Below are positions 1 to 64,000 of a stretch of 64,000 bases of DNA, piece by piece (positions within the stretch are counted from its first letter, which is position 1; every line of letters starts with the position of its first letter). Source of the DNA: an uncultured Clostridia bacterium (GTDB lineage Bacteria; Bacillota; Clostridia; Christensenellales; Borkfalkiaceae); assembly GCA_947632195.1 (NCBI GenBank), contig CANROE010000001.1:1-64000 (forward strand), written 5' to 3'. The notes under the pieces are model-generated. The model searched no databases. It was not told the origin of the DNA and saw only the letters and a list, made by a program, of their open reading frames with translations. Made by a program: the position numbers and the translations under genes.

Positions 1-129
1 CGGTTTGTCCCGACCGCAAAAGCATATGTGTTTGCAATGCACGGTATTACTTGGAGAAGATTGCGCTGTCCCAAATGCCACAAAAAAGGGTTTTGCAAGA
101 AAAGATTGAGCCGAGAAAATGAAGAATGA
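1..129 (+). CDS. C-terminal fragment of an unidentified protein
   Basis: Frame 1 is open from the window edge to TGA at 127-129 and encodes 42 residues. It contains one CPKC pair followed by a basic, Cys-containing tail (CHKKGFCKKRLSRENEE). The start lies outside the window, so neither length nor family can be judged. The Cys pattern could be half of a zinc site. A strong hairpin follows 9 bases after the stop, which supports a real gene end here. I do not recognise the family. Confidence 0.45.
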   Translation, partial: RFVPTAKAYVFAMHGITWRRLRCPKCHKKGFCKKRLSRENEE

Positions 130-137
130 AAGATAGA

Positions 138-178
138 AAGCCCCGCCGACGGAGCAAAATGCTCTGTCGGCGGGGCTT
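138..178. terminator. Intrinsic terminator hairpin
   Basis: Nineteen-base arms (138-156 and 160-178, one G-T pair) form a very GC-rich stem around a 3-base loop. It sits right after the partial gene ending at 129. The T-rich side is better on the minus strand, so it may work in both directions. Confidence 0.7.
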
Positions 179-211
179 ATAATGAAATCTTTGGCGTGAT
201 ACCCGCCTCGC

Positions 212-240
212 TTGATTTTCGTCCCTGTTTATGGTATAAT
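212..240 (+). promoter_or_regulatory. Vegetative (sigma-A type) promoter of the YdeI-family gene
   Basis: TTGATT at 212-217 and TATAAT at 235-240 are separated by 17 bases. This places transcription start near 247 and excludes a translation start at the TTG of 212, which is the -35 box itself. Confidence 0.75.
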
Positions 241-283
241 TACAGTGATACACAGGAATTTAGCGGAGCAAAACACCAAAGAA

Positions 284-856
284 ATGGAAGTGAAAAATTT
301 ACTCGACGCGAAAAACAGGGACGAATTTCGGGCATGGCTTGAAGATAACCACGCAACAGAAAGCGAGTGTTGGGCGATTGTAAAGCGCGGCAGACCGCTG
401 GGCGGCGACACTTTTTGGTATGTGGATGCTGTTGAGGAAGCGTTGTGTTTCGGTTGGATAGACAGTACGACCAAAAAATTGTCAAACGGCGTTACGGCTC
501 AAAAATTTGCGCCGCGCAAAAAAGGGAGTTTGTGGTCGGAACTCAACAAAGAGCGATGCCGCAGAATGGAAAGGCTCGGCAAAATGACGGATGCGGGGCG
601 CGCCGTTCTTCCCGATATGTCGGAAAGCGGTTTTGTAATAGACGAAGTCATTTTGAAAGCATTGCAATCGGACGGAGAAGTATGGGCGAATTTTCAAAAA
701 TTCCCCGATTTATACAAAAGAGTTCGGATTGATACCATTCAAATCAAAAAGAAGATACCAGTTTTATTTCAAAGTCGATTAGAAAAATTCATTTGTAATA
801 CTCGGCAGGGCATTATGTATGGCGAATGGAATGACGGCGGAAGGTTGCTATATTAG
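284..856 (+). CDS. YdeI/OmpD-associated family protein
   Basis: The 190-residue product matches the YdeI/OmpD-associated family by the AVEEALCFGWIDS motif, the KFAPRKKGSLWSELN segment and a C-terminal KFPDLYKRVRIDTIQ block. The family is widespread, cytoplasmic, and has been linked to peptide or bacteriocin tolerance; its biochemical role is not settled. ATG 284 is chosen because the promoter ends at 240 and the in-frame TTG at 212 lies in the -35 box. A GGAG lies at 265-268, rather far (15 bases) from the start. The gene stands alone, bounded by its own promoter and a terminator at 883-908. Confidence 0.8.
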   Translation: MEVKNLLDAKNRDEFRAWLEDNHATESECWAIVKRGRPLGGDTFWYVDAVEEALCFGWIDSTTKKLSNGVTAQKFAPRKKGSLWSELNKERCRRMERLGKMTDAGRAVLPDMSESGFVIDEVILKALQSDGEVWANFQKFPDLYKRVRIDTIQIKKKIPVLFQSRLEKFICNTRQGIMYGEWNDGGRLLY

Positions 857-882
857 ATTTCAATTTGGAGAAGTATAAGAAG

Positions 883-908
883 GCGAGGGCTGTTTGTCCT
901 CGCTTTTT
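883..908 (+). terminator. Intrinsic terminator after the YdeI-family gene
   Basis: GCGAGG (883-888) pairs with CCTCGC (898-903) and is followed by a run of five T. Confidence 0.7.
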
Positions 909-919
909 GCATAGAAAAA

Positions 920-999
920 GACCAACCTAACTCGGTTCGAATTAGGTTGGTCGTGGTGCACCAAAAAGAGCAACCTTTTGAGGTTGCTCTTTTTGGTGC
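920..999. repeat. Two adjacent perfect hairpins
   Basis: GACCAACCTAA (920-930) pairs with 942-952 around an 11-base loop. Six bases later an 18-base arm (958-975) pairs perfectly with 982-999 around the loop TTTTGA. The second stem reads GCACCAAAAAGAGCAACC and ends in a T-rich arm, so it can also act as a terminator. Confidence 0.7.
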
Positions 1000-1036
1000 C
1001 GTATGCGAGGAGACGAACTTATCCGTTCGACCCCGC
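989..1036 (+). repeat. 48-bp direct repeat, copy 1
   Basis: Identical to 1169-1216. Contains a small internal inverted repeat CGAAC-ttatc-GTTCG style element. No coding function seen. Confidence 0.8.
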
Positions 1037-1168
1037 GCGAGGAGGCGGTAACGAAGAGGGGGGACGTTTCCTCTAAGCGTTCCCGCCGACGAAGCTCTCA
1101 AACCCGCAGGGTGCAGAGACCACCGGCAAAAAGGCGCAAGAGCGCCTTTTTTAAGTTCTACGGTCGTC

Positions 1169-1216
1169 CTTTTTGGTGCCGTATGCGAGGAGACGAACTT
1201 ATCCGTTCGACCCCGC
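1169..1216 (+). repeat. 48-bp direct repeat, copy 2
   Basis: Exact copy of 989-1036 at a distance of 180 bases; directly abuts the inverted-repeat element beginning at 1229. Confidence 0.8.
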
Positions 1217-1228
1217 CCCGCGCGAAAC

Positions 1229-1393
1229 GCGTCATTCCGAGCCGTAACGGAAAGAACGAAGTCCGACATGGACAGTCTCCGAGGGAATCTTGCTACGTTC
1301 AAGTATGTTTATAACCAAGCCCAAACGTACCAAGATGCCTTCGCGGACTTGCTTTCACGGACTGCGTAAATACAATACGGCTCAGCATGACGC
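1229..1393. repeat. 165-bp MITE-like element, copy 1
   Basis: Begins GCGTCATTCCGAGCCGTAA and ends with the inverted counterpart of GCGTCATGCTGAGCCGTA, so it has roughly 18-base imperfect terminal inverted repeats. Internal landmarks GAGGGAATCTTG and CCAAGATGCCTTCGCGGA recur in the copies at 19691-19853 (opposite orientation) and 35295-35459. It carries no reading frame of its own. Non-autonomous mobile repeat is the likely nature; no transposase is in the window. Confidence 0.7.
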
Positions 1394-1557
1394 ATGTACA
1401 CACAGATTGCGTACCCCACGTTTCGGCTACTTCGCACTGCGTGCTCGTGCCGCCCTTAGACAAATAGAACGTGCGGGCGGGGCAGCATGACGCTTACACC
1501 CGCCTTATCGCACATCCCTCCCTCCAAAAACCGCAGGAAAAATTTCCCCGCAAACCG

Positions 1558-1586
1558 TTGACGAATTCCGCAAATGCTGTTATAAT
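1558..1586 (+). promoter_or_regulatory. Vegetative promoter of the arabinofuranosidase gene
   Basis: TTGACG (1558-1563), 17-base spacer, TATAAT (1581-1586). Leader of about 40 bases to the ATG at 1633. Confidence 0.8.
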
Positions 1587-1632
1587 TGCTTAGGCGAAAC
1601 GGCAAGCCGTTCGCATTTTTAGGGGAGGAATC

Positions 1633-4236
1633 ATGTTACATTATACCTTAGACGCAAAAAAACGGGGCGTTGACGTCTCCAAACATCTCTACGGCCTCTT
1701 TTTCGAGGACATCAACCAGGCCGCAGACGGCGGCATGAACGCCGAAATGGTCATCAACAACTCCTTTGAATACGGCTACTTTACCTACGACGACTACAAC
1801 GCCGAAAGCACCGTAGAGGCCCGCAAACAAAAGAGTTTCTATTGGGACATCTACGGCGCAGGCCCCCGCAAGGTCACGACGGACGGCGGCATGAACAAGA
1901 ACAACCCGTCCTATCTGCTCCTCGATGTCGGCGGCATCTATCATCTCGAAAACCCCGGCTACTACACCGTGGGCGGGTACGATAACTACGGCATGCCCGT
2001 CACAAACGGCGAGACCTATCACTTCTCCATGTGGATCAAACGGCTCGGCTTTCATGGGGTCGCCAAAGTCTTTATCAAAGGCGCGCACGGGCGGCACACC
2101 ACGATCGGCGAGATCAAAATTCCCGAAGGCACCGAGGGCGACTGGATCAAAGTTTCGACTTCCGTCGTCGCCGAAAAGGACACGATGGGGCGGCTCTCCA
2201 TCACCTTGGAAGGAAACGGCAAGCTCGGGATCGACTACGTCTCTTTGCTCCCCGCGACCGTTTGGGGAGACCCCGACAAGTACCGCAACGGCAAGCTCTC
2301 TCCCCGTATCGTGGAGGCACTCAAAGCCTGCCATCCCTCCTTCCTGCGCTTCCCCGGCGGCTGCGTGGTGGAAGGGGACGTCAGTTTCGACTACCAATAT
2401 AAATGGCGGGAGACGGTAGGGCCCCTCGAACAGCGCCGCCAGATCCCCAACGTCTGGCGCTATATGCAGAGCTACGGCGTCGGGTTCTACGAATATTTCT
2501 GCCTGTGCGAGGACCTCAAAATGGCGCCTCTGCCCGTCCTCCACTGCGGCGTGCTCTGCCAGATCCGCATGGGCGAACAGCGCAAGACGGGCTACCAGCG
2601 CATTGTCCCCGGCACCGAAAAGTTCCAGAAGGAAGTCATCGACAACGTCGCCGACCTCATCTTCTTCGCAAAGGGGGACATCTCTTCGAGCGACAGGAAC
2701 GAGAGCTATTGGGCAAAGGTGCGCTCGGATATGGGACACCCCGCTCCCTTCGAGCTCGAATATGTCGGCATCGGCAACGAGAATTGGGGCTATGAGTACT
2801 TCGACAACTTCGCCTCCTGCCTTCTCGGCGTGCGGCAATACATGTACAAGGGCCGCCAGACCGACCTTCTCAAACTCTTCAACATCACCGTGGTGACGAG
2901 CGCGGGCGTGGACATCCGTCCGCAGGACAGCAACGACAGCTGGAAGATCATCAACGAGAAATACCGCGATATGATCGTGGACGAGCACGTCTACAACTCC
3001 TATCAGTGGTTCATCGACAACACCAAGCGCTACGACTGCTACGATCGCGGCGGCGCGAAAGTGTTCATGGGCGAATATGCGATGCACACGATGTCGGACG
3101 GCAGAGGACGGCTCAACGGGGACAACAACTTGCGCTCGGCGCTGAGCGAGGCCGCCTTCCTCACGGGCTGCGAGCGCAACTCGGACGTCGTCAAGATGAC
3201 CTGCTATGCGCCCCTCTTTGCCTCCACCTACCACTACCGCTGGACGCCGAACATGATCTGGTTCAACCCCCGCGAAGTCATGCTCACCCCCAACTACTAT
3301 GTGCAGCAGATGTTCGCGGGCAATGTGGGCAGTTACACCCTCACCGACGTCGCGCCCATCAATGACGACAACGCGGGCGGGCTCCTCATCGGCGGACACA
3401 GGACGGCGAGCGCAGTCTCCAAAGTCTCCGTCTACGACCGCAAGAGCGGAAAACTTTTATATGAACACGACTTCAAGGACGGCATGGGCGGTTGGAAAGT
3501 TTACCCCAACAGCCGCGGCGGGCACATCGAAAACGGGGAGCTCATCATCGAGGAGAGCGACGCGTTCAACGGCTTTTACTATGACGCGCAGGACTTTTCG
3601 GAGTGCAACGTGGAAATTTCCTTCCGCCGTCTCTACGGGGAACAGAGCTTTATCGCGGGCGTCGGCGTGAAGGACGTGCGGGACGCGGGCACGATGGACA
3701 ACGCGGGTTTCTCCATCTGCTGCCAATACGGCAAGAACCACAAGGGCTATGACGTCTCCTTTGACAAGCGGGTGGACTTCATGCGCACCGTCTGCGAGAT
3801 GATGGGCAAAGACAAGTTCCTCGGCTACTCGCCCGAGGGCAACGTCATGCGGCTCGAATACACCAAAAAGACGTTCACTGCAAGCATTCTGCTCGGCGGA
3901 CAGTGGCATGAGGTGCTCTTCAAGAACATCTGGAAGGTCAACGAGCGTGTATTCAACAGCGTGACGGTAGGGGAGGACGGCAAGATCTACCTGAAAGTCG
4001 TCAACGTCTCGGGGAAGGACGAGGAGATGGAGGCGGTTTTGAAGAACTTCCCCAAAAAGACGAAGGCGACGGTCACGACGCTCTGGCACGAGGACCCCAC
4101 GGTCATCAACGAGATCGGCGTGCGCTACGGCAAGACGATGAATATTCAGCCCGAAACGCACGAGATCGCGCTCGGCGGCGACGTCTTGAAGGCGACGGTC
4201 AAGAACAACTCGGTGAGCGTATTCGTCCTCGAATAA
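1633..4236 (+). CDS. GH51 alpha-L-arabinofuranosidase with embedded carbohydrate-binding domain
   Basis: The 867-residue protein begins with the GH51 signature LYGLFFEDIN (residues about 20-30) and releases terminal arabinose from arabinan or arabinoxylan fragments. The acid/base Glu383 lies in GIGNENWG and the nucleophile Glu481 in MGEYAMH. A beta-sandwich of the CBM4/9 type appears to be inserted near residues 90-200, and the C-terminal half (about 600-730) has another jelly-roll-like region before the terminal beta domain. No signal peptide is seen, so it is expected in the cytoplasm acting on imported oligosaccharides. ATG 1633 has a strong GGGGAGG at the right distance. It is monocistronic, with its own promoter and terminator. 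Confident family call; the exact substrate is not shown. Confidence 0.92.
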   Translation: MLHYTLDAKKRGVDVSKHLYGLFFEDINQAADGGMNAEMVINNSFEYGYFTYDDYNAESTVEARKQKSFYWDIYGAGPRKVTTDGGMNKNNPSYLLLDVGGIYHLENPGYYTVGGYDNYGMPVTNGETYHFSMWIKRLGFHGVAKVFIKGAHGRHTTIGEIKIPEGTEGDWIKVSTSVVAEKDTMGRLSITLEGNGKLGIDYVSLLPATVWGDPDKYRNGKLSPRIVEALKACHPSFLRFPGGCVVEGDVSFDYQYKWRETVGPLEQRRQIPNVWRYMQSYGVGFYEYFCLCEDLKMAPLPVLHCGVLCQIRMGEQRKTGYQRIVPGTEKFQKEVIDNVADLIFFAKGDISSSDRNESYWAKVRSDMGHPAPFELEYVGIGNENWGYEYFDNFASCLLGVRQYMYKGRQTDLLKLFNITVVTSAGVDIRPQDSNDSWKIINEKYRDMIVDEHVYNSYQWFIDNTKRYDCYDRGGAKVFMGEYAMHTMSDGRGRLNGDNNLRSALSEAAFLTGCERNSDVVKMTCYAPLFASTYHYRWTPNMIWFNPREVMLTPNYYVQQMFAGNVGSYTLTDVAPINDDNAGGLLIGGHRTASAVSKVSVYDRKSGKLLYEHDFKDGMGGWKVYPNSRGGHIENGELIIEESDAFNGFYYDAQDFSECNVEISFRRLYGEQSFIAGVGVKDVRDAGTMDNAGFSICCQYGKNHKGYDVSFDKRVDFMRTVCEMMGKDKFLGYSPEGNVMRLEYTKKTFTASILLGGQWHEVLFKNIWKVNERVFNSVTVGEDGKIYLKVVNVSGKDEEMEAVLKNFPKKTKATVTTLWHEDPTVINEIGVRYGKTMNIQPETHEIALGGDVLKATVKNNSVSVFVLE

Positions 4237-4341
4237 CTTTCTTCATCTCCATTATACCACGCATTTTGCGCCCATAGGGGCGTGTATGCCAAAAATTTTC
4301 AGTCCTGCTGCGCGTTTTTTCCGCGACGCGCAACAGGGCTG

Positions 4342-4367
4342 TTTGCTTGCCCAAGCAAAATTTTTTT
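4342..4367 (+). terminator. Intrinsic terminator after the GH51 gene
   Basis: TTTGCTTG (4342-4349) pairs with CAAGCAAA (4352-4359), then seven T. A second GC-rich stem-loop (about 4306-4336) lies just upstream. Confidence 0.7.
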
Positions 4368-4470
4368 CTTTTATATTTTTCTTTTATTTATTTTTATTTT
4401 TATTTTCAGTTTCAGTTTCATTCTCATTATCATCATCATTATCATTCTCATTATCAGCTTCGTTTGCTTG
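4360..4470. repeat. Low-complexity pyrimidine tract
   Basis: About 110 bases of T-rich sequence built of TTTTAT, TTTCAG and CATTAT-type short repeats. It sits between the convergent GH51 and membrane-protein genes. No gene is supported here. Confidence 0.7.
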
Positions 4471-4521
4471 CTTTTGCTTTGTTGCGAAAGAATAGGTCGG
4501 AGAACATTCTCTCTCCAAAAG

Positions 4522-4560
4522 AGAAAAACGCCGTCCCCGGAAATGTTCGGGAGCGGCGCT
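4522..4560 (-). terminator. Intrinsic terminator of the 5724/4589 operon
   Basis: Arms 4527-4539 and 4548-4560 pair; on the minus strand the stem is followed by TTTTTCTCTTTT. Confidence 0.7.
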
Positions 4561-4588
4561 TACGTCTTCAAAAATATATCCTGCGAAA

Positions 4589-5707
4589 TTATGCTTTTTC
4601 CTCTTTCGCCTTTTCAAAAAACAGAAATTCGTTGAGCGCCCACGCGCCGAGGAAAAGCGTGAGTGGCAAAATGCCTTTTCGGATCAAGGTAAACCAACTC
4701 GACAAGGTTTCGGCGTCGAAACTGACTCCTTTCCCCGTCAACATCACTTCAAAAATCAAAGTGGCAAGCATCAGGATGAGCGCAAACCCTACTCCCGTAA
4801 AAAGCGGTTTATAAATTTGTTTGCCGCGCAAAGAGATTCCGATGAAATTATGGATCGCAAAGAGCAAGGGGATCATGAGCACCATAAAGAGCAGCGGCCC
4901 GAGAACATAACTGTAAAGCAAATAAAAGATCCCTTGCGCCGTGTACTCTTTTACAAACATTGCGCCTCGGAAAAGCATCGACATGCCGTCGATAAAGGTT
5001 TCAAACGAACTTTGGTGCATAAACCCGATGAACATGCAGATACACCCGAACGATACGGCGTCTTTGAGCGTTTTTAAGACCAACGCCGATTTTGACGCCG
5101 AACTGTTTCTTCTCTGATAAAAACCGCGCACGACAAAGACCAGCGCCCCATAAACGAATAACGCGATCATTGCGCCCCCGATTTCATAGGCATGCACAAG
5201 TTGCGAAAGGATATCGTAGATACACACAAGTTCAAACGCCATAAAGGCATTTTTTGTGATCCGATAGACGCGACGGTTTTTCAGCGATTGAACATCGACG
5301 AATGTCGTTTCGTCTTTATACTCCTTCTTGCCAAACAGGCGCGCCGTTGCACGCACAGATGTGACAATGTCTTTGATGAACTTCGGCAAAAAACCGATAT
5401 AGAGCGCGCTCAAAATTACCGACATAATGCAGCGATACGCAACCGCAGAATTGAAGTCAAACAGTTCGATGATACTTTCGATCACCGCAACGACGGTCGC
5501 GTTTTTATCGAAGATCCGCAGCGCACCCGCCAAATAAAGAACAAATGCAAAGAGTTGCAGAGTAAGGCAAAGGATCACCGTCGCTACCGTCAAAAGTTTG
5601 TCGGCGAAACCTTTTCCCGTGTTCTGCATTTCGACGGTCTCCTGTTCTTGCGAAACCGCCTCTTGTTGGGAAGTCTCTTCCGATTTTATCAATTCGTCGT
5701 TTTCCAT
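4589..5707 (-). CDS. Polytopic membrane protein of unknown function
   Basis: The 372-residue product has an acidic, Gln/Glu-rich N-terminal 30 residues and then about eight hydrophobic segments (near residues 40-65, 95-115, 155-175, 180-200, 220-240, 265-290, 300-320, 345-365). No enzymatic motif is visible and I do not recognise a family. It has a good AGGAG upstream and follows the exported-protein gene at 5724-6770 after a 16-base gap, so the two are probably one operon with shared function at the membrane. Confidence 0.65.
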   Translation of the reverse strand: MENDELIKSEETSQQEAVSQEQETVEMQNTGKGFADKLLTVATVILCLTLQLFAFVLYLAGALRIFDKNATVVAVIESIIELFDFNSAVAYRCIMSVILSALYIGFLPKFIKDIVTSVRATARLFGKKEYKDETTFVDVQSLKNRRVYRITKNAFMAFELVCIYDILSQLVHAYEIGGAMIALFVYGALVFVVRGFYQRRNSSASKSALVLKTLKDAVSFGCICMFIGFMHQSSFETFIDGMSMLFRGAMFVKEYTAQGIFYLLYSYVLGPLLFMVLMIPLLFAIHNFIGISLRGKQIYKPLFTGVGFALILMLATLIFEVMLTGKGVSFDAETLSSWFTLIRKGILPLTLFLGAWALNEFLFFEKAKEEKA

Positions 5708-5723
5708 GACAATTTCTCCTGAT

Positions 5724-6770
5724 TTATAATTCCGTAGCGGGGATAACTTTAAGATCGTCGAGGCTTTGAATTACGGTATTGTTGATATTTGAGAAGGTGT
5801 ATTTTTGGTATAGCGAATAATCAAAACCCGATTTTATTCCCGATTCCGAATTCGATTCAGATTGGGAAAACGCCCAAAACAGCTCGGGACGGCTTTCGTC
5901 ATGGAGATCGACATTGAAAAATCCATTACAGTTTTCGGCGAGCTCGCTTTCGGAAAATCCGCTATATCCTTCTATTGCCAACCATTCGGATACCAATTTA
6001 TAATACTGTCGGTCGGCAAGCGTAAATTTCTTGCCGTTTCCCTCGAAATCTTTTTGCGGATCGTTTTCGATATACTTCCCGCACAGCTGTAATCCCTCGC
6101 GCCAATCGTCTGTTATATCCTGTATTTCGATGAAGTCGGAATCATCCGCCGCAAGTTCGATCCACTCTCCGAGATGTTTTGAATATTTTGTCAATTCATC
6201 CGTCCATGCGCTGTTTCCGTACGAAGTTGTTTTGTTGAACTTTACAAGAACCCGTTGCCCCACATAAATCTCAACGTCCCAGGAGCAAACATACCCCGAA
6301 CTGTCTACTTCACCTGTGCTGTTTCCCTCGTAACCTCCCTCCGAGCGGCTCCCTGTTTCTTCGTAAATCAACCGGTAGTAAACGGCATCTTCGGTAAAAC
6401 AAACCTTCATACTGCGCTTAAAATTTGTTTTTGATTTGTATGTCGCCGTATAGTCGTTCAGCGTAACGTGCGCGGACGTCGATTGTTTCGCGTCCGATTC
6501 AACAAGCATGGTATAGCTCGAATATGTTGTAGACGCTACGGCTTTTTTGCCTTCCGTTTCCTGTTCCGCCATCGCAACCGGAGCTGTCGATCCTTCTTCC
6601 CCGATTGCAGTGCGCAAGAGTTCGCCCATCTCCTGTAACGATCCGACCGAACAATCCTCACCGCTCCCTGCCCCCACAGACAGCCGGTTATAATCCAAAT
6701 AAACCAGAATTCCCGCAAGGATCATCACCAAACCGATCGTGAGCGACAAAATTTTCTTTAAATTTTTCAT
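5724..6770 (-). CDS. Membrane-anchored exported protein of unknown function
   Basis: The 348-residue product has a single N-terminal hydrophobic segment (residues 7-27) without a lipobox cysteine, followed by a Ser/Thr/Glu-rich polar region that should lie outside the cell. No known domain is evident. The start at 6770 has the strong ribosome site GAGGAG. The gene is first of a two-gene operon and lies downstream of a promoter at 7002-7030 and a long structured leader ending in a terminator (6854-6995), so expression may be controlled by attenuation. Confidence 0.6.
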   Translation of the reverse strand: MKNLKKILSLTIGLVMILAGILVYLDYNRLSVGAGSGEDCSVGSLQEMGELLRTAIGEEGSTAPVAMAEQETEGKKAVASTTYSSYTMLVESDAKQSTSAHVTLNDYTATYKSKTNFKRSMKVCFTEDAVYYRLIYEETGSRSEGGYEGNSTGEVDSSGYVCSWDVEIYVGQRVLVKFNKTTSYGNSAWTDELTKYSKHLGEWIELAADDSDFIEIQDITDDWREGLQLCGKYIENDPQKDFEGNGKKFTLADRQYYKLVSEWLAIEGYSGFSESELAENCNGFFNVDLHDESRPELFWAFSQSESNSESGIKSGFDYSLYQKYTFSNINNTVIQSLDDLKVIPATEL

Positions 6771-6853
6771 AATTGCTCCTCATATTTTTTTCTGTCATTT
6801 GGGTTTTTCCGATATTGCCACTTGCCATTACGCTACATTTCCGCCACCTCCGG

Positions 6854-6995
6854 ATAAAAAAATAAGGACGCCCACAACATGGGCGCCCGCAAAGAGTATC
6901 CCATATTGTCTGCGTCACAATTTTCCGATAGTATGTGGAAAAAAGGATACACGATGCCATTGTACCTACATACTATCATTATGAAATTGTGACGC
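6854..6995 (-). ncRNA. Structured leader or small RNA ending in an intrinsic terminator
   Basis: On the minus strand a promoter (7030-7002) would start RNA at about 6995. The RNA opens with a two-part helix: 6984-6995 pairs perfectly with 6912-6923, then after an asymmetric internal loop (6 and 3 bases) 6965-6977 pairs with 6927-6938. The 26-base apical loop is 6939-6964. A GC-rich terminator stem (6880-6888 with 6866-6874) and T-rich tail at about 6864-6854 follow. The exported-protein gene starts 84 bases further on. It could be a free small RNA or a riboswitch-like attenuator; no known RNA family was recognised. Confidence 0.55.
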
Positions 6996-7001
6996 AAGAT
7001 T

Positions 7002-7030
7002 ATTCTACCATAATAAACCCGATTATGCAA
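7002..7030 (-). promoter_or_regulatory. Vegetative promoter for the structured leader and exported-protein operon
   Basis: On the minus strand TTGCAT (7030-7025), 17-base spacer, TAGAAT (7007-7002). Confidence 0.65.
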
Positions 7031-7053
7031 GTGTTTTTTTAAAGTTTCCCGAG

Positions 7054-7082
7054 GCATAACCGAAGGTCTTGTCCCATACAAT
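7054..7082 (+). promoter_or_regulatory. Sigma-E type sporulation promoter of the spoIIIA operon
   Basis: GCATAAC (7054-7060), 14-base spacer and CATACAAT (7075-7082) match the mother-cell sigma-E consensus closely. The start of transcription would fall at or within a base or two of the spoIIIAA ATG (7089). Confidence 0.7.
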
Positions 7083-7088
7083 AGAGCG

Positions 7089-7919
7089 ATGTTGGAATTT
7101 CTTCCGCCGCGCCTCTATTCCGCCGTGCGGCACGTCAATCTCGCACTTTTATACGAGCTCCGCGTCCGCGCCGATAAACCGCTCGCCGCCAACCTCGGCG
7201 GGAAATTCGTGTTCTTGGGCGAGAGCGGCGTCTGCCAGAAGAGCAGCGCCCTCCTGCCTACGGCGGGGGAGATCGAAGAGGCGCTCTTTGCAGCGAGCGG
7301 CTATTCCGTCTATTCGGTGGAAAACCAGCTGCGTCGCGGCTTTCTCACGGCGGACGGCGTACGGATCGGGCTGGCGGGCTCCTATGTGTACGAGGGCGAA
7401 AACGTACTTGCCGTGCGGGAGATCACTTCGCTCTGCCTGCGGATCCCGCATGAAATTTTCGGCTGCGCAGAGGAGATCTTTCGCCGCTGCCTCGGAAACG
7501 GGCTCTGCTCCCTGCTCATCATGGCGCCCCCGGGGGAGGGAAAAACCACCCTCTTGCGCGATCTTTCCCGTCTTCTCTCCGAAAGGACGGCGTGCAACAT
7601 CCTTGTGTGCGACGAAAGAGGGGAGCTCTCCGCAGGCGAGCTGGGACAGACCGCCGACTGCATGAAATTTGCCGACAAACTCACCGCGTTCACGGCGGGG
7701 ATCCGCGCCATGCGCCCCGACGTCATCGTCACGGACGAGCTTCTGCCCGAGGACTATCCCGCTGTCGGACGGGCGGTGCGCGCGGGAGTGCATGTGTTCG
7801 CCTCCGCCCATCTTGTCCGGTTTGCGGACGCGCCCGAGCACTTTTCCCGCTATATTTTCCTCGACGGGCTGGGGCGCATCGGAAAAATTCTCGACGAAAG
7901 GGGGAGCATATGTGGCTGA
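7089..7919 (+). CDS. spoIIIAA: Stage III sporulation protein AA
   Basis: The 276-residue product is the secretion-type ATPase of the SpoIIIA-SpoIIQ channel that links mother cell and forespore during engulfment. A P-loop APPGEGKTTLLRD lies near residues 145-157, and VTDELLPEDYPAV near 215-228 resembles the Walker B region. It is the first of eight spoIIIA genes in the canonical order. No ribosome binding site precedes ATG 7089, and the sigma-E promoter places transcription start at the codon itself. It overlaps spoIIIAB by 10 bases. Confidence 0.93.
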   Translation: MLEFLPPRLYSAVRHVNLALLYELRVRADKPLAANLGGKFVFLGESGVCQKSSALLPTAGEIEEALFAASGYSVYSVENQLRRGFLTADGVRIGLAGSYVYEGENVLAVREITSLCLRIPHEIFGCAEEIFRRCLGNGLCSLLIMAPPGEGKTTLLRDLSRLLSERTACNILVCDERGELSAGELGQTADCMKFADKLTAFTAGIRAMRPDVIVTDELLPEDYPAVGRAVRAGVHVFASAHLVRFADAPEHFSRYIFLDGLGRIGKILDERGSICG

Positions 7920-8374
7920 AATTCGGCTTGGCGGGACTTGTGATCGCCTTTTGCACCCTGCTCGGCTACTTCGCCGCAGGAAAATACCGCGCCCGCAGGA
8001 GCTTTTTTTCGCAGTGGTGCGACCTCAACGACAAATATCTCTCCGAACTCAGATACCGCCGCGCTCCGCTCCCCGCATTTTTGAAGGAGTGCAAGCTCTC
8101 GGGGGAATTCGGGCGTGCGGCGGAAGGCGCTCTTCAAAAACAGCAAAATTTCAAGGCGTCCTTCCTCTCGGAAGAGGAAAAGCGTGAGGCGCTCGCCTAC
8201 TTCGGGCAGCTCGGGCGGGGAGATTCCCGCTCCCAGCTCGGCTACTTCGAGGGGAAACGCTCTGCCCTTCTTTCCAAGAAGGAGCGCGCGGAAAAGGACG
8301 CAAAGGAGAGAGGGGAGCTCTACCTCAAACTCGGGCTTTTGGCAGGGCTCGCCTTCGTCATTCTCATCGTATAA
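7910..8374 (+). CDS. spoIIIAB: Stage III sporulation protein AB
   Basis: The 154-residue protein has an N-terminal membrane segment (residues 3-22), a charged middle, and a C-terminal membrane segment (about 137-153), which is the usual SpoIIIAB plan; the family resembles GspF-type platform proteins. ATG 7910 is preceded by GGGGGAG and lies inside the end of spoIIIAA. Position two in the operon supports the call. Confidence 0.88.
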   Translation: MWLKFGLAGLVIAFCTLLGYFAAGKYRARRSFFSQWCDLNDKYLSELRYRRAPLPAFLKECKLSGEFGRAAEGALQKQQNFKASFLSEEEKREALAYFGQLGRGDSRSQLGYFEGKRSALLSKKERAEKDAKERGELYLKLGLLAGLAFVILIV

Positions 8375-8376
8375 AT

Positions 8377-8577
8377 ATGGACATCTCGATCATCTTCAAA
8401 CTTGCCGCGATCGGTATCCTCATCACGGTCGTGTGCCAGCTCCTCAAAAAATCCGACCGCGACGACATCGCGACCGTCGTCTCCATCGTCGGGCTCGTGA
8501 TCGCGCTCACGATCGCCGTCACCATGATCGGCGACCTGTTCGCGACCATCAAAGAGATCTTTCAGCTCACCGTTTAG
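8377..8577 (+). CDS. spoIIIAC: Stage III sporulation protein AC
   Basis: A 66-residue protein with two membrane helices (about 5-22 and 34-55) separated by a KKSDRDD turn, as expected for SpoIIIAC, a small membrane component of the feeding-tube channel. It begins two bases after the spoIIIAB stop and is followed three bases later by spoIIIAD. Confidence 0.92.
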   Translation: MDISIIFKLAAIGILITVVCQLLKKSDRDDIATVVSIVGLVIALTIAVTMIGDLFATIKEIFQLTV

Positions 8578-8580
8578 CCT

Positions 8581-8976
8581 ATGGAAATCTTTCAGCTCGT
8601 CGGCGTCGCCTTTATCACCGCCGTCGCCGCCATCCTGCTCAAAGCCACCAAGCCGGAGCTTGCCCTCGCCGTGACGATCGCGGGGAGCATCGTCCTTCTG
8701 CTGTTCGTCTTTGACATGCTCGAAGGGAGTTTCTCCATCTTCCGCAAGATCGCCGAAACGACGGGCGTCGAATTTTCCCTCGTCAAAGCGGTGCTCAAAA
8801 TGATCGGGATCGGCTATCTCGTGGAATTCAGCGCGGGTATCTTGAACGACTTCGGACAAAATTCCCTCGCGGACAAGCTCGTATTCTGCGGAAAGATCAT
8901 CATCCTGGTGCTCGCCGTGCCCATTCTCGAAAATGTGCTCTCGCTCATCGTAAAACTTTTGGGGCTCATCAAATGA
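8581..8976 (+). CDS. spoIIIAD: Stage III sporulation protein AD
   Basis: The 131-residue membrane protein has about four hydrophobic helices and is paralogous in style to SpoIIIAC. Its end overlaps the start of spoIIIAE by four bases (ATGA). Operon position and size agree with SpoIIIAD of other spore formers. Confidence 0.92.
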   Translation: MEIFQLVGVAFITAVAAILLKATKPELALAVTIAGSIVLLLFVFDMLEGSFSIFRKIAETTGVEFSLVKAVLKMIGIGYLVEFSAGILNDFGQNSLADKLVFCGKIIILVLAVPILENVLSLIVKLLGLIK

Positions 8977-10190
8977 AAGGAATATCCCATGTGAAAGGAA
9001 CATCCCGTGCAAAAAAGGTCTTTGCCTGCGCCTTTGCGCTTTTTTGCCTGCTGCTCTTTTTCGGGCTGTTCCGTCCGCCCGTGCGCGCGCAGGCCGAGAG
9101 CGCCGAAAAAGAGGCGATGGAGGAGCTCGGCGAGCACATCGACACGCTGCTCTCCGCCCTCGACGCGAAAGAACTGCAAAATTACCTCGACAAGCTCTCC
9201 GAATTTCGCGGCGTCTCCCTGAAAGACAGCCTGAAAGCGATGATCACGGGCGATTACCGTCTCGATTATGCGAGCCTCGGCGAGGCGGTCCTCGGGCTCT
9301 TGTGGGACGAGGCGGCGCTGCTTTTGCCCGCTTTTGCCGTCATTTTGGCGGTTTCCCTCCTCTGCGGAATCCTGAACTCTGCGAAAAGTGGCTTTTTGCA
9401 TAGTACTATGTCAGACATAATAGGCTTTGTCGGCTATCTTGCGGTGGGGGCGGTGGTGCTTGCATGCCTCACTTCGGCGATCGCGCAGTGCTTTGAAACC
9501 GTGGAGAGCATGCGCACGCAGATGGAGCTCGTCTATCCCATTCTTCTCACCCTGATGGCGGCGAGCGGGGGAACGGTGTCCGCCGCAGTCTACCGCCCTG
9601 CGGTGGCGTTCATGAGCGGAGGGATCTGCAAGCTGTTTGAAGGGGTGGTCCTGCCCGTCGCCGTCGTCACCGTCGTGCTCTCCTTTGTGGGCAATTTGTC
9701 CGACGGGGTCAAGACGGAGAAACTCGGCGACTTCTTCAAGAGCATTTCAAAGTGGCTCATCGGCCTCTGTCTCGGGCTGTTCAGCCTCTTTCTCACCGTG
9801 CAGGGGATCTCCTCGGCGCAGTACGACGGACTGTCCCTCCGCGCCGTCAAATATGTGGTCTCGGGATCGGTGCCCGTGGTGGGCGGCTTTCTCTCGGGAG
9901 GGATGGACCTCATCATCGCGGGCAGCGCGCTCATCAAAAACGCCCTCGGCGCCTTTGCGGTGTTTCTGCTCGTGGGGACGATTGCAAAGCCTCTCCTGCT
10001 CTTCGGGGTGTTGCAGCTCTTTCTGCGGCTGTCGGCTGCCGTCACCGAGCCCGTCGGCGGGAAAATTCCCACCCTTTTGTCCCGTCTTGCGGGCGATCTC
10101 GGCTATTTTGTGGCGGGAATGCTCTGCGTCGCCTTTCTCTATTTTCTCACGCTGCTGCTGCTCGTCTGCTCCTCGGGGGTGATCCTGTGA
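8973..10190 (+). CDS. spoIIIAE: Stage III sporulation protein AE
   Basis: The 405-residue polytopic protein has an N-terminal signal-like helix (about residues 11-30), an acidic extracytoplasmic segment, and six or more membrane helices from about residue 105. It is the large membrane subunit of the SpoIIIA channel. A dispersed palindrome (9404-9422) lies inside it and encodes the residues STMSDII, placed where the second membrane segment begins. Translation is coupled to spoIIIAD and spoIIIAF by overlaps. Confidence 0.92.
   Translation: MKGISHVKGTSRAKKVFACAFALFCLLLFFGLFRPPVRAQAESAEKEAMEELGEHIDTLLSALDAKELQNYLDKLSEFRGVSLKDSLKAMITGDYRLDYASLGEAVLGLLWDEAALLLPAFAVILAVSLLCGILNSAKSGFLHSTMSDIIGFVGYLAVGAVVLACLTSAIAQCFETVESMRTQMELVYPILLTLMAASGGTVSAAVYRPAVAFMSGGICKLFEGVVLPVAVVTVVLSFVGNLSDGVKTEKLGDFFKSISKWLIGLCLGLFSLFLTVQGISSAQYDGLSLRAVKYVVSGSVPVVGGFLSGGMDLIIAGSALIKNALGAFAVFLLVGTIAKPLLLFGVLQLFLRLSAAVTEPVGGKIPTLLSRLAGDLGYFVAGMLCVAFLYFLTLLLLVCSSGVIL
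9404..9422. repeat. Dispersed palindrome, copy in spoIIIAE
   Basis: TACTATGTC-A-GACATAATA, one mismatch from a perfect 9-base-arm palindrome. It is flanked by a further TAG on the left. Same centre base (A on the plus strand) as the copies at 15422, 38386, 40545, 43223 and 43240. Confidence 0.75.
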
Positions 10191-10663
10191 GCGGCTACAT
10201 TCTCGCCGTGGCGGGGGCGGTGCTCCTCTCGGCGGCGCTCTCCGTCATTCTCCCGGGCGGGAAGATGGGGGCCTTCCTCAAAGGAATGAGCCGCCTCGTC
10301 GTGTTTGCCGTGCTTGCCGCGCCCCTCGTATCGCTGGTGACAAAGCGGGACGGTCTCACCTTTCAAAGCGCGGAGATCGGGGAGGACAGCGGCTATCTTA
10401 CCGAATGCGCCCGCCTTCTTTCGGAGCGGGACGAGGCGGAAATTTCCTCGTTTTTGCAGGAAGAGTACTCCCTCACGGCGGCCGCAAGCGTGACGCGCGA
10501 ACCCTCAGGCGGCTTTCCGCTTGCAAAAATCAGAATAAATCTTCCTGCGGACGGCATAAACGGACAAGACGCGCATATAGATATTGCAGACTGCATCCGT
10601 GCGGCGCTTGCGGGAAAATACGCCTGCAAAGAGGAGCTCATCGAGGTCGTATGGGAAGAATAA
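10187..10663 (+). CDS. spoIIIAF: Stage III sporulation protein AF
   Basis: A 158-residue protein with two N-terminal membrane helices (about 3-20 and 29-48) and an extracytoplasmic domain ending in the SpoIIIAF-like IELP-style pattern INLPADGINGQ. It starts at GTG 10187, overlapping the spoIIIAE stop, and overlaps spoIIIAG by 13 bases. The call rests on position, size and topology. Confidence 0.85.
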   Translation: MSGYILAVAGAVLLSAALSVILPGGKMGAFLKGMSRLVVFAVLAAPLVSLVTKRDGLTFQSAEIGEDSGYLTECARLLSERDEAEISSFLQEEYSLTAAASVTREPSGGFPLAKIRINLPADGINGQDAHIDIADCIRAALAGKYACKEELIEVVWEE

Positions 10664-10992
10664 AAGAACTTCTGCAAAACCGCACCGTGCGGGCCGTGCT
10701 CATTGCCGCAGTTGCGCTCCTGCTTCTTCTCGCCGTGTGGCTGACCTTCGGGAAACGCTCCTCCGCCTACGAGCCGACCGAGACGGAGACCCGCCTCTCC
10801 CGCCTGCTGACGGAGATCGAGGGAGTGGAGGAGGCCACGGCGATGATCGCCGAAGAGGAGGGCAGGGCGGTGAGCGCCGTCGTCCTCTTCGAGGGCAAGG
10901 ACAGCATTCTTGTCCGCTCGCGGATCCTCGACATCACTTCCGCCATGCTCCGTCTCGACAAAAAAGACGTGCAGATCTATGTCCAATCTTAA
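10651..10992 (+). CDS. spoIIIAG: Stage III sporulation protein AG
   Basis: A 113-residue protein, short for SpoIIIAG, with one membrane helix (residues 14-33) and a ring-building-motif-like extracytoplasmic domain (TRLSRLLTEIEGVEEATAMI). It forms a large ring in the channel of Bacillus subtilis. The linker between helix and domain is shorter than usual. ATG 10651 lies within the end of spoIIIAF. Confidence 0.85.
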   Translation: MGRIKELLQNRTVRAVLIAAVALLLLLAVWLTFGKRSSAYEPTETETRLSRLLTEIEGVEEATAMIAEEEGRAVSAVVLFEGKDSILVRSRILDITSAMLRLDKKDVQIYVQS

Positions 10993-11016
10993 AAATTTTG
11001 AAAAGGAGATAAAATT

Positions 11017-11505
11017 ATGTCCAACACCAAAAAAATCGCACTGATGTCCACCCTCGTACTGCTGCTTGCAGTCACCGCCGTGTTCAACTTTGTGCTCGCG
11101 GGCACCCGCACGACGAGCGCAAACGCAGGCACCGCCCAAAGCGTGAACTTCTTCACCTCCCACCGCTCCGAGCGCAATTCCACGCGGAGCGAGGAATTCG
11201 TCCAGCTCGACGAGATCATCTCGGCCTATGCCGCCGACACGCAGGAATACGCCGAGGCCGTCGCGGAAAAGCAGAAGATGGTCGCCATCATGGAGGATGA
11301 GCTCGCGCTCGAAACGATGATCCGTTCCCTCGGGTTCTCGGACGCTGTCGTTGTCATCGGCGCCGATTCGGACAATGTCAATATTTTTATCAATTCGAGC
11401 GAACTCAACGCCGAGACCGCTCTCAAAATCTACTCCATTTTCGAGGATGAGAAGGAGATCCGCGAAGGAAATATTGTAATTATGCCTATTTATGCGGAAA
11501 GTTGA
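11017..11505 (+). CDS. spoIIIAH: Stage III sporulation protein AH
   Basis: The 162-residue protein has an N-terminal membrane helix (about 7-27), a linker, and a YscJ/FliF-like ring domain (about 85-160, LGFSDAVVVIGADSDNVNI). In B. subtilis it pairs with forespore SpoIIQ across the intermembrane space. A strong AAGGAG precedes ATG 11017. It is the last spoIIIA gene. Confidence 0.92.
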   Translation: MSNTKKIALMSTLVLLLAVTAVFNFVLAGTRTTSANAGTAQSVNFFTSHRSERNSTRSEEFVQLDEIISAYAADTQEYAEAVAEKQKMVAIMEDELALETMIRSLGFSDAVVVIGADSDNVNIFINSSELNAETALKIYSIFEDEKEIREGNIVIMPIYAES

Positions 11506-11515
11506 GCAAAAACAG

Positions 11516-11544
11516 TGGTAAAATGAAAAAAGATGTGCTATAAT
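11516..11544 (+). promoter_or_regulatory. Promoter of the asp23-nusB-folD-ispA-dxs-tlyA run
   Basis: Extended -10 TGCTATAAT (TATAAT at 11539-11544) with a weak -35 TGGTAA (11516-11521) at 17 bases. It separates this housekeeping run from the sporulation operon. Confidence 0.55.
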
Positions 11545-11564
11545 GAAACCAAGAGGTATCGTTT

Positions 11565-11939
11565 ATGGCAAGCATCAGATATAATCCCAACGGACAGAAG
11601 GGCAGAATTTCATACAATGCGGACATCGTGAGCGGCATCGTCGTTTTGAGTTTGCAGGAGACGGAGGGCATCGAACTCGTTCCCTCCAAGAGCAAGGGCA
11701 TTAAAATTTGCTTTGAAAAAGAGGGGATCTTTGCGGATATTTCCGTGATCGCCCACTACGGCTACAACGTGCCCGAACTCGCTTACTCCATCCAGCAGAC
11801 CGTCAAGCAGATGGTGGAATCGATGACGAAGTTCAAGATCGCCAAGATCGACGTCCATATCCAGAGCGTGGTGTTCCCCGCCGCGCCCGTGCCCCCGACC
11901 GCGCCTGCGGAAGAGGGCGATCAGGAAAAAATCGGTTGA
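11565..11939 (+). CDS. Asp23/Gls24 family envelope stress protein
   Basis: The 124-residue protein matches the Asp23/Gls24 (DUF322) family: GRISYNADIVSGIVVLSLQETEGI at the N-terminus and VPELAYSIQQTVKQMVESMT in the middle. Members associate with the membrane or envelope; the paralogue next to nusB is common in Clostridia. A Pro/Ala-rich acidic tail (about residues 104-124) is extra. AGAGG precedes ATG 11565. Confidence 0.88.
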   Translation: MASIRYNPNGQKGRISYNADIVSGIVVLSLQETEGIELVPSKSKGIKICFEKEGIFADISVIAHYGYNVPELAYSIQQTVKQMVESMTKFKIAKIDVHIQSVVFPAAPVPPTAPAEEGDQEKIG

Positions 11940-11986
11940 GAAGGTTCCCTTTCCGTTCGGAAGGGGACTTTCCCGTAAGGAGCAAT

Positions 11987-12379
11987 ATGAGAAGCGACGC
12001 GAGAGAAGCGGCGTTCCAGATCGTCTTTGCCTCCCTGTTCGGCGGGGACAGCGGAGAAAACTTTCGGAAGAAACTTTACAAAAAATTTCAGCTCAGCGAA
12101 GAGGAATCCGCCTTTGCGGAGACCCTCGTAACGCTTGCGGAAGAACACGCCGAGGAGCTCAACGGAAAACTCGAAGAAAAAGTCACCCGCTTTGCGGGAT
12201 ACCGCATTTTCCCCGTGGACAGAGCCGTCATGCTCGTCGCCCTCACGGAGATCTTCTATTTGGAGGACGTTCCTCCCGTCGTATCGGTGAGCGAAGCGGC
12301 GGCGCTGGCGCGGAAATACTCAGCGGAGACCTCGGCAAGTTTTGTCAACGGCGTGCTCGGAGGATTTATCAACCAATGA
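11987..12379 (+). CDS. nusB: Transcription antitermination factor NusB
   Basis: The 130-residue all-helical protein matches NusB by RSDAREAAFQIVFA at the start and the C-terminal PPVVSVSEAAALARKYS...FVNGVLGG region. With NusE it binds boxA RNA in rRNA operons. ATG 11987 is preceded by AAGGAG; upstream in-frame codons lack a ribosome site. It overlaps folD by four bases. Confidence 0.92.
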   Translation: MRSDAREAAFQIVFASLFGGDSGENFRKKLYKKFQLSEEESAFAETLVTLAEEHAEELNGKLEEKVTRFAGYRIFPVDRAVMLVALTEIFYLEDVPPVVSVSEAAALARKYSAETSASFVNGVLGGFINQ

Positions 12380-13218
12380 TCATCGACGGAAGGGCGGTCG
12401 CCGCCCAAATTCGCGCGGAATTGCTCTCACGCACCGCGCGTTTCTTTGAAAATACGGGCAGACGCCCCACCCTTGCGGTCGTGCTCATCGGCGACGATCC
12501 CGCCTCCGCGATCTATGTGCGCAACAAGTTCAAGGCCTGCGCCGAGGCGGGGATCGACTCCTTCGACGTCCGCCTGCCCGCGACCGTTTCCACGGAAGAG
12601 GCGGAAGAGGAAGTCCGCAGGCTTGCCGATAAGGGGACGGTCGACGGCATTTTGGTGCAGCTCCCTCTCCCCAAACATTTAGACGCCGAGCGCATTCTCG
12701 CTGCGATCCCCACCGAAAAGGACGTAGACGGGTTCTCGGCGCAGAACATCGGCGCGCTCGCCCTCGGAAAACGGGGAACGGTCGCCTGTACTCCCCTCGG
12801 GGTCATGGAACTTTTAAAGCGCTACAACATCGGGACGTGCGGCAAGTATGCCGTCGTCGTCGGGCGGAGCAACATCGTGGGAAAACCGATGGCGCTCCTT
12901 CTGCTCAATGCCGACGCCACCGTCACCGTCTGCCATTCCCGCACCCAAAACCTCAAAGAGGAATGCCTCAAAGCCGATATCCTCGTGGCGGCAGCGGGAA
13001 GAGCGGGGCTCATCACCGCCGACATGGTGAAAGAGGGGGCGACCGTCATCGACGTCGGCATGAACCGCGCGGAGGGAAAGCTCTGCGGAGATGTGGACTT
13101 TGAAAATGTGGCAAAAAAGGCCGCGTTTATCACTCCCGTCCCGGGCGGCGTGGGTCCCATGACCGTCGCCATGCTCCTTGTAAACGTCTGCAATGCAGCG
13201 GAAATGAGGCTCAAATGA
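12376..13218 (+). CDS. folD: Bifunctional methylenetetrahydrofolate dehydrogenase/cyclohydrolase
   Basis: The 280-residue enzyme interconverts methylene-, methenyl- and formyl-tetrahydrofolate with NADP. Signatures are IYVRNKFKACAEAGI (active-site Lys region), VQLPLPKHLDAERILAAIPTEKDVDGF and VVGRSNIVGKPMALLL. It is coupled by 4-base overlaps to nusB before and ispA after. The xseA and xseB genes often found in this interval are absent. Confidence 0.95.
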   Translation: MIIDGRAVAAQIRAELLSRTARFFENTGRRPTLAVVLIGDDPASAIYVRNKFKACAEAGIDSFDVRLPATVSTEEAEEEVRRLADKGTVDGILVQLPLPKHLDAERILAAIPTEKDVDGFSAQNIGALALGKRGTVACTPLGVMELLKRYNIGTCGKYAVVVGRSNIVGKPMALLLLNADATVTVCHSRTQNLKEECLKADILVAAAGRAGLITADMVKEGATVIDVGMNRAEGKLCGDVDFENVAKKAAFITPVPGGVGPMTVAMLLVNVCNAAEMRLK

Positions 13219-14084
13219 CAAACTTTCGCAACAAATACAACGGATATCTCTCCTTTTTCGAGGGAGAGCTCAAACGTTTCTGCGCGGAGATGAAACATCT
13301 GCCGCCCGTCCTCACGGAGAGCATGCGCTACTCCCTCTTATCGGGCGGGAAGCGGGTGCGTCCCGTGCTTTTTTTCGGTTCGCTCGAACATTTCGGCGCG
13401 GACTACACCAAAGAGACGGGGCTCGCTATCGCCCTCGAATGTATCCACACCTATTCCCTCATCCACGACGACCTGCCCGCAATGGACAACGACGACTTCC
13501 GTCGGGGCAATCCCTCCAACCACAAAGTGTTCGGGGAGGCGAACGCCATTTTAGCGGGCGACGCTCTCCTGTCCGAGGCGATGTGTCTCCTTTTGGGCGA
13601 GGCGGGGCGGAGCGAAAGACATCTCCGCGCGGCCGGGTACCTTGCAGACGCGGCGGGAGCGGACGGCATGATCGCGGGACAGTCCGCCGATCTTCTCTAC
13701 ACGGGCAAGACGGGCGGGGAGGAAGAACTCGGCTTTATCTACGCCCGCAAGACGGGCAAGCTCATCACGGCGCCCATCGTCATGGCGGCGATCCTGTGCG
13801 GCGGGGACGTAGCTGCGGCCGAAAAGTTCGGCGAGGCCCTCGGGTTTCTCTTCCAGCTCACGGACGACATCCTCGACGAAAAGGGGGAGAGCGCCAAGAT
13901 GGGAAAGACGCTCGGCAAGGACAGGGAAGAGGACAAACTCACCTGCGTGAAGGTGTACGGCATGGAGGGGGCGGAACTCCTTGCGGACCGCACTGCGGCA
14001 AGCTGCCATGCGCTGCTCGGCGCGCTCGGCGGAGACGAATTCCTCGCCGACCTCATCGACCTTGTCAGAACACGGGATAATTAA
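13215..14084 (+). CDS. ispA: Polyprenyl (farnesyl) diphosphate synthase
   Basis: The 289-residue trans-prenyltransferase condenses IPP with allylic diphosphates. The first Asp-rich motif DDLPAMDNDD spans residues 85-94 and the second, DDILDE, lies near 215. GGKRVRP (44-50) binds substrate. Genomic position beside dxs supports farnesyl diphosphate synthesis; a geranylgeranyl product cannot be excluded from sequence alone. Confidence 0.93.
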   Translation: MTNFRNKYNGYLSFFEGELKRFCAEMKHLPPVLTESMRYSLLSGGKRVRPVLFFGSLEHFGADYTKETGLAIALECIHTYSLIHDDLPAMDNDDFRRGNPSNHKVFGEANAILAGDALLSEAMCLLLGEAGRSERHLRAAGYLADAAGADGMIAGQSADLLYTGKTGGEEELGFIYARKTGKLITAPIVMAAILCGGDVAAAEKFGEALGFLFQLTDDILDEKGESAKMGKTLGKDREEDKLTCVKVYGMEGAELLADRTAASCHALLGALGGDEFLADLIDLVRTRDN

Positions 14085-14087
14085 AGC

Positions 14088-15797
14088 ATGAAACAGATCA
14101 CGGACGGGGAGCTGAAAACCGCCTCCCTCGAACAATTAAAGGAAACTTGCGGCGCGTTGCGGGAGGAGATCTTCCGCACCGTTTCCGTCTGCGGCGGGCA
14201 CCTTAGCTCCAATCTCGGCACGGTGGAGCTCACCGTCGCCCTGCACCGCGTGTTCGACTTTCCGGAAGACAAACTCATCTTCGACGTCGGACACCAATGC
14301 TATACCCATAAACTCCTTTCGGGGCGGGCAAACGTCTTTCACACCCTGCGCAAGCGCGGGGGCATTTCGGGGTTTCCCAAGCGCAGCGAAAGCGAATACG
14401 ACTGCTACGACACGGGACACGCCGGCACGGCGATCTCCGCAGCGCTCGGTTTTGCCAAAGCGCGGGACCTGAAAGGGGAAAATTACAACGTCATCGCCCT
14501 CGTCGGCGACGGTTCTTTCAACAACGGGCTCGTCTATGAGGCGCTCAACAGTATCAAAATTCTGGACAGCCGCGTGCTCATCGTGCTCAACGACAACGGC
14601 ATGTCCATTTCACCCACCGTGGGCGGCATGCACGAACTGCTCGGCGAAATGAAGGGGGAGCCTCCCTTGGAGGACGTCAAGCTGTTTGAACGGTTCGGGC
14701 TGAAATACAGCGGCGTCATCAACGGCAACGATTTAAGCGAGCTCCTCCCCGCGCTCGAAGAGGCGAAAGAGGCGCTCAAAACGGGCAGCGTGCTGCTGCA
14801 CGTCTCCACCAAAAAGGGGCAGGGGTACTCCTTCTGCGAGTGCGCGCCCGTGGAGACCCACGGCGTGAGCCCCGCCCAAAAACACAGCGAATACTGCGCC
14901 GCGCTCGGCGAAGAGCTCTGCGCCCTTGCTCAGACCCATGAAAATATCGTAGCAGTGACCGCCGCGATGACGGACAATCTCGGGCTCCGTCCCTTCTTCG
15001 ACCGGTTCCCCGAGCGCGCCTTCGACGTCGGTATCTGCGAGGAGCACGCCTCGGTGCTGTGCGCCTCCATGGCGGCAGGGGGGATGAAACCCTACTATGC
15101 CATCTTTTCCACCTTCTTGGAGCGCGCGTTCGACGAGATCATCCACGACGTCTGCGCGCAAAATCTGCCCGTGACCTTCTGTATCGACCGCGCGGGCGTC
15201 TCGGGCGCAGACGGGGAGACCCACCAGGGGGTGTTTGATCTGAGCTTTCTCTCCTTCATCCCGAACCTCACCGTTGCGATCCCGAAAAATATCGCAGAAC
15301 TGCGCGCCATGCTCCGTCTGAGCGCCGATTTTGACGCACCGCTCGCCATCCGCTACCCCCGTGAGGGCACCGAGGGCGAAATTTCGGACGTCGAGATTGG
15401 GAAATTCGAGGTTTTACATAGTACTACGTCAGACATAGTATTACTTGCTGCGGGGGAGCGCTGCCTGTCGCTCGCCGAAAAAGTCCGTGCGGCGGCGCTC
15501 TCGGAGGGCATGGATGTTTCCCTCGTCAACGCCCGTTTTTTGCGCCCGCTCGACGAAGAATTGCTCTCTTCTTTCCGAGGCACCGTCATCACCCTCGAAG
15601 ACAACGTGCTCATCGGGGGATTGGGCGATTGCGTCGCGCGGTTCTACCGCAAGCGCGGCTATCAAACGCGGGTGATCGGGTTCGGTTTTTCCGACTGTTT
15701 TCTTCCGCACGGCGAGCCGTCCGAGCTCATGGAGGACTTCGGGCTCAACTTTGAAAACATTCTTGCCGCAGTGAGGGAGGCCTATGCGCGCCGATAG
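14088..15797 (+). CDS. dxs: 1-deoxy-D-xylulose-5-phosphate synthase
   Basis: The 569-residue thiamine diphosphate enzyme makes DXP from pyruvate and glyceraldehyde 3-phosphate, the first step of the MEP pathway. It is somewhat shorter than the usual 620-640 residues. Visible motifs are GHQCYTHKLL, the ThDP site GDGSFNNGLVYEALN, the catalytic-Glu segment GICEEHASVLCASMA and the transketolase C domain. A dispersed palindrome at 15422-15440 encodes STTSDIV in the linker before the C-terminal domain. It overlaps tlyA by 14 bases. Confidence 0.94.
   Translation: MKQITDGELKTASLEQLKETCGALREEIFRTVSVCGGHLSSNLGTVELTVALHRVFDFPEDKLIFDVGHQCYTHKLLSGRANVFHTLRKRGGISGFPKRSESEYDCYDTGHAGTAISAALGFAKARDLKGENYNVIALVGDGSFNNGLVYEALNSIKILDSRVLIVLNDNGMSISPTVGGMHELLGEMKGEPPLEDVKLFERFGLKYSGVINGNDLSELLPALEEAKEALKTGSVLLHVSTKKGQGYSFCECAPVETHGVSPAQKHSEYCAALGEELCALAQTHENIVAVTAAMTDNLGLRPFFDRFPERAFDVGICEEHASVLCASMAAGGMKPYYAIFSTFLERAFDEIIHDVCAQNLPVTFCIDRAGVSGADGETHQGVFDLSFLSFIPNLTVAIPKNIAELRAMLRLSADFDAPLAIRYPREGTEGEISDVEIGKFEVLHSTTSDIVLLAAGERCLSLAEKVRAAALSEGMDVSLVNARFLRPLDEELLSSFRGTVITLEDNVLIGGLGDCVARFYRKRGYQTRVIGFGFSDCFLPHGEPSELMEDFGLNFENILAAVREAYARR
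15422..15440. repeat. Dispersed palindrome, copy in dxs
   Basis: TACTACGTC-A-GACATAGTA, one mismatch from perfect. Read in the same frame as the spoIIIAE copy (ACT-ACG-TCA-GAC-ATA-GTA). Confidence 0.75.
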
Positions 15798-16563
15798 ATT
15801 CTTTGCGGAAAAGTTCGGCTCGCGCAGCAAAGCGGCGGAGGCCCTCAGAGCGGGGCTCGTGCTGCGGGGGGACAAGCCGCTCTCGCCGGACGACGAAGCC
15901 GCAGAGGGCGACCCGTTCGTATTTCTCACGCGCGAAGAGCAATTCGTCTCGAACGGCGGCTATAAGCTCTCCTGCGGGCTCGACGCGTTCGGGCAAGCGG
16001 TGGAGGGCAAGGTGTTTGCCGACCTCGGCGCCAGCACGGGCGGCTTTACCGACTGTCTGTTGCAGCGCGGGGCGAAAATAGTGTTTTGCGTCGACGTGGG
16101 GGAAAGCCAGCTTTCTCCCGCTCTTGCCCGCGATCCCCGCGTCTGTGTGATGGACAATACCAACGCCCGCTATCTCACGCCCGCCTGCTTTCCCGTCCCC
16201 CTCGACGGGCTGACGGGCGATCTGAGTTTTATTTCCCTCCGGCTCATTCTTCCGGCCGCTGCGGCGCTCTTGCCCGACGGCGGAAACGCGTTTATGCTCT
16301 TCAAGCCGCAATTTGAGTGCGGCGGGAAGGGGCTCTCCAAAAACGGGATCTGTCCGCCCGCTCTCCACAGGGGATTGCTGGGCGATTTTTATGAGTTTTG
16401 CCGCGCGCTGTCGCTGGCTCCGATCGCCTTGGCGCGCGCTCCCGTGCGTCCCAAAAAAAATATCGAATACATGCTTTGGCTGCAAAAGAACGGAACTGCG
16501 GCGGCGAAGGAGCTCTTTCTGCAACCGCTTGCAAGCTCCGTGAAAAAATTTGCGGGATCATAA
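15784..16563 (+). CDS. tlyA: TlyA family rRNA (2'-O)-methyltransferase
   Basis: The 259-residue protein has an N-terminal S4 RNA-binding domain (about 1-60) and a RrmJ-type methyltransferase domain with the SAM motif FADLGASTGGFTDCLLQRGA (about 79-98). Family members methylate ribose in 16S and 23S rRNA; some are described as hemolysins. The context between dxs and nadK is the standard clostridial order. Confidence 0.92.
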   Translation: MRADRFFAEKFGSRSKAAEALRAGLVLRGDKPLSPDDEAAEGDPFVFLTREEQFVSNGGYKLSCGLDAFGQAVEGKVFADLGASTGGFTDCLLQRGAKIVFCVDVGESQLSPALARDPRVCVMDNTNARYLTPACFPVPLDGLTGDLSFISLRLILPAAAALLPDGGNAFMLFKPQFECGGKGLSKNGICPPALHRGLLGDFYEFCRALSLAPIALARAPVRPKKNIEYMLWLQKNGTAAAKELFLQPLASSVKKFAGS

Positions 16564-16582
16564 AATTTTTTTGAAAAACCCC

Positions 16583-16610
16583 TTGATTTTATTCATAAAA
16601 AAGTTATAAT
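16583..16610 (+). promoter_or_regulatory. Promoter of nadK-argR-recN
   Basis: TTGATT (16583-16588), 16-base spacer, TATAAT (16605-16610). The predicted transcription start (about 16617) is only some 8 bases before the nadK ATG. Confidence 0.65.
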
Positions 16611-16624
16611 ATAACGCGTGCGCT

Positions 16625-17410
16625 ATGAAAGTCGGCATTTATTATCATGAAAAGAAAGTCCCCGAAGAGGGGGTGCGATCGCTCGAAACGCTGCTTGCCG
16701 CTGCGGGTGCCTTTCCGCGCCGCTTTTCGCAGGCGGAGGATATCGGCGGGGTCGACCGTCTCATCGTGCTCGGCGGAGACGGCGCCATGCTTCGCGCCGC
16801 GCGCAGGGCCTCTCTTCTGGAAATTCCGCTCGTCGGGATCAATTACGGCACCATCGGCTTTCTCACCGAATTCGAGCGCGGAGAGGAACGGGAGGCGGCC
16901 GCGCTCGTCCTCGACCCCGCTTGCAGCTGCGTGGAACGCGCCATGCTTGAAGCGACGGTGGGGGGACGCGCCCATCACTGTCTCAATGAAATTGCATTTA
17001 TGCGCCGTATCGCTCCCGACGCGGAGGACGGCGTGATCGGCGTCTGTGTGGAGATCGACGCAAGCCCTGCGGGAAAGTTTTCCGCCGACGGGCTCATCCT
17101 TGCCACGCCGACGGGCTCTACGGCCTATTCGCTCTCGGCGGGCGGGAGCATTCTCACCCCCGACTGCGGCGCTTTTTTGCTCACCCCCGTCAACGCGTTT
17201 TCGCTCAGGAGCCGTCCCATCGTGCTTTCGGACAAAAGCGTGCTTACCTTTACTTTCCCGGACGGGGCGATCGTCCACGGTGACGGCGAATTTTTGGGAG
17301 AGCTGAAATGCGGAGACAGGGTGACCGTGAAAAAATCTTCCCGCCACGCCGCTTTTCTTTCCGAGGGAAAACAGGATTTCTTCCGTCATCTGACGGAAAA
17401 GATAAATTGA
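16625..17410 (+). CDS. nadK: NAD kinase
   Basis: The 261-residue enzyme phosphorylates NAD to NADP. The GGDG motif is at residues 50-53, followed by the conserved LNEIAF and TPTGSTAYSLSAGG blocks. No Shine-Dalgarno sequence precedes ATG 16625 and the leader would be about 8 bases. Neighbouring tlyA, argR and recN support the call. Confidence 0.94.
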   Translation: MKVGIYYHEKKVPEEGVRSLETLLAAAGAFPRRFSQAEDIGGVDRLIVLGGDGAMLRAARRASLLEIPLVGINYGTIGFLTEFERGEEREAAALVLDPACSCVERAMLEATVGGRAHHCLNEIAFMRRIAPDAEDGVIGVCVEIDASPAGKFSADGLILATPTGSTAYSLSAGGSILTPDCGAFLLTPVNAFSLRSRPIVLSDKSVLTFTFPDGAIVHGDGEFLGELKCGDRVTVKKSSRHAAFLSEGKQDFFRHLTEKIN

Positions 17411-17436
17411 ACGCAAATTGATAAGGGAGATTGACC

Positions 17437-17892
17437 ATGTTGAGAAACGCAAGGCACACCAAAATCCTCGAACTTATCGAGGAAAAAGAAATCGAAACGC
17501 AGGAGGAACTCTGCGAAGAGCTCGCAAACGCGCACTTTAACGTGACGCAGGCGACCGTCTCGCGCGATGTGAGGGAACTCCGCCTCTTCAAAGTGGCGGG
17601 CACGGAGAAACGCTACCGCTACGCCGCGATCAGCAAGAACGAAGGGGAACTTTCCGACAAGATGCGCGCCCTCTTCCAGGCCTGCCTCGAATCGATACAA
17701 GTCGTCGGCAACATGATCATCATCAAGACGCTCAACGGCAACGGCGCGAACGCGGGCGTGGTCGTGGATCGCCTGAACTATGCGGAGGTGGCGGGCAGTA
17801 TCGCAGGCGACGACACCGTATTCACCGTCTGTAAATCCCCCGAAGCCGCGCAGGAAGTGATGGAGCGGCTCTCCCGGATCGCCAAAGTCTGA
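17437..17892 (+). CDS. argR: Arginine repressor ArgR/AhrC
   Basis: The 151-residue regulator has an N-terminal winged helix (NVTQATVSRDVRELRLFKV) and a C-terminal oligomerisation and arginine-binding domain (about 80-150, VDRLNYAEVAGSIAGDDTVF). ATG 17437 is chosen over the TTG six bases upstream because the AGGGAG at 17423-17429 fits it. It is one base from recN. Confidence 0.93.
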   Translation: MLRNARHTKILELIEEKEIETQEELCEELANAHFNVTQATVSRDVRELRLFKVAGTEKRYRYAAISKNEGELSDKMRALFQACLESIQVVGNMIIIKTLNGNGANAGVVVDRLNYAEVAGSIAGDDTVFTVCKSPEAAQEVMERLSRIAKV

Positions 17893-17893
17893 A

Positions 17894-19567
17894 ATGTTAA
17901 AAAGTCTCTCCATACGGAATATCGCGCTCATCGACCGTGCCGACCTCGAATTTTGCGAGGGGCTGAACGTTCTCTCGGGCGAGACGGGCGCGGGCAAGTC
18001 GGTCATTCTCGATTCCATCGACTTTGTACTCGGCGCCAAGGCGGACAAGAGCATGATCCGTTTCGGGCAGACCGAGTGTTCGGTGCGCGCCGAATTTTCG
18101 GCAGACGGGGGGCTCGGCGAATTGCTCGAAGAGCTCGGGATCGACTCCGACGAGACGCTTGTGCTCTCGCGCAAGTTCGGTATCGACGGAAAGGGGAGCG
18201 CCAAAGTGAACGGCTGCGCCGTCTCTGCGACCATGCTCAGGCAGATCACCTCCCGCCTGGTGGACGTCCACGGGCAGAGCGAGCATTTTTTCCTGCTCAA
18301 AGAGAGCAACCAGCTCCGTCTGCTCGACCGTATCGCGGGCGTGGACGCCGAAAAGACAAGGGTGGGAGAACTTCTCTCCGCCCGCAAAGAAATTTTGAAA
18401 AACCTCTCTCTCCTCGGCGGGGACGAGGGGGAACGCTCGCGGCGGCTTGACATTCTGCGCTTTCAGATCGAGGAGATCGAGCGCGCCGCTGTCAAAGAAG
18501 GGGAGGAAGAAACCCTTCTGTCCCTCCGCGAAAAGTACCGCAATGCGGAAAAGATCCTCGGCGGGCTCAACACCGCGCGGGAGTGCCTCGAAGGGGACGG
18601 CGGGGCGGCCGACGCCGCCAATTCCGCCCTGCGGGCTCTGCGCGCCATCTCCCGCTACGGCGACTATGCGGAGATCTGCGAACGGCTCGAAAGCGCGCTC
18701 TCCGAACTTTCCGACCTCGGCGGCGAGCTGGGCTCCTTTGCGGAGGAGCTCGAAATCGACGAGGGCGAACTCGAACGGGTGGAAAACCGTATCGACGAGA
18801 TCCGCGCCTTGAAGAAGAAGTACGGCGGCTCGGAAGGGGAGATCGCCCGTTTCCTCGCGCGCGCCAAAGAGGAGCGGGAAATGCTCGAAAGCAGCGGCGC
18901 GCTCTACGAAAAATTCACGCGGGAACTCAAAGAGACGGACGACCGCCTCTACCTCGCCTGCGTTGCGCTCACGGACGCCCGCAAGCGGGGCGCGAAGGAG
19001 TGGACGGCGCGGGTGGTGGAAGAGCTCAAAACACTGAATATCGCCTCCGCCCGCTTTGAAGTCGAATTCGATTCCTATACCGAGGAGGATGTTTCGCGCG
19101 CGACAAGCGAAGGTCTGGGCGGCGTGCGGTTTTTGTTCTCCGCCAATGCGGGAGAACCTTTAAAGGAGCTCGGCAAGATCATATCGGGTGGCGAAATGAG
19201 CCGTTTCATGCTTGCGATCAAAGCCCAGCTCTCCTCCGTTAACGGTATCGGCACTTATATTTTCGACGAGATCGACGCGGGGATCGGCGGAAAGACCGCC
19301 AAAGTCGTCGCAGAAAAATTTGCGAAAATTTCCCAAAACACCCAGATCATCGCCGTTTCCCATCTCGCGCAGATCGCGGCAGCGGCGGACAGACAGTTCC
19401 TTATCGAAAAGACGGAAGCGGGGGGGAACACTTTCACCCGCGTGCACGCCCTCGACGACGGGGCGCGGCGGCAAGAACTTGCCCGCCTGCTCTCGGGAGA
19501 TACGGACGAGCTCGCTTTGCGGCATGCCGATCTCCTGCTCGAAGAGGCGAAAAAGTATCGGAAATAA
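17894..19567 (+). CDS. recN: DNA repair protein RecN
   Basis: The 557-residue SMC-like protein has Walker A SGETGAGKSVILDSI (28-42), a long coiled-coil middle (about 150-370), the signature GKIISGGEMSRFMLAIKA and Walker B YIFDEIDAGIGGKTA. It acts early in double-strand break repair. It closes the nadK-argR-recN transcription unit. Confidence 0.95.
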   Translation: MLKSLSIRNIALIDRADLEFCEGLNVLSGETGAGKSVILDSIDFVLGAKADKSMIRFGQTECSVRAEFSADGGLGELLEELGIDSDETLVLSRKFGIDGKGSAKVNGCAVSATMLRQITSRLVDVHGQSEHFFLLKESNQLRLLDRIAGVDAEKTRVGELLSARKEILKNLSLLGGDEGERSRRLDILRFQIEEIERAAVKEGEEETLLSLREKYRNAEKILGGLNTARECLEGDGGAADAANSALRALRAISRYGDYAEICERLESALSELSDLGGELGSFAEELEIDEGELERVENRIDEIRALKKKYGGSEGEIARFLARAKEEREMLESSGALYEKFTRELKETDDRLYLACVALTDARKRGAKEWTARVVEELKTLNIASARFEVEFDSYTEEDVSRATSEGLGGVRFLFSANAGEPLKELGKIISGGEMSRFMLAIKAQLSSVNGIGTYIFDEIDAGIGGKTAKVVAEKFAKISQNTQIIAVSHLAQIAAAADRQFLIEKTEAGGNTFTRVHALDDGARRQELARLLSGDTDELALRHADLLLEEAKKYRK

Positions 19568-19945
19568 GATCAAGCGTTGTGTAGCAGCGGTTTTACCAAG
19601 CGTGCAAGTGCGTCCTTTGCGCTGCGGTCGAAATGACATTTAAGCCCACCCCCTTAGCCCCCCTCATGGAGGGGTTTTGCTTACTCCAAAGCGTCATGCT
19701 GAGCCGTAATGTATTTACGCAGTTCGCAAAAGAAAGTCCGCGAAGGCATCTTGGTACGTTTGGCTTGATTAAAACGTACTTGGACGCAACAAGATTCCCT
19801 CGGCGACTCGCTATATCGGACTTTGTTATTTCCTTTTCGGCTCGGAATGACGCACGGGAGGGGGCGGCTCTGTATGACGTGCTTGCGCCCGGCTCTCCTC
19901 TCTCCTCCCGCCAAAATAAACCACACGGGAAGAGAAGAGGGGAAC
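19568..19945. other. Spacer with a MITE-like element
   Basis: Between recN and spoIVB. A fragment reading GCTGCGGTCGAAATGACA (about 19619-19636) resembles the end of the repeat family at 54902-55059, and 19691-19853 is a full MITE-like copy. No gene is supported. Confidence 0.6.
19691..19853. repeat. 163-bp MITE-like element, copy 2
   Basis: Begins GCGTCATGCTGAGCCGTAAT and ends with the inverted counterpart of GCGTCATTCCGAGCCG. Orientation is opposite to copy 1 (1229-1393) and the same as copy 3 (35295-35459). Confidence 0.7.
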
Positions 19946-19975
19946 GCATAGAACGGTTCGGGCTTGCGCAAATTA
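19946..19975 (+). promoter_or_regulatory. Candidate forespore (sigma-F/G type) promoter of spoIVB
   Basis: GCATA (19946-19950), 18-base spacer and CAAATTA (19969-19975) fit the forespore consensus with one -10 mismatch. In B. subtilis spoIVB is transcribed by sigma-F and sigma-G. Confidence 0.45.
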
Positions 19976-20012
19976 GCTCTGTTGAGTCCACGGCGGACCA
20001 TGGAGGATTACA

Positions 20013-21023
20013 TTGCGTAAGCTGAAATTTTATATTGCCGCGCTCGCGCTTGCGCTCTGCTGCGTGTTCTTTCCGCAACAGGCGGTCACGGCGGACGCGG
20101 CGGGCGGAAAATATTACTTGGGCGGCATGACTGCGGGGTTTATGCTCGGCGCGGGCGGCGCCGAGATCATCGATCTGAGCGAAGTCAACGCGGAGGACGG
20201 CGTTCACCGTCCTGCCGAGGAGGCGGGGCTGAAAACGGGCGACTGTATCTGCGCCGTCAACGGGAAACAGATCAAGACCATCAAGGAACTGAATGAGGCG
20301 CTCGCGGCATGCGGCGGAAAGGAAGTCACCCTCATGGTGCGGAGAAACGGTGAGACTGCCGAAGTGCCCGTTCTCCCCGTAAAGGAGAAAAAGAGCGGAA
20401 AATATAAGATCGGCGTGCTCATTAGGGATACGCTTTCGGGGATCGGGACGGTCACATTCATCGACAAAGAGACGGGACGTTTCGGCGCGCTGGGGCATAA
20501 AGTTGCCGACGAGGGCAACCGCCTGCTCGAAATTTCGGACAGCAAGGTGTATTTGTGCAGTATCGTCGGGGTGAATAAGGGCACGCGCGGGAAGGCGGGG
20601 GAGTTGCGCGGCCTCTTCCTCAACGACAAGGCGATCGCCCGCGCCGAGAAAGTTTGCGCTACGGGGCTCTACGGAAAATTTGAAAATTACGACTATTCCC
20701 GCTGTACGCTCGTAGATATTGCGCCCCTTGCGCAGGCGACCATCGGCAAGGCGATCATCTATTCCACCGTGGACGGGACCTGTCCGCAGCCGTATGAGAT
20801 CGCGATCGCAAAAGTGGACGAGGGAAACCGTGAGAACAAGAACTTCGTCATCAAGGTGACGGATGAAAAGCTCATCGAAGAGACGGGCGGGATCGTGCAG
20901 GGCATGAGCGGCAGTCCCATCGTGCAGAACGGAAAGCTCATCGGCGCGGTCACCCATGTATTTCTCAACGACCCGACGCGGGGATATGGCATTGGCATTG
21001 AGAAAATGATTGAGGAAAAATAA
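20013..21023 (+). CDS. spoIVB: SpoIVB serine peptidase (S55)
   Basis: The 336-residue forespore-secreted protease signals activation of pro-sigma-K in the mother cell. It has a signal/anchor helix (about 4-25), a PDZ domain (about 55-120, AGLKTGDCICAVNGKQI) and the S55 domain with FGALGHKV and the catalytic-serine motif GMSGSP (297-302). TTG 20013 is the start, with GGAGG at the right distance. It is shorter than the B. subtilis protein. Its last codons (RGYGIGIEKMIEEK) recur at 26145 and 29088, bounding two downstream accessory cassettes. Confidence 0.93.
   Translation: MRKLKFYIAALALALCCVFFPQQAVTADAAGGKYYLGGMTAGFMLGAGGAEIIDLSEVNAEDGVHRPAEEAGLKTGDCICAVNGKQIKTIKELNEALAACGGKEVTLMVRRNGETAEVPVLPVKEKKSGKYKIGVLIRDTLSGIGTVTFIDKETGRFGALGHKVADEGNRLLEISDSKVYLCSIVGVNKGTRGKAGELRGLFLNDKAIARAEKVCATGLYGKFENYDYSRCTLVDIAPLAQATIGKAIIYSTVDGTCPQPYEIAIAKVDEGNRENKNFVIKVTDEKLIEETGGIVQGMSGSPIVQNGKLIGAVTHVFLNDPTRGYGIGIEKMIEEK
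20982..21010 (+). repeat. spoIVB 3'-end repeat, copy A (in the intact gene)
   Basis: This 29-base core encodes GYGIGIEKMI. It matches copy C (29088-29116) at 27 and copy B (26145-26173) at 25 of 29 positions, mostly synonymous third-base changes. Similarity to copy B extends about 70 bases further through the stop codon and terminator. Confidence 0.85.
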
Positions 21024-21048
21024 ATAAAAAAGCGTTTTCAAATGGGAA

Positions 21049-21083
21049 AACGGCAGCGGCGAGGGAATTTCCCTCGCCGCTGC
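21049..21083. terminator. Terminator after spoIVB and the alcohol dehydrogenase gene
   Basis: Arms 21053-21067 and 21069-21083 are perfectly complementary (GCAGCGGCGAGGGAA). T-rich flanks on the minus-strand side suit termination of the gene ending at 21088. A near copy lies at 26212-26250. Confidence 0.7.
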
Positions 21084-21087
21084 TGTA

Positions 21088-22356
21088 TCATTTTGCCGTT
21101 TCGCCGATGTTCCCGCCGCACAACTTCCTGTACATCGCTTTGAGTTTTTCTTTCCCCCATAAGACGGGGACGGGATAGAGCGGATTTGCCTCTTTTTCGG
21201 CGTAAGACGCAAGTTCTTCAATATCGTCGCGGCGAATTTCAGGAAAGGTACTGCCGATCCCGAATGCGGCGTTCATTGCCTCGATTTTTCCGATCACGGC
21301 CTCCGCTCCCTGCTCATAGGACGCATTCTTGTCTACAAGCACGCAGAAAAGGGCGATTTTCCATAGCTTTTTATGAACGGCTTTGCCGTATTCCCGCAAT
21401 ACGACAGGCAGGATCACCGCGTTGGCAAGCCCGTGCGCGATGTTGTATTTTCCGCCGAGCGGGTGCGCAAGCGCGTGAACATAACCGACATACGCTTTGC
21501 TGAACGCTCTCCCCGCCTTGTGCGACGCGAAAAGCATTGCCTTTGCCGCCGCCCTGTCGCCGCCATAGGACTTTTCGAGGTTTTCAAATACGAGCTTGAT
21601 CGCCTCCAAAGCGTCTTTGCGCGTCCCTTTGTTTCCGCCTCTGCCGATATACGCCTCGATCGCATGGGTGAGCGCGTCCATGCCCGTTGTTGCGATAATG
21701 TGTTTGGGAAGCGACGCGGTCAGACTTTCATCCAAAACGGCGTAAGAAGGAATGAGCGGGAAGTCGTTGATCGCATATTTGTGGTGCGTGACAGAATCGA
21801 CAACGACTGCGGCAAGCGTCGTTTCGCTTCCCGTCCCCGCCGTCGTGGGAACGGCAACAAGCAAGGGAATTGCCTTTCGCACCTTCAAAATTCCGCTCAT
21901 TTTCCCGAGCGTTTTTGTGGGACGGGCGACAAGAGCGCCGACGCATTTCGCACAGTCCATGGGCGAGCCGCCGCCGAACCCTATCAGACAGTCGCAGCCC
22001 TCGCTCCTATAAATTTTTAACGCTTCCTCGGCGTTGTCCGTCGTGGGATTGGCAACTACGCCGCTATAAACGGAGCAAGCAACCCCCGCCTCCTTCAAGG
22101 CATTTTGGAGCGGCTGCGTAAGTCCGAGTTCGTAAATTGTCTTGTCGGTAACGATCAGAGCGTGCGTTTTTCCGTTGGACCGCAAAACCGACGGCACTTC
22201 GGTTATCTTTTCGATAATTTTAGGGTCTTTATAGGGCAACAGCGGGAGAGCAAGTTTCAGCACCCCCTGAAAAATACGGCAATACAGTCTTTTGAAGAAG
22301 TTGACGCCTTTTTCGGCGCGCGGGATCCGCGAAAATAGATAAACGGGCTTTTTCAT
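21088..22356 (-). CDS. Iron-containing alcohol dehydrogenase (group III)
   Basis: The 422-residue protein has the NAD-binding GFGGGSPMDCAK motif (about 127-138), TTAGTGSETT (about 170-180), and the metal-binding region with KHIIATTGMDALTHAIEAY and GYVHALAHPLGGKYNIAHG. It would interconvert an alcohol and aldehyde or ketone; substrate unknown. The start region is a 19-base tandem duplication so that a four-codon M-K-K-P-stop frame precedes the true start. A strong promoter lies at 22404-22432. It is on the opposite strand to the sugar transporter and within the cassette bounded by spoIVB repeats. Confidence 0.88.
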   Translation of the reverse strand: MKKPVYLFSRIPRAEKGVNFFKRLYCRIFQGVLKLALPLLPYKDPKIIEKITEVPSVLRSNGKTHALIVTDKTIYELGLTQPLQNALKEAGVACSVYSGVVANPTTDNAEEALKIYRSEGCDCLIGFGGGSPMDCAKCVGALVARPTKTLGKMSGILKVRKAIPLLVAVPTTAGTGSETTLAAVVVDSVTHHKYAINDFPLIPSYAVLDESLTASLPKHIIATTGMDALTHAIEAYIGRGGNKGTRKDALEAIKLVFENLEKSYGGDRAAAKAMLFASHKAGRAFSKAYVGYVHALAHPLGGKYNIAHGLANAVILPVVLREYGKAVHKKLWKIALFCVLVDKNASYEQGAEAVIGKIEAMNAAFGIGSTFPEIRRDDIEELASYAEKEANPLYPVPVLWGKEKLKAMYRKLCGGNIGETAK

Positions 22357-22383
22357 TTTTCTATGGCTTTTTCATTTTTCTAT
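22346..22383 (-). repeat. 19-bp tandem duplication of the start region
   Basis: 22346-22364 and 22365-22383 are identical. Each contains ATGAAAAAGCC on the minus strand; the upstream copy reads ATG AAA AAG CCA TAG. Confidence 0.85.
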
Positions 22384-22404
22384 TCGTCGATTGGTCAACG
22401 AATA
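22381..22404. promoter_or_regulatory. Possible operator of the alcohol dehydrogenase gene
   Basis: TATTCGT (22381-22387) and ACGAATA (22398-22404) are 7-base inverted repeats spaced by 10 bases, covering the predicted transcription start. A repressor site is inferred from position only. Confidence 0.35.
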
Positions 22405-22432
22405 GTATATCTGTCTTCGATCGCTTTGTCAA
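22404..22432 (-). promoter_or_regulatory. Vegetative promoter of the alcohol dehydrogenase gene
   Basis: On the minus strand TTGACA (22432-22427), 17-base spacer, TATACT (22409-22404). Confidence 0.8.
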
Positions 22433-22484
22433 CTGATTTATTCGGGAGGGGCTTTATGGGAAAAGAAACATGCCGATAGAAGGC

Positions 22485-22513
22485 TTGACAAAAAAATTAC
22501 CAATATATATAAT
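22485..22513 (+). promoter_or_regulatory. Vegetative promoter of the sugar ABC importer operon
   Basis: Consensus TTGACA (22485-22490), 17-base spacer, consensus TATAAT (22508-22513). Leader of about 75 bases to the ATG at 22597. Confidence 0.85.
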
Positions 22514-22596
22514 AAAACACGATCGAGTGAGGAACTTAAATCATGATTTGATGGTCTGTAAAAGTATAACAAGATAATACGAAAGAGGATCGAGAA

Positions 22597-24333
22597 ATGA
22601 CGAAGGTTTACGAGAAAAACGGGAAGAGAAAAAATGCAATGAAAACGGCCATGGGAATTTTTTGCGCTCTGGCGCTGACGCTCGCGAGCGCCGTAGGCTG
22701 CGGCGGAAATAGCGGGATCGACCCGAACAGAGCACAACTCTATGTGTCGAGTTATGAAGGCGGTTTCGGCAACGATTGGCTGAAAGCAGTCGCCGCGCGT
22801 TTCGAGGAGGAGAATGCCGAAAACAGCTTTCTCCCCGGCAAGACGGGCGTGCAGATCGTGATCGACGGCAATAAAAAGAGCGGTCAAACTTTGCTCGCCA
22901 ACATGGATGCCTATCCGCAGGACCTCTTTTTTACCGAGCGCGGCTACTATTACGACGGCGTCTTTCAAGGGCAGTACCTCGACATCACCGACGCCGTAAA
23001 AGAAGATCTCTCCGAATACGGCGAAGAGGGGAGCATCTTCGACAAATTCAACGACGCGCAGAAGAGCTACTTCGAGCATGACGGCAAGATCTATGCGGTC
23101 CCGCACTACGCCTCCTATTTCGGGCTCTCCTACGACATCGATCTCTTCGAGCGGGAAAACCTCTATTTCGCGCGAGAGGGCGGGGAGGGGAGGTTTGTAC
23201 AGAGCGCAGAGCAGCTGCGTTCTTTGGGCCCCGACGGAAAAACAGGAAAAGAGGGGGACATCGACTACTCGGCAGACGACGGACTTCCCGCGACCTACGA
23301 CGAGTTCTTCGAGCTATGCGATCATATGCTCGAAAAGGGCATTACGCCGCTCACCTATGCGGGAGAGACGCGCAAAGTCTATTTGAACAGTTTTCTGACG
23401 GCCCTCTATGCCGATGCCGAAGGAGAGGAACAGATGGCGCTCAACTATTCCTTTAACGGGTTAGCGGACGATCTCGTGAACGACTTTCAAGTGGACGCCT
23501 CGGGAAAGATACTCTCGCTCTCCCTGGCAGAGCCGACCGAGATCGGACAAAGTTCCGGCTGGAAACTCATCCGCCAAGCGGGGCGCGCCTATGCGCTGAG
23601 TTTTCTGGACCGCCTCGCCTCCGACGAGCGGTATCTCCACGCGGACGCAAAGAACGACGCCTGCTCTCACACCGAGGCGCAGTACGGGTTCCTCGAAAGC
23701 AGCTTTACAGACGCTCCCATCGGGTTTTTCATCGACGGCATCTATTGGGAGAACGAGGCGGAAGCCTCGGGGAGCTTTGCCATGCTCGCGGAAGAGTACG
23801 GGGAAAGGGCGCTCCGCAAAAACCGCAGGCTGGGCTTTCTCCCTCTTCCCAAGGCGGATGACGGCCACCTGGGCTCCACAACGCTACTCGATAACCTTTA
23901 CAGTCTCGCTTTCATCAATGCAAAGATCGACCCCGCGAAGATCCCGCTTGCCAAAGCCTTCCTGCGCTACTGCTATACCGACCGTTCTCTCGTGGAATTC
24001 ACGGCGATGACGAACACACCGCGTTCCCTCCGCTATGAAATGCCCGAAAGCGAACTCAAAAAGATGACATCCTTCGGCAGTTCCGTTCTGTCGCTGAAAA
24101 ACAAAGGGGACACCGCAGTCGTCTATCCGTTCGATACGGATCCGCTCTATCTCAACCATCAATCCGATTTCAATCTCGACAAACGTTGGAGCGCGGTCAT
24201 CGGCGGGCTCTCCGAGAGTTGTCCCATCGATCGTTTCCGCAATGGCGTCTCCGCCGCAGAGTACTTCGCGGGGATGGAAGAGCAATATTCGGCGTCCTCA
24301 TGGGAGGCATTGTATGGCGTCCATTTCCAATGA
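22597..24333 (+). CDS. ABC transporter extracellular solute-binding lipoprotein
   Basis: The 578-residue protein has a basic start, a hydrophobic signal (about 16-34) and a lipobox ending at Cys35 (SAVGC). The rest resembles large family 1 sugar-binding proteins of oligosaccharide importers (LPATYDEFFELCDHMLEKGITPLTY and a C-terminal AKAFLRYCYTD segment). It should deliver a sugar to the permease pair encoded next. AGAGGA precedes ATG 22597. The ligand is not evident. Confidence 0.85.
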   Translation: MTKVYEKNGKRKNAMKTAMGIFCALALTLASAVGCGGNSGIDPNRAQLYVSSYEGGFGNDWLKAVAARFEEENAENSFLPGKTGVQIVIDGNKKSGQTLLANMDAYPQDLFFTERGYYYDGVFQGQYLDITDAVKEDLSEYGEEGSIFDKFNDAQKSYFEHDGKIYAVPHYASYFGLSYDIDLFERENLYFAREGGEGRFVQSAEQLRSLGPDGKTGKEGDIDYSADDGLPATYDEFFELCDHMLEKGITPLTYAGETRKVYLNSFLTALYADAEGEEQMALNYSFNGLADDLVNDFQVDASGKILSLSLAEPTEIGQSSGWKLIRQAGRAYALSFLDRLASDERYLHADAKNDACSHTEAQYGFLESSFTDAPIGFFIDGIYWENEAEASGSFAMLAEEYGERALRKNRRLGFLPLPKADDGHLGSTTLLDNLYSLAFINAKIDPAKIPLAKAFLRYCYTDRSLVEFTAMTNTPRSLRYEMPESELKKMTSFGSSVLSLKNKGDTAVVYPFDTDPLYLNHQSDFNLDKRWSAVIGGLSESCPIDRFRNGVSAAEYFAGMEEQYSASSWEALYGVHFQ

Positions 24334-25231
24334 GCGGAAGGGGAGGGGCGCGCTGCGCAGAAAGAGGCGCAACGACCTGATCTTCTATGGGGCAATGCTT
24401 GCCTTTCCGCTCATACAATTTGCGATCTTCTACATAGCGGTCAATGTCAATTCCCTCGTCATGGCGTTTGAACGTTACGACTACTCCACGGGGGAGACTT
24501 CCTTCGCGGGGTTTGCACAATTCGGGCAGGCGCTCTATCTCCTGTTCCGCTCTCCCGAACTCTCCGCCGCATGGAAAAATACCTTACTCCTCTTTGTCTT
24601 TTCCCTGATCGGAGATGGGCTCGGCGTATTGTTCTCCTATTATATCGCCAAGAAAAAGCCGCTTGCAACTCTCTTGAAGATCGGTATCGTGTTGCCCACG
24701 CTCCTTTCCGCCATCGCAATGGCGGTGCTCTTCAAGTACTTCGGCGAACGCGCTTTTCCCGTTCTCTTTCATACGGAAGGGCTCTTTTCGGGCGGGGGCG
24801 TGCTGTTCGTTCTGCTCTTCTATCATATCTGGATGGGGCTTGGGACGAGCGTTCTCGTGTTAACGGGTGCGATGAGCGCGATCCCGAAGTCTCTTTCGGA
24901 GGCGGCAAAACTGGACGGCTGCACCTTTATGAAAGAGCTCTTCTATATCACGCTGCCCATGATCTATCCCACGCTCGTCACCTTTTTCGTGATCGACGTT
25001 GCGGGGCTCTTCGTCGGGCAGATGGGGCTCTATCACTTCTTTGCGGATGAGGCCGATCCCGCGCTCTATACCTACGGATACTATCTCTTCCGCGAGGCGC
25101 GGAGCGCCACGCTTGCCGAATATCCCGTGCTTGCCGCGATGGGCGCGCTCTTCACACTCGTCACCGCGCCCCTTGCGCTCCTTTCAAAAAAACTATTGAT
25201 CCGCTTGGGTCCTTCGGAAGAATCAGTATGA
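24314..25231 (+). CDS. Sugar ABC transporter permease, MalF/UgpA type
   Basis: The 305-residue protein has six predicted membrane helices and the EAA loop EAAKLDGCTFMKELFYITLP that contacts the ATPase. ATG 24314 with GGGAGG at 24302 is chosen; it overlaps the end of the binding-protein gene by 20 bases. It forms the channel with the next gene. Confidence 0.9.
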   Translation: MASISNERKGRGALRRKRRNDLIFYGAMLAFPLIQFAIFYIAVNVNSLVMAFERYDYSTGETSFAGFAQFGQALYLLFRSPELSAAWKNTLLLFVFSLIGDGLGVLFSYYIAKKKPLATLLKIGIVLPTLLSAIAMAVLFKYFGERAFPVLFHTEGLFSGGGVLFVLLFYHIWMGLGTSVLVLTGAMSAIPKSLSEAAKLDGCTFMKELFYITLPMIYPTLVTFFVIDVAGLFVGQMGLYHFFADEADPALYTYGYYLFREARSATLAEYPVLAAMGALFTLVTAPLALLSKKLLIRLGPSEESV

Positions 25232-26118
25232 AAAATTTCGGGGAAAAAGTCAAAAAAAGTGTGAGCGGGCTGCCTGCATTTCTCCTTTTCTTGCTCATGG
25301 CGGCATACTTTTTGCTCGTCCTGTTTTTGCTGCTTTGGGGGCTGTCCGTTTCCTTGAAATCCGTCGCCCAATTCCGCGCTTCTCCACTTGGCTTTCCCGA
25401 GGGGGAATGGCATTTTGAAAATTATCTCAACGCCTTTAAGACCTTCAACGTGCCCCTCCACGGCGGAAGGGTGGAAATAGGCTTGCTCGCGCAATACGGC
25501 TATTCCTTGCTCTATGCGGCAGGCGGAGCGTTTTTCGGGACGCTCGTGCCCTGCATCACGGCATACGTCACCGCAAAATTTCCCTTCCGTTTCGGAAAGC
25601 TCGTCTATGCGATCGTCGTTGTCGCGCTCGGTTTTCCCATTGTCGGCGCGCTCCCGTCCCAACTGCGGCTGATGTCCTTCCTCGGCCTCTACGATTCCTT
25701 CTTCGGCGTTTGGCTCATGCAGGCGAGTTTTCTCGGCATTTACTTTCTCATCTTCCATGCGGCCTATGCGGGAGCACCCAAAGACATCGCGGAAGCCGCC
25801 GAGATGGACGGGGCGGGGAATTTGCGCATCTTTCTCGAAATCGCGCTTCCGCTTTCGGGAAAACTCTTCTTCACCGTCATGCTCATCAAGTTTATCGGCT
25901 ATTGGAACGACTATCAAACGCCGATGCTCTTTCTGCCCTCCTTCCCGACGGCGGCATACGGCATGTACTATTTCTTCTTTGACACGCGGACGACTTCGGC
26001 ATGGCCGACCATGAAGATCGCGGGAGCGATCCTGTTGCTTGCTCCCGTCTTCGTCATCTTCCTCTGTTTTCAAAAGAGGCTCGTGGGCGATCTCATGCTC
26101 GGCGGGATCAAGGAATAG
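25228..26118 (+). CDS. Sugar ABC transporter permease, MalG/UgpE type
   Basis: The 296-residue protein has six membrane helices and the EAA loop EAAEMDGAGNLRIFLEIALP. It overlaps the first permease by four bases (ATGA). No ATPase gene follows, so a shared MsiK-type ATPase encoded elsewhere is presumed. The spoIVB 3'-end repeat (copy B) begins 26 bases after the stop. Confidence 0.9.
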   Translation: MKNFGEKVKKSVSGLPAFLLFLLMAAYFLLVLFLLLWGLSVSLKSVAQFRASPLGFPEGEWHFENYLNAFKTFNVPLHGGRVEIGLLAQYGYSLLYAAGGAFFGTLVPCITAYVTAKFPFRFGKLVYAIVVVALGFPIVGALPSQLRLMSFLGLYDSFFGVWLMQASFLGIYFLIFHAAYAGAPKDIAEAAEMDGAGNLRIFLEIALPLSGKLFFTVMLIKFIGYWNDYQTPMLFLPSFPTAAYGMYYFFFDTRTTSAWPTMKIAGAILLLAPVFVIFLCFQKRLVGDLMLGGIKE

Positions 26119-26139
26119 GGAAGGATTACATCGACCCGA

Positions 26140-26187
26140 TGAGAGGATATGGCATCGGTATTGAAAAGATGATTGAAGAAAAATAAT
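26140..26187 (+). pseudogene. Detached 3' end of spoIVB
   Basis: An in-frame RGYGIGIEKMIEEK followed by TAA, identical in residues to the end of intact SpoIVB but differing at several third positions. It lacks any start or upstream coding part. Confidence 0.7.
26145..26173 (+). repeat. spoIVB 3'-end repeat, copy B
   Basis: Encodes GYGIGIEKMI and is preceded by DPMR where intact spoIVB has DPTR, then continues EEK-stop. It is a detached gene end, 26 bases beyond the permease stop, followed by a terminator nearly identical to that of spoIVB. Confidence 0.85.
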
Positions 26188-26211
26188 TAAAAAATTATTT
26201 TCCGGCAGGAA

Positions 26212-26250
26212 AACGGCAGCGGCGAGGGAAGTTCCCTCGCCGCTGCCGTT
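26212..26250. terminator. Terminator between the permease and histidine kinase genes
   Basis: Perfect 19-base arms (26212-26230 and 26232-26250) around one base. The stem core is the same as at 21053-21083. It can serve both converging transcripts. Confidence 0.75.
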
Positions 26251-26275
26251 TATCAAAAAATAAGAAAGTATACCA

Positions 26276-28297
26276 TTATGCAAGAGGGAGAGTGGCGGAA
26301 AAGACGGTCATGTTGTCTCTGCGATCATACGTCAATTCGCCGTGCATCGCCTCGACCGCATTTCTTGCCAGAAAGAGGCCAAGCCCCGAATTATTTTCGG
26401 AGGGTTTGCCCGAAACGAAGGGGGCAAAGACGTTTTGCTCGGTCGCAATGCCCCGTCCGTCGTCGATGACTTCGAGGCGGCAAATTCCTTTGCGCTTGGT
26501 GGCCGTCACGGATAAATGGGAACAATACGAGTGTTCGATGGCGTTCATGACCAAATTGAAGATCACGCTCTCCAAGGCAACTTTTTTGGCGTACACATTC
26601 AAGGTTTCGGACAAAGTGACCGTCAAGATCATTCCGTTCGCTTCGCAATCGGGGCGCAGATCGTCCGTCACGCTTTGCACGATTTTACTCAAATTTACCA
26701 CTTCGGACTGCTCCGCAACGTAGTTCTGCTTGCCGTACTTCCCGATCTCGGCAAAGTCTTTTTTGAGCTCGGCGTTTTTTTGCAGTAAAGAATCTACCTT
26801 TGAAATCAATTCGGGGGCAGAGAGATTTTGCCTTAGCTCGGTCAAAGAATTGTTCATACCGACGACGGTTTTTTTCATGTCATGGCTGACATACAGCAAA
26901 ATATTGTCCCGCTCGGCAAGAATATTCTGCAAGCTCTGCGTCTGCCGTTCCACTTCCCGTTCGAGGTTGGTGGTGAGATATCGGTTGTGTATTTCGGCAA
27001 CGATAAATTCGCGCAGTCCCAAAACGAGGGTAACGCCCAGCTCCCCGAGGTACAGCCAAAAGGAGGGGGAGAGCATGATGAACGGAATGGGTTGGTCGGC
27101 AAACAGCGCCGTTACGGTAGCAACGCCCGCGATGACGGTATTCAGCCTAAGTCCCAACGGCTTATTGTTGTATACATCGCGTATGGTAGATGCGAAGATA
27201 ACAGCAATGCAGAGGAACACCAACACGATATAAGAATAGCACACTGCGGTGTAAGCAGTAACGCCCGTGCAGAAGGGGGACAGGAAAGCAAGCACGGTCG
27301 CGATAAGTGTGACGGCGCATGTCGGATACAGAACGGGGACCTTTCCGATCTTCTTGGGAAGATACAGTGCGGAGGCGAAGAGAACAAAGCCTAAGGAGAA
27401 GCGGCGGATCGCAAGCATCAGATAGGGGACCGTGGTAAACCCGAACAGCGCGTATGTGGAAAACAGCGCCGAGAAAATTCCCGTGGCATACAGAAGCTGC
27501 GGAAGGAAGGGGAACGACCGTTTCAGAATACAGATCAAGAAGAACAGAAGGAGCGTGACTGCCCCGATGATCGCGCCGCTCAAAACGACCGAACGGTTTC
27601 GGCTCACGGCGCTGCGGACCGCCGCGTCCTCACCAATCAAGACGGGCCCCAAAAAGCTCACAAAGTTGTCGCCGGTCGCCTCGTAGTGGATCGTGACTTT
27701 GCATTCCTTGGAATACTTCCCTGCCGTAGAAATGGGGATATCGAGAAACATGGGCTGCGTTGCGGTTTCGTGCGAAACGGCGTCGTCGAACTCGGAGGGG
27801 GAGGAATAATTGAGATAGTAGTTGATGTTATATCGGTCGATCGCGCCAATGTAATCTTCATTTTCGTACTGCACAAACACACTGCACGCAGCAAATATGG
27901 GGGGAAGATACAACGTCAGATGCCAATTCCCGTCAGGCTTTAAGAGGGGCTTCAAGAGGGGATCCAAGCTTTCGCTCTGCGCCCACTCATCCGGTGTAAG
28001 CGTGTCGATATAAAACCGAAACGTTCCCCGCCGTGTAAGCTCTTCACCGTCGTTTTCGTCCGAAACGACTTCGTTCAGCCCCGCAAATTCATTGGGAAGA
28101 TAGTTGAACGCCGTCAGCTCCATCACGCCGTGCACGTCCAGAATAGAAACGGCGTTGACCGAGGCGCCCGAAACTTCCTTTTTTCGGGTGGGCGCGTCCG
28201 CGATGGCGCCGTCTCTTGTAAACAGTAAAATCAGCGAAAACGCCACGCAGAGCACAAACAGCTCCACCAAAACGAGCACGTTCCCGATCTTTTTCAT
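26276..28297 (-). CDS. Membrane sensor histidine kinase with 7TMR-DISM-like sensor
   Basis: The 673-residue kinase has an N-terminal helix (about 6-27), an extracytoplasmic beta-rich domain (30-235), a block of about seven membrane helices (238-430) and a cytoplasmic kinase core with phospho-acceptor His472 (YVSHDMKKT), N box NLVMNAIEHS, DDGRGIA and SGLGLFLARN. The layout is that of 7TMR-DISM sensors, which often sense carbohydrates. Start 28297 (GGGAGAA upstream) overlaps the regulator stop as ATGA. It may control the adjoining transporter, but that is inference. Confidence 0.87.
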   Translation of the reverse strand: MKKIGNVLVLVELFVLCVAFSLILLFTRDGAIADAPTRKKEVSGASVNAVSILDVHGVMELTAFNYLPNEFAGLNEVVSDENDGEELTRRGTFRFYIDTLTPDEWAQSESLDPLLKPLLKPDGNWHLTLYLPPIFAACSVFVQYENEDYIGAIDRYNINYYLNYSSPSEFDDAVSHETATQPMFLDIPISTAGKYSKECKVTIHYEATGDNFVSFLGPVLIGEDAAVRSAVSRNRSVVLSGAIIGAVTLLLFFLICILKRSFPFLPQLLYATGIFSALFSTYALFGFTTVPYLMLAIRRFSLGFVLFASALYLPKKIGKVPVLYPTCAVTLIATVLAFLSPFCTGVTAYTAVCYSYIVLVFLCIAVIFASTIRDVYNNKPLGLRLNTVIAGVATVTALFADQPIPFIMLSPSFWLYLGELGVTLVLGLREFIVAEIHNRYLTTNLEREVERQTQSLQNILAERDNILLYVSHDMKKTVVGMNNSLTELRQNLSAPELISKVDSLLQKNAELKKDFAEIGKYGKQNYVAEQSEVVNLSKIVQSVTDDLRPDCEANGMILTVTLSETLNVYAKKVALESVIFNLVMNAIEHSYCSHLSVTATKRKGICRLEVIDDGRGIATEQNVFAPFVSGKPSENNSGLGLFLARNAVEAMHGELTYDRRDNMTVFSATLPLA

Positions 28298-28971
28298 AAT
28301 ATTTCTCCCGTAAAGCAGTACCCCTTGCTGAACTCGGTGCGGATGACGTCGCTCGCGGGCATGGCGGATTTCAGTTTTCGGCGCAGCGACGATAAATGCG
28401 TTCTTATCACCGTCGTGCCGAGGCTCGGGGCGCACCAAATTTCTTCGTAAATTTCATCCGCAGTAAAATATCTGCCGCGATTCTTGATGAGAAAGAATAA
28501 AATATTGAATTCGGACGGCGTGAGTGAAATAGGCTTGCCCTTATATTTTACGGTGCGCGTGGTTGCGTTTACCGAAAAAGCCCCGAACGTTTCCACCGCG
28601 TCCGCCTTGGGCAAGAGCCTCATCGCAATGTGCACTTCCAAAAGGCGCATGGAGCAGGGCTTCACTACATAGTCGGCTGCGCCCGAGGTGATCCCTTCCA
28701 AAATGGAATCCTCACCGTCCAAGGAGGAGAGGATGATGACGGGAGGCAACGCGGGGAACGCCCGAAAGAGCTCTATTCCCATGCTGTTTTTGAGGATAAG
28801 GTCCAAAACGACCGCGTCAAAAGCTCTTTTCTCTAAGAGCTCGGCGGCTTCCTCCACGTCCGACGCCGTAAAAACGGCATTTGCCGGGGAGAAATAGCCG
28901 ACAATTTCCCGTTTGAGTCTTTCGTCGTCCTCTACAAAGAGCAGCGTTCTGTCGCAAACAGTGTAATTCAT
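28294..28971 (-). CDS. OmpR/PhoB-family response regulator
   Basis: The 225-residue regulator has a receiver domain with acidic pair ED-D (15-17), phospho-acceptor Asp57 in VVLDLIL and the Lys of VVKPCS near 105, then an OmpR-type winged helix (about 130-222, LTPSEFNILFFLIKNRGRYFTADEIYE). It is first in a two-gene operon with its kinase, under the promoter at 29000-29028. Confidence 0.92.
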   Translation of the reverse strand: MNYTVCDRTLLFVEDDERLKREIVGYFSPANAVFTASDVEEAAELLEKRAFDAVVLDLILKNSMGIELFRAFPALPPVIILSSLDGEDSILEGITSGAADYVVKPCSMRLLEVHIAMRLLPKADAVETFGAFSVNATTRTVKYKGKPISLTPSEFNILFFLIKNRGRYFTADEIYEEIWCAPSLGTTVIRTHLSSLRRKLKSAMPASDVIRTEFSKGYCFTGEIL

Positions 28972-28999
28972 ACGCGCGTCCCTATTTTAGAATAGTTTT

Positions 29000-29028
29000 A
29001 TTATACCAAAGAAAAAAATTCTATGCAA
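29000..29028 (-). promoter_or_regulatory. Vegetative promoter of the two-component operon
   Basis: On the minus strand TTGCAT (29028-29023), 17-base spacer, TATAAT (29005-29000). Confidence 0.75.
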
Positions 29029-29087
29029 GTGGGAGAGCCGTCTCCTTCTGAAATATTCGTGTGAAGAATTGTTAAGATTGCGCGTGG

Positions 29088-29116
29088 GGATATGGCATCG
29101 GCATTGAAAAAATGAT
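29088..29116 (+). repeat. spoIVB 3'-end repeat, copy C
   Basis: Encodes GYGIGIEKMI then GE-stop (29126). It lies between the two-component promoter and the spoIIM-like gene, and lacks the terminator found after copies A and B. Confidence 0.8.
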
Positions 29117-29168
29117 AGGGGAATAAACTCGAAGGAAAATCAAGGGAGAGAGGGGCATAAAATGAGGT

Positions 29169-29768
29169 ATGCGCCCTCTTTTTTTTGTGCAGAATACGTT
29201 TTCCCGCGCTTTTTCGCGGAAATGGTGGATGATCCTTTTGATTTTGTTGGTTTTGAGTAGTACTATGTGTGGCATAGTATTTATCAAAACGCCTGCTTTT
29301 TATGAGTTTCACCTCAAACAGTGCGACCGCTTTTTGGACCGCGTCTGCTATTCCGACCGCAACGTCTTTGTCATTTTCCTCGAACGCACGGCCGCGAGCG
29401 CGCTTTTGCTTGCCCTCGTGCTTGCGGGAGGGCTGCACCCCGTATGCCTGCCCATTCCCGTGCTCGTGCTTTTATACCGCTCCTACACCTTCGGGGGGAC
29501 CCTTGCCGTTCTCTTCTCCGTCTATTCTTTCCCAGGGGCGGTCGTCGCCTTTGCGCTCTATCTCCCCGTCCATCTGCTCATAGACGCCATCCTGCTCCTT
29601 GCCGCAGGCGTCTCCTTTTGGCGCGCCTTCTGCTTTTCCTTCTGCGCGGGCGATCTGAAAGAGCTTCTGTTCGATTTTCTCGCCTTCCTTGCCTTTCTTG
29701 CGCTCGTCTGTCTGCTCGAAATGATCCTTCTTCTCGCCCTTTTCCACCCGATGGGGAATCTCCTGTGA
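29169..29768 (+). CDS. Stage II sporulation protein M-like membrane protein
   Basis: The 199-residue protein has five hydrophobic segments and the N-terminal half-gap typical of SpoIIM-family proteins (RAFSRKWWMILLILLVLSS, then extracytoplasmic KTPAFYEFHLKQCD). SpoIIM acts with SpoIID and SpoIIP in septal peptidoglycan thinning. The family match is by pattern and by the sporulation context (spoIVB before, dacF after), so moderately sure. A palindrome copy (29261-29279) encodes STMCGIV in its first membrane segment. Confidence 0.6.
   Translation: MRPLFFVQNTFSRAFSRKWWMILLILLVLSSTMCGIVFIKTPAFYEFHLKQCDRFLDRVCYSDRNVFVIFLERTAASALLLALVLAGGLHPVCLPIPVLVLLYRSYTFGGTLAVLFSVYSFPGAVVAFALYLPVHLLIDAILLLAAGVSFWRAFCFSFCAGDLKELLFDFLAFLAFLALVCLLEMILLLALFHPMGNLL
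29261..29279. repeat. Dispersed palindrome, variant copy in the spoIIM-like gene
   Basis: TACTATG-TGTGG-CATAGTA: 7-base arms around a changed centre. Shares the centre GTGGCATA with the copy at 63648-63670 read on its coding strand. Confidence 0.7.
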
Positions 29769-29807
29769 CAAACTCATATTTTTTCAAAAACCGCGCAAAC
29801 TGCGGAT

Positions 29808-30947
29808 ATGAAAAAATTATGCTTGGCGGCGCTTGCCCTCTCTTTTGCGCTTGCGCCGATGACTGTCAAAAAAACGGCTGCGGAGGAGCTTACGAGCTGT
29901 AAAGCGGCCTATCTCTGCGACTGCGGAAGCGGCGTGTGCGCCTACCGTGAAAACGAAACGGAGCGTCTGCCCATTGCGAGCATGTGCAAGATCATGACCT
30001 TGCTCCTGTGCTTTGAAGAAGTGGAGGGCGGCACGCTCTCCTATGACGAGGAGATCGTCGTCAGCGACAGCGCGGCGGGCATGGGCGGCTCGCAGGTGTT
30101 CCTTGGCAGCGGCCTTTCCTACCGCGCGGAGGAACTCATGAAAACGATCGCGGTGTGCTCCGCAAACGACTCCTGCGTGGCGATGGCAGAGCGCATTGCG
30201 GGCAGCGAGAGCCTCTTCGTGGAGAAGATGAACGCCCGCGCAAAGGAGCTCGGCGCCGAAAACACGCTGTTTGCGAACTGTACGGGCCTTCCGAAGGAGC
30301 CGCAGTATTCCTGCGCGAAGGACGTCGCGCTCATGCTCCGCGAATTGCTTTCCCACCCGAAATATTTTGAATTTTCCAAAGTCTGGCTGGAAGATTTCGC
30401 CCATCCCGACGGCCGCACGACATCTATTACGAACACCAACAAGCTCATCCGTTTCTACGAGGGCTGCGACGGCGGCAAAACGGGCTTTACGGGGCAGGCG
30501 GGGTTCTGCCTCGCGGCGACCGCAAAGAGGGGAGATACCCGCCTCATCTCCGTCGTCATCGGCGCGGAGAGCTCCGATAAGCGATTCCAAAGCGTGAAAA
30601 ATCTCTTCAACTACGCCTTTGCGACCTACGAGAGCCGCAAGATCGTAGAGGCGGGCAAACCGCTTGAAACCAAGCTCGACGTGCGCGGCGGAAAGCAAAA
30701 GCAGATCTCCGTGTGCGCGGAGCGCGACCTGTCCATCTTCTGCAAGCGGGGCGAAGAGGTGAACGCTACCGCCGAATTGACCCTTGAAAAGGGGGCAAAA
30801 GCGCCTCTTGCGGAGGGTGCGGCGGTGGGTGAGGCGATCCTCTACCGCGACGGCGTGGAAGTTGCGCGCTGCCGTCTGCTCGCTGCGGAGCCCGCCGAAA
30901 AGTTTTCTTACGGGGACGCCTTCCGCGAGATCGCAGGGGCGTGGTAA
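29808..30947 (+). CDS. dacF: Sporulation-type D-alanyl-D-alanine carboxypeptidase
   Basis: The 379-residue exported penicillin-binding protein (S11) has a signal peptide (1-about 26), the SxxK motif Ser58-Met-Cys-Lys61, the SxN motif SAN (near 121-123) and KTG in GGKTGFTG (near 224). A C-terminal beta domain (about 275-375) follows. It trims peptidoglycan stem peptides, affecting cortex cross-linking. The place after spoIIM and before lysA fits DacF. No clear ribosome site precedes ATG 29808. Confidence 0.87.
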   Translation: MKKLCLAALALSFALAPMTVKKTAAEELTSCKAAYLCDCGSGVCAYRENETERLPIASMCKIMTLLLCFEEVEGGTLSYDEEIVVSDSAAGMGGSQVFLGSGLSYRAEELMKTIAVCSANDSCVAMAERIAGSESLFVEKMNARAKELGAENTLFANCTGLPKEPQYSCAKDVALMLRELLSHPKYFEFSKVWLEDFAHPDGRTTSITNTNKLIRFYEGCDGGKTGFTGQAGFCLAATAKRGDTRLISVVIGAESSDKRFQSVKNLFNYAFATYESRKIVEAGKPLETKLDVRGGKQKQISVCAERDLSIFCKRGEEVNATAELTLEKGAKAPLAEGAAVGEAILYRDGVEVARCRLLAAEPAEKFSYGDAFREIAGAW

Positions 30948-30963
30948 ATCTGCCCGAAATTTC

Positions 30964-30993
30964 TTGACCGCCGCCCCTTTCCGGTGCTATAAT
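30964..30993 (+). promoter_or_regulatory. Vegetative promoter of lysA
   Basis: TTGACC (30964-30969), 18-base spacer, TATAAT (30988-30993). Confidence 0.75.
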
Positions 30994-31022
30994 AAGGGCA
31001 CTTCACACAAGGAAGGCGGACT

Positions 31023-32345
31023 ATGAACACAAGAAAGACGCTCTGCGTCAACGAAAAAGGGCACCTTACGATCGGCGGCTGCGACTGCGTAGAACTCGCA
31101 AACCGTTTCGGCACGCCGCTCTACGTCTTTGACGAGGACTATATCCGCAGCATGATGCGGGTCTACCGCGACACGATCGCAAAGGAATACGGCGACGGGC
31201 TCGTGCTCTATGCGAGCAAGGCGTTCTCCTGCGAGGCGATGTATGCGATCGCAAAGCAAGAGGGGATAGGCGCGGACGTCGTGTCGGGCGGAGAACTCTA
31301 CACGGCGATGCAGGCGGGTTTTCCCGCAAAGAACATCTGCATGCACGGCAACAACAAACTGCCGCAGGAGATCGATTACGCGCTCGGCTGCGGCGTGGGG
31401 CTGTTCGCCGTGGACAATCCCGCCGAGGCGGACTATCTCGACTGCGCGGCAGAAAAGAGGGGAAGAGTGCAGGATGTGCTCCTGCGTATCAATCCCGGGG
31501 TGGAGGCGCACACACACAAGTTCGTGCAGACGGCGACCCCCGACAGCAAATTCGGTTTCTCCGTCCAGAGCGGCGCCGCCGAGGAGATGGTGCGGCACAT
31601 TCTCGGCAAAAAGAACTTGCGGCTGAGGGGCGTTCACTGCCACATCGGCTCGCAGATCTTCGAGAAACAGTCCTTCTGCCTTGCGGCGGAAAAATGCCTC
31701 GCCTTTCTTGCCGACATGAAAGAAAAGCTCTCCTTTGAGGCGGATACGCTCAACCTCGGCGGAGGGTTCGGCATCTGGTACACCGATGAGGACGAGAAAT
31801 TCACCTTTGAGGGCTACGCGGCCTATCTGAGGGCGCTCATCGGGGCGGTCAAGGCGGGGTGCGAAAAATACGGCTTGAAACAGCCGAGGCTCATGATCGA
31901 GCCGGGACGCTCCATTGTGGGCGAGGCGGGGATCACCCTCTACACGGTGGGGGCGATCAAGGAGATCCCCGGGCTGCGCAAGTACGTTGCCGTGGACGGG
32001 GGGATGTTCGACAACCCGCGTTTCTGCCTCTATGAGAGCAAATATACGGCGCTCCTTGCCAATCGGGCGGACGAACAGCCCACCGAGCTCGTCTCGATCG
32101 CGGGCAAGTGCTGCGAGAGCGGGGACCTCATCGGGGTAAACATGAATCTGCCCGAGGCAAAGACGGGGGACGTCCTCGCCGTGCTTTCGACGGGTGCATA
32201 CAACTACTCCATGGCGAGCAACTACAACCGCAACCTGATCCCGCCCGCCGTGCTCGTCAAGGACGGCAGAGCGGAATACATCGTCAAACCGCAGACCTAT
32301 GAGGACCTCGTGCGGGGCGACGTCCTTCCCGATCGGCTGAAATAA
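31023..32345 (+). CDS. lysA: Diaminopimelate decarboxylase
   Basis: The 440-residue PLP enzyme makes lysine from meso-diaminopimelate. The PLP lysine is in LYASKAFSC (near residue 64), with HIGSQI, NLGGGFGIWY, EPGRSIVGEAG and the CCESGDLIG motif that supplies the catalytic cysteine. AAGGAAGG precedes ATG 31023. Monocistronic with promoter and strong terminator. Confidence 0.95.
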   Translation: MNTRKTLCVNEKGHLTIGGCDCVELANRFGTPLYVFDEDYIRSMMRVYRDTIAKEYGDGLVLYASKAFSCEAMYAIAKQEGIGADVVSGGELYTAMQAGFPAKNICMHGNNKLPQEIDYALGCGVGLFAVDNPAEADYLDCAAEKRGRVQDVLLRINPGVEAHTHKFVQTATPDSKFGFSVQSGAAEEMVRHILGKKNLRLRGVHCHIGSQIFEKQSFCLAAEKCLAFLADMKEKLSFEADTLNLGGGFGIWYTDEDEKFTFEGYAAYLRALIGAVKAGCEKYGLKQPRLMIEPGRSIVGEAGITLYTVGAIKEIPGLRKYVAVDGGMFDNPRFCLYESKYTALLANRADEQPTELVSIAGKCCESGDLIGVNMNLPEAKTGDVLAVLSTGAYNYSMASNYNRNLIPPAVLVKDGRAEYIVKPQTYEDLVRGDVLPDRLK

Positions 32346-32354
32346 ACTCTTTTG

Positions 32355-32396
32355 AACGCGCCGCCCGACCGCAAACCTGCGGTCGGGCGGCGCGTT
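32355..32396 (+). terminator. Intrinsic terminator of lysA
   Basis: Nineteen-base arms with core GCGCCGCCCGACCGCA separated by AACC; very strong stem. Confidence 0.75.
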
Positions 32397-32472
32397 CCAC
32401 CATATCTTGACAAATTTTTCTTTTCCGCCGCCACTTCTTGTGGAAATTTTTTGTCACACTCCGCGCTTTCGG

Positions 32473-32501
32473 TTGCGTTCCGCAGGAAATTTTGATATAA
32501 T
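32473..32501 (+). promoter_or_regulatory. Vegetative promoter giving a near-leaderless M50 transcript
   Basis: TTGCGT (32473-32478), 17-base spacer, TATAAT (32496-32501). The predicted start at about 32508 is two bases before the ATG at 32510. Confidence 0.7.
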
Positions 32502-32509
32502 TTATTCGT

Positions 32510-33244
32510 ATGAGATTTGATCCGAACAGATTTATCGAATTGCTCGCGAGTTTTCTCGCCGTGACGGTCGTTCTGACTCTTCACGAATTTTCGCATGCCT
32601 TCGTCGCCTACAAGTGCGGCGACCCCACGCCGAAGTGGGCAAAGCGGCTCTCGCTCAATCCGCTCAGGCACTTCGATATCGTCGGGCTCATCTGCTTTAC
32701 CCTGGTCGGGTTCGGCTGGGCGAAACCCGTACCGATCGACCCGAACAACTTCAAAAAATACCGCACGGGGCTGGCGCTCACGGCGAGCGCGGGCGTCATC
32801 ACCAACTACATCTCGGCGTTCGTGTTCTATCCGCTCGTCCTGCTCGTCATCAATTTCATGCCCGAAATTCCCTTCCTCACCACCTTTTTATACTTCTTGA
32901 CCTCCGCGCTGTACGCTTACAGCCTCGGCTTTTGCGTGTTCAACCTCCTGCCCTTCTATCCCTTGGACGGGTTCCGCATCGTGGAGGCGACGAGCAGGCG
33001 GCACGGCAAAGTCTATCAATTTCTCAGAAAGTACGGCTACTACATTTTGCTCTTCCTCATCATCGAGAGTTTCATTTGCAGGATCTTCTCCGAAAATCTC
33101 GGGATCTATCAGATGAGTTGGTTCAACATCCTCGGCTGGATCATGCAGTTCGCCGAGAAATATCTCGGGTTCCCCATTCTTGCGATCTGGGGGTTGGCGT
33201 TCGGCATGCCCGTTGACGCGCTGTGGGGGTTGCTCGCATGGTAA
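32510..33244 (+). CDS. Site-2-protease family (M50) membrane metallopeptidase
   Basis: The 244-residue membrane protein has zinc motif His25-Glu26-x-x-His29 in TLHEFSHA, further ligand region NLLPFYPLDGFR (Asp near residue 156) and about five membrane helices. It belongs to the rhomboid-sized M50B group (YwhC/Rip-like), commonly encoded just before scpA in Clostridia; its substrate is unknown. No ribosome site is present before ATG 32510 and the promoter predicts a leaderless message. The end overlaps scpA. Confidence 0.9.
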   Translation: MRFDPNRFIELLASFLAVTVVLTLHEFSHAFVAYKCGDPTPKWAKRLSLNPLRHFDIVGLICFTLVGFGWAKPVPIDPNNFKKYRTGLALTASAGVITNYISAFVFYPLVLLVINFMPEIPFLTTFLYFLTSALYAYSLGFCVFNLLPFYPLDGFRIVEATSRRHGKVYQFLRKYGYYILLFLIIESFICRIFSENLGIYQMSWFNILGWIMQFAEKYLGFPILAIWGLAFGMPVDALWGLLAW

Positions 33245-34035
33245 ACCGCGAAAATTTTGAATCGACGGTGGACTACACCACCGTGCTCGACGGGTTCGAG
33301 GGGCCGCTCGATCTGCTGCTCTTCCTCATCAACAAGGAAGAGATCGAGATAAAGGACGTGTTTGTCTCGCAGGTCACCGAGCAGTTCCTCGACTATATGA
33401 AGGGGCTCCCTTACCTCGACGTGGACAAGGTGACCGACTACCTCAACATCGCGGCAACGATTTTAAAGATCAAGGCGCAGGCGCTCGTTCCCAACCTCGA
33501 AGAGGACCCCGAACTCGACATGGAGATCGAGGAGGACAAAGCGCAGCTCATCCGCGCCCTCGAAGAATTCCGCCTCATCAAAGAGGAAACGAAAAAGCTC
33601 AAAGAGCTCGAAACGATCGGCTACTTCTTCAAGGAGCCCGACAAGAACGTGGGCGAGACCAAGACGGTGTTCTCCCTTGAAAATCTCACCCTCGAAGGGC
33701 TCGTCTCCGCCTTCTCCACCCTGATGATGAAACGGGAAGAGGAGCGGGCGGCTGTGGAGGAGCGGGAGATCCCGCGAGACGAATTCACCGTTGCGCAGAA
33801 AGTGCAGACCATTCTCGAAACGCTCGAAAGCCGCAAGACGGTGAATTTCGAGGAGCTCTTTACCCGCGATTTCACCCGCAGCGAAGTCGTGACTACCTTT
33901 CAGGCGCTCTTGGAGCTTTTGAAATACCAATATCTTCGCGTGTCGCAGAGCGGCGCATTCGGACCTATCTCCATTTCGCTCAATCCCGACAGGGGAGAGG
34001 AGGACTATCTTGGACAAATTGACGAATATAATTGA
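33238..34035 (+). CDS. scpA: Segregation and condensation protein A
   Basis: The 265-residue kleisin bridges SMC heads in the bacterial condensin. The N-terminal FEGPLDLLLFLINKEEIEI and C-terminal winged helix (about 195-255) are diagnostic. ATG 33238 overlaps the M50 stop and follows a G-rich sequence; the acidic KEEIEI and the middle coiled coil are intact. It overlaps scpB by 26 bases. Confidence 0.94.
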   Translation: MVNRENFESTVDYTTVLDGFEGPLDLLLFLINKEEIEIKDVFVSQVTEQFLDYMKGLPYLDVDKVTDYLNIAATILKIKAQALVPNLEEDPELDMEIEEDKAQLIRALEEFRLIKEETKKLKELETIGYFFKEPDKNVGETKTVFSLENLTLEGLVSAFSTLMMKREEERAAVEEREIPRDEFTVAQKVQTILETLESRKTVNFEELFTRDFTRSEVVTTFQALLELLKYQYLRVSQSGAFGPISISLNPDRGEEDYLGQIDEYN

Positions 34036-34684
34036 GGCGATCCTGTTCGCCTCGGGCAAGAGCGTGGAACTTGCCATCATCGCGGAAAAGCTCGAAGTCT
34101 CCATGCGCGAAGTGAAAAAGGCGCTCTCCGAGCTCGAAGAACGCTACGGGAGCGAGGGGGGGATCCGTCTCCTGCAATTCAACAACAAGGCGCAGCTTGC
34201 CTCCAATCCCGACTACAAGGCAAGCGTGGAGGCTGTGCTCAATCCCATCCGCGAAAAGGAGCTCACCCGCACCATTTTGGAGTGCGCGGCGATCATCGCC
34301 TACAAACAGCCCATCACCAGGACGGAGATCGAGCTGCTGCGCGGACTCAACAGCGACTATGCGGTGCATGCGCTGCTCGAACTCAAACTCATCTATCCCT
34401 GCGGGCGGAAGGACGCCGTGGGACGGCCCATTCTCTATGCCACGACGGACGAGTTCTTGAAACGTTTCAAGCTCAATTCCCTCGCAGACCTCCCCGACTA
34501 CGACGCGCTCATGGCGGCGATCACCCGTCCCGAAACGGACAGCTATCTCTATGCCCGCGAGGAATACCGCGAAGAGGGGGAAGGGGAAGAGTCGGAAGAG
34601 GAGGTCGCTGTCTCCGACGGCGGCTACGAAATTCCCGACTTCTTGCGCGGGCTCGACGAGAGCGACCTCGTAAAAATCAGCTGA
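34010..34684 (+). CDS. scpB: Segregation and condensation protein B
   Basis: The 224-residue protein has two winged-helix domains (about 1-85 and 90-165, with KQPITRTEIELLRGLN) and an acidic C-terminal tail (about 185-224). It binds ScpA in the SMC complex. TTG 34010 is the start, behind GGAGAGGAGG inside scpA. A terminator follows at 34702. Confidence 0.93.
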   Translation: MDKLTNIIEAILFASGKSVELAIIAEKLEVSMREVKKALSELEERYGSEGGIRLLQFNNKAQLASNPDYKASVEAVLNPIREKELTRTILECAAIIAYKQPITRTEIELLRGLNSDYAVHALLELKLIYPCGRKDAVGRPILYATTDEFLKRFKLNSLADLPDYDALMAAITRPETDSYLYAREEYREEGEGEESEEEVAVSDGGYEIPDFLRGLDESDLVKIS

Positions 34685-34701
34685 AAGAACCCAATTTTAA
34701 A

Positions 34702-34724
34702 GGGCGGCGCCGGCCGCCTTTTTT
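34702..34724 (+). terminator. Intrinsic terminator of the M50-scpA-scpB unit
   Basis: GGCGGC (34703-34708) pairs with GCCGCC (34713-34718), then six T. Confidence 0.7.
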
Positions 34725-34861
34725 CTTTGAGAAAAATAGTAGTCAAGGACTGCGGAAAATATTCCTCAATTCCTACATCGTTGTAAATTTATGTTAATAT
34801 AAATTGAAAAGGCGGCGTATATCCGTCTGCTGTCCTTCATATCATAACAAAGGAGAAGAAT

Positions 34862-35218
34862 ATGAAATACTGTAAAAATTGCGGCACCCAGCTTGACGAC
34901 AACGCCTATGTCTGCCCCACATGCGGCATGAGAGCGGATCCCGTCTCTGCGCCCGTCCCCACCAGCACCACAAACACATTTGCGATCGTCGGCTTTATCC
35001 TCTCGTTCTTTATGCCTCTGCTCGGGCTTATTTTCTCGATCATCGGGCTCAACAAGGTAAAGGAGTGCAACAGCGGAAAGGGGCTTGCGGTTGCGGGGAT
35101 CATCATCAGCGCAGCGGAATGGGTCATCGGGATCATCGTCGTCATTGCGATCGTCGCGGGCGGGATCGTGCTCGGTTCACAGGGCATCGTCAGCGCCGCC
35201 CTCGCCGCCGCTGTTTGA
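34862..35218 (+). CDS. Zinc-ribbon DUF4190 membrane protein
   Basis: The 118-residue protein begins with a zinc ribbon (CKNCGTQL and CPTCGMR, residues 4-23), then two membrane helices (about 41-61 and 78-102) enclosing the DUF4190 pattern IGLNKVKECNSGKGLAVAGI. Such proteins are small membrane proteins without known function. AGGAG precedes ATG 34862. It starts an accessory patch between scpB and DUF2953. Confidence 0.8.
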   Translation: MKYCKNCGTQLDDNAYVCPTCGMRADPVSAPVPTSTTNTFAIVGFILSFFMPLLGLIFSIIGLNKVKECNSGKGLAVAGIIISAAEWVIGIIVVIAIVAGGIVLGSQGIVSAALAAAV

Positions 35219-35236
35219 TTTTTATTTGTAATTTGT

Positions 35237-35268
35237 AAAAGCCTGCCGCCTCGGCAGGCTTTTTATTT
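35237..35268 (+). terminator. Intrinsic terminator after the DUF4190 gene
   Basis: AAAGCCTGCC and GGCAGGCTTTTT form a stem with loop GCCTC and T tail. Confidence 0.8.
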
Positions 35269-35294
35269 TGCCTCTCCCTCGGAACTCCGCAAAG

Positions 35295-35459
35295 GCGTCA
35301 TGCTGAGCCGTAATACAGGAACATCGTCCGCAAAAGAAAGTCCGCGAAGGCATCTTGGCACGTTTAGGTTTGGCTTTGAACATGCCTCAACGTAGCAAGA
35401 TTCCCTCGGAGAATTGCCATGTCGAACTTCGTGATTGCCGTTACGGCTCGGAATGACGC
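35295..35459. repeat. 165-bp MITE-like element, copy 3
   Basis: Begins GCGTCATGCTGAGCCGTAAT and ends CGGCTCGGAATGACGC. Internal GAAGGCATCTTGG and AAGATTCCCTCGG match copy 2. It occupies the spacer between the convergent DUF4190 and XRE genes. Confidence 0.7.
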
Positions 35460-35518
35460 GAAACCGTGCTGTTATGAGTACGTCACCCTGCCCTCTCCTC
35501 AGGGGGCTCCGTACGCCT

Positions 35519-35842
35519 TCACCTTCTCGATGACAAATATTCGGCATAATTCAAAAGTTCCCGTCTGAGCGGTTCGGAGAGGGCGTCGTACACGGCGAGA
35601 AGTTTCCGTTCCTCTTCTGTCAGTTGTCCGTCGATCCGTACCACGCCGAAGTCGTCCTCCCGCCCGAGCAAATAATCGGCAGAACAGGCAAAACAATCTG
35701 CAAGCGCGCAGATAAACCCCGCTGTCGGTTCGCTCAATCCCTTCTCCCAATAGTCCACCGATTTTTGGCTGCAACCGATCTTTCCCGCAAGCGCACGTTG
35801 GCTCATATCATTTTCCAACCGCAAATTTTTGATCCGATTCAT
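35519..35842 (-). CDS. XRE-family transcriptional regulator
   Basis: The 107-residue protein is a helix-turn-helix of the Cro/CI type (residues 3-58, MSQRALAGKIGCSQKSVDYWEKG) with a short helical tail. GAGG precedes ATG 35842. It is transcribed away from the PH-domain gene, and inverted TGAGAAAAATA sequences lie in the shared upstream region, so it probably represses itself and that gene. Confidence 0.87.
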   Translation of the reverse strand: MNRIKNLRLENDMSQRALAGKIGCSQKSVDYWEKGLSEPTAGFICALADCFACSADYLLGREDDFGVVRIDGQLTEEERKLLAVYDALSEPLRRELLNYAEYLSSRR

Positions 35843-35860
35843 ACTTCCTCGTAATAACTA

Positions 35861-35952
35861 TTTTTCTCAAATTGTAAAAATATTACTCAAATTTACTTGA
35901 CAGAGAAATAAAATAATCATATAATAGTGGTTGACTGAGAAAAATATTTCTC
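35861..35952. promoter_or_regulatory. Paired candidate operators of the XRE regulator
   Basis: TGAGAAAAATA occurs at 35936-35946 and inverted at 35861-35871; the first is part of a perfect palindrome GAGAAA-aata-TTTCTC (35937-35952). They bracket the promoter at 35897-35925. Confidence 0.5.
35897..35925 (+). promoter_or_regulatory. Vegetative promoter of the PH-domain gene
   Basis: TTGACA (35897-35902), 17-base spacer, TATAAT (35920-35925), both consensus. The palindrome at 35937-35952 lies just after the start of transcription. Confidence 0.8.
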
Positions 35953-35970
35953 GTTACGGAGGATAAAAAA

Positions 35971-36834
35971 ATGAGTATGTACATCGAAAACAACTTAGGC
36001 AAAGACGAAACGATCGTAATCAAAGCAAAGAAAAGTTGGCTTTATTTACTTATGCCGGCAATTTGGCTCGTCCTTATTTTTGTACTCGCAATCGTAGCTC
36101 AGGTATACATTTCCAAGTATACATCTCACGAGGGACTATATGTGGAAATTTCTACCGCAGAGTCAATGTCTGACTTCGACTTAGCATTTTCGAGTAGCAC
36201 GATGAAAGAACTTGCTATTTCACAATATAATGAGAACCATCCCGCAGACCCCGTTACGGATTGGGATGAGCTACGCGAAATAAGAAAAGAAGAATACCGA
36301 CAGCAATATCGTGATATGTGGGCAAAAGAAGGGGAAATACTTTTCGACAGAAAATTCGGAGACAAAGCCGAGGCAGAACTTGCGGGCATGGGTTTCTTTC
36401 AAGAACTATTGATAAATGCAGGTACTTATGTCAATATCGTACTATGGGTATTGTTCTTCCTGATTGGCGTCCTGCCTTTTATTCACCGGCTGCTCCTGTG
36501 GCTTTCTATCAATCTTGCGCTTACAAATAAGCGAGTTGTTGGTAAAGTTGGCATTCTGAGAGTCAATTCGATCGATTTCCATCTTGATAAGATCGACCAT
36601 GTTCAGATCAAAGCGAGCATATTGGGCAATCTGTTCCACTATTACACCTTGCGCATTCTCAGTGTCGGCGGTGCGGGGTTTGACAACAACAGAAGGAGAA
36701 ACGACAAAGATACTTTCGTCGGGATCTCCAACGCGCAGGAATTCAAAGATATGGCGACCCGCGCGATTGAAGTTCATGCGGAAGAAGCGCGCAAGGCGCA
36801 GGCGGCAGAGATCGCCCGTGCAATGGGAAAGTAA
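35971..36834 (+). CDS. Bacterial PH-domain (bPH2/DUF304) membrane protein
   Basis: The 287-residue protein has an N-terminal membrane helix (about 24-46), an extracytoplasmic loop (about 50-150), a second membrane pair (about 155-180) and the bPH2 domain LALTNKRVVGKVGILRVNSIDFHLDKIDHVQI (about 182-265), ending in an Ala-rich helix. The first 700 bases are visibly richer in A+T than the neighbours, in keeping with acquisition. GGAGG precedes ATG 35971. Role unknown; regulated with or by the divergent XRE gene. Confidence 0.8.
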   Translation: MSMYIENNLGKDETIVIKAKKSWLYLLMPAIWLVLIFVLAIVAQVYISKYTSHEGLYVEISTAESMSDFDLAFSSSTMKELAISQYNENHPADPVTDWDELREIRKEEYRQQYRDMWAKEGEILFDRKFGDKAEAELAGMGFFQELLINAGTYVNIVLWVLFFLIGVLPFIHRLLLWLSINLALTNKRVVGKVGILRVNSIDFHLDKIDHVQIKASILGNLFHYYTLRILSVGGAGFDNNRRRNDKDTFVGISNAQEFKDMATRAIEVHAEEARKAQAAEIARAMGK

Positions 36835-36875
36835 GTTAAAAAACTAAGCAAACAGAAAACCAAACCGTCTAATAA

Positions 36876-36922
36876 AAACAAAAAGTTCGCACATACTTTC
36901 GGTATGGGCGAACTTTTTGTTT
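36876..36922 (+). terminator. Strong terminator overlapping the next gene's start
   Basis: AAACAAAAAGTTCGC (36876-36890) pairs with 36908-36922 and CATAC (36892-36896) with GTATG (36902-36906). The ATG of the DUF2953-like gene (36904) lies in the 3' arm. Confidence 0.75.
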
Positions 36923-37494
36923 ATTCCGCATTTCTCGGAACGTTACTGTTCTTCTTTCCGGTATTCGTCTACCTCGATACCTATGTCGACGTGCGGGAAA
37001 ATAAATGTTGGTTCGCACTCAGCCTGTTTAAGTTTTTTAAGGTATTCGGCGGGTATCTGCAAGTTAAACAGGAGGGGCTCGTCTTTCACATCACCGAAAA
37101 AAAGGCAGTCATCCTTCCCTACAAGCAGATGGCGCCCATGCGGAAGAAATTCGAGGTCACAAAGGGATTCCAGCTCTACCGTTTCCACCAGATCGTGGAG
37201 ACGGGCGGGGAAGGGGAGCCGACGGGCGTCTTGATCGGGGCGCTCCTCATGACGCTCGGCGGACAGATCTTCTCCGTATTGCACACCCTGCACCCTTTTC
37301 TCTCCCTCAAAAACGGGGTCCTGCTCACCGAAACGCCCAACTTAAAACTTACCTTTCAGGCAGTCACCGTGTTCAACGGGCTCATTCTCTCGATCGCGAT
37401 CGGGAAAAAATTATTGGAGGCATTCTTAAATTGGATCAGAAAAAAAAGATTGACAGCATCATGGAAAAAACGGCGCAGCAACTCATTAGCCTGA
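36904..37494 (+). CDS. DUF2953-like membrane protein
   Basis: The 196-residue protein has an N-terminal membrane helix (about 6-25), a basic middle and a second hydrophobic segment (about 100-125 and 150-165). Position before gerW and a dacF homologue matches DUF2953 proteins of spore formers. The only available start, ATG 36904, is inside a terminator hairpin and lacks a ribosome site, so the 5' end may have been replaced by the neighbouring insertion. It overlaps gerW by 64 bases. Confidence 0.6.
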   Translation: MGELFVYSAFLGTLLFFFPVFVYLDTYVDVRENKCWFALSLFKFFKVFGGYLQVKQEGLVFHITEKKAVILPYKQMAPMRKKFEVTKGFQLYRFHQIVETGGEGEPTGVLIGALLMTLGGQIFSVLHTLHPFLSLKNGVLLTETPNLKLTFQAVTVFNGLILSIAIGKKLLEAFLNWIRKKRLTASWKKRRSNSLA

Positions 37495-37814
37495 TCGACG
37501 TCAATACCGTCATCGGCAAGCCCCTGTTCTCGGCGAGCGGCGCGCAGATCATTCCCTTCACCAAAGTGACGATGGGCTACCTTTCGGGGGGCGGCGAATA
37601 CGGCGAGGTGAAGGCGATCAAAGAGGACGAGTGCTTTCCCTTTGCGGGCGGCGCGGGCACCGTCATCAATTTGAAACCTGCGGGATTCCTCGTGGACGAC
37701 GGCACCCATTGCCGCCTCATCAAGGTCACAGACGATCCCTTGGACGGCGTCATCGAAAAGGCGGGGGAGCTCCTCGGCAATCTCTCGAAGAAAATCACCG
37801 AAAGCGATGAGTAA
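37431..37814 (+). CDS. gerW: Spore protein YtfJ/GerW
   Basis: The 127-residue protein matches the GerW (YtfJ) family: VIGKPLFSASGAQIIPFTKVTMGYLSGGGEYG and FAGGAGTVINLKPAGFLV. In B. subtilis it is needed for germination through the SleB pathway. TTG 37431 with GGAGG ten bases before is chosen; ATG 37461 is an alternative. It overlaps the carboxypeptidase by eight bases. Confidence 0.9.
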   Translation: MDQKKKIDSIMEKTAQQLISLIDVNTVIGKPLFSASGAQIIPFTKVTMGYLSGGGEYGEVKAIKEDECFPFAGGAGTVINLKPAGFLVDDGTHCRLIKVTDDPLDGVIEKAGELLGNLSKKITESDE

Positions 37815-38814
37815 ACGGGTTTTGCGCGTACTTTTGGCGGGTTTTTTGGCCTTCCTTCTCGCCCTCTGTGTAAGTCCTGTGGAAAAAAGCGGGGCAAGCG
37901 CCGCCACGCCGAGCGAGGCGGAGTGCGTGATCGAAGTCTCTTCCCGCCGCTTTCTGCACGAAAAAAACGCCCGCGACTGCCTGCCCATGGCGAGCACCAC
38001 CAAGATCATGACCGCGATCCTCATCCTCGACGACTGCGACCTCAACGCGGAGATCGAAATTCCCAAGGAGGCGGAAGGCGTGGAGGGGTCGAGCGTCTAT
38101 TTGAAGGCGGGGGAGGTGTACACGGCGGAGGACCTGCTCTACGGACTTATGCTGCGCTCGGGCAACGACTGCGCCGTGGCGCTTGCGCTCTTCCACAGCG
38201 GGAGCGTGGAGGCGTTCGCCCGAAAAATGAACGAAAAGGCGGCGCTGCTCGGCGCCGAGGACACTTTTTTTGCCAATCCGCACGGGCTGCCCGCAAAGGG
38301 GCACCATACCACCGCGCGGGACCTTTCTATCATCGCCGCTTACGCAATGGAGAACCCGACTTTTGAAAAAATCGTTTCTACGAAGTACTATGTCAGACAT
38401 AATTGGCAGAATAAGAACAAAATGTTGTGGAAATTCGAGGGTGCGTGCGGCGTAAAGACGGGATTTACGGTCGAGGCGGGGCGATGTCTTGTGACGAGCG
38501 CCGAGCGTGACGGCATGAAACTTGTCTCCGTCGTACTCAATTCCCCGCAGATGTACGAGCGCACGGCGGAACTGTTGGAGGGCGCGTTCGGAACATACCG
38601 CATGGAGTGCCTGTTCGACTGCTCGGAGAATATCGAGGGACTCTCTGCAAAGCGGAGTTTTTGCTATCCGCTCGCCGAGGGAGAGCGCGAACGCGTCTCT
38701 ATCCGCGTAGATCGGTGCGAGCCATTGCCCGAGACAAAGGGAGATTTTGCGGGGACCATGCAAATCTTCCTTGAAAACAGCTTGATTTTTTCCCAAAATT
38801 TGTATATCATGTAA
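37807..38814 (+). CDS. D-alanyl-D-alanine carboxypeptidase (S11)
   Basis: The 335-residue exported enzyme has a signal peptide (about 1-33), SxxK at Ser63-Thr-Thr-Lys66, SGN (near 117-119) and KTGFT (near 218). It is the second such enzyme in the window and belongs to the gerW group, so a spore cortex role is likely. A palindrome copy (38386-38404) lies inside and is read in a different frame from other intragenic copies (YYVRHN). Confidence 0.9.
   Translation: MSKRVLRVLLAGFLAFLLALCVSPVEKSGASAATPSEAECVIEVSSRRFLHEKNARDCLPMASTTKIMTAILILDDCDLNAEIEIPKEAEGVEGSSVYLKAGEVYTAEDLLYGLMLRSGNDCAVALALFHSGSVEAFARKMNEKAALLGAEDTFFANPHGLPAKGHHTTARDLSIIAAYAMENPTFEKIVSTKYYVRHNWQNKNKMLWKFEGACGVKTGFTVEAGRCLVTSAERDGMKLVSVVLNSPQMYERTAELLEGAFGTYRMECLFDCSENIEGLSAKRSFCYPLAEGERERVSIRVDRCEPLPETKGDFAGTMQIFLENSLIFSQNLYIM
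38386..38404. repeat. Dispersed palindrome, copy in the carboxypeptidase gene
   Basis: TACTATGTC-A-GACATAATT; 8 of 9 arm positions pair through the outer bases. Read TAC-TAT-GTC-AGA-CAT-AAT. Confidence 0.7.
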
Positions 38815-38832
38815 TTACCGTGAGGTACTTAC

Positions 38833-39537
38833 ATGAGGATCAATAAATTTTTGGCGGAGCAGGGCGTTGCCTCCCGCCGGGGAGCGGATGAGCTCATCGC
38901 CGCAGGGCGGGTGACCGTCAACGGCAAAACGGCAAAAGCAGGGGACGACGTTTCGCCCTCCGATGTTGTCGCGCTCGACGGCAACACGCTTTCCCACAAA
39001 GTCAAATTTGAATACTATATTTTGAATAAACCCAAGGGATATGTCTGCACCGTCAAGGACGACAAGGGCAGAAAGACCGTCCTTGACCTGCTTCCCGCAG
39101 GCGCGGGGCGGGTATTCCCCGTGGGGCGGCTCGACTATGCCTCGGAGGGGCTCCTGATTTTGACGAACGACGGCGACCTTGCTTACCGTTTGACCGCGCC
39201 GCAGAGCGAAATTCCGAAAACCTACCTCGTGCGGGTGGAGGGGACGGTGCCGCAGACTGCGCTCAACCGCCTGCGCACGGGCGTAGAACTCGAAAAAGGG
39301 GTGGTGACGGGCAAGTGCAAGGTGACCGTCATCGAAACGGACAAGGCGTTCACAAAGCTCCACGTCACGCTGACCGAGGGCAAAAACCGCGAAATCAGGC
39401 GCATGTTCGAGGCGGTCGGGAGCCATGTGGACTTTCTCAAACGCATCAAGATAGGGGAGCTGACCTTGACGGGGCTCGATCGCGGCGCCTGCCGCAAGCT
39501 CACGCAGGAAGAAGTCTTTTACCTGCAAAATTTATAA
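38833..39537 (+). CDS. rluB: Ribosomal large subunit pseudouridine synthase (RluB/RsuA family)
   Basis: The 234-residue enzyme has an N-terminal S4 domain (1-60) and the catalytic-Asp motif GRLDYASEGLLILTNDG (near residues 97-113). It isomerises uridine in rRNA. Family members B, E, F and RsuA are hard to separate; RluB is the usual clostridial call. GAGG precedes ATG 38833. Confidence 0.88.
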   Translation: MRINKFLAEQGVASRRGADELIAAGRVTVNGKTAKAGDDVSPSDVVALDGNTLSHKVKFEYYILNKPKGYVCTVKDDKGRKTVLDLLPAGAGRVFPVGRLDYASEGLLILTNDGDLAYRLTAPQSEIPKTYLVRVEGTVPQTALNRLRTGVELEKGVVTGKCKVTVIETDKAFTKLHVTLTEGKNREIRRMFEAVGSHVDFLKRIKIGELTLTGLDRGACRKLTQEEVFYLQNL

Positions 39538-39553
39538 AATGGGAATAAATTAT

Positions 39554-39594
39554 GAAAGCGCGGCCGCAGGCAAGTTGCCTGCGGCCGCGCTTTC
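39554..39594. terminator. Strong bidirectional terminator
   Basis: Perfect stem with arm core AAAGCGCGGCCGCAGGCAA lies between convergent rluB and lexA. Confidence 0.8.
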
Positions 39595-39614
39595 AAACGT
39601 TTCTACTCAACGTC

Positions 39615-40220
39615 TCAAAAACTTCTCAAAAGTCCGACGACTTTGCCCAAAATTTGGACGCCGCTCGCCTCGTCGAGCACAAAATCTTGAAGTTTTGAAT
39701 TCTCGGGGTGAAGAACGATCTTTCCGTCGCGGCGGAAGAACCGCTTGACGGTCGCGCCTTCGTCAACACCGTCGTTGAAAAGCGCCACAACGATGTCGCC
39801 GTTCTCGGCCGTGTCCTGCTTTTTGACGACCACCTTGTCGCCGTCGAAGATCCCCGCCTCGATCATGCTTTCACCGCTCACACGGAGGAGAAAGAGATCG
39901 TCGCCCTTGAACTCCGCAGCGGGCAGGGCATACATATCCTCAAAGTTCTCCTGCGCCAAAATGGGCTGACCGGCGGTAACGGTACCGATCAGGGGCGCGC
40001 GCACGGTAGAGGGGCTGCGTACCGAGACCGCACGCTTTTTATTGTCCGCCTTGTTGAGATGTCCCTGCTCGCGCAGGCGGTTGACGTAGCTGTACGCCGT
40101 CGCCGTAGATTTAATGCCCAAATCGCGGCACATATCCCGCACCGTGGGGGGGAACCCGTTTTCATCACAGTAGCGGTCGATGTAACGGACCACTTCTTCA
40201 AGCTTCTTTTGATTGATCAT
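39615..40220 (-). CDS. lexA: SOS repressor LexA
   Basis: The 201-residue repressor has an N-terminal winged helix (about 1-65), the self-cleavage site Ala83-Gly84, and the Ser118 (SGESM) and Lys159 (TVKRF) dyad. It represses DNA damage genes until RecA-stimulated self-cleavage. GGAGGTG precedes ATG 40220. A near-consensus SOS box overlaps its own -35 box, indicating autorepression. Confidence 0.95.
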   Translation of the reverse strand: MINQKKLEEVVRYIDRYCDENGFPPTVRDMCRDLGIKSTATAYSYVNRLREQGHLNKADNKKRAVSVRSPSTVRAPLIGTVTAGQPILAQENFEDMYALPAAEFKGDDLFLLRVSGESMIEAGIFDGDKVVVKKQDTAENGDIVVALFNDGVDEGATVKRFFRRDGKIVLHPENSKLQDFVLDEASGVQILGKVVGLLRSF

Positions 40221-40237
40221 TTTTCACCTCCGAGGAC

Positions 40238-40277
40238 ATTATAACACAAAGAAAAAAATATTGCAAACAAACGTTCT
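40238..40277 (-). promoter_or_regulatory. lexA promoter with SOS box
   Basis: On the minus strand TTGCAA (40266-40261), 17-base spacer, TATAAT (40243-40238). AGAACGTTTGTTTG (40277-40264) fits the Gram-positive box CGAACRNRYGTTYG at 12 of 14 positions. Confidence 0.6.
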
Positions 40278-40308
40278 ATGTTTTTGAAAAATTTTTTGAT
40301 TTTTTTTC

Positions 40309-40337
40309 TTGTTTTTTGGGGGCGAATGCACTATAAT
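40309..40337 (+). promoter_or_regulatory. Promoter of the Cys-rich peptide gene
   Basis: TTGTTT (40309-40314), 17-base spacer, TATAAT (40332-40337). About 32 bases from the SOS box. Confidence 0.6.
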
Positions 40338-40356
40338 AAAGAGAGAGGGGAACGCT

Positions 40357-40542
40357 ATGGAAACGAAGATGTGCGTCTTGGACGAAACTAAGGAGTGCGA
40401 CGGCTGTTTGGAGTGCGAGGTGTGCGACCTCGACCCCAACAAGATTTGCGACAACTGCGGCAAGTGTCTTGACATCAAAGAATTTGCCACGATCAAAATC
40501 GACAAAATCTACACCGATCCCGAGGAATACCACGAGAAATAG
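40357..40542 (+). CDS. Small cysteine-rich protein divergent from lexA
   Basis: The 61-residue acidic protein has eight cysteines, seven of them within residues 14-38 in CxxCxxC-like spacing (ECDGCLECEVCDLDPNKICD). Metal or iron-sulfur binding is likely. Similar small proteins beside lexA occur in Clostridia; no function is known to me. GAGAGGGG precedes ATG 40357. Confidence 0.75.
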   Translation: METKMCVLDETKECDGCLECEVCDLDPNKICDNCGKCLDIKEFATIKIDKIYTDPEEYHEK

Positions 40543-40544
40543 TG

Positions 40545-40563
40545 TACTATGTCAGACATAGCA
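40545..40563. repeat. Dispersed palindrome between convergent genes
   Basis: TACTATGTC-A-GACATAGCA fills the whole 22-base gap between the stops of the Cys-rich gene (40542) and hflX (40565). Confidence 0.75.
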
Positions 40564-40564
40564 A

Positions 40565-41797
40565 CTAAATCTTGCGGAATTCACGGAACTGTTGCGCATA
40601 AATCGCGGGAATGACGGCAACGATCTCCGTGCCGTCGTCGGTATATTTTACCGACTGTTCGTAACAGAGCGGACGGAGAGCGGAGAATTTTCCCTCCATG
40701 ATGTAGGGAACAAACAGGGTCGCGTGCACAAAATTTTCTTCCAATTCCATAAATATACGTTTTTTGAGGGTATCGAGCCCTCTTTTTTCTTTGGCGGAAA
40801 TGAACACGGCGTCGTGCGGGGCGTCGCTGTCCCGAGACTCTTCAAGATCACACTTATTCATGACAATGAGGTAGGGAGAGGAAAAGTTCATGCCGCGCAG
40901 AGTGTCCAGCGTCGTTGAAAGCTGCGTCTGAAAATCTCCCGTCGCGTCGCAGACGATGAGCGCAAGATCGCAGTGCACGGCGCTTTCGAGGGTCGATTTG
41001 AACGCCTCGATGAGGTTATGCGGCAAATTTTGCAGAAATCCCACGGTGTCGACGAGCAAAAAAGGGACTCCGTCGATCTCGAACGAGCGCGCCGTCGGGT
41101 CGAGCGTCGCAAAAAGGGCGTCCTTCGTCAGCACGTCCGCTCCCGTCAGCGCGTTCATCAGAGTGGACTTCCCCGTGTTCGTGTAGCCGACAAGCGCGAC
41201 CGTAAGCACTTTTTCCTTCTTTCTGCGCTCCACCTGAAAGGCGCGGCGGCGCTCGGTATCCTTTAATTTTTGTTCCAGGGTGTGGATCCGCGCGCGGATA
41301 TGACGGCGGTCGGTTTCAAGCTGCGTTTCCCCCGGGCCGCGCGTTCCGATGCCGCCTCCGAGTCGGGAGAGCGCCTCGCCCTTGCCTTTGAGGCGGGGAT
41401 AGAGATATTTGAGCTGCGCGAGCTCTACCTGCAATTTTCCCTCGCCGCTCTCGGCACGCAGCGCGAAAATATCGAGAATGAGGGTGGTGCGGTCGATGAC
41501 CTTTTTCCCGCCGAGCGCCTTGGAGATGTTCAAAGTTTGGGAAGGGGAGAGCTCACCGTTGAAGAGCACCGTAAGTTCCAGCCCTTCAAGCCGCTCTCTG
41601 AGTTCTTCCAGCTTGCCTTCGCCGATGTAAGTGGCAGGGTTGACTTCGCGCACGTTTTGGTAGATGGTGCCCGCGTACTCCGCGCCCGCGCTCTCAATGA
41701 GCGCCACCGCCTCGTCGTGCAAAATTTTATAATTGTCTCCCTCAATCGGTTGGATAATATACACGATCTCGGGCTTTTTTGCCTGATTATTCGTCAT
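40565..41797 (-). CDS. hflX: Ribosome-associated GTPase HflX
   Basis: The 410-residue GTPase splits stalled ribosomes. The N-terminal nucleotide-binding subdomain, the glycine-rich linker RLGGGIGTRGPGETQLETDRR and G motifs GYTNTGKST, DTVGF and NKCD are intact. Its 5' end overlaps the recombinase gene by 11 bases, so they share a transcript. Confidence 0.95.
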   Translation of the reverse strand: MTNNQAKKPEIVYIIQPIEGDNYKILHDEAVALIESAGAEYAGTIYQNVREVNPATYIGEGKLEELRERLEGLELTVLFNGELSPSQTLNISKALGGKKVIDRTTLILDIFALRAESGEGKLQVELAQLKYLYPRLKGKGEALSRLGGGIGTRGPGETQLETDRRHIRARIHTLEQKLKDTERRRAFQVERRKKEKVLTVALVGYTNTGKSTLMNALTGADVLTKDALFATLDPTARSFEIDGVPFLLVDTVGFLQNLPHNLIEAFKSTLESAVHCDLALIVCDATGDFQTQLSTTLDTLRGMNFSSPYLIVMNKCDLEESRDSDAPHDAVFISAKEKRGLDTLKKRIFMELEENFVHATLFVPYIMEGKFSALRPLCYEQSVKYTDDGTEIVAVIPAIYAQQFREFRKI

Positions 41798-42845
41798 TTT
41801 CGTCCTTTTTGTGCAATTTTACGGCGTTTGCGACCGAGCGGCGGTGGTCCTCTGTGATCGCCGCATAATGTTTCCGCGTCGTATTCACGTCCTTGTGCCC
41901 GAGCACATCAGCCACAATGTAGATGTCGCCCGTCTCGCGGTAGAGGCTGGTGCCGTAGGTGGAGCGCAGCTTGTGCGGCGTGATTTTTTTGAGAGGGGAG
42001 ACGATCTTCGCGTACTTTTTGACGAGATTTTCGACCGCGCGCACGGTGATCCGCTTGTACTGCATGGAGAGAAAGAGGGCATGCTCGTCCTGCGGGATCC
42101 GCTTATCCTCCTGTTTTTGGGCGATATAGGCAGCAAGCGCGTCTCCGACCTCCTCCGAAAAGTACAAAATTGCCTGGTTTCCGCCTTTTCGGGTGACCAA
42201 AAAGGAGTTGTCCGTAAAATTTATGCTTTCATTGTTGAGCCCGACGAGCTCGGAGATACGGATCCCCGTACCCAAAAAGAGGGTCAGAATGGCAATATCG
42301 CGGATCTTCGTCTTTTCGTGATAGCCGTCGGCATGAGAGGGGAGGCCGCTCCCGTCCTCGGCGACGTCCAAAATTGCGGAAACTTCGTCCTCCGCAAGTC
42401 GAATGATCTCTTTTTCGTGCGTTTTTGGCGTGGGGACCTTGGAGGGGTTGTTGACTTCAATGAGCCCCTTGTTAAAAAAGTACTTGAAGAGGGAGCGCAC
42501 GGTGGAGAGCTTGCGTGCCTTGGCGTGCTCGTCGCAGGAGAGCCGCCGCTCGCCGTAAGTATAATTGGAGAGATAACTCAAAAAGTTCTCCATGTCGAGA
42601 TCGGTAACTTGCTCAACATCTTCAAGGGTAAAATCGCGCACCGCCTTGCCGCGAAATTTTTTCTTTGAGAGGAAATCAAAAAAGATGCGCAGATCGTAAC
42701 AATAGTTGAGCCGCGTGAGCGTGCCCGTGCGGCTCTCGACGCCGCGCAGAAAATCTTCGCAGAAGGCGGGCAGGGTTTCAAGCAGCCGGTCGATACGGTC
42801 GAGATTGCGGAGATTGCGTTCCTGGTAATAGTTGTCCGATTTCAT
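41787..42845 (-). CDS. XerS-like tyrosine recombinase
   Basis: The 352-residue recombinase has an N-terminal SAM-like core-binding domain (about 20-130) and a catalytic domain with Arg (GTGIRISELVGL), Lys (TRKGG), His-x-x-Arg (TPHKLRSTYG), His (LGHKDVNTT) and Tyr (KHYA), all present. Length and the pattern ALFLSMQYKRITVRAVENLVKKY resemble XerS (about 356 residues), the single chromosome-dimer recombinase of streptococci, more than XerC/XerD. ATG 42845 is at the predicted transcription start with no ribosome site. A dif-like inverted repeat lies 117-148 bases upstream. An ordinary XerC role is the alternative. Confidence 0.82.
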   Translation of the reverse strand: MKSDNYYQERNLRNLDRIDRLLETLPAFCEDFLRGVESRTGTLTRLNYCYDLRIFFDFLSKKKFRGKAVRDFTLEDVEQVTDLDMENFLSYLSNYTYGERRLSCDEHAKARKLSTVRSLFKYFFNKGLIEVNNPSKVPTPKTHEKEIIRLAEDEVSAILDVAEDGSGLPSHADGYHEKTKIRDIAILTLFLGTGIRISELVGLNNESINFTDNSFLVTRKGGNQAILYFSEEVGDALAAYIAQKQEDKRIPQDEHALFLSMQYKRITVRAVENLVKKYAKIVSPLKKITPHKLRSTYGTSLYRETGDIYIVADVLGHKDVNTTRKHYAAITEDHRRSVANAVKLHKKDENDE

Positions 42846-42851
42846 GTTTTC

Positions 42852-42881
42852 ATTATAGCACACTCGGGGGAGAGATGTCAA
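42852..42881 (-). promoter_or_regulatory. Promoter giving a leaderless recombinase transcript
   Basis: On the minus strand consensus TTGACA (42881-42876), 18-base spacer, consensus TATAAT (42857-42852). Seven bases past the -10 is the A of ATG 42845. Confidence 0.75.
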
Positions 42882-42895
42882 TTTTACGAATAGTT
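42882..42895. repeat. Single recombinase half-site-like sequence
   Basis: TTTTACGAATAGTT directly abuts the -35 box of the recombinase gene and matches both arms of the inverted repeat at 42960-42993. Confidence 0.6.
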
Positions 42896-42959
42896 AATGA
42901 GAAAATTTATGCGCCCGCCCCTACGGGGGAGAGGAAAATCGCAACCGACAGACATCATA

Positions 42960-42993
42960 AACTATTCGCAAAATGCAGCTTTTACGAATAGAT
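42960..42993. other. dif-like inverted repeat upstream of the recombinase
   Basis: CTATTCGCAAAA (42962-42973), centre TGCAGC (6 bases), TTTTACGAATAG (42980-42991): 12-base arms with one mismatch. Arm length and 6-base centre match Xer core sites, and location upstream of the recombinase matches difSL/xerS. A transcription factor operator is the alternative. Confidence 0.5.
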
Positions 42994-43192
42994 ATGGGAT
43001 ATTTTAACTGAAAACAGGCGTTTTTCGCTTGGGTTTCTATAAGAATATGATTTCCGACCGATCATGTGCCCGCCGAAAACGTTCAACCGACTGCACGGGC
43101 GCAGTTTGATGTGGCTTATGATCTGCGTGAAATTTCCGCGTGAAAATTCCGTAAATCGCGCAAAATCGGCTTACAAACGGCCTGACAACCGT

Positions 43193-43218
43193 AAAAACCC
43201 GCATTTCGCGGGTTTTTT
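43193..43218 (-). terminator. Terminator of the glycogen operon
   Basis: CCCGC and GCGGG form a stem with loop ATTTC; T runs on both sides. Downstream of the GH13 stop (43259) on the minus strand. Confidence 0.75.
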
Positions 43219-43222
43219 GCAG

Positions 43223-43258
43223 TATTATGTCAGACATAGTATCTATGTCAGACATAGT
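43223..43258. repeat. Two overlapping dispersed palindromes after the glycogen operon
   Basis: 43223-43241 (TATTATGTC-A-GACATAGTA) and 43240-43258 (TATCTATGTCAGACATAGT) fill the gap between the GH13 stop and the terminator. Confidence 0.8.
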
Positions 43259-45076
43259 TCAGGCTCTGCTTAACACGCCGAAACTCTGCGGCTTGATCAC
43301 AAATTTCTCGTTGTAGATCTCTCCGCTGAAAAATTCTTGCAGGCGCGTGGAGCACCGCACCGTATACTCGCTCTCCGAATGGTTGACAAAGATGTACGCC
43401 GTGCAAGTTTCGGACTTCCGCGCATACACGATACACGAATGATCCGCATAGAGTTCATAATAGTCGCCTTGACGGAAAGCGTCTTTCAATGCGCCGCTGC
43501 GCAGCTCGCCCAAGCGGCGGTAGAACAAGTTGAGTTCGGCGTCTGGATGTTCCCAATCGTAGCAGGCGCGGCAGAAGGGATCTGCAAAACCTTCCATGCC
43601 GTTTTCATCGCCGTAATAGATACAGGGAACGCCCGGCAGCGTAAATTGCAACACGGCGGCCATCTTCAAAAGCTCGCGGGCGCGCGCTTTCTTGCTCGGC
43701 GAAAGGTGGCTTGCCGCCATTTCATCCTTGGTGTTGCAGTTGTCTCCGCCCAGGACCGTGAGGATCCTTGCGGTATCGTGCGTGCCGAGAATGTTCATCA
43801 GGCTGTGCAGCGCCTCGGGCGGATAGTTATCGATCAGCATAAAGATCGTTTCGCGGAGCTGCTCGGTGCTGCCCGTTGTCAAAAAGGAAATGATCGCATT
43901 CTTCAACGGATAGTTCATCACGCTGTCGAGCTCAGCGCCTTGAAAATACTCCCGCCGCACATCGTAAGCGATCTTGTTGGAGGCGTCCTCCCAAACCTCG
44001 CCCAAAATGAGGGCGTCGGGGGCTTCTTCTTTGACGGCGCGTCTCAATTTCTTCAAAAAGAAGTCGGGGAGTTCGTCGGCAACGTCCAGTCGCCAACCGC
44101 CGATCCCGCAGCGGAGCCATGTTTTGAGCACGCCGTTCTCGCCGAGGATAAAATTCTGGTAGCCCTCGGAGCGTTCATTGACGGCAGGGAGGGTGCGGAT
44201 CCCCCACCAACAGTCGTATTGGTCGGGGAAGGGGTGAAAATTGTACCAATCCGAATAGGGGGAATCGGGAGATTGATATGCGCCGACGGTAGGGTATCTG
44301 CCATAGAGGTTGAAATAGCGGCTGTCTGCGCCCGTGTGGTTGAAAACGCCGTCCAAAATGAGCCTGATCCCCCTCTCTTTCGCCTCTTTTACGAGCGCCT
44401 CCAAGTCCCCCACCGTGCCGAGCAAATTGTCAATTTTGAGGTAGTCGCCCGTGTCGTAGCGGTGGTTGGAAAAGGCCTCGAAAATGGGGTTGAGATATAT
44501 GACGGTGACGCCGAGGTCTTTCAGATAGTCGAGCTTTTCGCGGATCCCGTTGAGATTTCCGCCGAAAAAGTCGTTGTTGAGAACTTGTCCGAAGGCGTTG
44601 GGGCGATAGTAGGGCTGTTCCCCCCACCGCCGCAGCAGTTTATTCTCCCCGATCTCGGGAATTTCCCCGCTCGTTGCAAAGCGGTCGGGAAAGATCTGAT
44701 ACATCACGCCGCCCTTGAACCAATCGGGCGTATGATAATCTTGCTCAAAGACGGTGATCTGCCACTCCCCTTCCGCGCCGATCTCCCCTCTCCGCAGCCT
44801 TCCGCAGCCGAAACGGCGGTCACCGAGGCGGAAATGATAGAAATACAGCCCGACCTCATGAAAACAGAGCGTCAAAGTAAAACCGTCCACGGTGCGCTGC
44901 ATGGGGATCTCCTCCTCGGGGGACCCGTCCCTGTGAAAAACAAACACACAAGATTCGGCGGAGAAGTGATCTTCTCCGCCTTTTTGGAGCCGTATATTCA
45001 GCGTTAAGTTTTTGCCGCAGGCGAATGCGCCGGTAAGGCTTTTACACGCCCTGTCTAAGGGATGAAAGTAAATCAT
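43259..45076 (-). CDS. GH13 alpha-amylase/neopullulanase-type glycosidase
   Basis: The 605-residue enzyme has an N-terminal beta domain (about 1-115) and a GH13 barrel with nucleophile Asp in GGWRLDVADE, acid/base Glu in LILGEVWED and Asp in NILGTHDTAR. The N-domain and YQIFPDRF motif are typical of neopullulanase or debranching subfamilies. No signal peptide, so it probably hydrolyses intracellular glycogen oligomers with GlgP. Last gene of the glg operon, one base from glgP. Confidence 0.88.
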   Translation of the reverse strand: MIYFHPLDRACKSLTGAFACGKNLTLNIRLQKGGEDHFSAESCVFVFHRDGSPEEEIPMQRTVDGFTLTLCFHEVGLYFYHFRLGDRRFGCGRLRRGEIGAEGEWQITVFEQDYHTPDWFKGGVMYQIFPDRFATSGEIPEIGENKLLRRWGEQPYYRPNAFGQVLNNDFFGGNLNGIREKLDYLKDLGVTVIYLNPIFEAFSNHRYDTGDYLKIDNLLGTVGDLEALVKEAKERGIRLILDGVFNHTGADSRYFNLYGRYPTVGAYQSPDSPYSDWYNFHPFPDQYDCWWGIRTLPAVNERSEGYQNFILGENGVLKTWLRCGIGGWRLDVADELPDFFLKKLRRAVKEEAPDALILGEVWEDASNKIAYDVRREYFQGAELDSVMNYPLKNAIISFLTTGSTEQLRETIFMLIDNYPPEALHSLMNILGTHDTARILTVLGGDNCNTKDEMAASHLSPSKKARARELLKMAAVLQFTLPGVPCIYYGDENGMEGFADPFCRACYDWEHPDAELNLFYRRLGELRSGALKDAFRQGDYYELYADHSCIVYARKSETCTAYIFVNHSESEYTVRCSTRLQEFFSGEIYNEKFVIKPQSFGVLSRA

Positions 45077-45077
45077 T

Positions 45078-47504
45078 TTACTTTTTGAGCGACTTTAAGT
45101 TCCAGATGTTGTTCGCATAGTCCCGAATACTACGGTCTGCCGCAAAATATCCCGCTGCGGCAATGTTGTTTAGGGACTTTCTGTTCCAATCAAGCTTGTT
45201 ATTTTTGTAGAGCTCGGACATCACGCCCTGTGTCTTTGAATAGGACTCATAATCGGCAAGACACATGTAGGGGTCCGCCACCGGAGAACGGCGCAAGAGA
45301 TAGTTTGCGATCTCCGCAAACGAGCAGCCGTTGAACCCGACGATGAGCGACTCGATGACGCGGCGCATTCCGGGATCCTGGTTGTAATAGGCGCTCGAAT
45401 TGTAGCCTCTGCGCCAGATCTCGTCCACTTCCTCCGACTTCAAGCCGAAAATATAGATGTTTTCGCCGCCGACCCGCTCCGCCATTTCCACGTTTGCGCC
45501 GTCGAGCGTGCCGATCGTGAGCGCGCCGTTGATCATGAACTTCATGTTGCCCGTGCCGCTCGCCTCTTTCCCCGCAAGAGAGATCTGTTCGGAGATCTCG
45601 GAGGCGGGCATGAGTTTTTCGCTCATCGTGACGTTGTAGTTTTCGAGATAGACGACGTTGAGCTTTTTGTTGACGGCGGGATTTTTGCGGATGTCCTCGG
45701 AGAGGAAACAGATGAGTTTCATGATCTGTTTCGCCATGTCGTAACCCGCCGCCGCCTTTGCGCCGAAGATGTACGTCTTGGGCACGAATTCCATGTTGGG
45801 GTTTTCGCGCAGAGCGTTATATTCCGCAATGATGTGCAGCGCGTTCAGAAGTTGCCGCTTATACTCGTGCATACGCTTTGCCTGCACGTCAAAGATGGTA
45901 TCGGGGTCGAGTTCAAAGCCCTGGTATTTCTTGGCATATTCGGCAAGCTGCACTTTTTTGATATGTTTGATCTCGTCGAGCCGTTTGAGAACGCTCTCGT
46001 CATTTTCAAACTTTTTGAATTCAGCGAGTTTCGACGCGTCCTTGGCGTATCCCTCGCCGATACAGTCGTTGAGCAGCGCGCAGAGTTCGGGGTTGGACTG
46101 GTTGAGCCAACGCCTGTGCGCAATGCCGTTGGTGACATTGCCGAATTTTTCGGGCGAATAGTCGTAAAAATCGCGGAAAATGCTCTCCTTGATAATGCGG
46201 CTGTGCAGTTCGGACACGCCGTTGACGCTGTGCGAACCGACGATACAGAGATTCGCCATCCGCACCACGTTGTGCGAGAGAACGGACATACGGGAGATCT
46301 TGTTCCAATCGCCGGGATAGCGTTTCCAAAGGTCCTCGCAGAAACGGCGGTTGATCTCTTTGAGAATGCAATAAATACGCGGGAGACGGCGGGCGATCAA
46401 ATCTTCCGCCCATGTTTCCAGCGCTTCCGCCATGACCGTATGGTTGGTGTAGGCGCAGGTCGCCGTGGTGATGTTCCACGCGCTCTCCCAATCGAAGTAG
46501 TTGTCGTCCACCAAAATGCGCATGAGCTCGGGAATGGCGAGCGCAGGGTGGGTGTCGTTGATGTGGATGGCCGCCATTTCGGGCAGAAGAGACAACGACC
46601 CGTATCTGCGCTTGTGGTCGGAGACGATACATTGAAGGGAGGCCGAGACGAGGAAATACTGCTGTTTCAAGCGGAGCGACTTGCCCTCGTTGTGGTTGTC
46701 GGAGGGATAGAGCACTTTGGAGATGAGCTCCGCTTCGCTGTCGTCGCGCATTACGGCGTCGTAATTGCCCTGCGAGAAGAGCATCATATCGAAGTTCTGC
46801 ACCGCACGGGAGCGCCAGAGGCGCAGCACGCTGACTGCCTCGGAATTATAGCCCGAAACCATCATGTCGTAGGCGACCGCCTCGATCTCTTTCGCGTTGC
46901 GGTAGATGGTCTCCATGCCGTGGTCCGTCCACTTCTCCTCGATCTCCCCGTCGAAACGCACGATAAATTGCTTGTCGCTGCGCTGGGTGAGCCAGCATTC
47001 GCCGCCCGGGAGCCACACATCGGGAAGTTCAATCTGCCAGCCGTCCACGATCTTCTGTTTGAAAAGACCGTATTGGTAGCAGATGGAAAAGCCCATGGCG
47101 GGATAGTCCTGCGTGGCGAGGCCGTCGAGGAAACAGGCGGCGAGCCGTCCGAGTCCCCCATTGCCGAGCCCTGCGTCCGGCTCCTCTTCATAGAGTTCTT
47201 CCAAGGTGACATGATAGGGTTTCAAAGCGTCCTCTACGGCGCGCTTGATCCCGAGATTGTAGATGCTGTTTTTGAGGGAGCGCCCCATCAGGAATTCCAT
47301 GCAGAGATAATAAACTCTCTTCGCTTTGGCGCTCTTTGTCTTGATATGGAATTTCTGCCGTTTTTCGAGCATGATGTCTCTCACGCTCATGACGACGGCT
47401 TTATAGAGCTGTTCCCTGCTCGCCTCGGCGGGAATGACGCCGAAATAGCGGGACAGCTTTCCGCTGATCAACTGTTGTGCTTCCTGGCCTGTTAATTTAC
47501 TCAT
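45078..47504 (-). CDS. glgP: Glycogen/starch phosphorylase
   Basis: The 808-residue GT35 enzyme releases glucose 1-phosphate from glycogen. The PLP lysine lies in EASGTGNMKFMINGAL (near residue 650), with GLGNGGLGRLAACF near 113-126 and HEYKRQLLN near 545. Full length. It lies 26 bases after glgA. Confidence 0.96.
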   Translation of the reverse strand: MSKLTGQEAQQLISGKLSRYFGVIPAEASREQLYKAVVMSVRDIMLEKRQKFHIKTKSAKAKRVYYLCMEFLMGRSLKNSIYNLGIKRAVEDALKPYHVTLEELYEEEPDAGLGNGGLGRLAACFLDGLATQDYPAMGFSICYQYGLFKQKIVDGWQIELPDVWLPGGECWLTQRSDKQFIVRFDGEIEEKWTDHGMETIYRNAKEIEAVAYDMMVSGYNSEAVSVLRLWRSRAVQNFDMMLFSQGNYDAVMRDDSEAELISKVLYPSDNHNEGKSLRLKQQYFLVSASLQCIVSDHKRRYGSLSLLPEMAAIHINDTHPALAIPELMRILVDDNYFDWESAWNITTATCAYTNHTVMAEALETWAEDLIARRLPRIYCILKEINRRFCEDLWKRYPGDWNKISRMSVLSHNVVRMANLCIVGSHSVNGVSELHSRIIKESIFRDFYDYSPEKFGNVTNGIAHRRWLNQSNPELCALLNDCIGEGYAKDASKLAEFKKFENDESVLKRLDEIKHIKKVQLAEYAKKYQGFELDPDTIFDVQAKRMHEYKRQLLNALHIIAEYNALRENPNMEFVPKTYIFGAKAAAGYDMAKQIMKLICFLSEDIRKNPAVNKKLNVVYLENYNVTMSEKLMPASEISEQISLAGKEASGTGNMKFMINGALTIGTLDGANVEMAERVGGENIYIFGLKSEEVDEIWRRGYNSSAYYNQDPGMRRVIESLIVGFNGCSFAEIANYLLRRSPVADPYMCLADYESYSKTQGVMSELYKNNKLDWNRKSLNNIAAAGYFAADRSIRDYANNIWNLKSLKK

Positions 47505-47530
47505 AGTTTACGATTTTACTCCGAAGAAAA

Positions 47531-49054
47531 TTATTTCAGAACACTTTCATACAACTCTTCATAGGACTGCGCAGACTTGCTCCAACTGAAATCGGTCGTC
47601 ATCGCCTTTTTGACGAGCGCCGCCCACTCTTCCTTATTCTTATATACGGCGAGCGCCTCGTTGATGACATAGAGCATATCATAGGCATTATAGTCGTGGA
47701 AGGTAAATCCGTTGCCGCCCGCGCCGTAAGGGGTAATGCTGTCGCGCAGGCCCCCCGTCTCTCTGACGATGGCGACGGTGCCGTAGCGGGACGCGATCAT
47801 CTGCGAAAGGCCGCAGGGTTCGCTCTTGCTCGGCATGAGGAAGAGGTCCGCACCCGAATAGATCTTGCGCGAGAGATCGGAATTGAAGGAGATGACAGAG
47901 ACGACCTTGCCGGGATACCTTCTTGCGAGGTCGGCAAAGTAATTCTCATAGGCAGAATCCCCCGTGCCGAGCAGAATAAACTGCATATCCTGCCTGAGCG
48001 CCTGTTCGATGACTTCCTGCACGAGATCGAGCCCCTTGTGGGAGACGAGGCGGGAGATCATCGCCATGATGGGCGTATCGGGCTTTACGGGAAGATTGAG
48101 CATCCGCTGCAATTCCTCCTTGCACACTGCCTTGGGGGCGAGATCGTCGGCGGTATAATTTGCAAAGAGCGCCTTATCCGTCGCGGGATCGTAGTAATCG
48201 GGATCGATCCCGTTGAGAATGCCGCAGAGTTTGAACTCGTTGCGGCGCACGATCGCGTCCAGCCCATGCGCGTAGTAAGGGTCCTTGATCTCCCCCGCGT
48301 AGGTGGGCGAGACCGTGGAAAATTTCTCGCAGCACTCGATCGCACCCTTCATCAGGTTGATGCAGCGGTCGTATTCCACGAGATATTGGTAGTGATAGGA
48401 GATCCCGAAGAGATCTTCGAGGATATCGAGGGAATATTTGCCCTGATACTCGATGTTGTGGATGGTAAACACGGCGCGGATGAACTGGTACTCGGGACGG
48501 AAACAGTAGATCGTCTTTAAGTAGAGCGCCGCGAGCGCCGCCTGCCAATCGTGGCAGTGCATCACGTCGGGATAGAAACCGATAAAGCCGAGGATCTCCA
48601 TCACGCTGCGGCAGAAGAAGGCGAACCGCTCGCCGTCGTCATAGTAGCCGTAGCAACCGGGCCGCTTGAAGTAGTATTCGTTATCCACAAAGTAGAAGGT
48701 GACGTTGTCCTTCACATACTCGAAGATCCCGCAATATTGGTTGCGCCAGCTGAGCGGCACAAAGATGTTCCCGATAAAGCGGAATTCCTTGCGGTACTCC
48801 TTTCTTACGTCTTGGTAGAGCGGGAGAATGACGCGCACGTCATAGCGATCGTTTCTCGCCAGCGCCTTTGAAAGAGAGCCGACCACCTCCGCAAGTCCGC
48901 CCGTTGCAATGAAGGGAGCGGCTTCCGAGGCGACAAAGAGGATCTTCCGCTTTGCCTCTACCAGGATGTCGGCGGGTACGGGTTCGGGCTTTTTCTCCTC
49001 AGCCAACGGCACCGCTTCCACCGCCTTTTTCGTAGTTTTTTTCGTTGTTGCCAT
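47531..49054 (-). CDS. glgA: Glycogen synthase (ADP-glucose)
   Basis: The 507-residue GT5 enzyme extends glycogen from ADP-glucose. The start region carries a Lys/Glu/Pro-rich extension of about 35 residues before KILFVASEAAPFIATGGLAEVVG. The motif usually written KTGGL is ATGGL here, so the usual lysine is absent, as in some other clostridial GlgA proteins. The C-terminal donor site MPSKSEPCGLSQMIASRYG is intact. ATG 49054 has GGGGGA eight bases before; an upstream in-frame ATG (49069) is less well placed. Confidence 0.92.
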   Translation of the reverse strand: MATTKKTTKKAVEAVPLAEEKKPEPVPADILVEAKRKILFVASEAAPFIATGGLAEVVGSLSKALARNDRYDVRVILPLYQDVRKEYRKEFRFIGNIFVPLSWRNQYCGIFEYVKDNVTFYFVDNEYYFKRPGCYGYYDDGERFAFFCRSVMEILGFIGFYPDVMHCHDWQAALAALYLKTIYCFRPEYQFIRAVFTIHNIEYQGKYSLDILEDLFGISYHYQYLVEYDRCINLMKGAIECCEKFSTVSPTYAGEIKDPYYAHGLDAIVRRNEFKLCGILNGIDPDYYDPATDKALFANYTADDLAPKAVCKEELQRMLNLPVKPDTPIMAMISRLVSHKGLDLVQEVIEQALRQDMQFILLGTGDSAYENYFADLARRYPGKVVSVISFNSDLSRKIYSGADLFLMPSKSEPCGLSQMIASRYGTVAIVRETGGLRDSITPYGAGGNGFTFHDYNAYDMLYVINEALAVYKNKEEWAALVKKAMTTDFSWSKSAQSYEELYESVLK

Positions 49055-49135
49055 AATGTTTCCCCCCATTTTATTATTTTTTTTCCGAAAATTTTGTTCC
49101 CGCGCCCGCAGTCCCGCAGCGCGGGCAGACGCGCG

Positions 49136-50251
49136 TTACAGCATTCTCCCCTTTCCGACAAAGTACGGGAGCGCCTCGCAGCCCGCAAGGTGGCGGCGGT
49201 CGCGGATGACGACGTTTTTATCCGTGATCACGCATTCGAGCGACGCGCCGTCCTCGATGACGGTGTCCTGCATGATGACGGAATTTTTGACGACGCTCCC
49301 CTTTCCGACCTTTACGCCTCGGAAGAGAATGGAGTTCTCCACCCTGCCCTCGATGATACAGCCGTCCGAAATGAGAGAGTTTTTCACGACCGCGCCGTCA
49401 TAGTACTTGGAAGGCGCGGAATCACGAACTTTCGTATAGATGTCGCGCGCGCCGAAGAGTTCGTCCCGCACTTCCTTTTTGAGCTGCTCCATGCTGTGCT
49501 TGTAGTACTTTTGCAGGGAGGAGATCCCCGCATAGTAGCCCTTGAACTTGTAGCCGAAAATGCGGAGACTGTCCACATTCTTGGCGAGGATGTCCCTTCC
49601 GAAACTCGAAAATCCCCTCTGCACGGCGTTCTGGATGGTGTCGATGAGGTATTCCCTCCGCATCACCATGACGTTGACATAGAGATTGAATTTTCCCTTT
49701 CCGTTGACGTCGGGGTTGATTTTGAGCCCCTTGATACGGCCGTTTTCGTCCGGTTCGAGAGTGATATAGTAGGAAGATTCGACGCTCTCCTCCTCGTGAT
49801 AGACCATCGTGATATCCGCCTGGTTGCGCTCGTGGAAACGCACGATGTCGCCGATGTCCATGCGGGCGACGCCGTCGCAGTCGGAGATGACGACATAGTC
49901 CTCCTTTCTGTGGTTGAGGAACCCCGTAATGCTCATGAGCGCTTCGAGGCGGGTCGTATAGGGTTTATCCGTCTCGTTGGAATAGGGCGGAAGCAGAATA
50001 ATACCGCCGTCCTTTCTCGCGAGGTCCCAATCTTTGCCGCTGCCGAGATGGTCGATGAGCGATTGATAGTTGTTTTTGGTGACGATCCCCACCGTCGTGA
50101 TCCCCGAGTTCACCATATTCGAGAGCGCGAAGTCGATGAGGCGGTACCTTCCCACAAAGGGAATGGACGCCATCGTCCTGTGCTTGGAGAGCTCCGGAAT
50201 ATTTTCGTCATGAATGTTGGAAAAGATAACGCCTACCGTAGAATGTGCCAT
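49136..50251 (-). CDS. glgD: Glucose-1-phosphate adenylyltransferase subunit GlgD
   Basis: The 371-residue GlgC paralogue has VGRYRLIDFALSNMVNSGI but lacks the GGxGxRL nucleotide motif at its N-terminus, as is usual for the non-catalytic GlgD subunit of Firmicutes; a left-handed beta-helix (about 285-365) closes it. It forms heterotetramers with GlgC. ATG 50251 (GGGGGAAT upstream) is chosen; longer frames run back into glgC. Confidence 0.93.
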   Translation of the reverse strand: MAHSTVGVIFSNIHDENIPELSKHRTMASIPFVGRYRLIDFALSNMVNSGITTVGIVTKNNYQSLIDHLGSGKDWDLARKDGGIILLPPYSNETDKPYTTRLEALMSITGFLNHRKEDYVVISDCDGVARMDIGDIVRFHERNQADITMVYHEEESVESSYYITLEPDENGRIKGLKINPDVNGKGKFNLYVNVMVMRREYLIDTIQNAVQRGFSSFGRDILAKNVDSLRIFGYKFKGYYAGISSLQKYYKHSMEQLKKEVRDELFGARDIYTKVRDSAPSKYYDGAVVKNSLISDGCIIEGRVENSILFRGVKVGKGSVVKNSVIMQDTVIEDGASLECVITDKNVVIRDRRHLAGCEALPYFVGKGRML

Positions 50252-50255
50252 CTCT

Positions 50256-51452
50256 TTATTCCCCCTTGTAATCCTTGTCGAGGATCTTGCCCGCCTCGAC
50301 CTTTGCGCCCGCGCCGATGGTGATATTCCTGCCGAGCACGGAAATGCCCGCCGCCGTACTCTTATCTTCGCCGACGGCAGCGCCCTCCTCCACAACGACG
50401 TTTTCATCGATGATGGAGTAATTGACAGACGCATTCTTTCTGATGACCGTCCCCGCCATGATGACGCTGTCCTTTACGACCGCGCCCTCCTCCACAACGA
50501 CGTTGCTCGAAAGAATGGAGTGTTCCACCGTCCCTTCGATCTCGCAGCCGAGCGCGATCATGGAGTTTTCCACCTTCCCCGTTTCTCCCACATATTCGGG
50601 CGGCGCAAGCGGGTTGCGGGAATGGATCTTCCAATCGGAATCCCCCACGTCGAACGCGGGTTCCTCGCCGAGAAGGTCCATGTTCGATTCCCAGAGCGAG
50701 GAGATCGTGCCGACATCTTTCCAATATCCCTTAAAGCGGTAGGAGAACATCTTCTCGCCCGCGTGGAGCATGTTGGGCAAAATGTTTTTGCCGAAATCTT
50801 TCTCGCTGTCAGGGTCGCGGTCGTCCTCTTCGAGGTATTTATAGAGTTTTTCCGCCGTGAAGATATAGATGCCCATGGAGGCAAGATTGCTCTTGGGCGC
50901 CTTGGGTTTTTCCTCAAACTCGTAGATGGAGCCGTCGGGGTTGGTGTTGAGAATGCCGAAACGGGACGCCTCCTTCATCGGCACCTCGATGGCGGCGATC
51001 GTGCAGTCCGCTCCCGTGCGGATATGCGCCCGCAGCATTTCGGCGTAGTTCATCTTGTAGATGTGGTCGCCCGAAAGAATGAGCACATAGTCGGGGTTGT
51101 ACTGTTTCATGAAACTGCTGTTCTGGTAGATGGCGTTCGCCGTGCCCTCGTACCAGGAAGATTTCTTCTTCGCCTGGTAGGGCGAGAGGATGTGTACGCC
51201 GCCGAAACTGCGGTCGAGATCCCACGGCTGGCCGTTCCCGATATACTCGTTGAGTTCGAGCGGCTCATACTGCGTCAGCACGCCGACGGTATCGATGCCC
51301 GAATTGATGCAGTTGCTCAGGGGAAAGTCGATGATACGGTACTTCGCGCCGAATGCAACCGCAGGTTTTGCGATGTTGTTTGTGAGAGCGTACAGTCTCG
51401 AACCCTGTCCGCCCGCGAGCAACATCGCGACGCATTCCTTTTTTCTTTGCAT
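50256..51452 (-). CDS. glgC: Glucose-1-phosphate adenylyltransferase catalytic subunit
   Basis: The 398-residue enzyme makes ADP-glucose from ATP and glucose 1-phosphate. [15 protein letters not shown] (about 9-23), [24 protein letters not shown] and the beta-helix C-terminus are present. ATG 51452 is chosen because [15 protein letters not shown] is the canonical start; GGGAG lies 12 bases before. Confidence 0.95.
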
Positions 51453-51490
51453 AATCTTTATATCTCCCGTTATGTATTCACGTTTAGCGT

Positions 51491-53398
51491 TCAATTTTCG
51501 TCCGTCTTTTCAAGGTAGAGGCAGGTAAAGCGGGGCATCGGCAGGCGGAGAGAATACCGTTTCCCGTGGCTGGGTTTTTTGACCGCCGCAAAGATCCTCT
51601 TCTTGCCGAGCCGCCCGAACCCGCCGTATTTCACGTCGTCCGTGTTCAAAAGCACGCGATATTTGCCCTTTTGGTTGACGCCGAGGAGATAATCATCCGC
51701 GTCCGCTCCCGAAAAGCTGACAACGGCGATCACTTCCCTCCCCTTTCTGTCCCTGCGGATAAAGGAGACGATGTTGCGGTCCGCGTCGTCCGGCGCGAGC
51801 CATTCAAAGCCGTCCCAGCTGTCCTCCACCTCAAAGAAGGGCGGCGTGTCTTTATAAAATTCGTTGAGCTCCTTGACGAACGTGGAGAGCTGCGCGTGCA
51901 TGGCGTAGTTGTCGCGCAGGAAGAATTCAAGTCCTTCGCGGTAGTTCCACTCCTTGAACTGCCCGAACTCATAGCCCATGAAATTGAGCTTTTTGCCGGG
52001 GTGCGCCATCTGGTAGGCGAGGAAGGAGCGCACGCCCGCGAACTTTTCCTCATAGCTGCCCGGCATCTTATTGATCAGAGAGCATTTGCCGTAGACCACT
52101 TCGTCGTGCGAAATGGGGAGCACATAATTCTCCGAAAAGGCGTACATCATGGAGAAGGTGAGCTTGTTGTGGTTGTTCATGCGGAAATACGGGTTGAGGG
52201 TGAGATAGGAGAGCATATCGTTCATCCAGCCCATATTCCACTTATAGTTGAACCCGAGCCCGCCCACGGAGGCAGGTTTTGTCACGAGCCCCCACGCCGT
52301 GGACTCTTCGGCGATCATGAGAACGTGCGGGAACCGCAAAAATACCGTTTCGTTGAGCCGCCGCAAAAAGGCGATCGCTTCGAGATTTTTGTTCTCGCCA
52401 TAGATATTCGGCACCCATTCGCCGGGGCGCTTGTCATAGTCGAGATAGAGCATGGAGGCGACGGCGTCCACGCGGATCCCGTCGATGTGGAACTTGTCGA
52501 AGAAGAGACATGCGCTCGAAATGAGGAAAGAGATGACTTCGTTCCTGCCGTAGTCGAAGCGGCGGGTCCCCCAGCTCTTGTGCTCCATTCTGTCCCATTG
52601 GCTGCTCTCATAGAGAGGCTGTCCGTCGAATTCATACAGCCCGTGGGCGTCTTTGGGGAAATGCGCGGGCACCCAATCGAGAATGACGCCGATCCCCGCC
52701 TTGTGGAACTCGTCGACGAGGCGCATGAAGTCCTTTGGCGTTCCGAGGCGGGAAGTGACCGCAAAATAGCCCGTCACCTGATACCCCCAGCTGCCGTCGT
52801 AGGGATATTCCGTCACGGGCATAAATTCAACATGCGTGTAGCCCATCTCCTTGACATAGGAGACAAGCTCGCGCGAAAGGTCGAGATAGGAATAGTAATT
52901 TCCGTCGGGATATTTTTTCCACGAGAGCAGATTGACCTCGTAGATGTTCATGGGCGAAGAAAAGACGTTGCGCTTGTACAGCTCTTTCAGGTAGGCGCCG
53001 TCCCCCCATTTATACCCGTCCAGATCGTACGCTTTGCTTGCGTTGGCGGGCGGGGTCTCCGTATGGAAACCGACGGGATCCGCTTTCATGAGCTTTCTTC
53101 CGTCCTGCGCAACGATACAATATTTATATGCGTCGTACTCCCGCACGCCGGGGACGAACAGCTCGAAACTCTCGCCGTCCACCATGGGTTCCATGACGTT
53201 TGCGTCCTCGTTCCAGCCGTTGAAATCTCCCACGACAGAAACCTGTTTTGCATGCGGCGCCCAAACGCGGAAGAGATAGCCGCTTTGCCCGTCCTTGGTC
53301 TTGGGGCGTGCGCCGAAGATCTCATAGATCCTGTCGTTTTTTCCGTGATGAAAGAGATAGAGCGGAAAATCCGTCTCCTTCTGAATTTTTTCCGCCAT
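51491..53398 (-). CDS. glgB: 1,4-alpha-glucan branching enzyme
   Basis: The 635-residue GH13 enzyme makes alpha-1,6 branches. It has a CBM48 domain (about 25-115) and a barrel with [17 protein letters not shown] (nucleophile Asp), a MIAEESTAW segment (Glu) and [12 protein letters not shown]. First gene of the six-gene glycogen operon, behind AAGGGGGAA and the promoter at 53440-53468. Confidence 0.95.
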
Positions 53399-53439
53399 AG
53401 CGCTGTTCCCCCTTGGCTCTTCGGTTTTTCTGCTCTTTT

Positions 53440-53468
53440 ATTATACTATATATTTTGGCAGGTTTCAA
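53440..53468 (-). promoter_or_regulatory. Vegetative promoter of the glycogen operon
   Basis: On the minus strand TTGAAA (53468-53463), 17-base spacer, TATAAT (53445-53440). It drives about 10 kb. Confidence 0.75.
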
Positions 53469-53586
53469 TACCCAATTCAAATTTTTTTTACCCTTTTGGA
53501 AAATTTTTTCGGCGTTTCCTCCCCCTTCCGCATGGCCATAGAAGGAAGGATCCGCCGCCGCAACCCAAAAAAATCCTTCATCTCCC

Positions 53587-53615
53587 TTGCTTTTTTCGGT
53601 GCGGCGCGCTATAAT
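53587..53615 (+). promoter_or_regulatory. Vegetative promoter of the DUF815 gene
   Basis: TTGCTT (53587-53592), 17-base spacer, TATAAT (53610-53615). Confidence 0.65.
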
Positions 53616-53634
53616 GGAGAAAAGGGAGAAAGCC

Positions 53635-54678
53635 ATGGCAGAAAACAATTATCTGAATCATCTGACCGTCCTCAAAAACATTCTGGACGATCCCCTCGTG
53701 GCGGCCTATGCCGCCTACCGCAACGAAAAGACCGCCGCCTGCAAAACGGCGTTTTTGAGCGCTCTTTTCCGCGAAAAAGCGGAGACGAATTTTTCCGCCT
53801 ATGTGGCGGAGACCGTCATCAGGGACGAGAACGCCTTCTCGCGCGCCTGCGCCGCAGGAGACGACATCTCCCCCTACCTCAAAAGCGCGTACATCGCCGA
53901 CCTCACCGAGATCGGCCGAGCGCTCGACTTCGAGACGGAAGATTTTGAAATGGGCAAACCGCCCGTAGCCGTCAAAACCTGGGACGACAAGGCGGCGAAT
54001 CTCCTCTACGGCTTTTACCAGAGCTCTGGCTACGGCAAATTCATCAACCAAAACGAATTCCGCTACGACCGTGCACGCGGGCTTGTCCCCGTGCCCCCCT
54101 GCGCCTGCACGCTCGCCGATCTCAAAGGCTATGAGCGGGAAAAAGCGGAAATTTACGACAATCTCGAAAATTTCGTCAAAAAGCTGCCCTGTTCGCACAT
54201 GCTGCTGTACGGTGAAAGCGGTACGGGAAGATCATCGAGCGTCCGTGCGACAGCGAACGCCTTTGCGTCGCAGAAACTCCGCCTTGTGGAGCTTGCCCGC
54301 GAAGAATTGCATGAACTTCCCGCCCTTGTGGATATGCTCTCACGCCTTCCCCTGCGCTTTCTTGTCCTGGTGGAATCGCTCGGCGCGGACGACCATATCC
54401 CCACTTGCAGCGCGGAAAACGTATTGCTTGCGGCGACTTCGGACGCTCTTTTGAGCGGGTTTGGCGTCACCGTCTCCTTCCGTTCGCTGGGCGAAGACGA
54501 ATATCTTACGATCGTGCGCGAACTCAATAAAGATTTCAAACTCAAAATTTCCGCAGAGGAGCTCGAAGAGCTTGGGCGGAGATGGGCGGAAAAGCACGGA
54601 TACACCCCGCGCAGCGCCCGCCTTCTCACGGGCTATCTCTACGCCTGCAAAGAAAAGGGAAAAGAGTATAAGATATAA
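53635..54678 (+). CDS. DUF815 AAA+ ATPase-like protein with altered Walker motifs
   Basis: The 347-residue protein matches the DUF815 family (YDRARGLVPVPPC, then an AAA+ core from about residue 160). In the P-loop GESGTGRSSS (193-202) the invariant lysine is Arg199, and the Walker B region LVLVESLG has Glu247-Ser248 where the family has Asp-Asp. Binding or hydrolysis of ATP may therefore be impaired. ATG 53635 behind GGGAG is chosen over upstream in-frame codons that precede the promoter. Function of the family is unknown. Confidence 0.85.
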   Translation: MAENNYLNHLTVLKNILDDPLVAAYAAYRNEKTAACKTAFLSALFREKAETNFSAYVAETVIRDENAFSRACAAGDDISPYLKSAYIADLTEIGRALDFETEDFEMGKPPVAVKTWDDKAANLLYGFYQSSGYGKFINQNEFRYDRARGLVPVPPCACTLADLKGYEREKAEIYDNLENFVKKLPCSHMLLYGESGTGRSSSVRATANAFASQKLRLVELAREELHELPALVDMLSRLPLRFLVLVESLGADDHIPTCSAENVLLAATSDALLSGFGVTVSFRSLGEDEYLTIVRELNKDFKLKISAEELEELGRRWAEKHGYTPRSARLLTGYLYACKEKGKEYKI

Positions 54679-55158
54679 AATATTCACGGCGTTTCTTTTC
54701 TCGCTGCGCTTGAAAATAAACGCCGTGAGGGAAATGAGCGTTGGCGGTTTAACTTGCTTGTCCTCTTGTTCGTTTCATCGGACAATAAGCCGTAAGAATG
54801 CGGCAAATTGGGTCGCCCACGACGGAAGTGAATTCCGCCTAAGGCAAATAATTTGAGAACCTAACGGCGGAAGTGAATTCGCCTAAGGCGCATATCCTAA
54901 AATGTCATTTCGAGCCGCCGAGGAACGAGGCGTGTCGAGAAATCTCATCAATGTCATATCGAGCCGCCGAGGAACGAGGCGTGTCGAGAAATCTCTACCG
55001 CATTATAACAAGGTGAGATTTCTCCACGCGGTCGCTCCGCTCCCTTGGTCGAAATGACAAATAAAAAAACACAGGGCGAAATGACAAATTGAGGAGAGCA
55101 AAGCGGACAAAATTCCCCGCGCACCATAAACCCCAAACATAAAACATCACCGCCGCCT
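54679..55158. other. Repeat-bearing spacer without a gene
   Basis: Holds a 10-base-arm inverted repeat just after the DUF815 stop (54685-54694 with 54718-54727), two copies of a CGGAAGTGAATTC-type sequence (54823-54845 and 54869-54889), and the composite repeat at 54902-55059. No coding frame is convincing. Confidence 0.6.
54902..55059. repeat. Composite repeat with a tandem 49-bp unit
   Basis: 54902-54950 and 54951-54995 are near-identical units beginning ATGTCATTTCGAGCCGCCG and ending GTGTCGAGAAATCTC. The far end (about 55015-55059) carries the inverted counterparts GAGATTTCTC and TCGAAATGACA, giving the whole an inverted-repeat outline. A related fragment is at about 19619-19636. Confidence 0.65.
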
Positions 55159-56487
55159 CTAATCGGAGACGGCGGTTTCGTCTGAAATGCTCTTTACAAT
55201 GTCGTAGATGTCCCCCGCGCCGAGCACAAGCACAAGATCGTCGGGCTCGATATATTGCAGCAGTCTCTTTTTCAGCTGCTCCGGCGACTGCACATAGACC
55301 GCCTCGGGCAGGCGGGAAACAAGGGTATAGGCGCTTCCTTCGGGCAAAAAAGGCTCCCGCGCGGCGTACGTCTTATAGATGATGGGGTTCTCCGCCGCCC
55401 GCAGGACCTCGACGAATTCGGGCAAAAAATCCCGCGTACGCGTATAGGTATGGGGTTGAAACACGACGCGCACGGTGCCGAAACACATCTTTTGCGCGGT
55501 ATCCATCACGGCTGCGATCTCACGCGGATGATGGGCGTAGTCGCACACGACGGGCACGCCGCCGAGCGTCCCCACCCGTTCAAATCGCCTGCCCACGCCG
55601 TAAAAATTTTCCAGCCCCCGCTTGATCTCTCCTGCGGAAAGTCCCAGCAGCCGTGCGGCGGCAAAGGCGGCGAGCGCGTCCGTCACCATGACTTTCCCGA
55701 CGGCGTTGAGCCTTATCCGCACCAGCGGGATCCCCCGCTCCGCAACGGTGAACGAATATTTCTCCCCCACACATTTGAGATCTTCCGCGCGGATGTCCCC
55801 GCCGCCCAGCCCGAAACTCAACGCATGCGGAATGTGCCGCGCGCGCAGATCGTCGTCGCATACCACGACCTTTTTTGAATTTCCCGCAAAGGCGAGATAG
55901 GCCTCAAAGAGTTCGTCCTCGTCGCGGTAACAGTCGGTATGGTCGAGGTCGGTATTGAGGATCACCCCGATCTCGCTCTTCAAGGAGAGGAAACTCCTGC
56001 CGAACTCGCACGCCTCGGTGACGAAGTATTCCCCGCCCGTGGAAAAATAGTTGGTGAGCTCGGGGTCCTCCCCGCCGATGTGGCAAGTGAAGGGTTTTTC
56101 GGCGGCACGCAGGATGTGCGCGAGCATGGAGGAGGTGGAAGTCTTTCCGTGGCAGCCCGCCACAGAAACGACGTGCGGGAACCCGCCCGCGACCTCTCCG
56201 AGCAGCTTCGCGCGCGGATACAGCCGCTTTCCCGCCGCCCGCGCCGAGGAAAGCTGCGGGTGGTCCTCCGCGACCGCCCCCGTAAAGACGACGTTCTCCT
56301 CGAAGATCTCCTCATCCTCGCCGATGGAAACGGGGATCCCTTCTCCTCTCAGCACGCGGGTATAGGCGCTTTCGCGCTGATCGCTCCCTCGCACGCGGCA
56401 GCCCCTGTCGCGCAAGAGCCGCGCGAGCGCGCTCATGCTCACACCGCCGATCCCGATAAAATAAAAGCTCTTTCCCTCAAAAAACAT
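55159..56487 (-). CDS. murC: UDP-N-acetylmuramate-L-alanine ligase
   Basis: The 442-residue ligase adds the first amino acid of the peptidoglycan stem. FYFIGIGGVSMSALARLL (8-25), the P-loop VAGCHGKTSTSSML (near 107-120), NTDLDHTDCY and CDYAHHPREI identify MurC. GGAG precedes ATG 56487. Confidence 0.95.
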   Translation of the reverse strand: MFFEGKSFYFIGIGGVSMSALARLLRDRGCRVRGSDQRESAYTRVLRGEGIPVSIGEDEEIFEENVVFTGAVAEDHPQLSSARAAGKRLYPRAKLLGEVAGGFPHVVSVAGCHGKTSTSSMLAHILRAAEKPFTCHIGGEDPELTNYFSTGGEYFVTEACEFGRSFLSLKSEIGVILNTDLDHTDCYRDEDELFEAYLAFAGNSKKVVVCDDDLRARHIPHALSFGLGGGDIRAEDLKCVGEKYSFTVAERGIPLVRIRLNAVGKVMVTDALAAFAAARLLGLSAGEIKRGLENFYGVGRRFERVGTLGGVPVVCDYAHHPREIAAVMDTAQKMCFGTVRVVFQPHTYTRTRDFLPEFVEVLRAAENPIIYKTYAAREPFLPEGSAYTLVSRLPEAVYVQSPEQLKKRLLQYIEPDDLVLVLGAGDIYDIVKSISDETAVSD

Positions 56488-56528
56488 ACTCCATCGTATG
56501 CCTTCCGCCGCAAAAAGGGTGAAAAAAA

Positions 56529-56557
56529 ACGCACCATTACGGGATGCGTCTTTTTTT
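56529..56557. terminator. Terminator of the cold-shock gene
   Basis: ACGCA and TGCGT arms with T runs on both strands, between csp and murC. Confidence 0.65.
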
Positions 56558-56573
56558 CGATTTGGTTGCCTCC

Positions 56574-56786
56574 TTACGAAAGGGGGACGACGTTCACGGC
56601 TCTCAGCTTTCCGCTGTCCTTGGGGTCGGGCTCGGTCTCGAACGTGACCTTCTGCCCTTCCTTCAACGTGCGGAAACCCTCTGTCTGGATTGCGGAAAAG
56701 TGTACAAACACATCTTCGCCGCCCTCATCGGGAGAGATAAAGCCGTAACCTTTACCGTCATTGAACCATTTCACAGTTCCGTTCAC
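56574..56786 (-). CDS. Cold-shock protein
   Basis: The 70-residue single-stranded nucleic acid chaperone starts at GTG 56786 behind AGGAGG. RNP1 KGYGFIS and RNP2 VFVHFSAI are intact. The predicted 88-base leader (promoter at 56881-56909) is typical of cold-shock genes, which are regulated after transcription. Confidence 0.94.
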
Positions 56787-56880
56787 AAATATTACCTCCT
56801 GTGGCGCCGTTGTGAAAGTAACCGCCCCGGAAAACACAAGAGGCTTTTCCGAAAGTAATCAGTTTTTCAGTGCCTTTACT

Positions 56881-56909
56881 ATTATATCAACGGCGGCCCC
56901 GATTGTCAA
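56881..56909 (-). promoter_or_regulatory. Vegetative promoter of the cold-shock gene
   Basis: On the minus strand TTGACA (56909-56904), 17-base spacer, TATAAT (56886-56881). Confidence 0.8.
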
Positions 56910-56930
56910 TAGCAAAAAAGGAAAAATTTG

Positions 56931-58742
56931 TTATTTCTGCAAATATTTTTCTATCATGTTCGATTGATTGCGTGAAAACTCGTCAAGTTCCTCCGGTTTC
57001 AGACGGCGGTATGCAAGCAACGCCAGGTAGTATATCTGCATTGCCGCCGCCCGCTTGGTCTCCTCCTCCGCGCCTTTGAGCGCCTGCACGGCGGGTGACG
57101 CGGTATTTACCACGAGGGTGACCGCCTCTTCCTCCTCTCCCATGCGGTAGAAGGAATTCATCTCGGACATTCTGCGCGTAAATTCGGAGACATTGACGAT
57201 CGCGGCAACGCCCGTATCTTTGAGCTTTTCCGTCTTTACCGTCGCATTCTTGCCTTCGAGCACGGCGGTGAAGATGTCTGCGATCTCCTTGTCCTCTTCG
57301 CCCTCTTCTTTGAGCGCGCCCGCGACGTCGGCGTCGATGCGCAGAAAACGGACTTTTGTGGGGTTTTTATATTCGAGATAGCTGATAAAGTGCGGGTCGA
57401 TGAAGGTGTCGCAGAGAATGGCGTCGAGCCCCGCGTCCTTGAACATCTTCACATACTGCGCCTGCGCCTTCTCGTCCGAGACGTAATACACCGCCTGCGG
57501 CTCTTTTCCGTTTTTGCTGTCCTCTTCGGTGACCTCTTCGCCATAGAAACTCTCGATGGGACGGTACTCCCCCACAAGGTTCTTATAGATGATGATGTCT
57601 TTGGCGCGTTCATAGAACTTTTCGTCCTTGATACAGCCGAACTTGACGAAATTGGCGAGGTCCTGCCAGCAGTTCTCGTATTTTTCTCTGTCGTTTTTGT
57701 AGAGTTCGGTGAGTTTATCCGCCACCTTTTTGGTGATGTGCGCCGCGATCTTTTGGACCTGCTTGTCGTTTTGCAGGAACGAACGGGAAACGTTGAGCGG
57801 AATATCGGGGCAATCAAGCACGCCGTTCAAGAGCATTAAAAATTCAGGAATGACCTCTTTGATGTTGTCGGCGATGTACACTTGGTTGCAATACAGTTTC
57901 ACCTGCCCGCGTTCGAGCTCCACCTGTTTCTTTACTTTGGGGAAATAGAGGATCCCTTTCAGGTTAAAGGGGTAGTCCATGTTGAGGTGGATCCAGAAGA
58001 GCGGTTCCTGGTAGTCGTGGAACGTCTCGCGGTAGAAGGTTTTGTACTCTTCCTCGGTGCAGTCCTTGGGCTGTTTGAGGTAGAGCGGCTCGGGCGTATT
58101 GACGGGCTTGTCCTCCTCCGTGCCCTTCGGGTTGAGATAAATTTCATAGGGCATGAAGGAGCAGTACTTGTTGAGGAGCCTGCGCACCTCGAATTCCTTC
58201 AAAAATTCCTTTTCCTCGGGGGCGAGGTGCATGACGATCTTGGTGCCTCTCCCCTCTTTTTCGCACTCCTCGATGGTATAAGTGCTCTCGCCGTCCGACG
58301 CCCAATGGACCGCAGGCGCGCCCTCTGCATAGGACTTGGTGAAGATCTCGATGTTCTCCGAGACCATGTAGGCGGAATAGAACCCGAGCCCGAAGTGGCC
58401 GATAATGCCGTCGCCGCCCGCCTTTTCGTACTTTTCGACGAAATCCGCCGCCCCCGAGAAGGCGATCTGCGTGATATATTTCTCCACTTCCTCCTCGGTC
58501 ATGCCGATGCCGTTGTCCTCGACAGTGAGCGTACCCGCCGTTTCGTCGGTCGTAACGGTGATCCTGTACTTCTCTTCCGCCGCCGTCTCGCCCAGCGACG
58601 CAAGTTTTTTGTGTTTCGTGATCGCGTCCGACGCGTTGGAGACGATCTCCCGCAGGAAGATGTCTTTGTCCGAGTAGAGCCACTTTTTGATGATGGGCAT
58701 CATGTTTTCGCTGGAAATCTGAATATTGCCTGTCTTTGCCAT
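56931..58742 (-). CDS. htpG: Chaperone HtpG (Hsp90)
   Basis: The 603-residue ATP-dependent chaperone has the N-terminal GHKL ATPase motifs LREIVSNASDA, VEDNGIGMT and GHFGLGFYSAYMV, and the middle and C-terminal domains. Slightly short but complete. GGGAG precedes ATG 58742. Upstream leader holds a hairpin CCGCAG/CTGCGG (58761-58776) and a terminator-like stem (58807-58832). Confidence 0.95.
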   Translation of the reverse strand: MAKTGNIQISSENMMPIIKKWLYSDKDIFLREIVSNASDAITKHKKLASLGETAAEEKYRITVTTDETAGTLTVEDNGIGMTEEEVEKYITQIAFSGAADFVEKYEKAGGDGIIGHFGLGFYSAYMVSENIEIFTKSYAEGAPAVHWASDGESTYTIEECEKEGRGTKIVMHLAPEEKEFLKEFEVRRLLNKYCSFMPYEIYLNPKGTEEDKPVNTPEPLYLKQPKDCTEEEYKTFYRETFHDYQEPLFWIHLNMDYPFNLKGILYFPKVKKQVELERGQVKLYCNQVYIADNIKEVIPEFLMLLNGVLDCPDIPLNVSRSFLQNDKQVQKIAAHITKKVADKLTELYKNDREKYENCWQDLANFVKFGCIKDEKFYERAKDIIIYKNLVGEYRPIESFYGEEVTEEDSKNGKEPQAVYYVSDEKAQAQYVKMFKDAGLDAILCDTFIDPHFISYLEYKNPTKVRFLRIDADVAGALKEEGEEDKEIADIFTAVLEGKNATVKTEKLKDTGVAAIVNVSEFTRRMSEMNSFYRMGEEEEAVTLVVNTASPAVQALKGAEEETKRAAAMQIYYLALLAYRRLKPEELDEFSRNQSNMIEKYLQK

Positions 58743-58806
58743 GAGTAATCTCCCGTTTTTCCGCAGTCTGCTGCGGCCGATTTTTCTTTCTTAGTTTATA
58801 TACACA

Positions 58807-58832
58807 AAAAAATCCGTCGTAAAACGGATTTC
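58807..58832 (-). terminator. Terminator-like stem in the htpG leader
   Basis: On the minus strand AAATCCGT, loop, ACGGATT then seven T. Either a second terminator behind ispH-rpsA or an attenuator before htpG. Confidence 0.45.
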
Positions 58833-58886
58833 TGGGAATTTTTCAAAAAATACCCGCAGAACGGCGCAAGTAGCCGGCCATGCGGA

Positions 58887-58912
58887 AAGCCCGTCCGCGA
58901 ACGGACGGGCTT
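58887..58912 (-). terminator. Terminator of the cmk-plsC-ispH operon
   Basis: AAGCCCGTCCG (58887-58897) pairs with CGGACGGGCTT (58902-58912). Confidence 0.7.
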
Positions 58913-58927
58913 GCTTTTCAAGATGAT

Positions 58928-61033
58928 TTACTTGTTCTCTTCGTCGGAGCCGATGAGCTCGGAAATGGAGGCGCCGAAACTTTCGCTCTCGTTCCATTCT
59001 CTGTACTCATCCTCTTCCTCGCCCGCAGGCGCGTTGCGGCGGGTCGCCTTTCTCGTTCTCGGACGGTCCTCGTCATGGTGTTCGCGCTCCTTGCGCTCGG
59101 GACGGGGTTCCGACTCGGGGCGGGGTTGAAGTGCCTTGATGGACAAGGTGATCTTCCGCTCTGCGGGGTTGAACGCCAGGATCTTCGCGTCTACTTCCTC
59201 GCCGATGGAGAGGGCTGCGGTGGGATTTTCGAGCCATTCGTGGGTGATCTGGGAAACGTGCACCAAACCGTCCACTCCCTTTTCGAGCTCTACGAACGCC
59301 CCGAAGGGAACGATCCGCACGACCTTGCCGTGTACGACGTCGCCCTCTGCGTATTTCTCCGCCGCAAGATCCCAAGGCTGGGGTTGGAGTTGTTTATAGC
59401 CGATGGAGACTTTCTTGTTCTCGCGGTCGACTTTCAAGACTTTGAATTCGTACTTCTTGCCGATTTCGAGCACGTCGGTCACGCTCTTCACGCTCGACCA
59501 GCTCAGATCGGAAATATGGGCGAGGCAATCGAACCCGTTCACGGAGACGAATGCGCCGAAGGAAGTCACTCTCTCGACCTTGCCTTCCACCACATCCCCT
59601 TCCTGGATGGATTCAAAGAACGCCGCCTCTTTCTCTGCCTTTGCAGCCTCGCGCGCCGCTCTCTCCTCTTCGATGATGACGCGCTGGGAGGCGATGATCT
59701 CCTTCCTGCGTTCCTTTCTGATCTCCAAAAGGCGCAGGCGGAGCTTTTTGCCCGTATATTTTTCGAGGTCCTTCACATAACCTGAGCGGATCTCTTTCGC
59801 GGGGACAAAGACGGGATAGGTACCCAGCTCTGCGGTCAAACCGCCCTTGTTGAAACCGGTGCAGACAACGGTGAATTCCTTGCCTTCCTCGATCTCTTTC
59901 AGCTGCGCTTCCTCTTCCTTGATCTTTTGCAGCATCTTCTGGGAGAGCTTTACTTTGGGGGTGACTTCCACCACCATCAACTCGATCTCCGTACCGACCT
60001 TATCGGCATACGCCTCACGGCTGTATTCCTCGGTGGCGAGCTCCTCTTTCGCGAGCAAGATTTCGAGCTTGCCTGCTGCGGAGACATAAACTCCCTCGTC
60101 TGTGGCGGAAACGATCTTCGCAGTGATGATCTGTCCCTTCTTGTACCGCTCTGCCTTGTCGATCCCCTCAACGACGTCCATCATTGTCGTTGCCTGAACT
60201 TCCGCGTTGTTTTCTTCCATCTTGAAAAGAACCTCCTGAGTCTGCCAATCGGGAGTGCTCGCTCCCGCTATGATACCGACCCTTTCATAAAATAAAAATT
60301 TTTCATATTTGAAATCGTCCGCCCGCTCCAAGCGAAAGACATGCTTGCAGTACGCCGACGCGATTTCATAAAGTTTTCCCGTGTTGCTGCTGTTGAGCCC
60401 GCCGAGCACGATCACGGCGTCACATTGACGCGAAATTTCTTCCGCATCTTTCTGTCGCCATATAGTAGTATAACAAATTGTCTTAAAAATCTCAACTGTT
60501 TTTTGACATACTTTTTGAAGATTTTCCGCAATTTTCAAAAATCTTTGCTCCGAAAAGGTCGTTTGGGACACAAAAACGATATTTTTGTCACAAAACGGCG
60601 AAAAATCCTCCCCGCCTTCAACCACATAAGCGTCGCCCGTGCACCAGCCGAGCAAGCCGCAGACTTCGGGATGTTCCCTGTGTCCCGCGATGATGACCGT
60701 CTTTCCCGCCTTGCCCGCTGCCGCCACGATACGCTGCGTGCGTTTGACGAACCCGCAGGTGCAATCGATGACTTCGATCCCCCGCTCTTTGCAGCTTTCG
60801 TAAAACGCCCGCCCGACGCCGTGGGAGCGCACGATCACTCTGCCCCCCGCAGGGACTTCATCGAGGGAGAGGACGGTGGGAATGCCCCGCGCCTCCACCT
60901 TTTTCACGACCTCGCGGTTGTGGATGAGTTCCCCGTAAAGATAGGTGTTTTCCGCAGCCACGGAGAGCGCCGTATCCACGGCGTGCCTTACCCCGGAGCA
61001 AAAGCCGCTGTGGCGGGAGAGGATCACTTTCAT
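58928..61033 (-). CDS. ispH: IspH-ribosomal protein S1 fusion
   Basis: The 701-residue protein joins 4-hydroxy-3-methylbut-2-enyl diphosphate reductase (1 to about 280) to four S1 domains (about 300-640) and an acidic, Arg/Glu-rich tail. IspH cluster cysteines are Cys12, Cys93 and Cys187, with His38, His71 and His121 in the usual places. This fusion is known in Clostridia. It ends the MEP pathway that dxs begins. It overlaps plsC by four bases. Confidence 0.94.
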   Translation of the reverse strand: MKVILSRHSGFCSGVRHAVDTALSVAAENTYLYGELIHNREVVKKVEARGIPTVLSLDEVPAGGRVIVRSHGVGRAFYESCKERGIEVIDCTCGFVKRTQRIVAAAGKAGKTVIIAGHREHPEVCGLLGWCTGDAYVVEGGEDFSPFCDKNIVFVSQTTFSEQRFLKIAENLQKVCQKTVEIFKTICYTTIWRQKDAEEISRQCDAVIVLGGLNSSNTGKLYEIASAYCKHVFRLERADDFKYEKFLFYERVGIIAGASTPDWQTQEVLFKMEENNAEVQATTMMDVVEGIDKAERYKKGQIITAKIVSATDEGVYVSAAGKLEILLAKEELATEEYSREAYADKVGTEIELMVVEVTPKVKLSQKMLQKIKEEEAQLKEIEEGKEFTVVCTGFNKGGLTAELGTYPVFVPAKEIRSGYVKDLEKYTGKKLRLRLLEIRKERRKEIIASQRVIIEEERAAREAAKAEKEAAFFESIQEGDVVEGKVERVTSFGAFVSVNGFDCLAHISDLSWSSVKSVTDVLEIGKKYEFKVLKVDRENKKVSIGYKQLQPQPWDLAAEKYAEGDVVHGKVVRIVPFGAFVELEKGVDGLVHVSQITHEWLENPTAALSIGEEVDAKILAFNPAERKITLSIKALQPRPESEPRPERKEREHHDEDRPRTRKATRRNAPAGEEEDEYREWNESESFGASISELIGSDEENK

Positions 61034-61776
61034 TTGTTTTTCTTTCGTTTCTTTTTGGCGTCGAGCATCGCACGGTGCTCCGCCCTGAGCTCATAGAGCC
61101 TGTTTTTGAGTTTTTCGTCCGCCTCGTCGAAATCCTCTTGCGTGAGTTTGCGGTCGTAGTATTCGCTCAGTTCCATCGGCTCGCCGAACACGACGTGAGT
61201 AATGTGCCACACGCGCGGTCTGTTGCAGATGACGAAGGGAATGATGGGCGACTTGGTCTTGATGGCGAGAAAGGCCGCGCCGCCATGAAAGGGAAGGAAG
61301 GTTTCGCCGTCCCCCTCTTTGTTCCGCGTTCCCTCGGGGAACATGCTGATCTTTTCGCCGTTTCTCAGCACTTTGACGCAGTCCATCACGGCGCGGACGT
61401 CCTTTCCGTCCCTCATCGCGGGGATCGCCCCCACGCGGCGCGCCCAGCTGCCGATGACGGGCACATGCATGAGCGATTCTTTCATAAGGTAATGGATTCC
61501 CTCCCACGTCGTGCGGGCGGGATAGAACACATCCCAAATGCAGTAGTGGTTGCCCATGTAAATGCACGGCCCGAGCCCCGCTTTTTTGTGCCCGTAGAGC
61601 TTATAGGGATAGACGAGAAAGTGCACGGGGACAAAGAGAACGCGGAGAAGGTTCATGAGGCGGATGATATGCCGCCCCTTTTTATCGGCGGGGAAGAGCA
61701 ATTTGCGCTTTTTTTCGGCTTTTTCCCCCTTCTTTTCCCTCTTTCCGCGCTTTTCTGCGGCGCTGTTCTCTTGCAT
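61030..61776 (-). CDS. plsC: 1-acyl-sn-glycerol-3-phosphate acyltransferase
   Basis: The 248-residue membrane enzyme has NHYCIWD (HX4D motif, near 76-82) and FPEGTR (near 147-152). Both ends are very rich in Lys. It makes phosphatidic acid. Position between cmk and ispH-rpsA is the standard clostridial order. Confidence 0.92.
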   Translation of the reverse strand: MQENSAAEKRGKREKKGEKAEKKRKLLFPADKKGRHIIRLMNLLRVLFVPVHFLVYPYKLYGHKKAGLGPCIYMGNHYCIWDVFYPARTTWEGIHYLMKESLMHVPVIGSWARRVGAIPAMRDGKDVRAVMDCVKVLRNGEKISMFPEGTRNKEGDGETFLPFHGGAAFLAIKTKSPIIPFVICNRPRVWHITHVVFGEPMELSEYYDRKLTQEDFDEADEKLKNRLYELRAEHRAMLDAKKKRKKNK

Positions 61777-61779
61777 TTT

Positions 61780-62787
61780 TCAGATATTCTCCTGAATGAT
61801 TTTTTTCACTTCGGCGAGCACCTGCTCTATGCTCATTTCCGAAGTATCGATCTCCACTGCGTCGTCCGCCTTTTTGAGGGGGGCAAGCGCGCGGGTGGAA
61901 TCCTGCTCGTCGCGGCGGATGATCTCGGTGAGGAGCTGCTCGAAATCCACCCGATACCCTTTGGCGGTGAGCTCGTCGTAGCGGCGGCGCGCCCGTACGC
62001 GCGGGGACGCCGTGAGATAAAATTTAAAGTCGGCCTCGGGCAGAACGAAGGTGCCGATGTCCCGCCCGTCGAGCACGCAGGACATGCGGCCTGCGATCTC
62101 CCGCTGTTTTTCGGTCATGTGCATGCGCACGCTGGGGTGTTTGGAGACGGCCGAGGACGCCATCGAAACGGGCGGTTTTCTAATCTCTTCGGAGACGTCC
62201 ACGCCGTCGAGCATGGTTTTCTGGGCACCGTTTTCAAATACGACGTCGAGCTTTACGTCCTTCATGAGATCGACGATCGCAGCCTCGTCCTCGACGTCGA
62301 CTCCCGCTTCGAGCACTTTGAGAGCGCAGGCGCGGTACATTGCGCCCGTGTCGAGATAGAGAATGTGATAGTCATGGGCGAGCATCTTTGCGATCGTCGA
62401 TTTTCCGCTGCCGGCAGGGCCGTCGATCGCGATGTTGATCTTGCCCGAAAGGTCCTTCCTCAAAATCTTCGCGCCGCGCAGATACACATGTTTCGGATCG
62501 AGATTTTTCCCGACAAAGAGCATGGCGCGGATACACAGCGGCAGACTTCCGTCGATATCCGGCTCCTGCGCCGAAAAGAGAGAACCGCTCTCGAATCCCG
62601 CCTCTCTTGCCGCCTTTGCGGGATAGTAGGAATGAATGTCGGAGGTGGAGGAAAAGACGAGACTGACGATCTCGTCCCGTTTCAGATCGTTTCTGCTCTC
62701 GATCTGTTCCAGCAACTCTTTGACGGCCTTCCTGATCTCCTCGGGGGTGTCCTCAGGGATCGTGGTCGCTCCTCGAATGACTGTCAT
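61780..62787 (-). CDS. cmk: Chorismate mutase (AroH type)-cytidylate kinase fusion
   Basis: The 335-residue protein has an N-terminal AroH-type chorismate mutase (about 1-115: IRGATTIPEDTPEEI, FSAQEPDIDGSLPLCIRAM, HVYLRGAKIL) and a C-terminal CMP kinase (about 118-335: INIAIDGPAGSGKSTIAKML, DTGAMYRA, LDGRDIGT, RRDEQDSTR). The mutase keeps Arg5, the Glu of AQE, the Arg of CIRAM and the Tyr of HVYLRG; the B. subtilis Cys75 position is Ser. AGGAG precedes ATG 62787. Confidence 0.92.
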   Translation of the reverse strand: MTVIRGATTIPEDTPEEIRKAVKELLEQIESRNDLKRDEIVSLVFSSTSDIHSYYPAKAAREAGFESGSLFSAQEPDIDGSLPLCIRAMLFVGKNLDPKHVYLRGAKILRKDLSGKINIAIDGPAGSGKSTIAKMLAHDYHILYLDTGAMYRACALKVLEAGVDVEDEAAIVDLMKDVKLDVVFENGAQKTMLDGVDVSEEIRKPPVSMASSAVSKHPSVRMHMTEKQREIAGRMSCVLDGRDIGTFVLPEADFKFYLTASPRVRARRRYDELTAKGYRVDFEQLLTEIIRRDEQDSTRALAPLKKADDAVEIDTSEMSIEQVLAEVKKIIQENI

Positions 62788-62815
62788 AAAATAAACTCCT
62801 TGGTGTTTCTCGGAT

Positions 62816-62844
62816 ATTATAGCCCCGCAGGCGAAAAAAGTCAA
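62816..62844 (-). promoter_or_regulatory. Vegetative promoter of the cmk operon
   Basis: On the minus strand TTGACT (62844-62839), 17-base spacer, TATAAT (62821-62816). Confidence 0.8.
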
Positions 62845-62860
62845 CAACTTTGCGTCTTTT

Positions 62861-64000
62861 TCATTCCTTTGGAATGCCCTTTCCCGCCGCGTAGCCCGTT
62901 GCAAAGGCGATGTGCAGGTTAAAACCGCCCGTAAGGGCGTCTAAATCGAGCGCCTCGCCGCAAAAAGCGAGCCCGCGCACGAGCTTGCTCTGCATGGTCC
63001 TGGGATCGATCTCCCCGAGCGAGACTCCGCCCGAAGTTATGACCGCCTCGTCAAATCCGCGCAACTTTACGGGGTGCAGCGGGAACCCTTTGAGCGCGGA
63101 CAGAAGGTTTCTGCGCTCCTCCGCCGTAACCGCGTTCGCCTGCTTTTCGGGGGAAATTTTTGCCGCCTCCAAGACATAAAGCCCCAGATTCTGCGGCAAA
63201 AACCTGCGGATCACGTTCTTCATGCGCTCGTTTTTGCATTCGGCAAAGTCGCGCAGCAGGCGCGCGTCGAGCTGCGTTTCGTCGAGGGCGGGTTTGAAAT
63301 CGAGGGACAGGGAAAGCTCCTTTGCGGGCGTCCGGTTGATCCATGCGGAAAGGCTCAAAACGAGCGGCCCGCTCACGCCGTAGTGGGTAAAGAGCAGCTC
63401 TCCCATCTGGGAAAAGAGGGTCTTGTTCCCACGGCGGCAGCAAAGGACGCAGTTTTTGACCGAGATCCCCTGCGCGGCCGTAAGCGTCTCCGCCGTTTCG
63501 AGCCCCACGAGCGAGGGCACGCAGGGCACGACCGTATGCCCCGCCTCCCTTGCAAAGCGCAGGCCGTCTCCCGTCGAGCCGGTGGAAGGATAGCTCAGTC
63601 CTCCCGTCGCGACAATGCAAAAATCACAAAAAATCTCCTCATCGGCAAGTATTATGCCACGCATAATACTCTGCAAAAGGTCGATTTTCAAAACTTCGCT
63701 GTTGAGTTTGAAGAAAACTCCCGCCTCGCGGCACATTTTTTCAAGCGTTTTCGTCACATCGCTGGCATGATCGGAGACGGGAAACACGCGGTTTCCACGC
63801 TCTGTTTTGAGGCTGAGACCGTGATTTTCGAGAAGTTCCATCAAGGCTTGCGGCGGGAAACGGTACACTGCGCCGCGCAAAAACCTCTCCCCGCGCACGA
63901 CATTTTGCAAAAATTCGTCGGGCGGGCAGTCGTTGGTGAGGTTGCACCTCCCCTTCCCCGTGATGTAAATTTTTTTGCCGAGTTTTTCGTTTTTCTCGAC
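62861..64000 (-). CDS. BaiN/HI0933-family NAD(P)/FAD-dependent oxidoreductase (partial)
   Basis: The frame is open to the window edge, so the N-terminal FAD-binding GG motif is missing. The visible 379 residues start EKNEKLGKKIYITGKGRCNLTND, diagnostic of the family, and end with EALDLDALTGGFNLHIAFATGYAAGKG. A palindrome copy (63648-63670) encodes SIMRGII. The family includes BaiN of bile acid metabolism, but most members are uncharacterised. Confidence 0.9.
   Translation of the reverse strand, partial: VEKNEKLGKKIYITGKGRCNLTNDCPPDEFLQNVVRGERFLRGAVYRFPPQALMELLENHGLSLKTERGNRVFPVSDHASDVTKTLEKMCREAGVFFKLNSEVLKIDLLQSIMRGIILADEEIFCDFCIVATGGLSYPSTGSTGDGLRFAREAGHTVVPCVPSLVGLETAETLTAAQGISVKNCVLCCRRGNKTLFSQMGELLFTHYGVSGPLVLSLSAWINRTPAKELSLSLDFKPALDETQLDARLLRDFAECKNERMKNVIRRFLPQNLGLYVLEAAKISPEKQANAVTAEERRNLLSALKGFPLHPVKLRGFDEAVITSGGVSLGEIDPRTMQSKLVRGLAFCGEALDLDALTGGFNLHIAFATGYAAGKGIPKE
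63648..63670. repeat. Dispersed palindrome, variant copy in the flavoprotein gene
   Basis: AGTATTATGC-CAC-GCATAATACT: perfect 10-base arms around a 3-base centre. On the coding (minus) strand the centre is GTG, like the copy at 29261-29279. Confidence 0.75.

Follow-up and report, generated by a model that had tools for sequence, protein, structure and literature searches.

A probable docking site for recombinase-less gene cassettes at the 3' end of spoIVB in uncultured Clostridia

The window, a 64,000-nt stretch of contig CANROE010000001.1 (assembly GCA_947632195.1) from an uncultured Clostridia bacterium, carries an intact spoIVB gene (20013..21023, + strand; SpoIVB peptidase S55 with PDZ domain, Pfam PF05580, E-value 1e-68), the 3' end of which we interpret as an attachment site. 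Its frame is uninterrupted, encoding 336 aa with the S55 domain reaching residue 333. A repeat, here called T, lies within the gene as left copy A (20952..21010, + strand; sequence comparison), followed by the remainder of a putatively replaced spoIVB tail, the stop codon, and an intrinsic-terminator-like hairpin (21011..21086, + strand; tail comparison and folding); the encoded protein ends in MIEEK vs. MIGE in relatives. Beyond it are an iron-containing alcohol dehydrogenase (21088..22356, - strand; PF00465, PF25137), for which genome G265 has a 94% homologue in its own spoIVB array, and, on the + strand, a 578-aa protein (22597..24333) and two ABC importer permeases of the BPD_transp type (24314..25231 and 25228..26118; PF00528). 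The 578-aa protein has no Pfam match; from its position, it is putatively the importer's extracellular binding protein. Its homologues (86–88%) lie at spoIVB in four other genomes of the genus (G150, G245, G251, and G264, where the gene is divided between the spoIVB contig and another contig), and the next best match is 42%. Copy B (26129..26251, + strand; repeat comparison and folding) comprises a truncated T with its core at 26145–26173, a tail, a stop codon, and a terminator-like hairpin. It precedes a histidine kinase (26276..28297, - strand; PF02518), whose homologues in other genomes are located away from spoIVB, and a response regulator (28294..28971, - strand; PF00072, PF00486). The left-truncated copy C (29083..29126, + strand; repeat and tail comparison) appears to be the displaced native spoIVB end, its tail (MIGE*) matching those of G245, G250, G271, and G273; a hairpin with a T-run, of the type found after spoIVB at empty sites (29141..29187, + strand; folding and comparison), and the right-hand core neighbour (29169..29768, + strand) complete the locus. 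An earlier sequence-only reading had named these genes: Pfam agrees on the alcohol dehydrogenase, on importer permeases, though not specifically those of a sugar importer, and on the two-component system, no ATPase gene was seen in the segment between A and B, and the neighbour at 29169..29768 exists but has no Pfam match for the name ‘spoIIM-like’, which we retain. That reading had also described the cassettes as free of integrases, in agreement with zero tyrosine or serine recombinase matches in 20982..29116. No conjugation families were found among 46 cargo proteins scanned with Pfam (six from the window, 40 from elsewhere).

Three copies of a 29-base piece of the spoIVB end (20982–21010, 26145–26173, and 29088–29116, all on the + strand) flank the two cassettes, as had been proposed, and no further copies were found in the 1.78-Mb genome (about 90% complete; up to three mismatches allowed); 100 shuffles gave no match to this core. 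Copies A and B align over 121 nt (20966–21086 and 26129–26249) at 83% identity including the stop codon and the hairpin, confirming that B retains both, whereas A and C align over 44 nt. The hairpins 3' of A and B are far more stable than those of shuffled sequences (z = -6.3 and -8.9, respectively). The claim that the copies differ mainly at synonymous positions is borne out by direct reading, synonymous changes accounting for every difference inside the core. The 29-base match itself stands, but not as the limit of the repeat, because T extends over about 55–70 nt where it is well preserved and begins at codons T-H-V. In the window, copies B and C have lost this first part and, judged by that loss, are decayed right borders.

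To place the locus among its relatives, 88 spoIVB loci of the genus were compared. A site was called empty if the spoIIM-like gene or dacF followed spoIVB within 200 nt, which was the case at 59/88 loci (spoIIM-like gene, 44; dacF, 15). Among them are two close relatives, G271 (spoIVB protein 90% identical to that of the window) and G273 (87%). Nineteen loci with sequence read on both flanks were occupied, and 10 left the stretch read; the right border of these run-off loci was read in G265 and G250 only. In a FastTree phylogeny of core proteins (topology only), empty and occupied genomes are intermixed. Further genomes carry different cargo between their spoIVB-end repeats, and right borders at contig edges were found in G212, G240 (importer permeases), and G258 (recombinases, see below). 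The genomes include metagenome assemblies, so single loci may be misassembled. Both predictions of the sequence-only reading, empty sites and other cargo, came true. Of the two patterns it had named beforehand as refuting, neither was seen: the 88 loci do not show one fixed gene order, and the repeats are not missing from other occupied sites. Its central idea of repeated integration at a cargo-loading site is supported by these empty sites and varied cargo and by linked recombinases.

The earlier reading had suggested looking elsewhere for an integrase with the same core beside it, and five genomes (G258 of the window's genus and four from other genera) carry two large serine recombinase genes at a distance of 9 nt to 1 kb ahead of the right repeat. 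In G258, G110, G344, and G136, the first recombinase measures 580–592 aa and the second 568–576 aa; G184 has a first gene truncated at the edge of its contig and a second with a frame of 381 aa. Pfam assigned Resolvase, Recombinase, and zinc-ribbon domains to the proteins of G110, G344, and G136, and the G258 proteins were recognised by BLAST (56–61%). These five elements are known from their right-hand part, the left ends lying outside the DNA read. A border arm, WTATTGACA-N5-YCAYGT, stands ahead of 17/28 right repeats (14/19 plus 3/9; at most one mismatch) with identical spacing in all 17, compared to 0/89 left or native spoIVB ends and 157/20000 random stretches; G067, at a contig edge, was left out of this count although the arm is visible there. 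The arm also occurs in the recombinase-less HipBA cassettes of G235, G242, and G249, behind the G240 importer permeases (88 and 90% identical to those of the window), and in copies from another genus (G303 and G064) with no recombinase in the stretch read. Only 7/18 right copies in the window's genus keep it, and the window array, with B and C truncated, has neither the arm nor the recombinase pair. We regard this pair as a candidate for the missing integrase.

Cassette identity was compared with that of the abutting flanks for the importer and HipBA families (the incomplete G264 and G170 and the Phd/ParE family were left out). In 11/12 pairs, the cassettes (84.6–88.8% nucleotide identity) are more alike than both flanks: the importer gene shows 84.9–88.8% vs. 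74.4–83.3% (spoIVB) and 59.7–79.3% (spoIIM-like gene), and HipBA 84.6–88.6% vs. 71.7–76.3% and 63.9–69.7%, the exception being the sister pair G235/G242. On these identities, horizontal spread of some cassettes can be regarded as shown. Phd/ParE units are clearly closer than their hosts in 4/10 pairs, all involving G261, and the remaining six pairs are about as alike as the hosts; long residence with vertical descent would fit those six equally well. Units are as small as 0.8 kb, and cassette order has changed between G000 and G265.

Left and right copies resemble each other within genomes. Over 11 loci, the summed left/right core distance was 16, whereas permutation gave a mean of 51.4 and a minimum of 22 (0/20000 as low); G190 and G254 (no right copy within three mismatches), G270 (copies on other contigs), and window copy B were left out, the G265 row is an internal copy, and G194 belongs to another genus. 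The own left copy was closest or tied for 9/12 right copies (exceptions: G000 copy B, G194, and G242). On this test the copies are host-like, in disagreement with the earlier proposal that the ends came from different strains. Such likeness is not expected from plain exchange of element and host ends in recently transferred cassettes and counts against the model set out below. Target-site duplication, which it had suggested, was abandoned because of the border arms at the junctions, in favour of site-specific insertion with presumed later homogenisation.

Because empty and occupied sites coexist, importer and HipBA cassettes exceed their flanks in identity in 11/12 pairs, a recombinase pair adjoins the right repeat in related elements, and an arm is shared, spoIVB very probably serves as the attachment gene for a system with paired recombinases that resembles the staphylococcal cassette chromosomes (SCC). 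We put the probability that the spoIVB 3' end is the attachment site of a two-recombinase element family, with recombinase-less cassettes stacked at it and decayed borders in the window, at roughly 0.8. Elements would be inserted by two large serine recombinases whose genes lie head to tail, with a crossover at ACC|CAYGT (the T-H-V codons), some 70 nt short of the gene end and probably about 30 nt upstream of the 29-base core; in the window, the arm junctions place the predicted crossover at the left edge of copy A (ACC|CATGT). Insertion would split spoIVB, which would stay intact because the element supplies its own last codons, stop codon, and usually a terminator. The native end would be displaced to the right border and persist there, ahead of the spoIIM-like gene, as an orphan repeat, and elements could stack. 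Most units read in the genus hold cargo between two borders and no recombinase; we infer that the pair acted in trans to move such cassettes and that the left copy became host-like later, through homologous recombination within species. The window cassettes (dehydrogenase plus importer; two-component system) would be recombinase-less units whose right borders decayed after insertion.

Alternatively, full elements could have arrived and lost their recombinase genes in situ, with no movement in trans. Decay is common, as seen in 0.25-kb leftovers (G246 and G234), Phd/ParE-like DNA without intact frames (G254, G257, and G261), a partial HipA (G267), and an emptied importer cassette (G265), and among the genus loci read, G258 alone has the pair, with run-off right borders unread except in G265 and G250. 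However, a compact recombinase-less HipBA layout of about 1.6 kb recurs in G235 (where the repeat begins about 15 nt past the hipA stop), G242, G249, and G190, the importer layout recurs in several genomes, and the cassettes are more alike than their flanks. We consider in-situ decay rather unlikely because independent identical deletions would be needed.

Homologous recombination in conserved flanks, moving cassettes between strains and leaving the repeats as old scars, is in our view improbable. It agrees with the host-like copies, the conserved flanking genes, and the Phd/ParE pairs, most of which are no closer than their hosts, but flanks of 59.7–83.3% are set against importer and HipBA cassettes of 84.6–88.8% in 11/12 pairs, and the fixed arm at the junction indicates site-specific joining. 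Within a species, homologous recombination between cassette flanks may still take place.

A tyrosine recombinase (Xer-like or integron-like) is a very unlikely inserting enzyme. This genome yielded a single one, located in the window (41787–42881, 364 aa), about 12 kb beyond the array, and in many relatives one lies about 11–33 kb from spoIVB on the same contig, but genomes with empty sites carry it as do those with occupied ones, and the border arm goes with serine recombinases; tyrosine recombinases were found in 29/30 genomes searched. A target-duplicating, Cas1-like integrase that copied the spoIVB end on insertion would make both copies host-like, but it can be given next to no credence, as Cas1 was found in 1/26 genomes searched and element-specific tails and arms distinguish the joints from plain target duplications.

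Serine recombinases were found in 19/26 genomes and were absent in seven (G245, G150, G249, G256, G261, G175, and G117). Three of these, G150, G256, and G175, have occupied sites in assemblies of 93% completeness or more, and therefore a resident enzyme appears unnecessary for keeping a cassette. The window's genome encodes four, two of which (92% alike at the DNA level; located elsewhere) share 45–47% identity with the pair's first recombinase. The search for a phage carrier was negative: the spoIVB-end pattern had no match in viral contigs, and of 180 viral loci with related recombinases, the 80 kept showed no recognisable spoIVB end.

An orphan 3' part of spoVAD was present in 29/80 recombinase loci kept, with TTGACA at the junction in 25/29 and a shared arm form, TTGACA-N5-CC. 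We tentatively suggest, at somewhat less than even odds, that a large serine recombinase lineage has specialised on Clostridia sporulation genes, one branch using spoIVB as a port for trans-loaded, stackable cassettes with defence, toxin-antitoxin, and uptake cargo that pass from species to species, and a wider branch cutting spoVAD. If so, spore-formers share a cassette-exchange system keyed to sporulation genes. In a search covering few subscription journals, no literature linked spoIVB with an integrase and attachment site or a (large) serine recombinase, or spoVAD with a serine recombinase. Uncultured spore-formers would gain their own cassette-chromosome-like system, with a docking gene, a border sequence, and a candidate recombinase pair, and docking at spoIVB would explain a hot spot of toxin-antitoxin, restriction, and transporter genes. 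The predicted att pair could serve as an integration tool for Clostridia, and the question arises why sporulation genes (spoIVB; spoVAD in related elements) are targets.

Among known systems, passages on gin of Bacillus cereus describe a non-phage element with recombinase genes GirA, GirB, and GirC in gerE, which is interrupted and rebuilt during sporulation (PMC5595907). Other intervening elements of sporulation genes include skin and SP-beta. The likeness lies in several site-specific recombinase genes and a sporulation gene as the site; unlike gerE, spoIVB (336 aa, S55 domain to residue 333) stays intact, without the host-gene interruption of the skin type, and requires no excision. Mobile integron cassette arrays consist of small recombinase-less units, and here too such units form arrays with changed order (G000 vs. 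G265). However, there is no sign of IntI at spoIVB, the linked enzymes are large serine recombinases, and the sole tyrosine recombinase, about 12 kb past the array, also occurs in cassette-free relatives.

Recombinase-less members are known from SCC, namely ACME and pseudo-SCC. For ECC, the cassette chromosome of Enterococcus, passages in PMC6222049 describe two large serine recombinases, the 3' region of rlmH as target, direct repeats of about 50 nt as att sites, highly variable cargo, and an att core common to ECC and SCC, TATCATAA. The spoIVB system differs in its target gene (rlmH there), in an att core unlike TATCATAA, and in that most occupied loci are without recombinases and units go down to 0.8 kb in size. 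It resembles SCC/ECC (CcrAB) in that direct copies of the target gene's 3' end flank the cassettes and, in arrangement, in the paired large serine recombinases, which lie near one attachment site in the five related elements (G258, G110, G184, G344, and G136), not in the window.

The three copies of the spoIVB 3′ end described in the sequence-only reading are real, and no further copy was found in the genome of the window. Copy A (20982) is the terminus of the intact spoIVB gene. Its match to copy B (26145) runs over 121 nt at 83% and takes in the tail, the stop codon, and a strong hairpin; its match to copy C (29088) is limited to 44 nt. Copies A and B encode a tail ending in MIEEK and have their own terminator-like hairpin, whereas the tail of copy C ends in MIGE, as in four relatives (genomes G245, G250, G271, and G273), and is followed by a leader and hairpin of the kind that stands between spoIVB and the spoIIM-like gene (a name from the sequence-only reading) at empty sites. 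Copy C, with this tail and this leader and hairpin, is thus the displaced native end of spoIVB. Between copies A and B, a perfect 19-nt tandem repeat (GGCTTTTTCATTTTTCTAT) spans the start of the dehydrogenase gene (22346–22383), and a perfect sigma-70 consensus promoter (TTGACA-17-TATAAT; 22485–22513) lies upstream of the importer operon; G265 retains nearly identical sequence in its emptied importer cassette (stretch L068, about 13820).

Of 103 genus genomes, 91 contained a match to the spoIVB-end pattern, and 11 of these 91 contained two or three. Among 88 genus loci read, 59 were empty, 19 were occupied with both flanks read, and in 10 no core gene was reached, although in G265 and G250, two of these 10, further stretches reached the spoIIM-like gene after about 17 kb and 21 kb, respectively. 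Gene names lacking a Pfam match (recN, lysA, scpA, and similar) served as labels for synteny. Empty and occupied genomes are interleaved on the core-protein tree, G271 and G273, close to the window's genome (G000), are both empty, and different cargo or combinations occupy the site in G000, G265, G245, G250, and G150. Both the empty sites and the other cargo that the sequence-only reading had envisaged in relatives were found, the latter comprising HipB/HipA (G235, G242, G249, and G190), Phd/ParE (G248 and G256; decayed forms in other genomes), a type I restriction system with an AbiJ-domain protein (G265), GmrSD-type proteins (G253), VWA-domain and leucine-rich-repeat proteins (G270, homologues in G263), and further types. 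One member of each cargo family was run through Pfam and the remaining members were joined by BLAST; PADLOC was also run. Cargo at spoIVB sites of another genus (L188 and L191; G303 and G064) includes defence-like proteins (OLD/GajA-like ATPase; MkoA-like).

The window's importer protein occurs in 5 of the 103 genomes, always at spoIVB, although in G264 it is split between the spoIVB contig and a second contig; identity drops to 42% for the next homologue. The importer permeases also precede a right border at a contig edge in a sixth genome, G240. In G265, the emptied importer cassette precedes the dehydrogenase, the reverse of the window's order. The two-component system and HipBA are also found away from the site. 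Homology of G265 contig C4 to window positions 26277–29079 starts and stops between the copy B hairpin and copy C, and G256 contig C39 matches HipBA without the spoIVB tail and terminator; ordinary loci thus appear to be the source of cargo modules. An array of near-identical repeats (CATCCCGAGCNTGTCGAGGGATCTCCAC) lies soon after a HipBA module in G256 (L168, about 5130–5430).

Importer and HipBA cassettes were compared with two flanks, the 300 nt of spoIVB upstream of the repeat and the first 300 nt of the spoIIM-like gene. Cassette similarity exceeded that of both flanks in 11 of 12 pairs (by 3.7–16.9 points over spoIVB and 7.7–26.0 points over the spoIIM-like gene), a contrast that insertion at the spoIVB site explains and transfer of whole flanking regions does not; the exception, sister genomes G235 and G242, is alike throughout. 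The picture is less clear for Phd/ParE, where the four pairs with G261 stand out (80.2–85.0% vs 69.4–71.5% for spoIVB) and similarity in the remaining six of 10 is close to that of the hosts.

Searching 50 selected genomes of the family with a 24-aa query returned 54 matches. Of these, 11 were orphan copies in short frames (26–63 aa), in every case beginning with the V or T codon of VTHV. The integrase sought by the sequence-only reading has a candidate in a head-to-tail pair of large serine recombinase genes before the right copy, present in one other genus (G110, G184, and G344), in another (G136), and in the window's own (G258). The distance to the right copy is 9 nt (G344), 42 nt (G136), 0.5 kb (G110, where a small frame intervenes), 1 kb (G184), or about 0.1 kb (G258); in G258, the spoIIM-like gene and a dacF-like frame lie beyond this arrangement. 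Pfam identified Resolvase, Recombinase, and zinc-ribbon domains in G110, G344, and G136, and the two genes form two clades with cross-genus identities of about 61–73% (first) and 53–73% (second); in G184, the contig ends within the first gene, and the second is present as a 381-aa frame. A unit of roughly 2.1 kb occurs twice in the window's genome (C13, L197:1447–3165; C16, L198:1745–3466; 92% identity between the copies), and each copy has a single large serine recombinase 45–47% identical to the first of the pair.

The border before the right copy reads WTATTGACA, 5 nt, then YCAYGT of spoIVB. Allowing at most one mismatch, this arm occurs in 17 of 28 right copies (14/19 plus 3/9 further ones; 10/10 outside the genus, 7/18 inside), 0 of 89 left or native spoIVB ends, and 157 of 20,000 random stretches. 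Recombinase-less HipBA cassettes (G235, G242, and G249) and the G240 importer cassette retain it, G251 and G248 have seemingly shortened forms, and in copies B and C of the window both the arm and the initial part of the repeat have been lost. We infer that the window's cassettes belong to the paired-recombinase system and are probably no longer excisable at the B and C borders.

Left and right cores are alike within a genome (16 differences vs 51.4 expected; 0 of 20,000 permutations; 11 loci), above all at synonymous sites, which remains a puzzle since one copy should come from the element. The left copy, as part of a working gene, may have been overwritten through recombination with conspecific spoIVB alleles, which would reach as far as homology extends.

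A scan of named genomes with the second recombinase yielded at least 551 relatives among the matched stretches, of which the best 80 loci were kept. A recognisable spoIVB end lay within the fetched flanks in five of these 80 loci (G258, G344, G184, G136, and a further one, L212), all with the arm (5/5); L211, as close as L212, had no recognisable spoIVB end in its fetched flanks. In 29 of the best 80 (between L217 and L271; e.g., L218:3733–4128 and L226:4810–5244), the recombinase is followed by an orphan spoVAD 3′ part, spanning about positions 201–329 of the family in each of five checked by Pfam, with the arm's TTGACA within 20 nt before it in 25 of 29 loci (vs 157 of 20,000 random stretches). 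From these orphan parts and junctions, a related recombinase lineage seems to use spoVAD as its target, and the spoVAD elements are possibly an unreported family. L226 has a HipA between recombinase and border.

Among the papers searched, none linked spoIVB with serine recombinases. The gin element (PMC5595907) has three recombinase genes in a sporulation gene, gerE, but interrupts that gene. The closest working analogue is the cassette chromosome (SCC/ECC), which resembles the proposed spoIVB system in its paired large serine recombinases, its location at a core gene's 3′ end, its direct repeats, and its variable cargo (PMC6222049). Recombinase-less SCC members exist as well. Because the spoIVB system differs in target and att core, we claim likeness to SCC/ECC and not membership.
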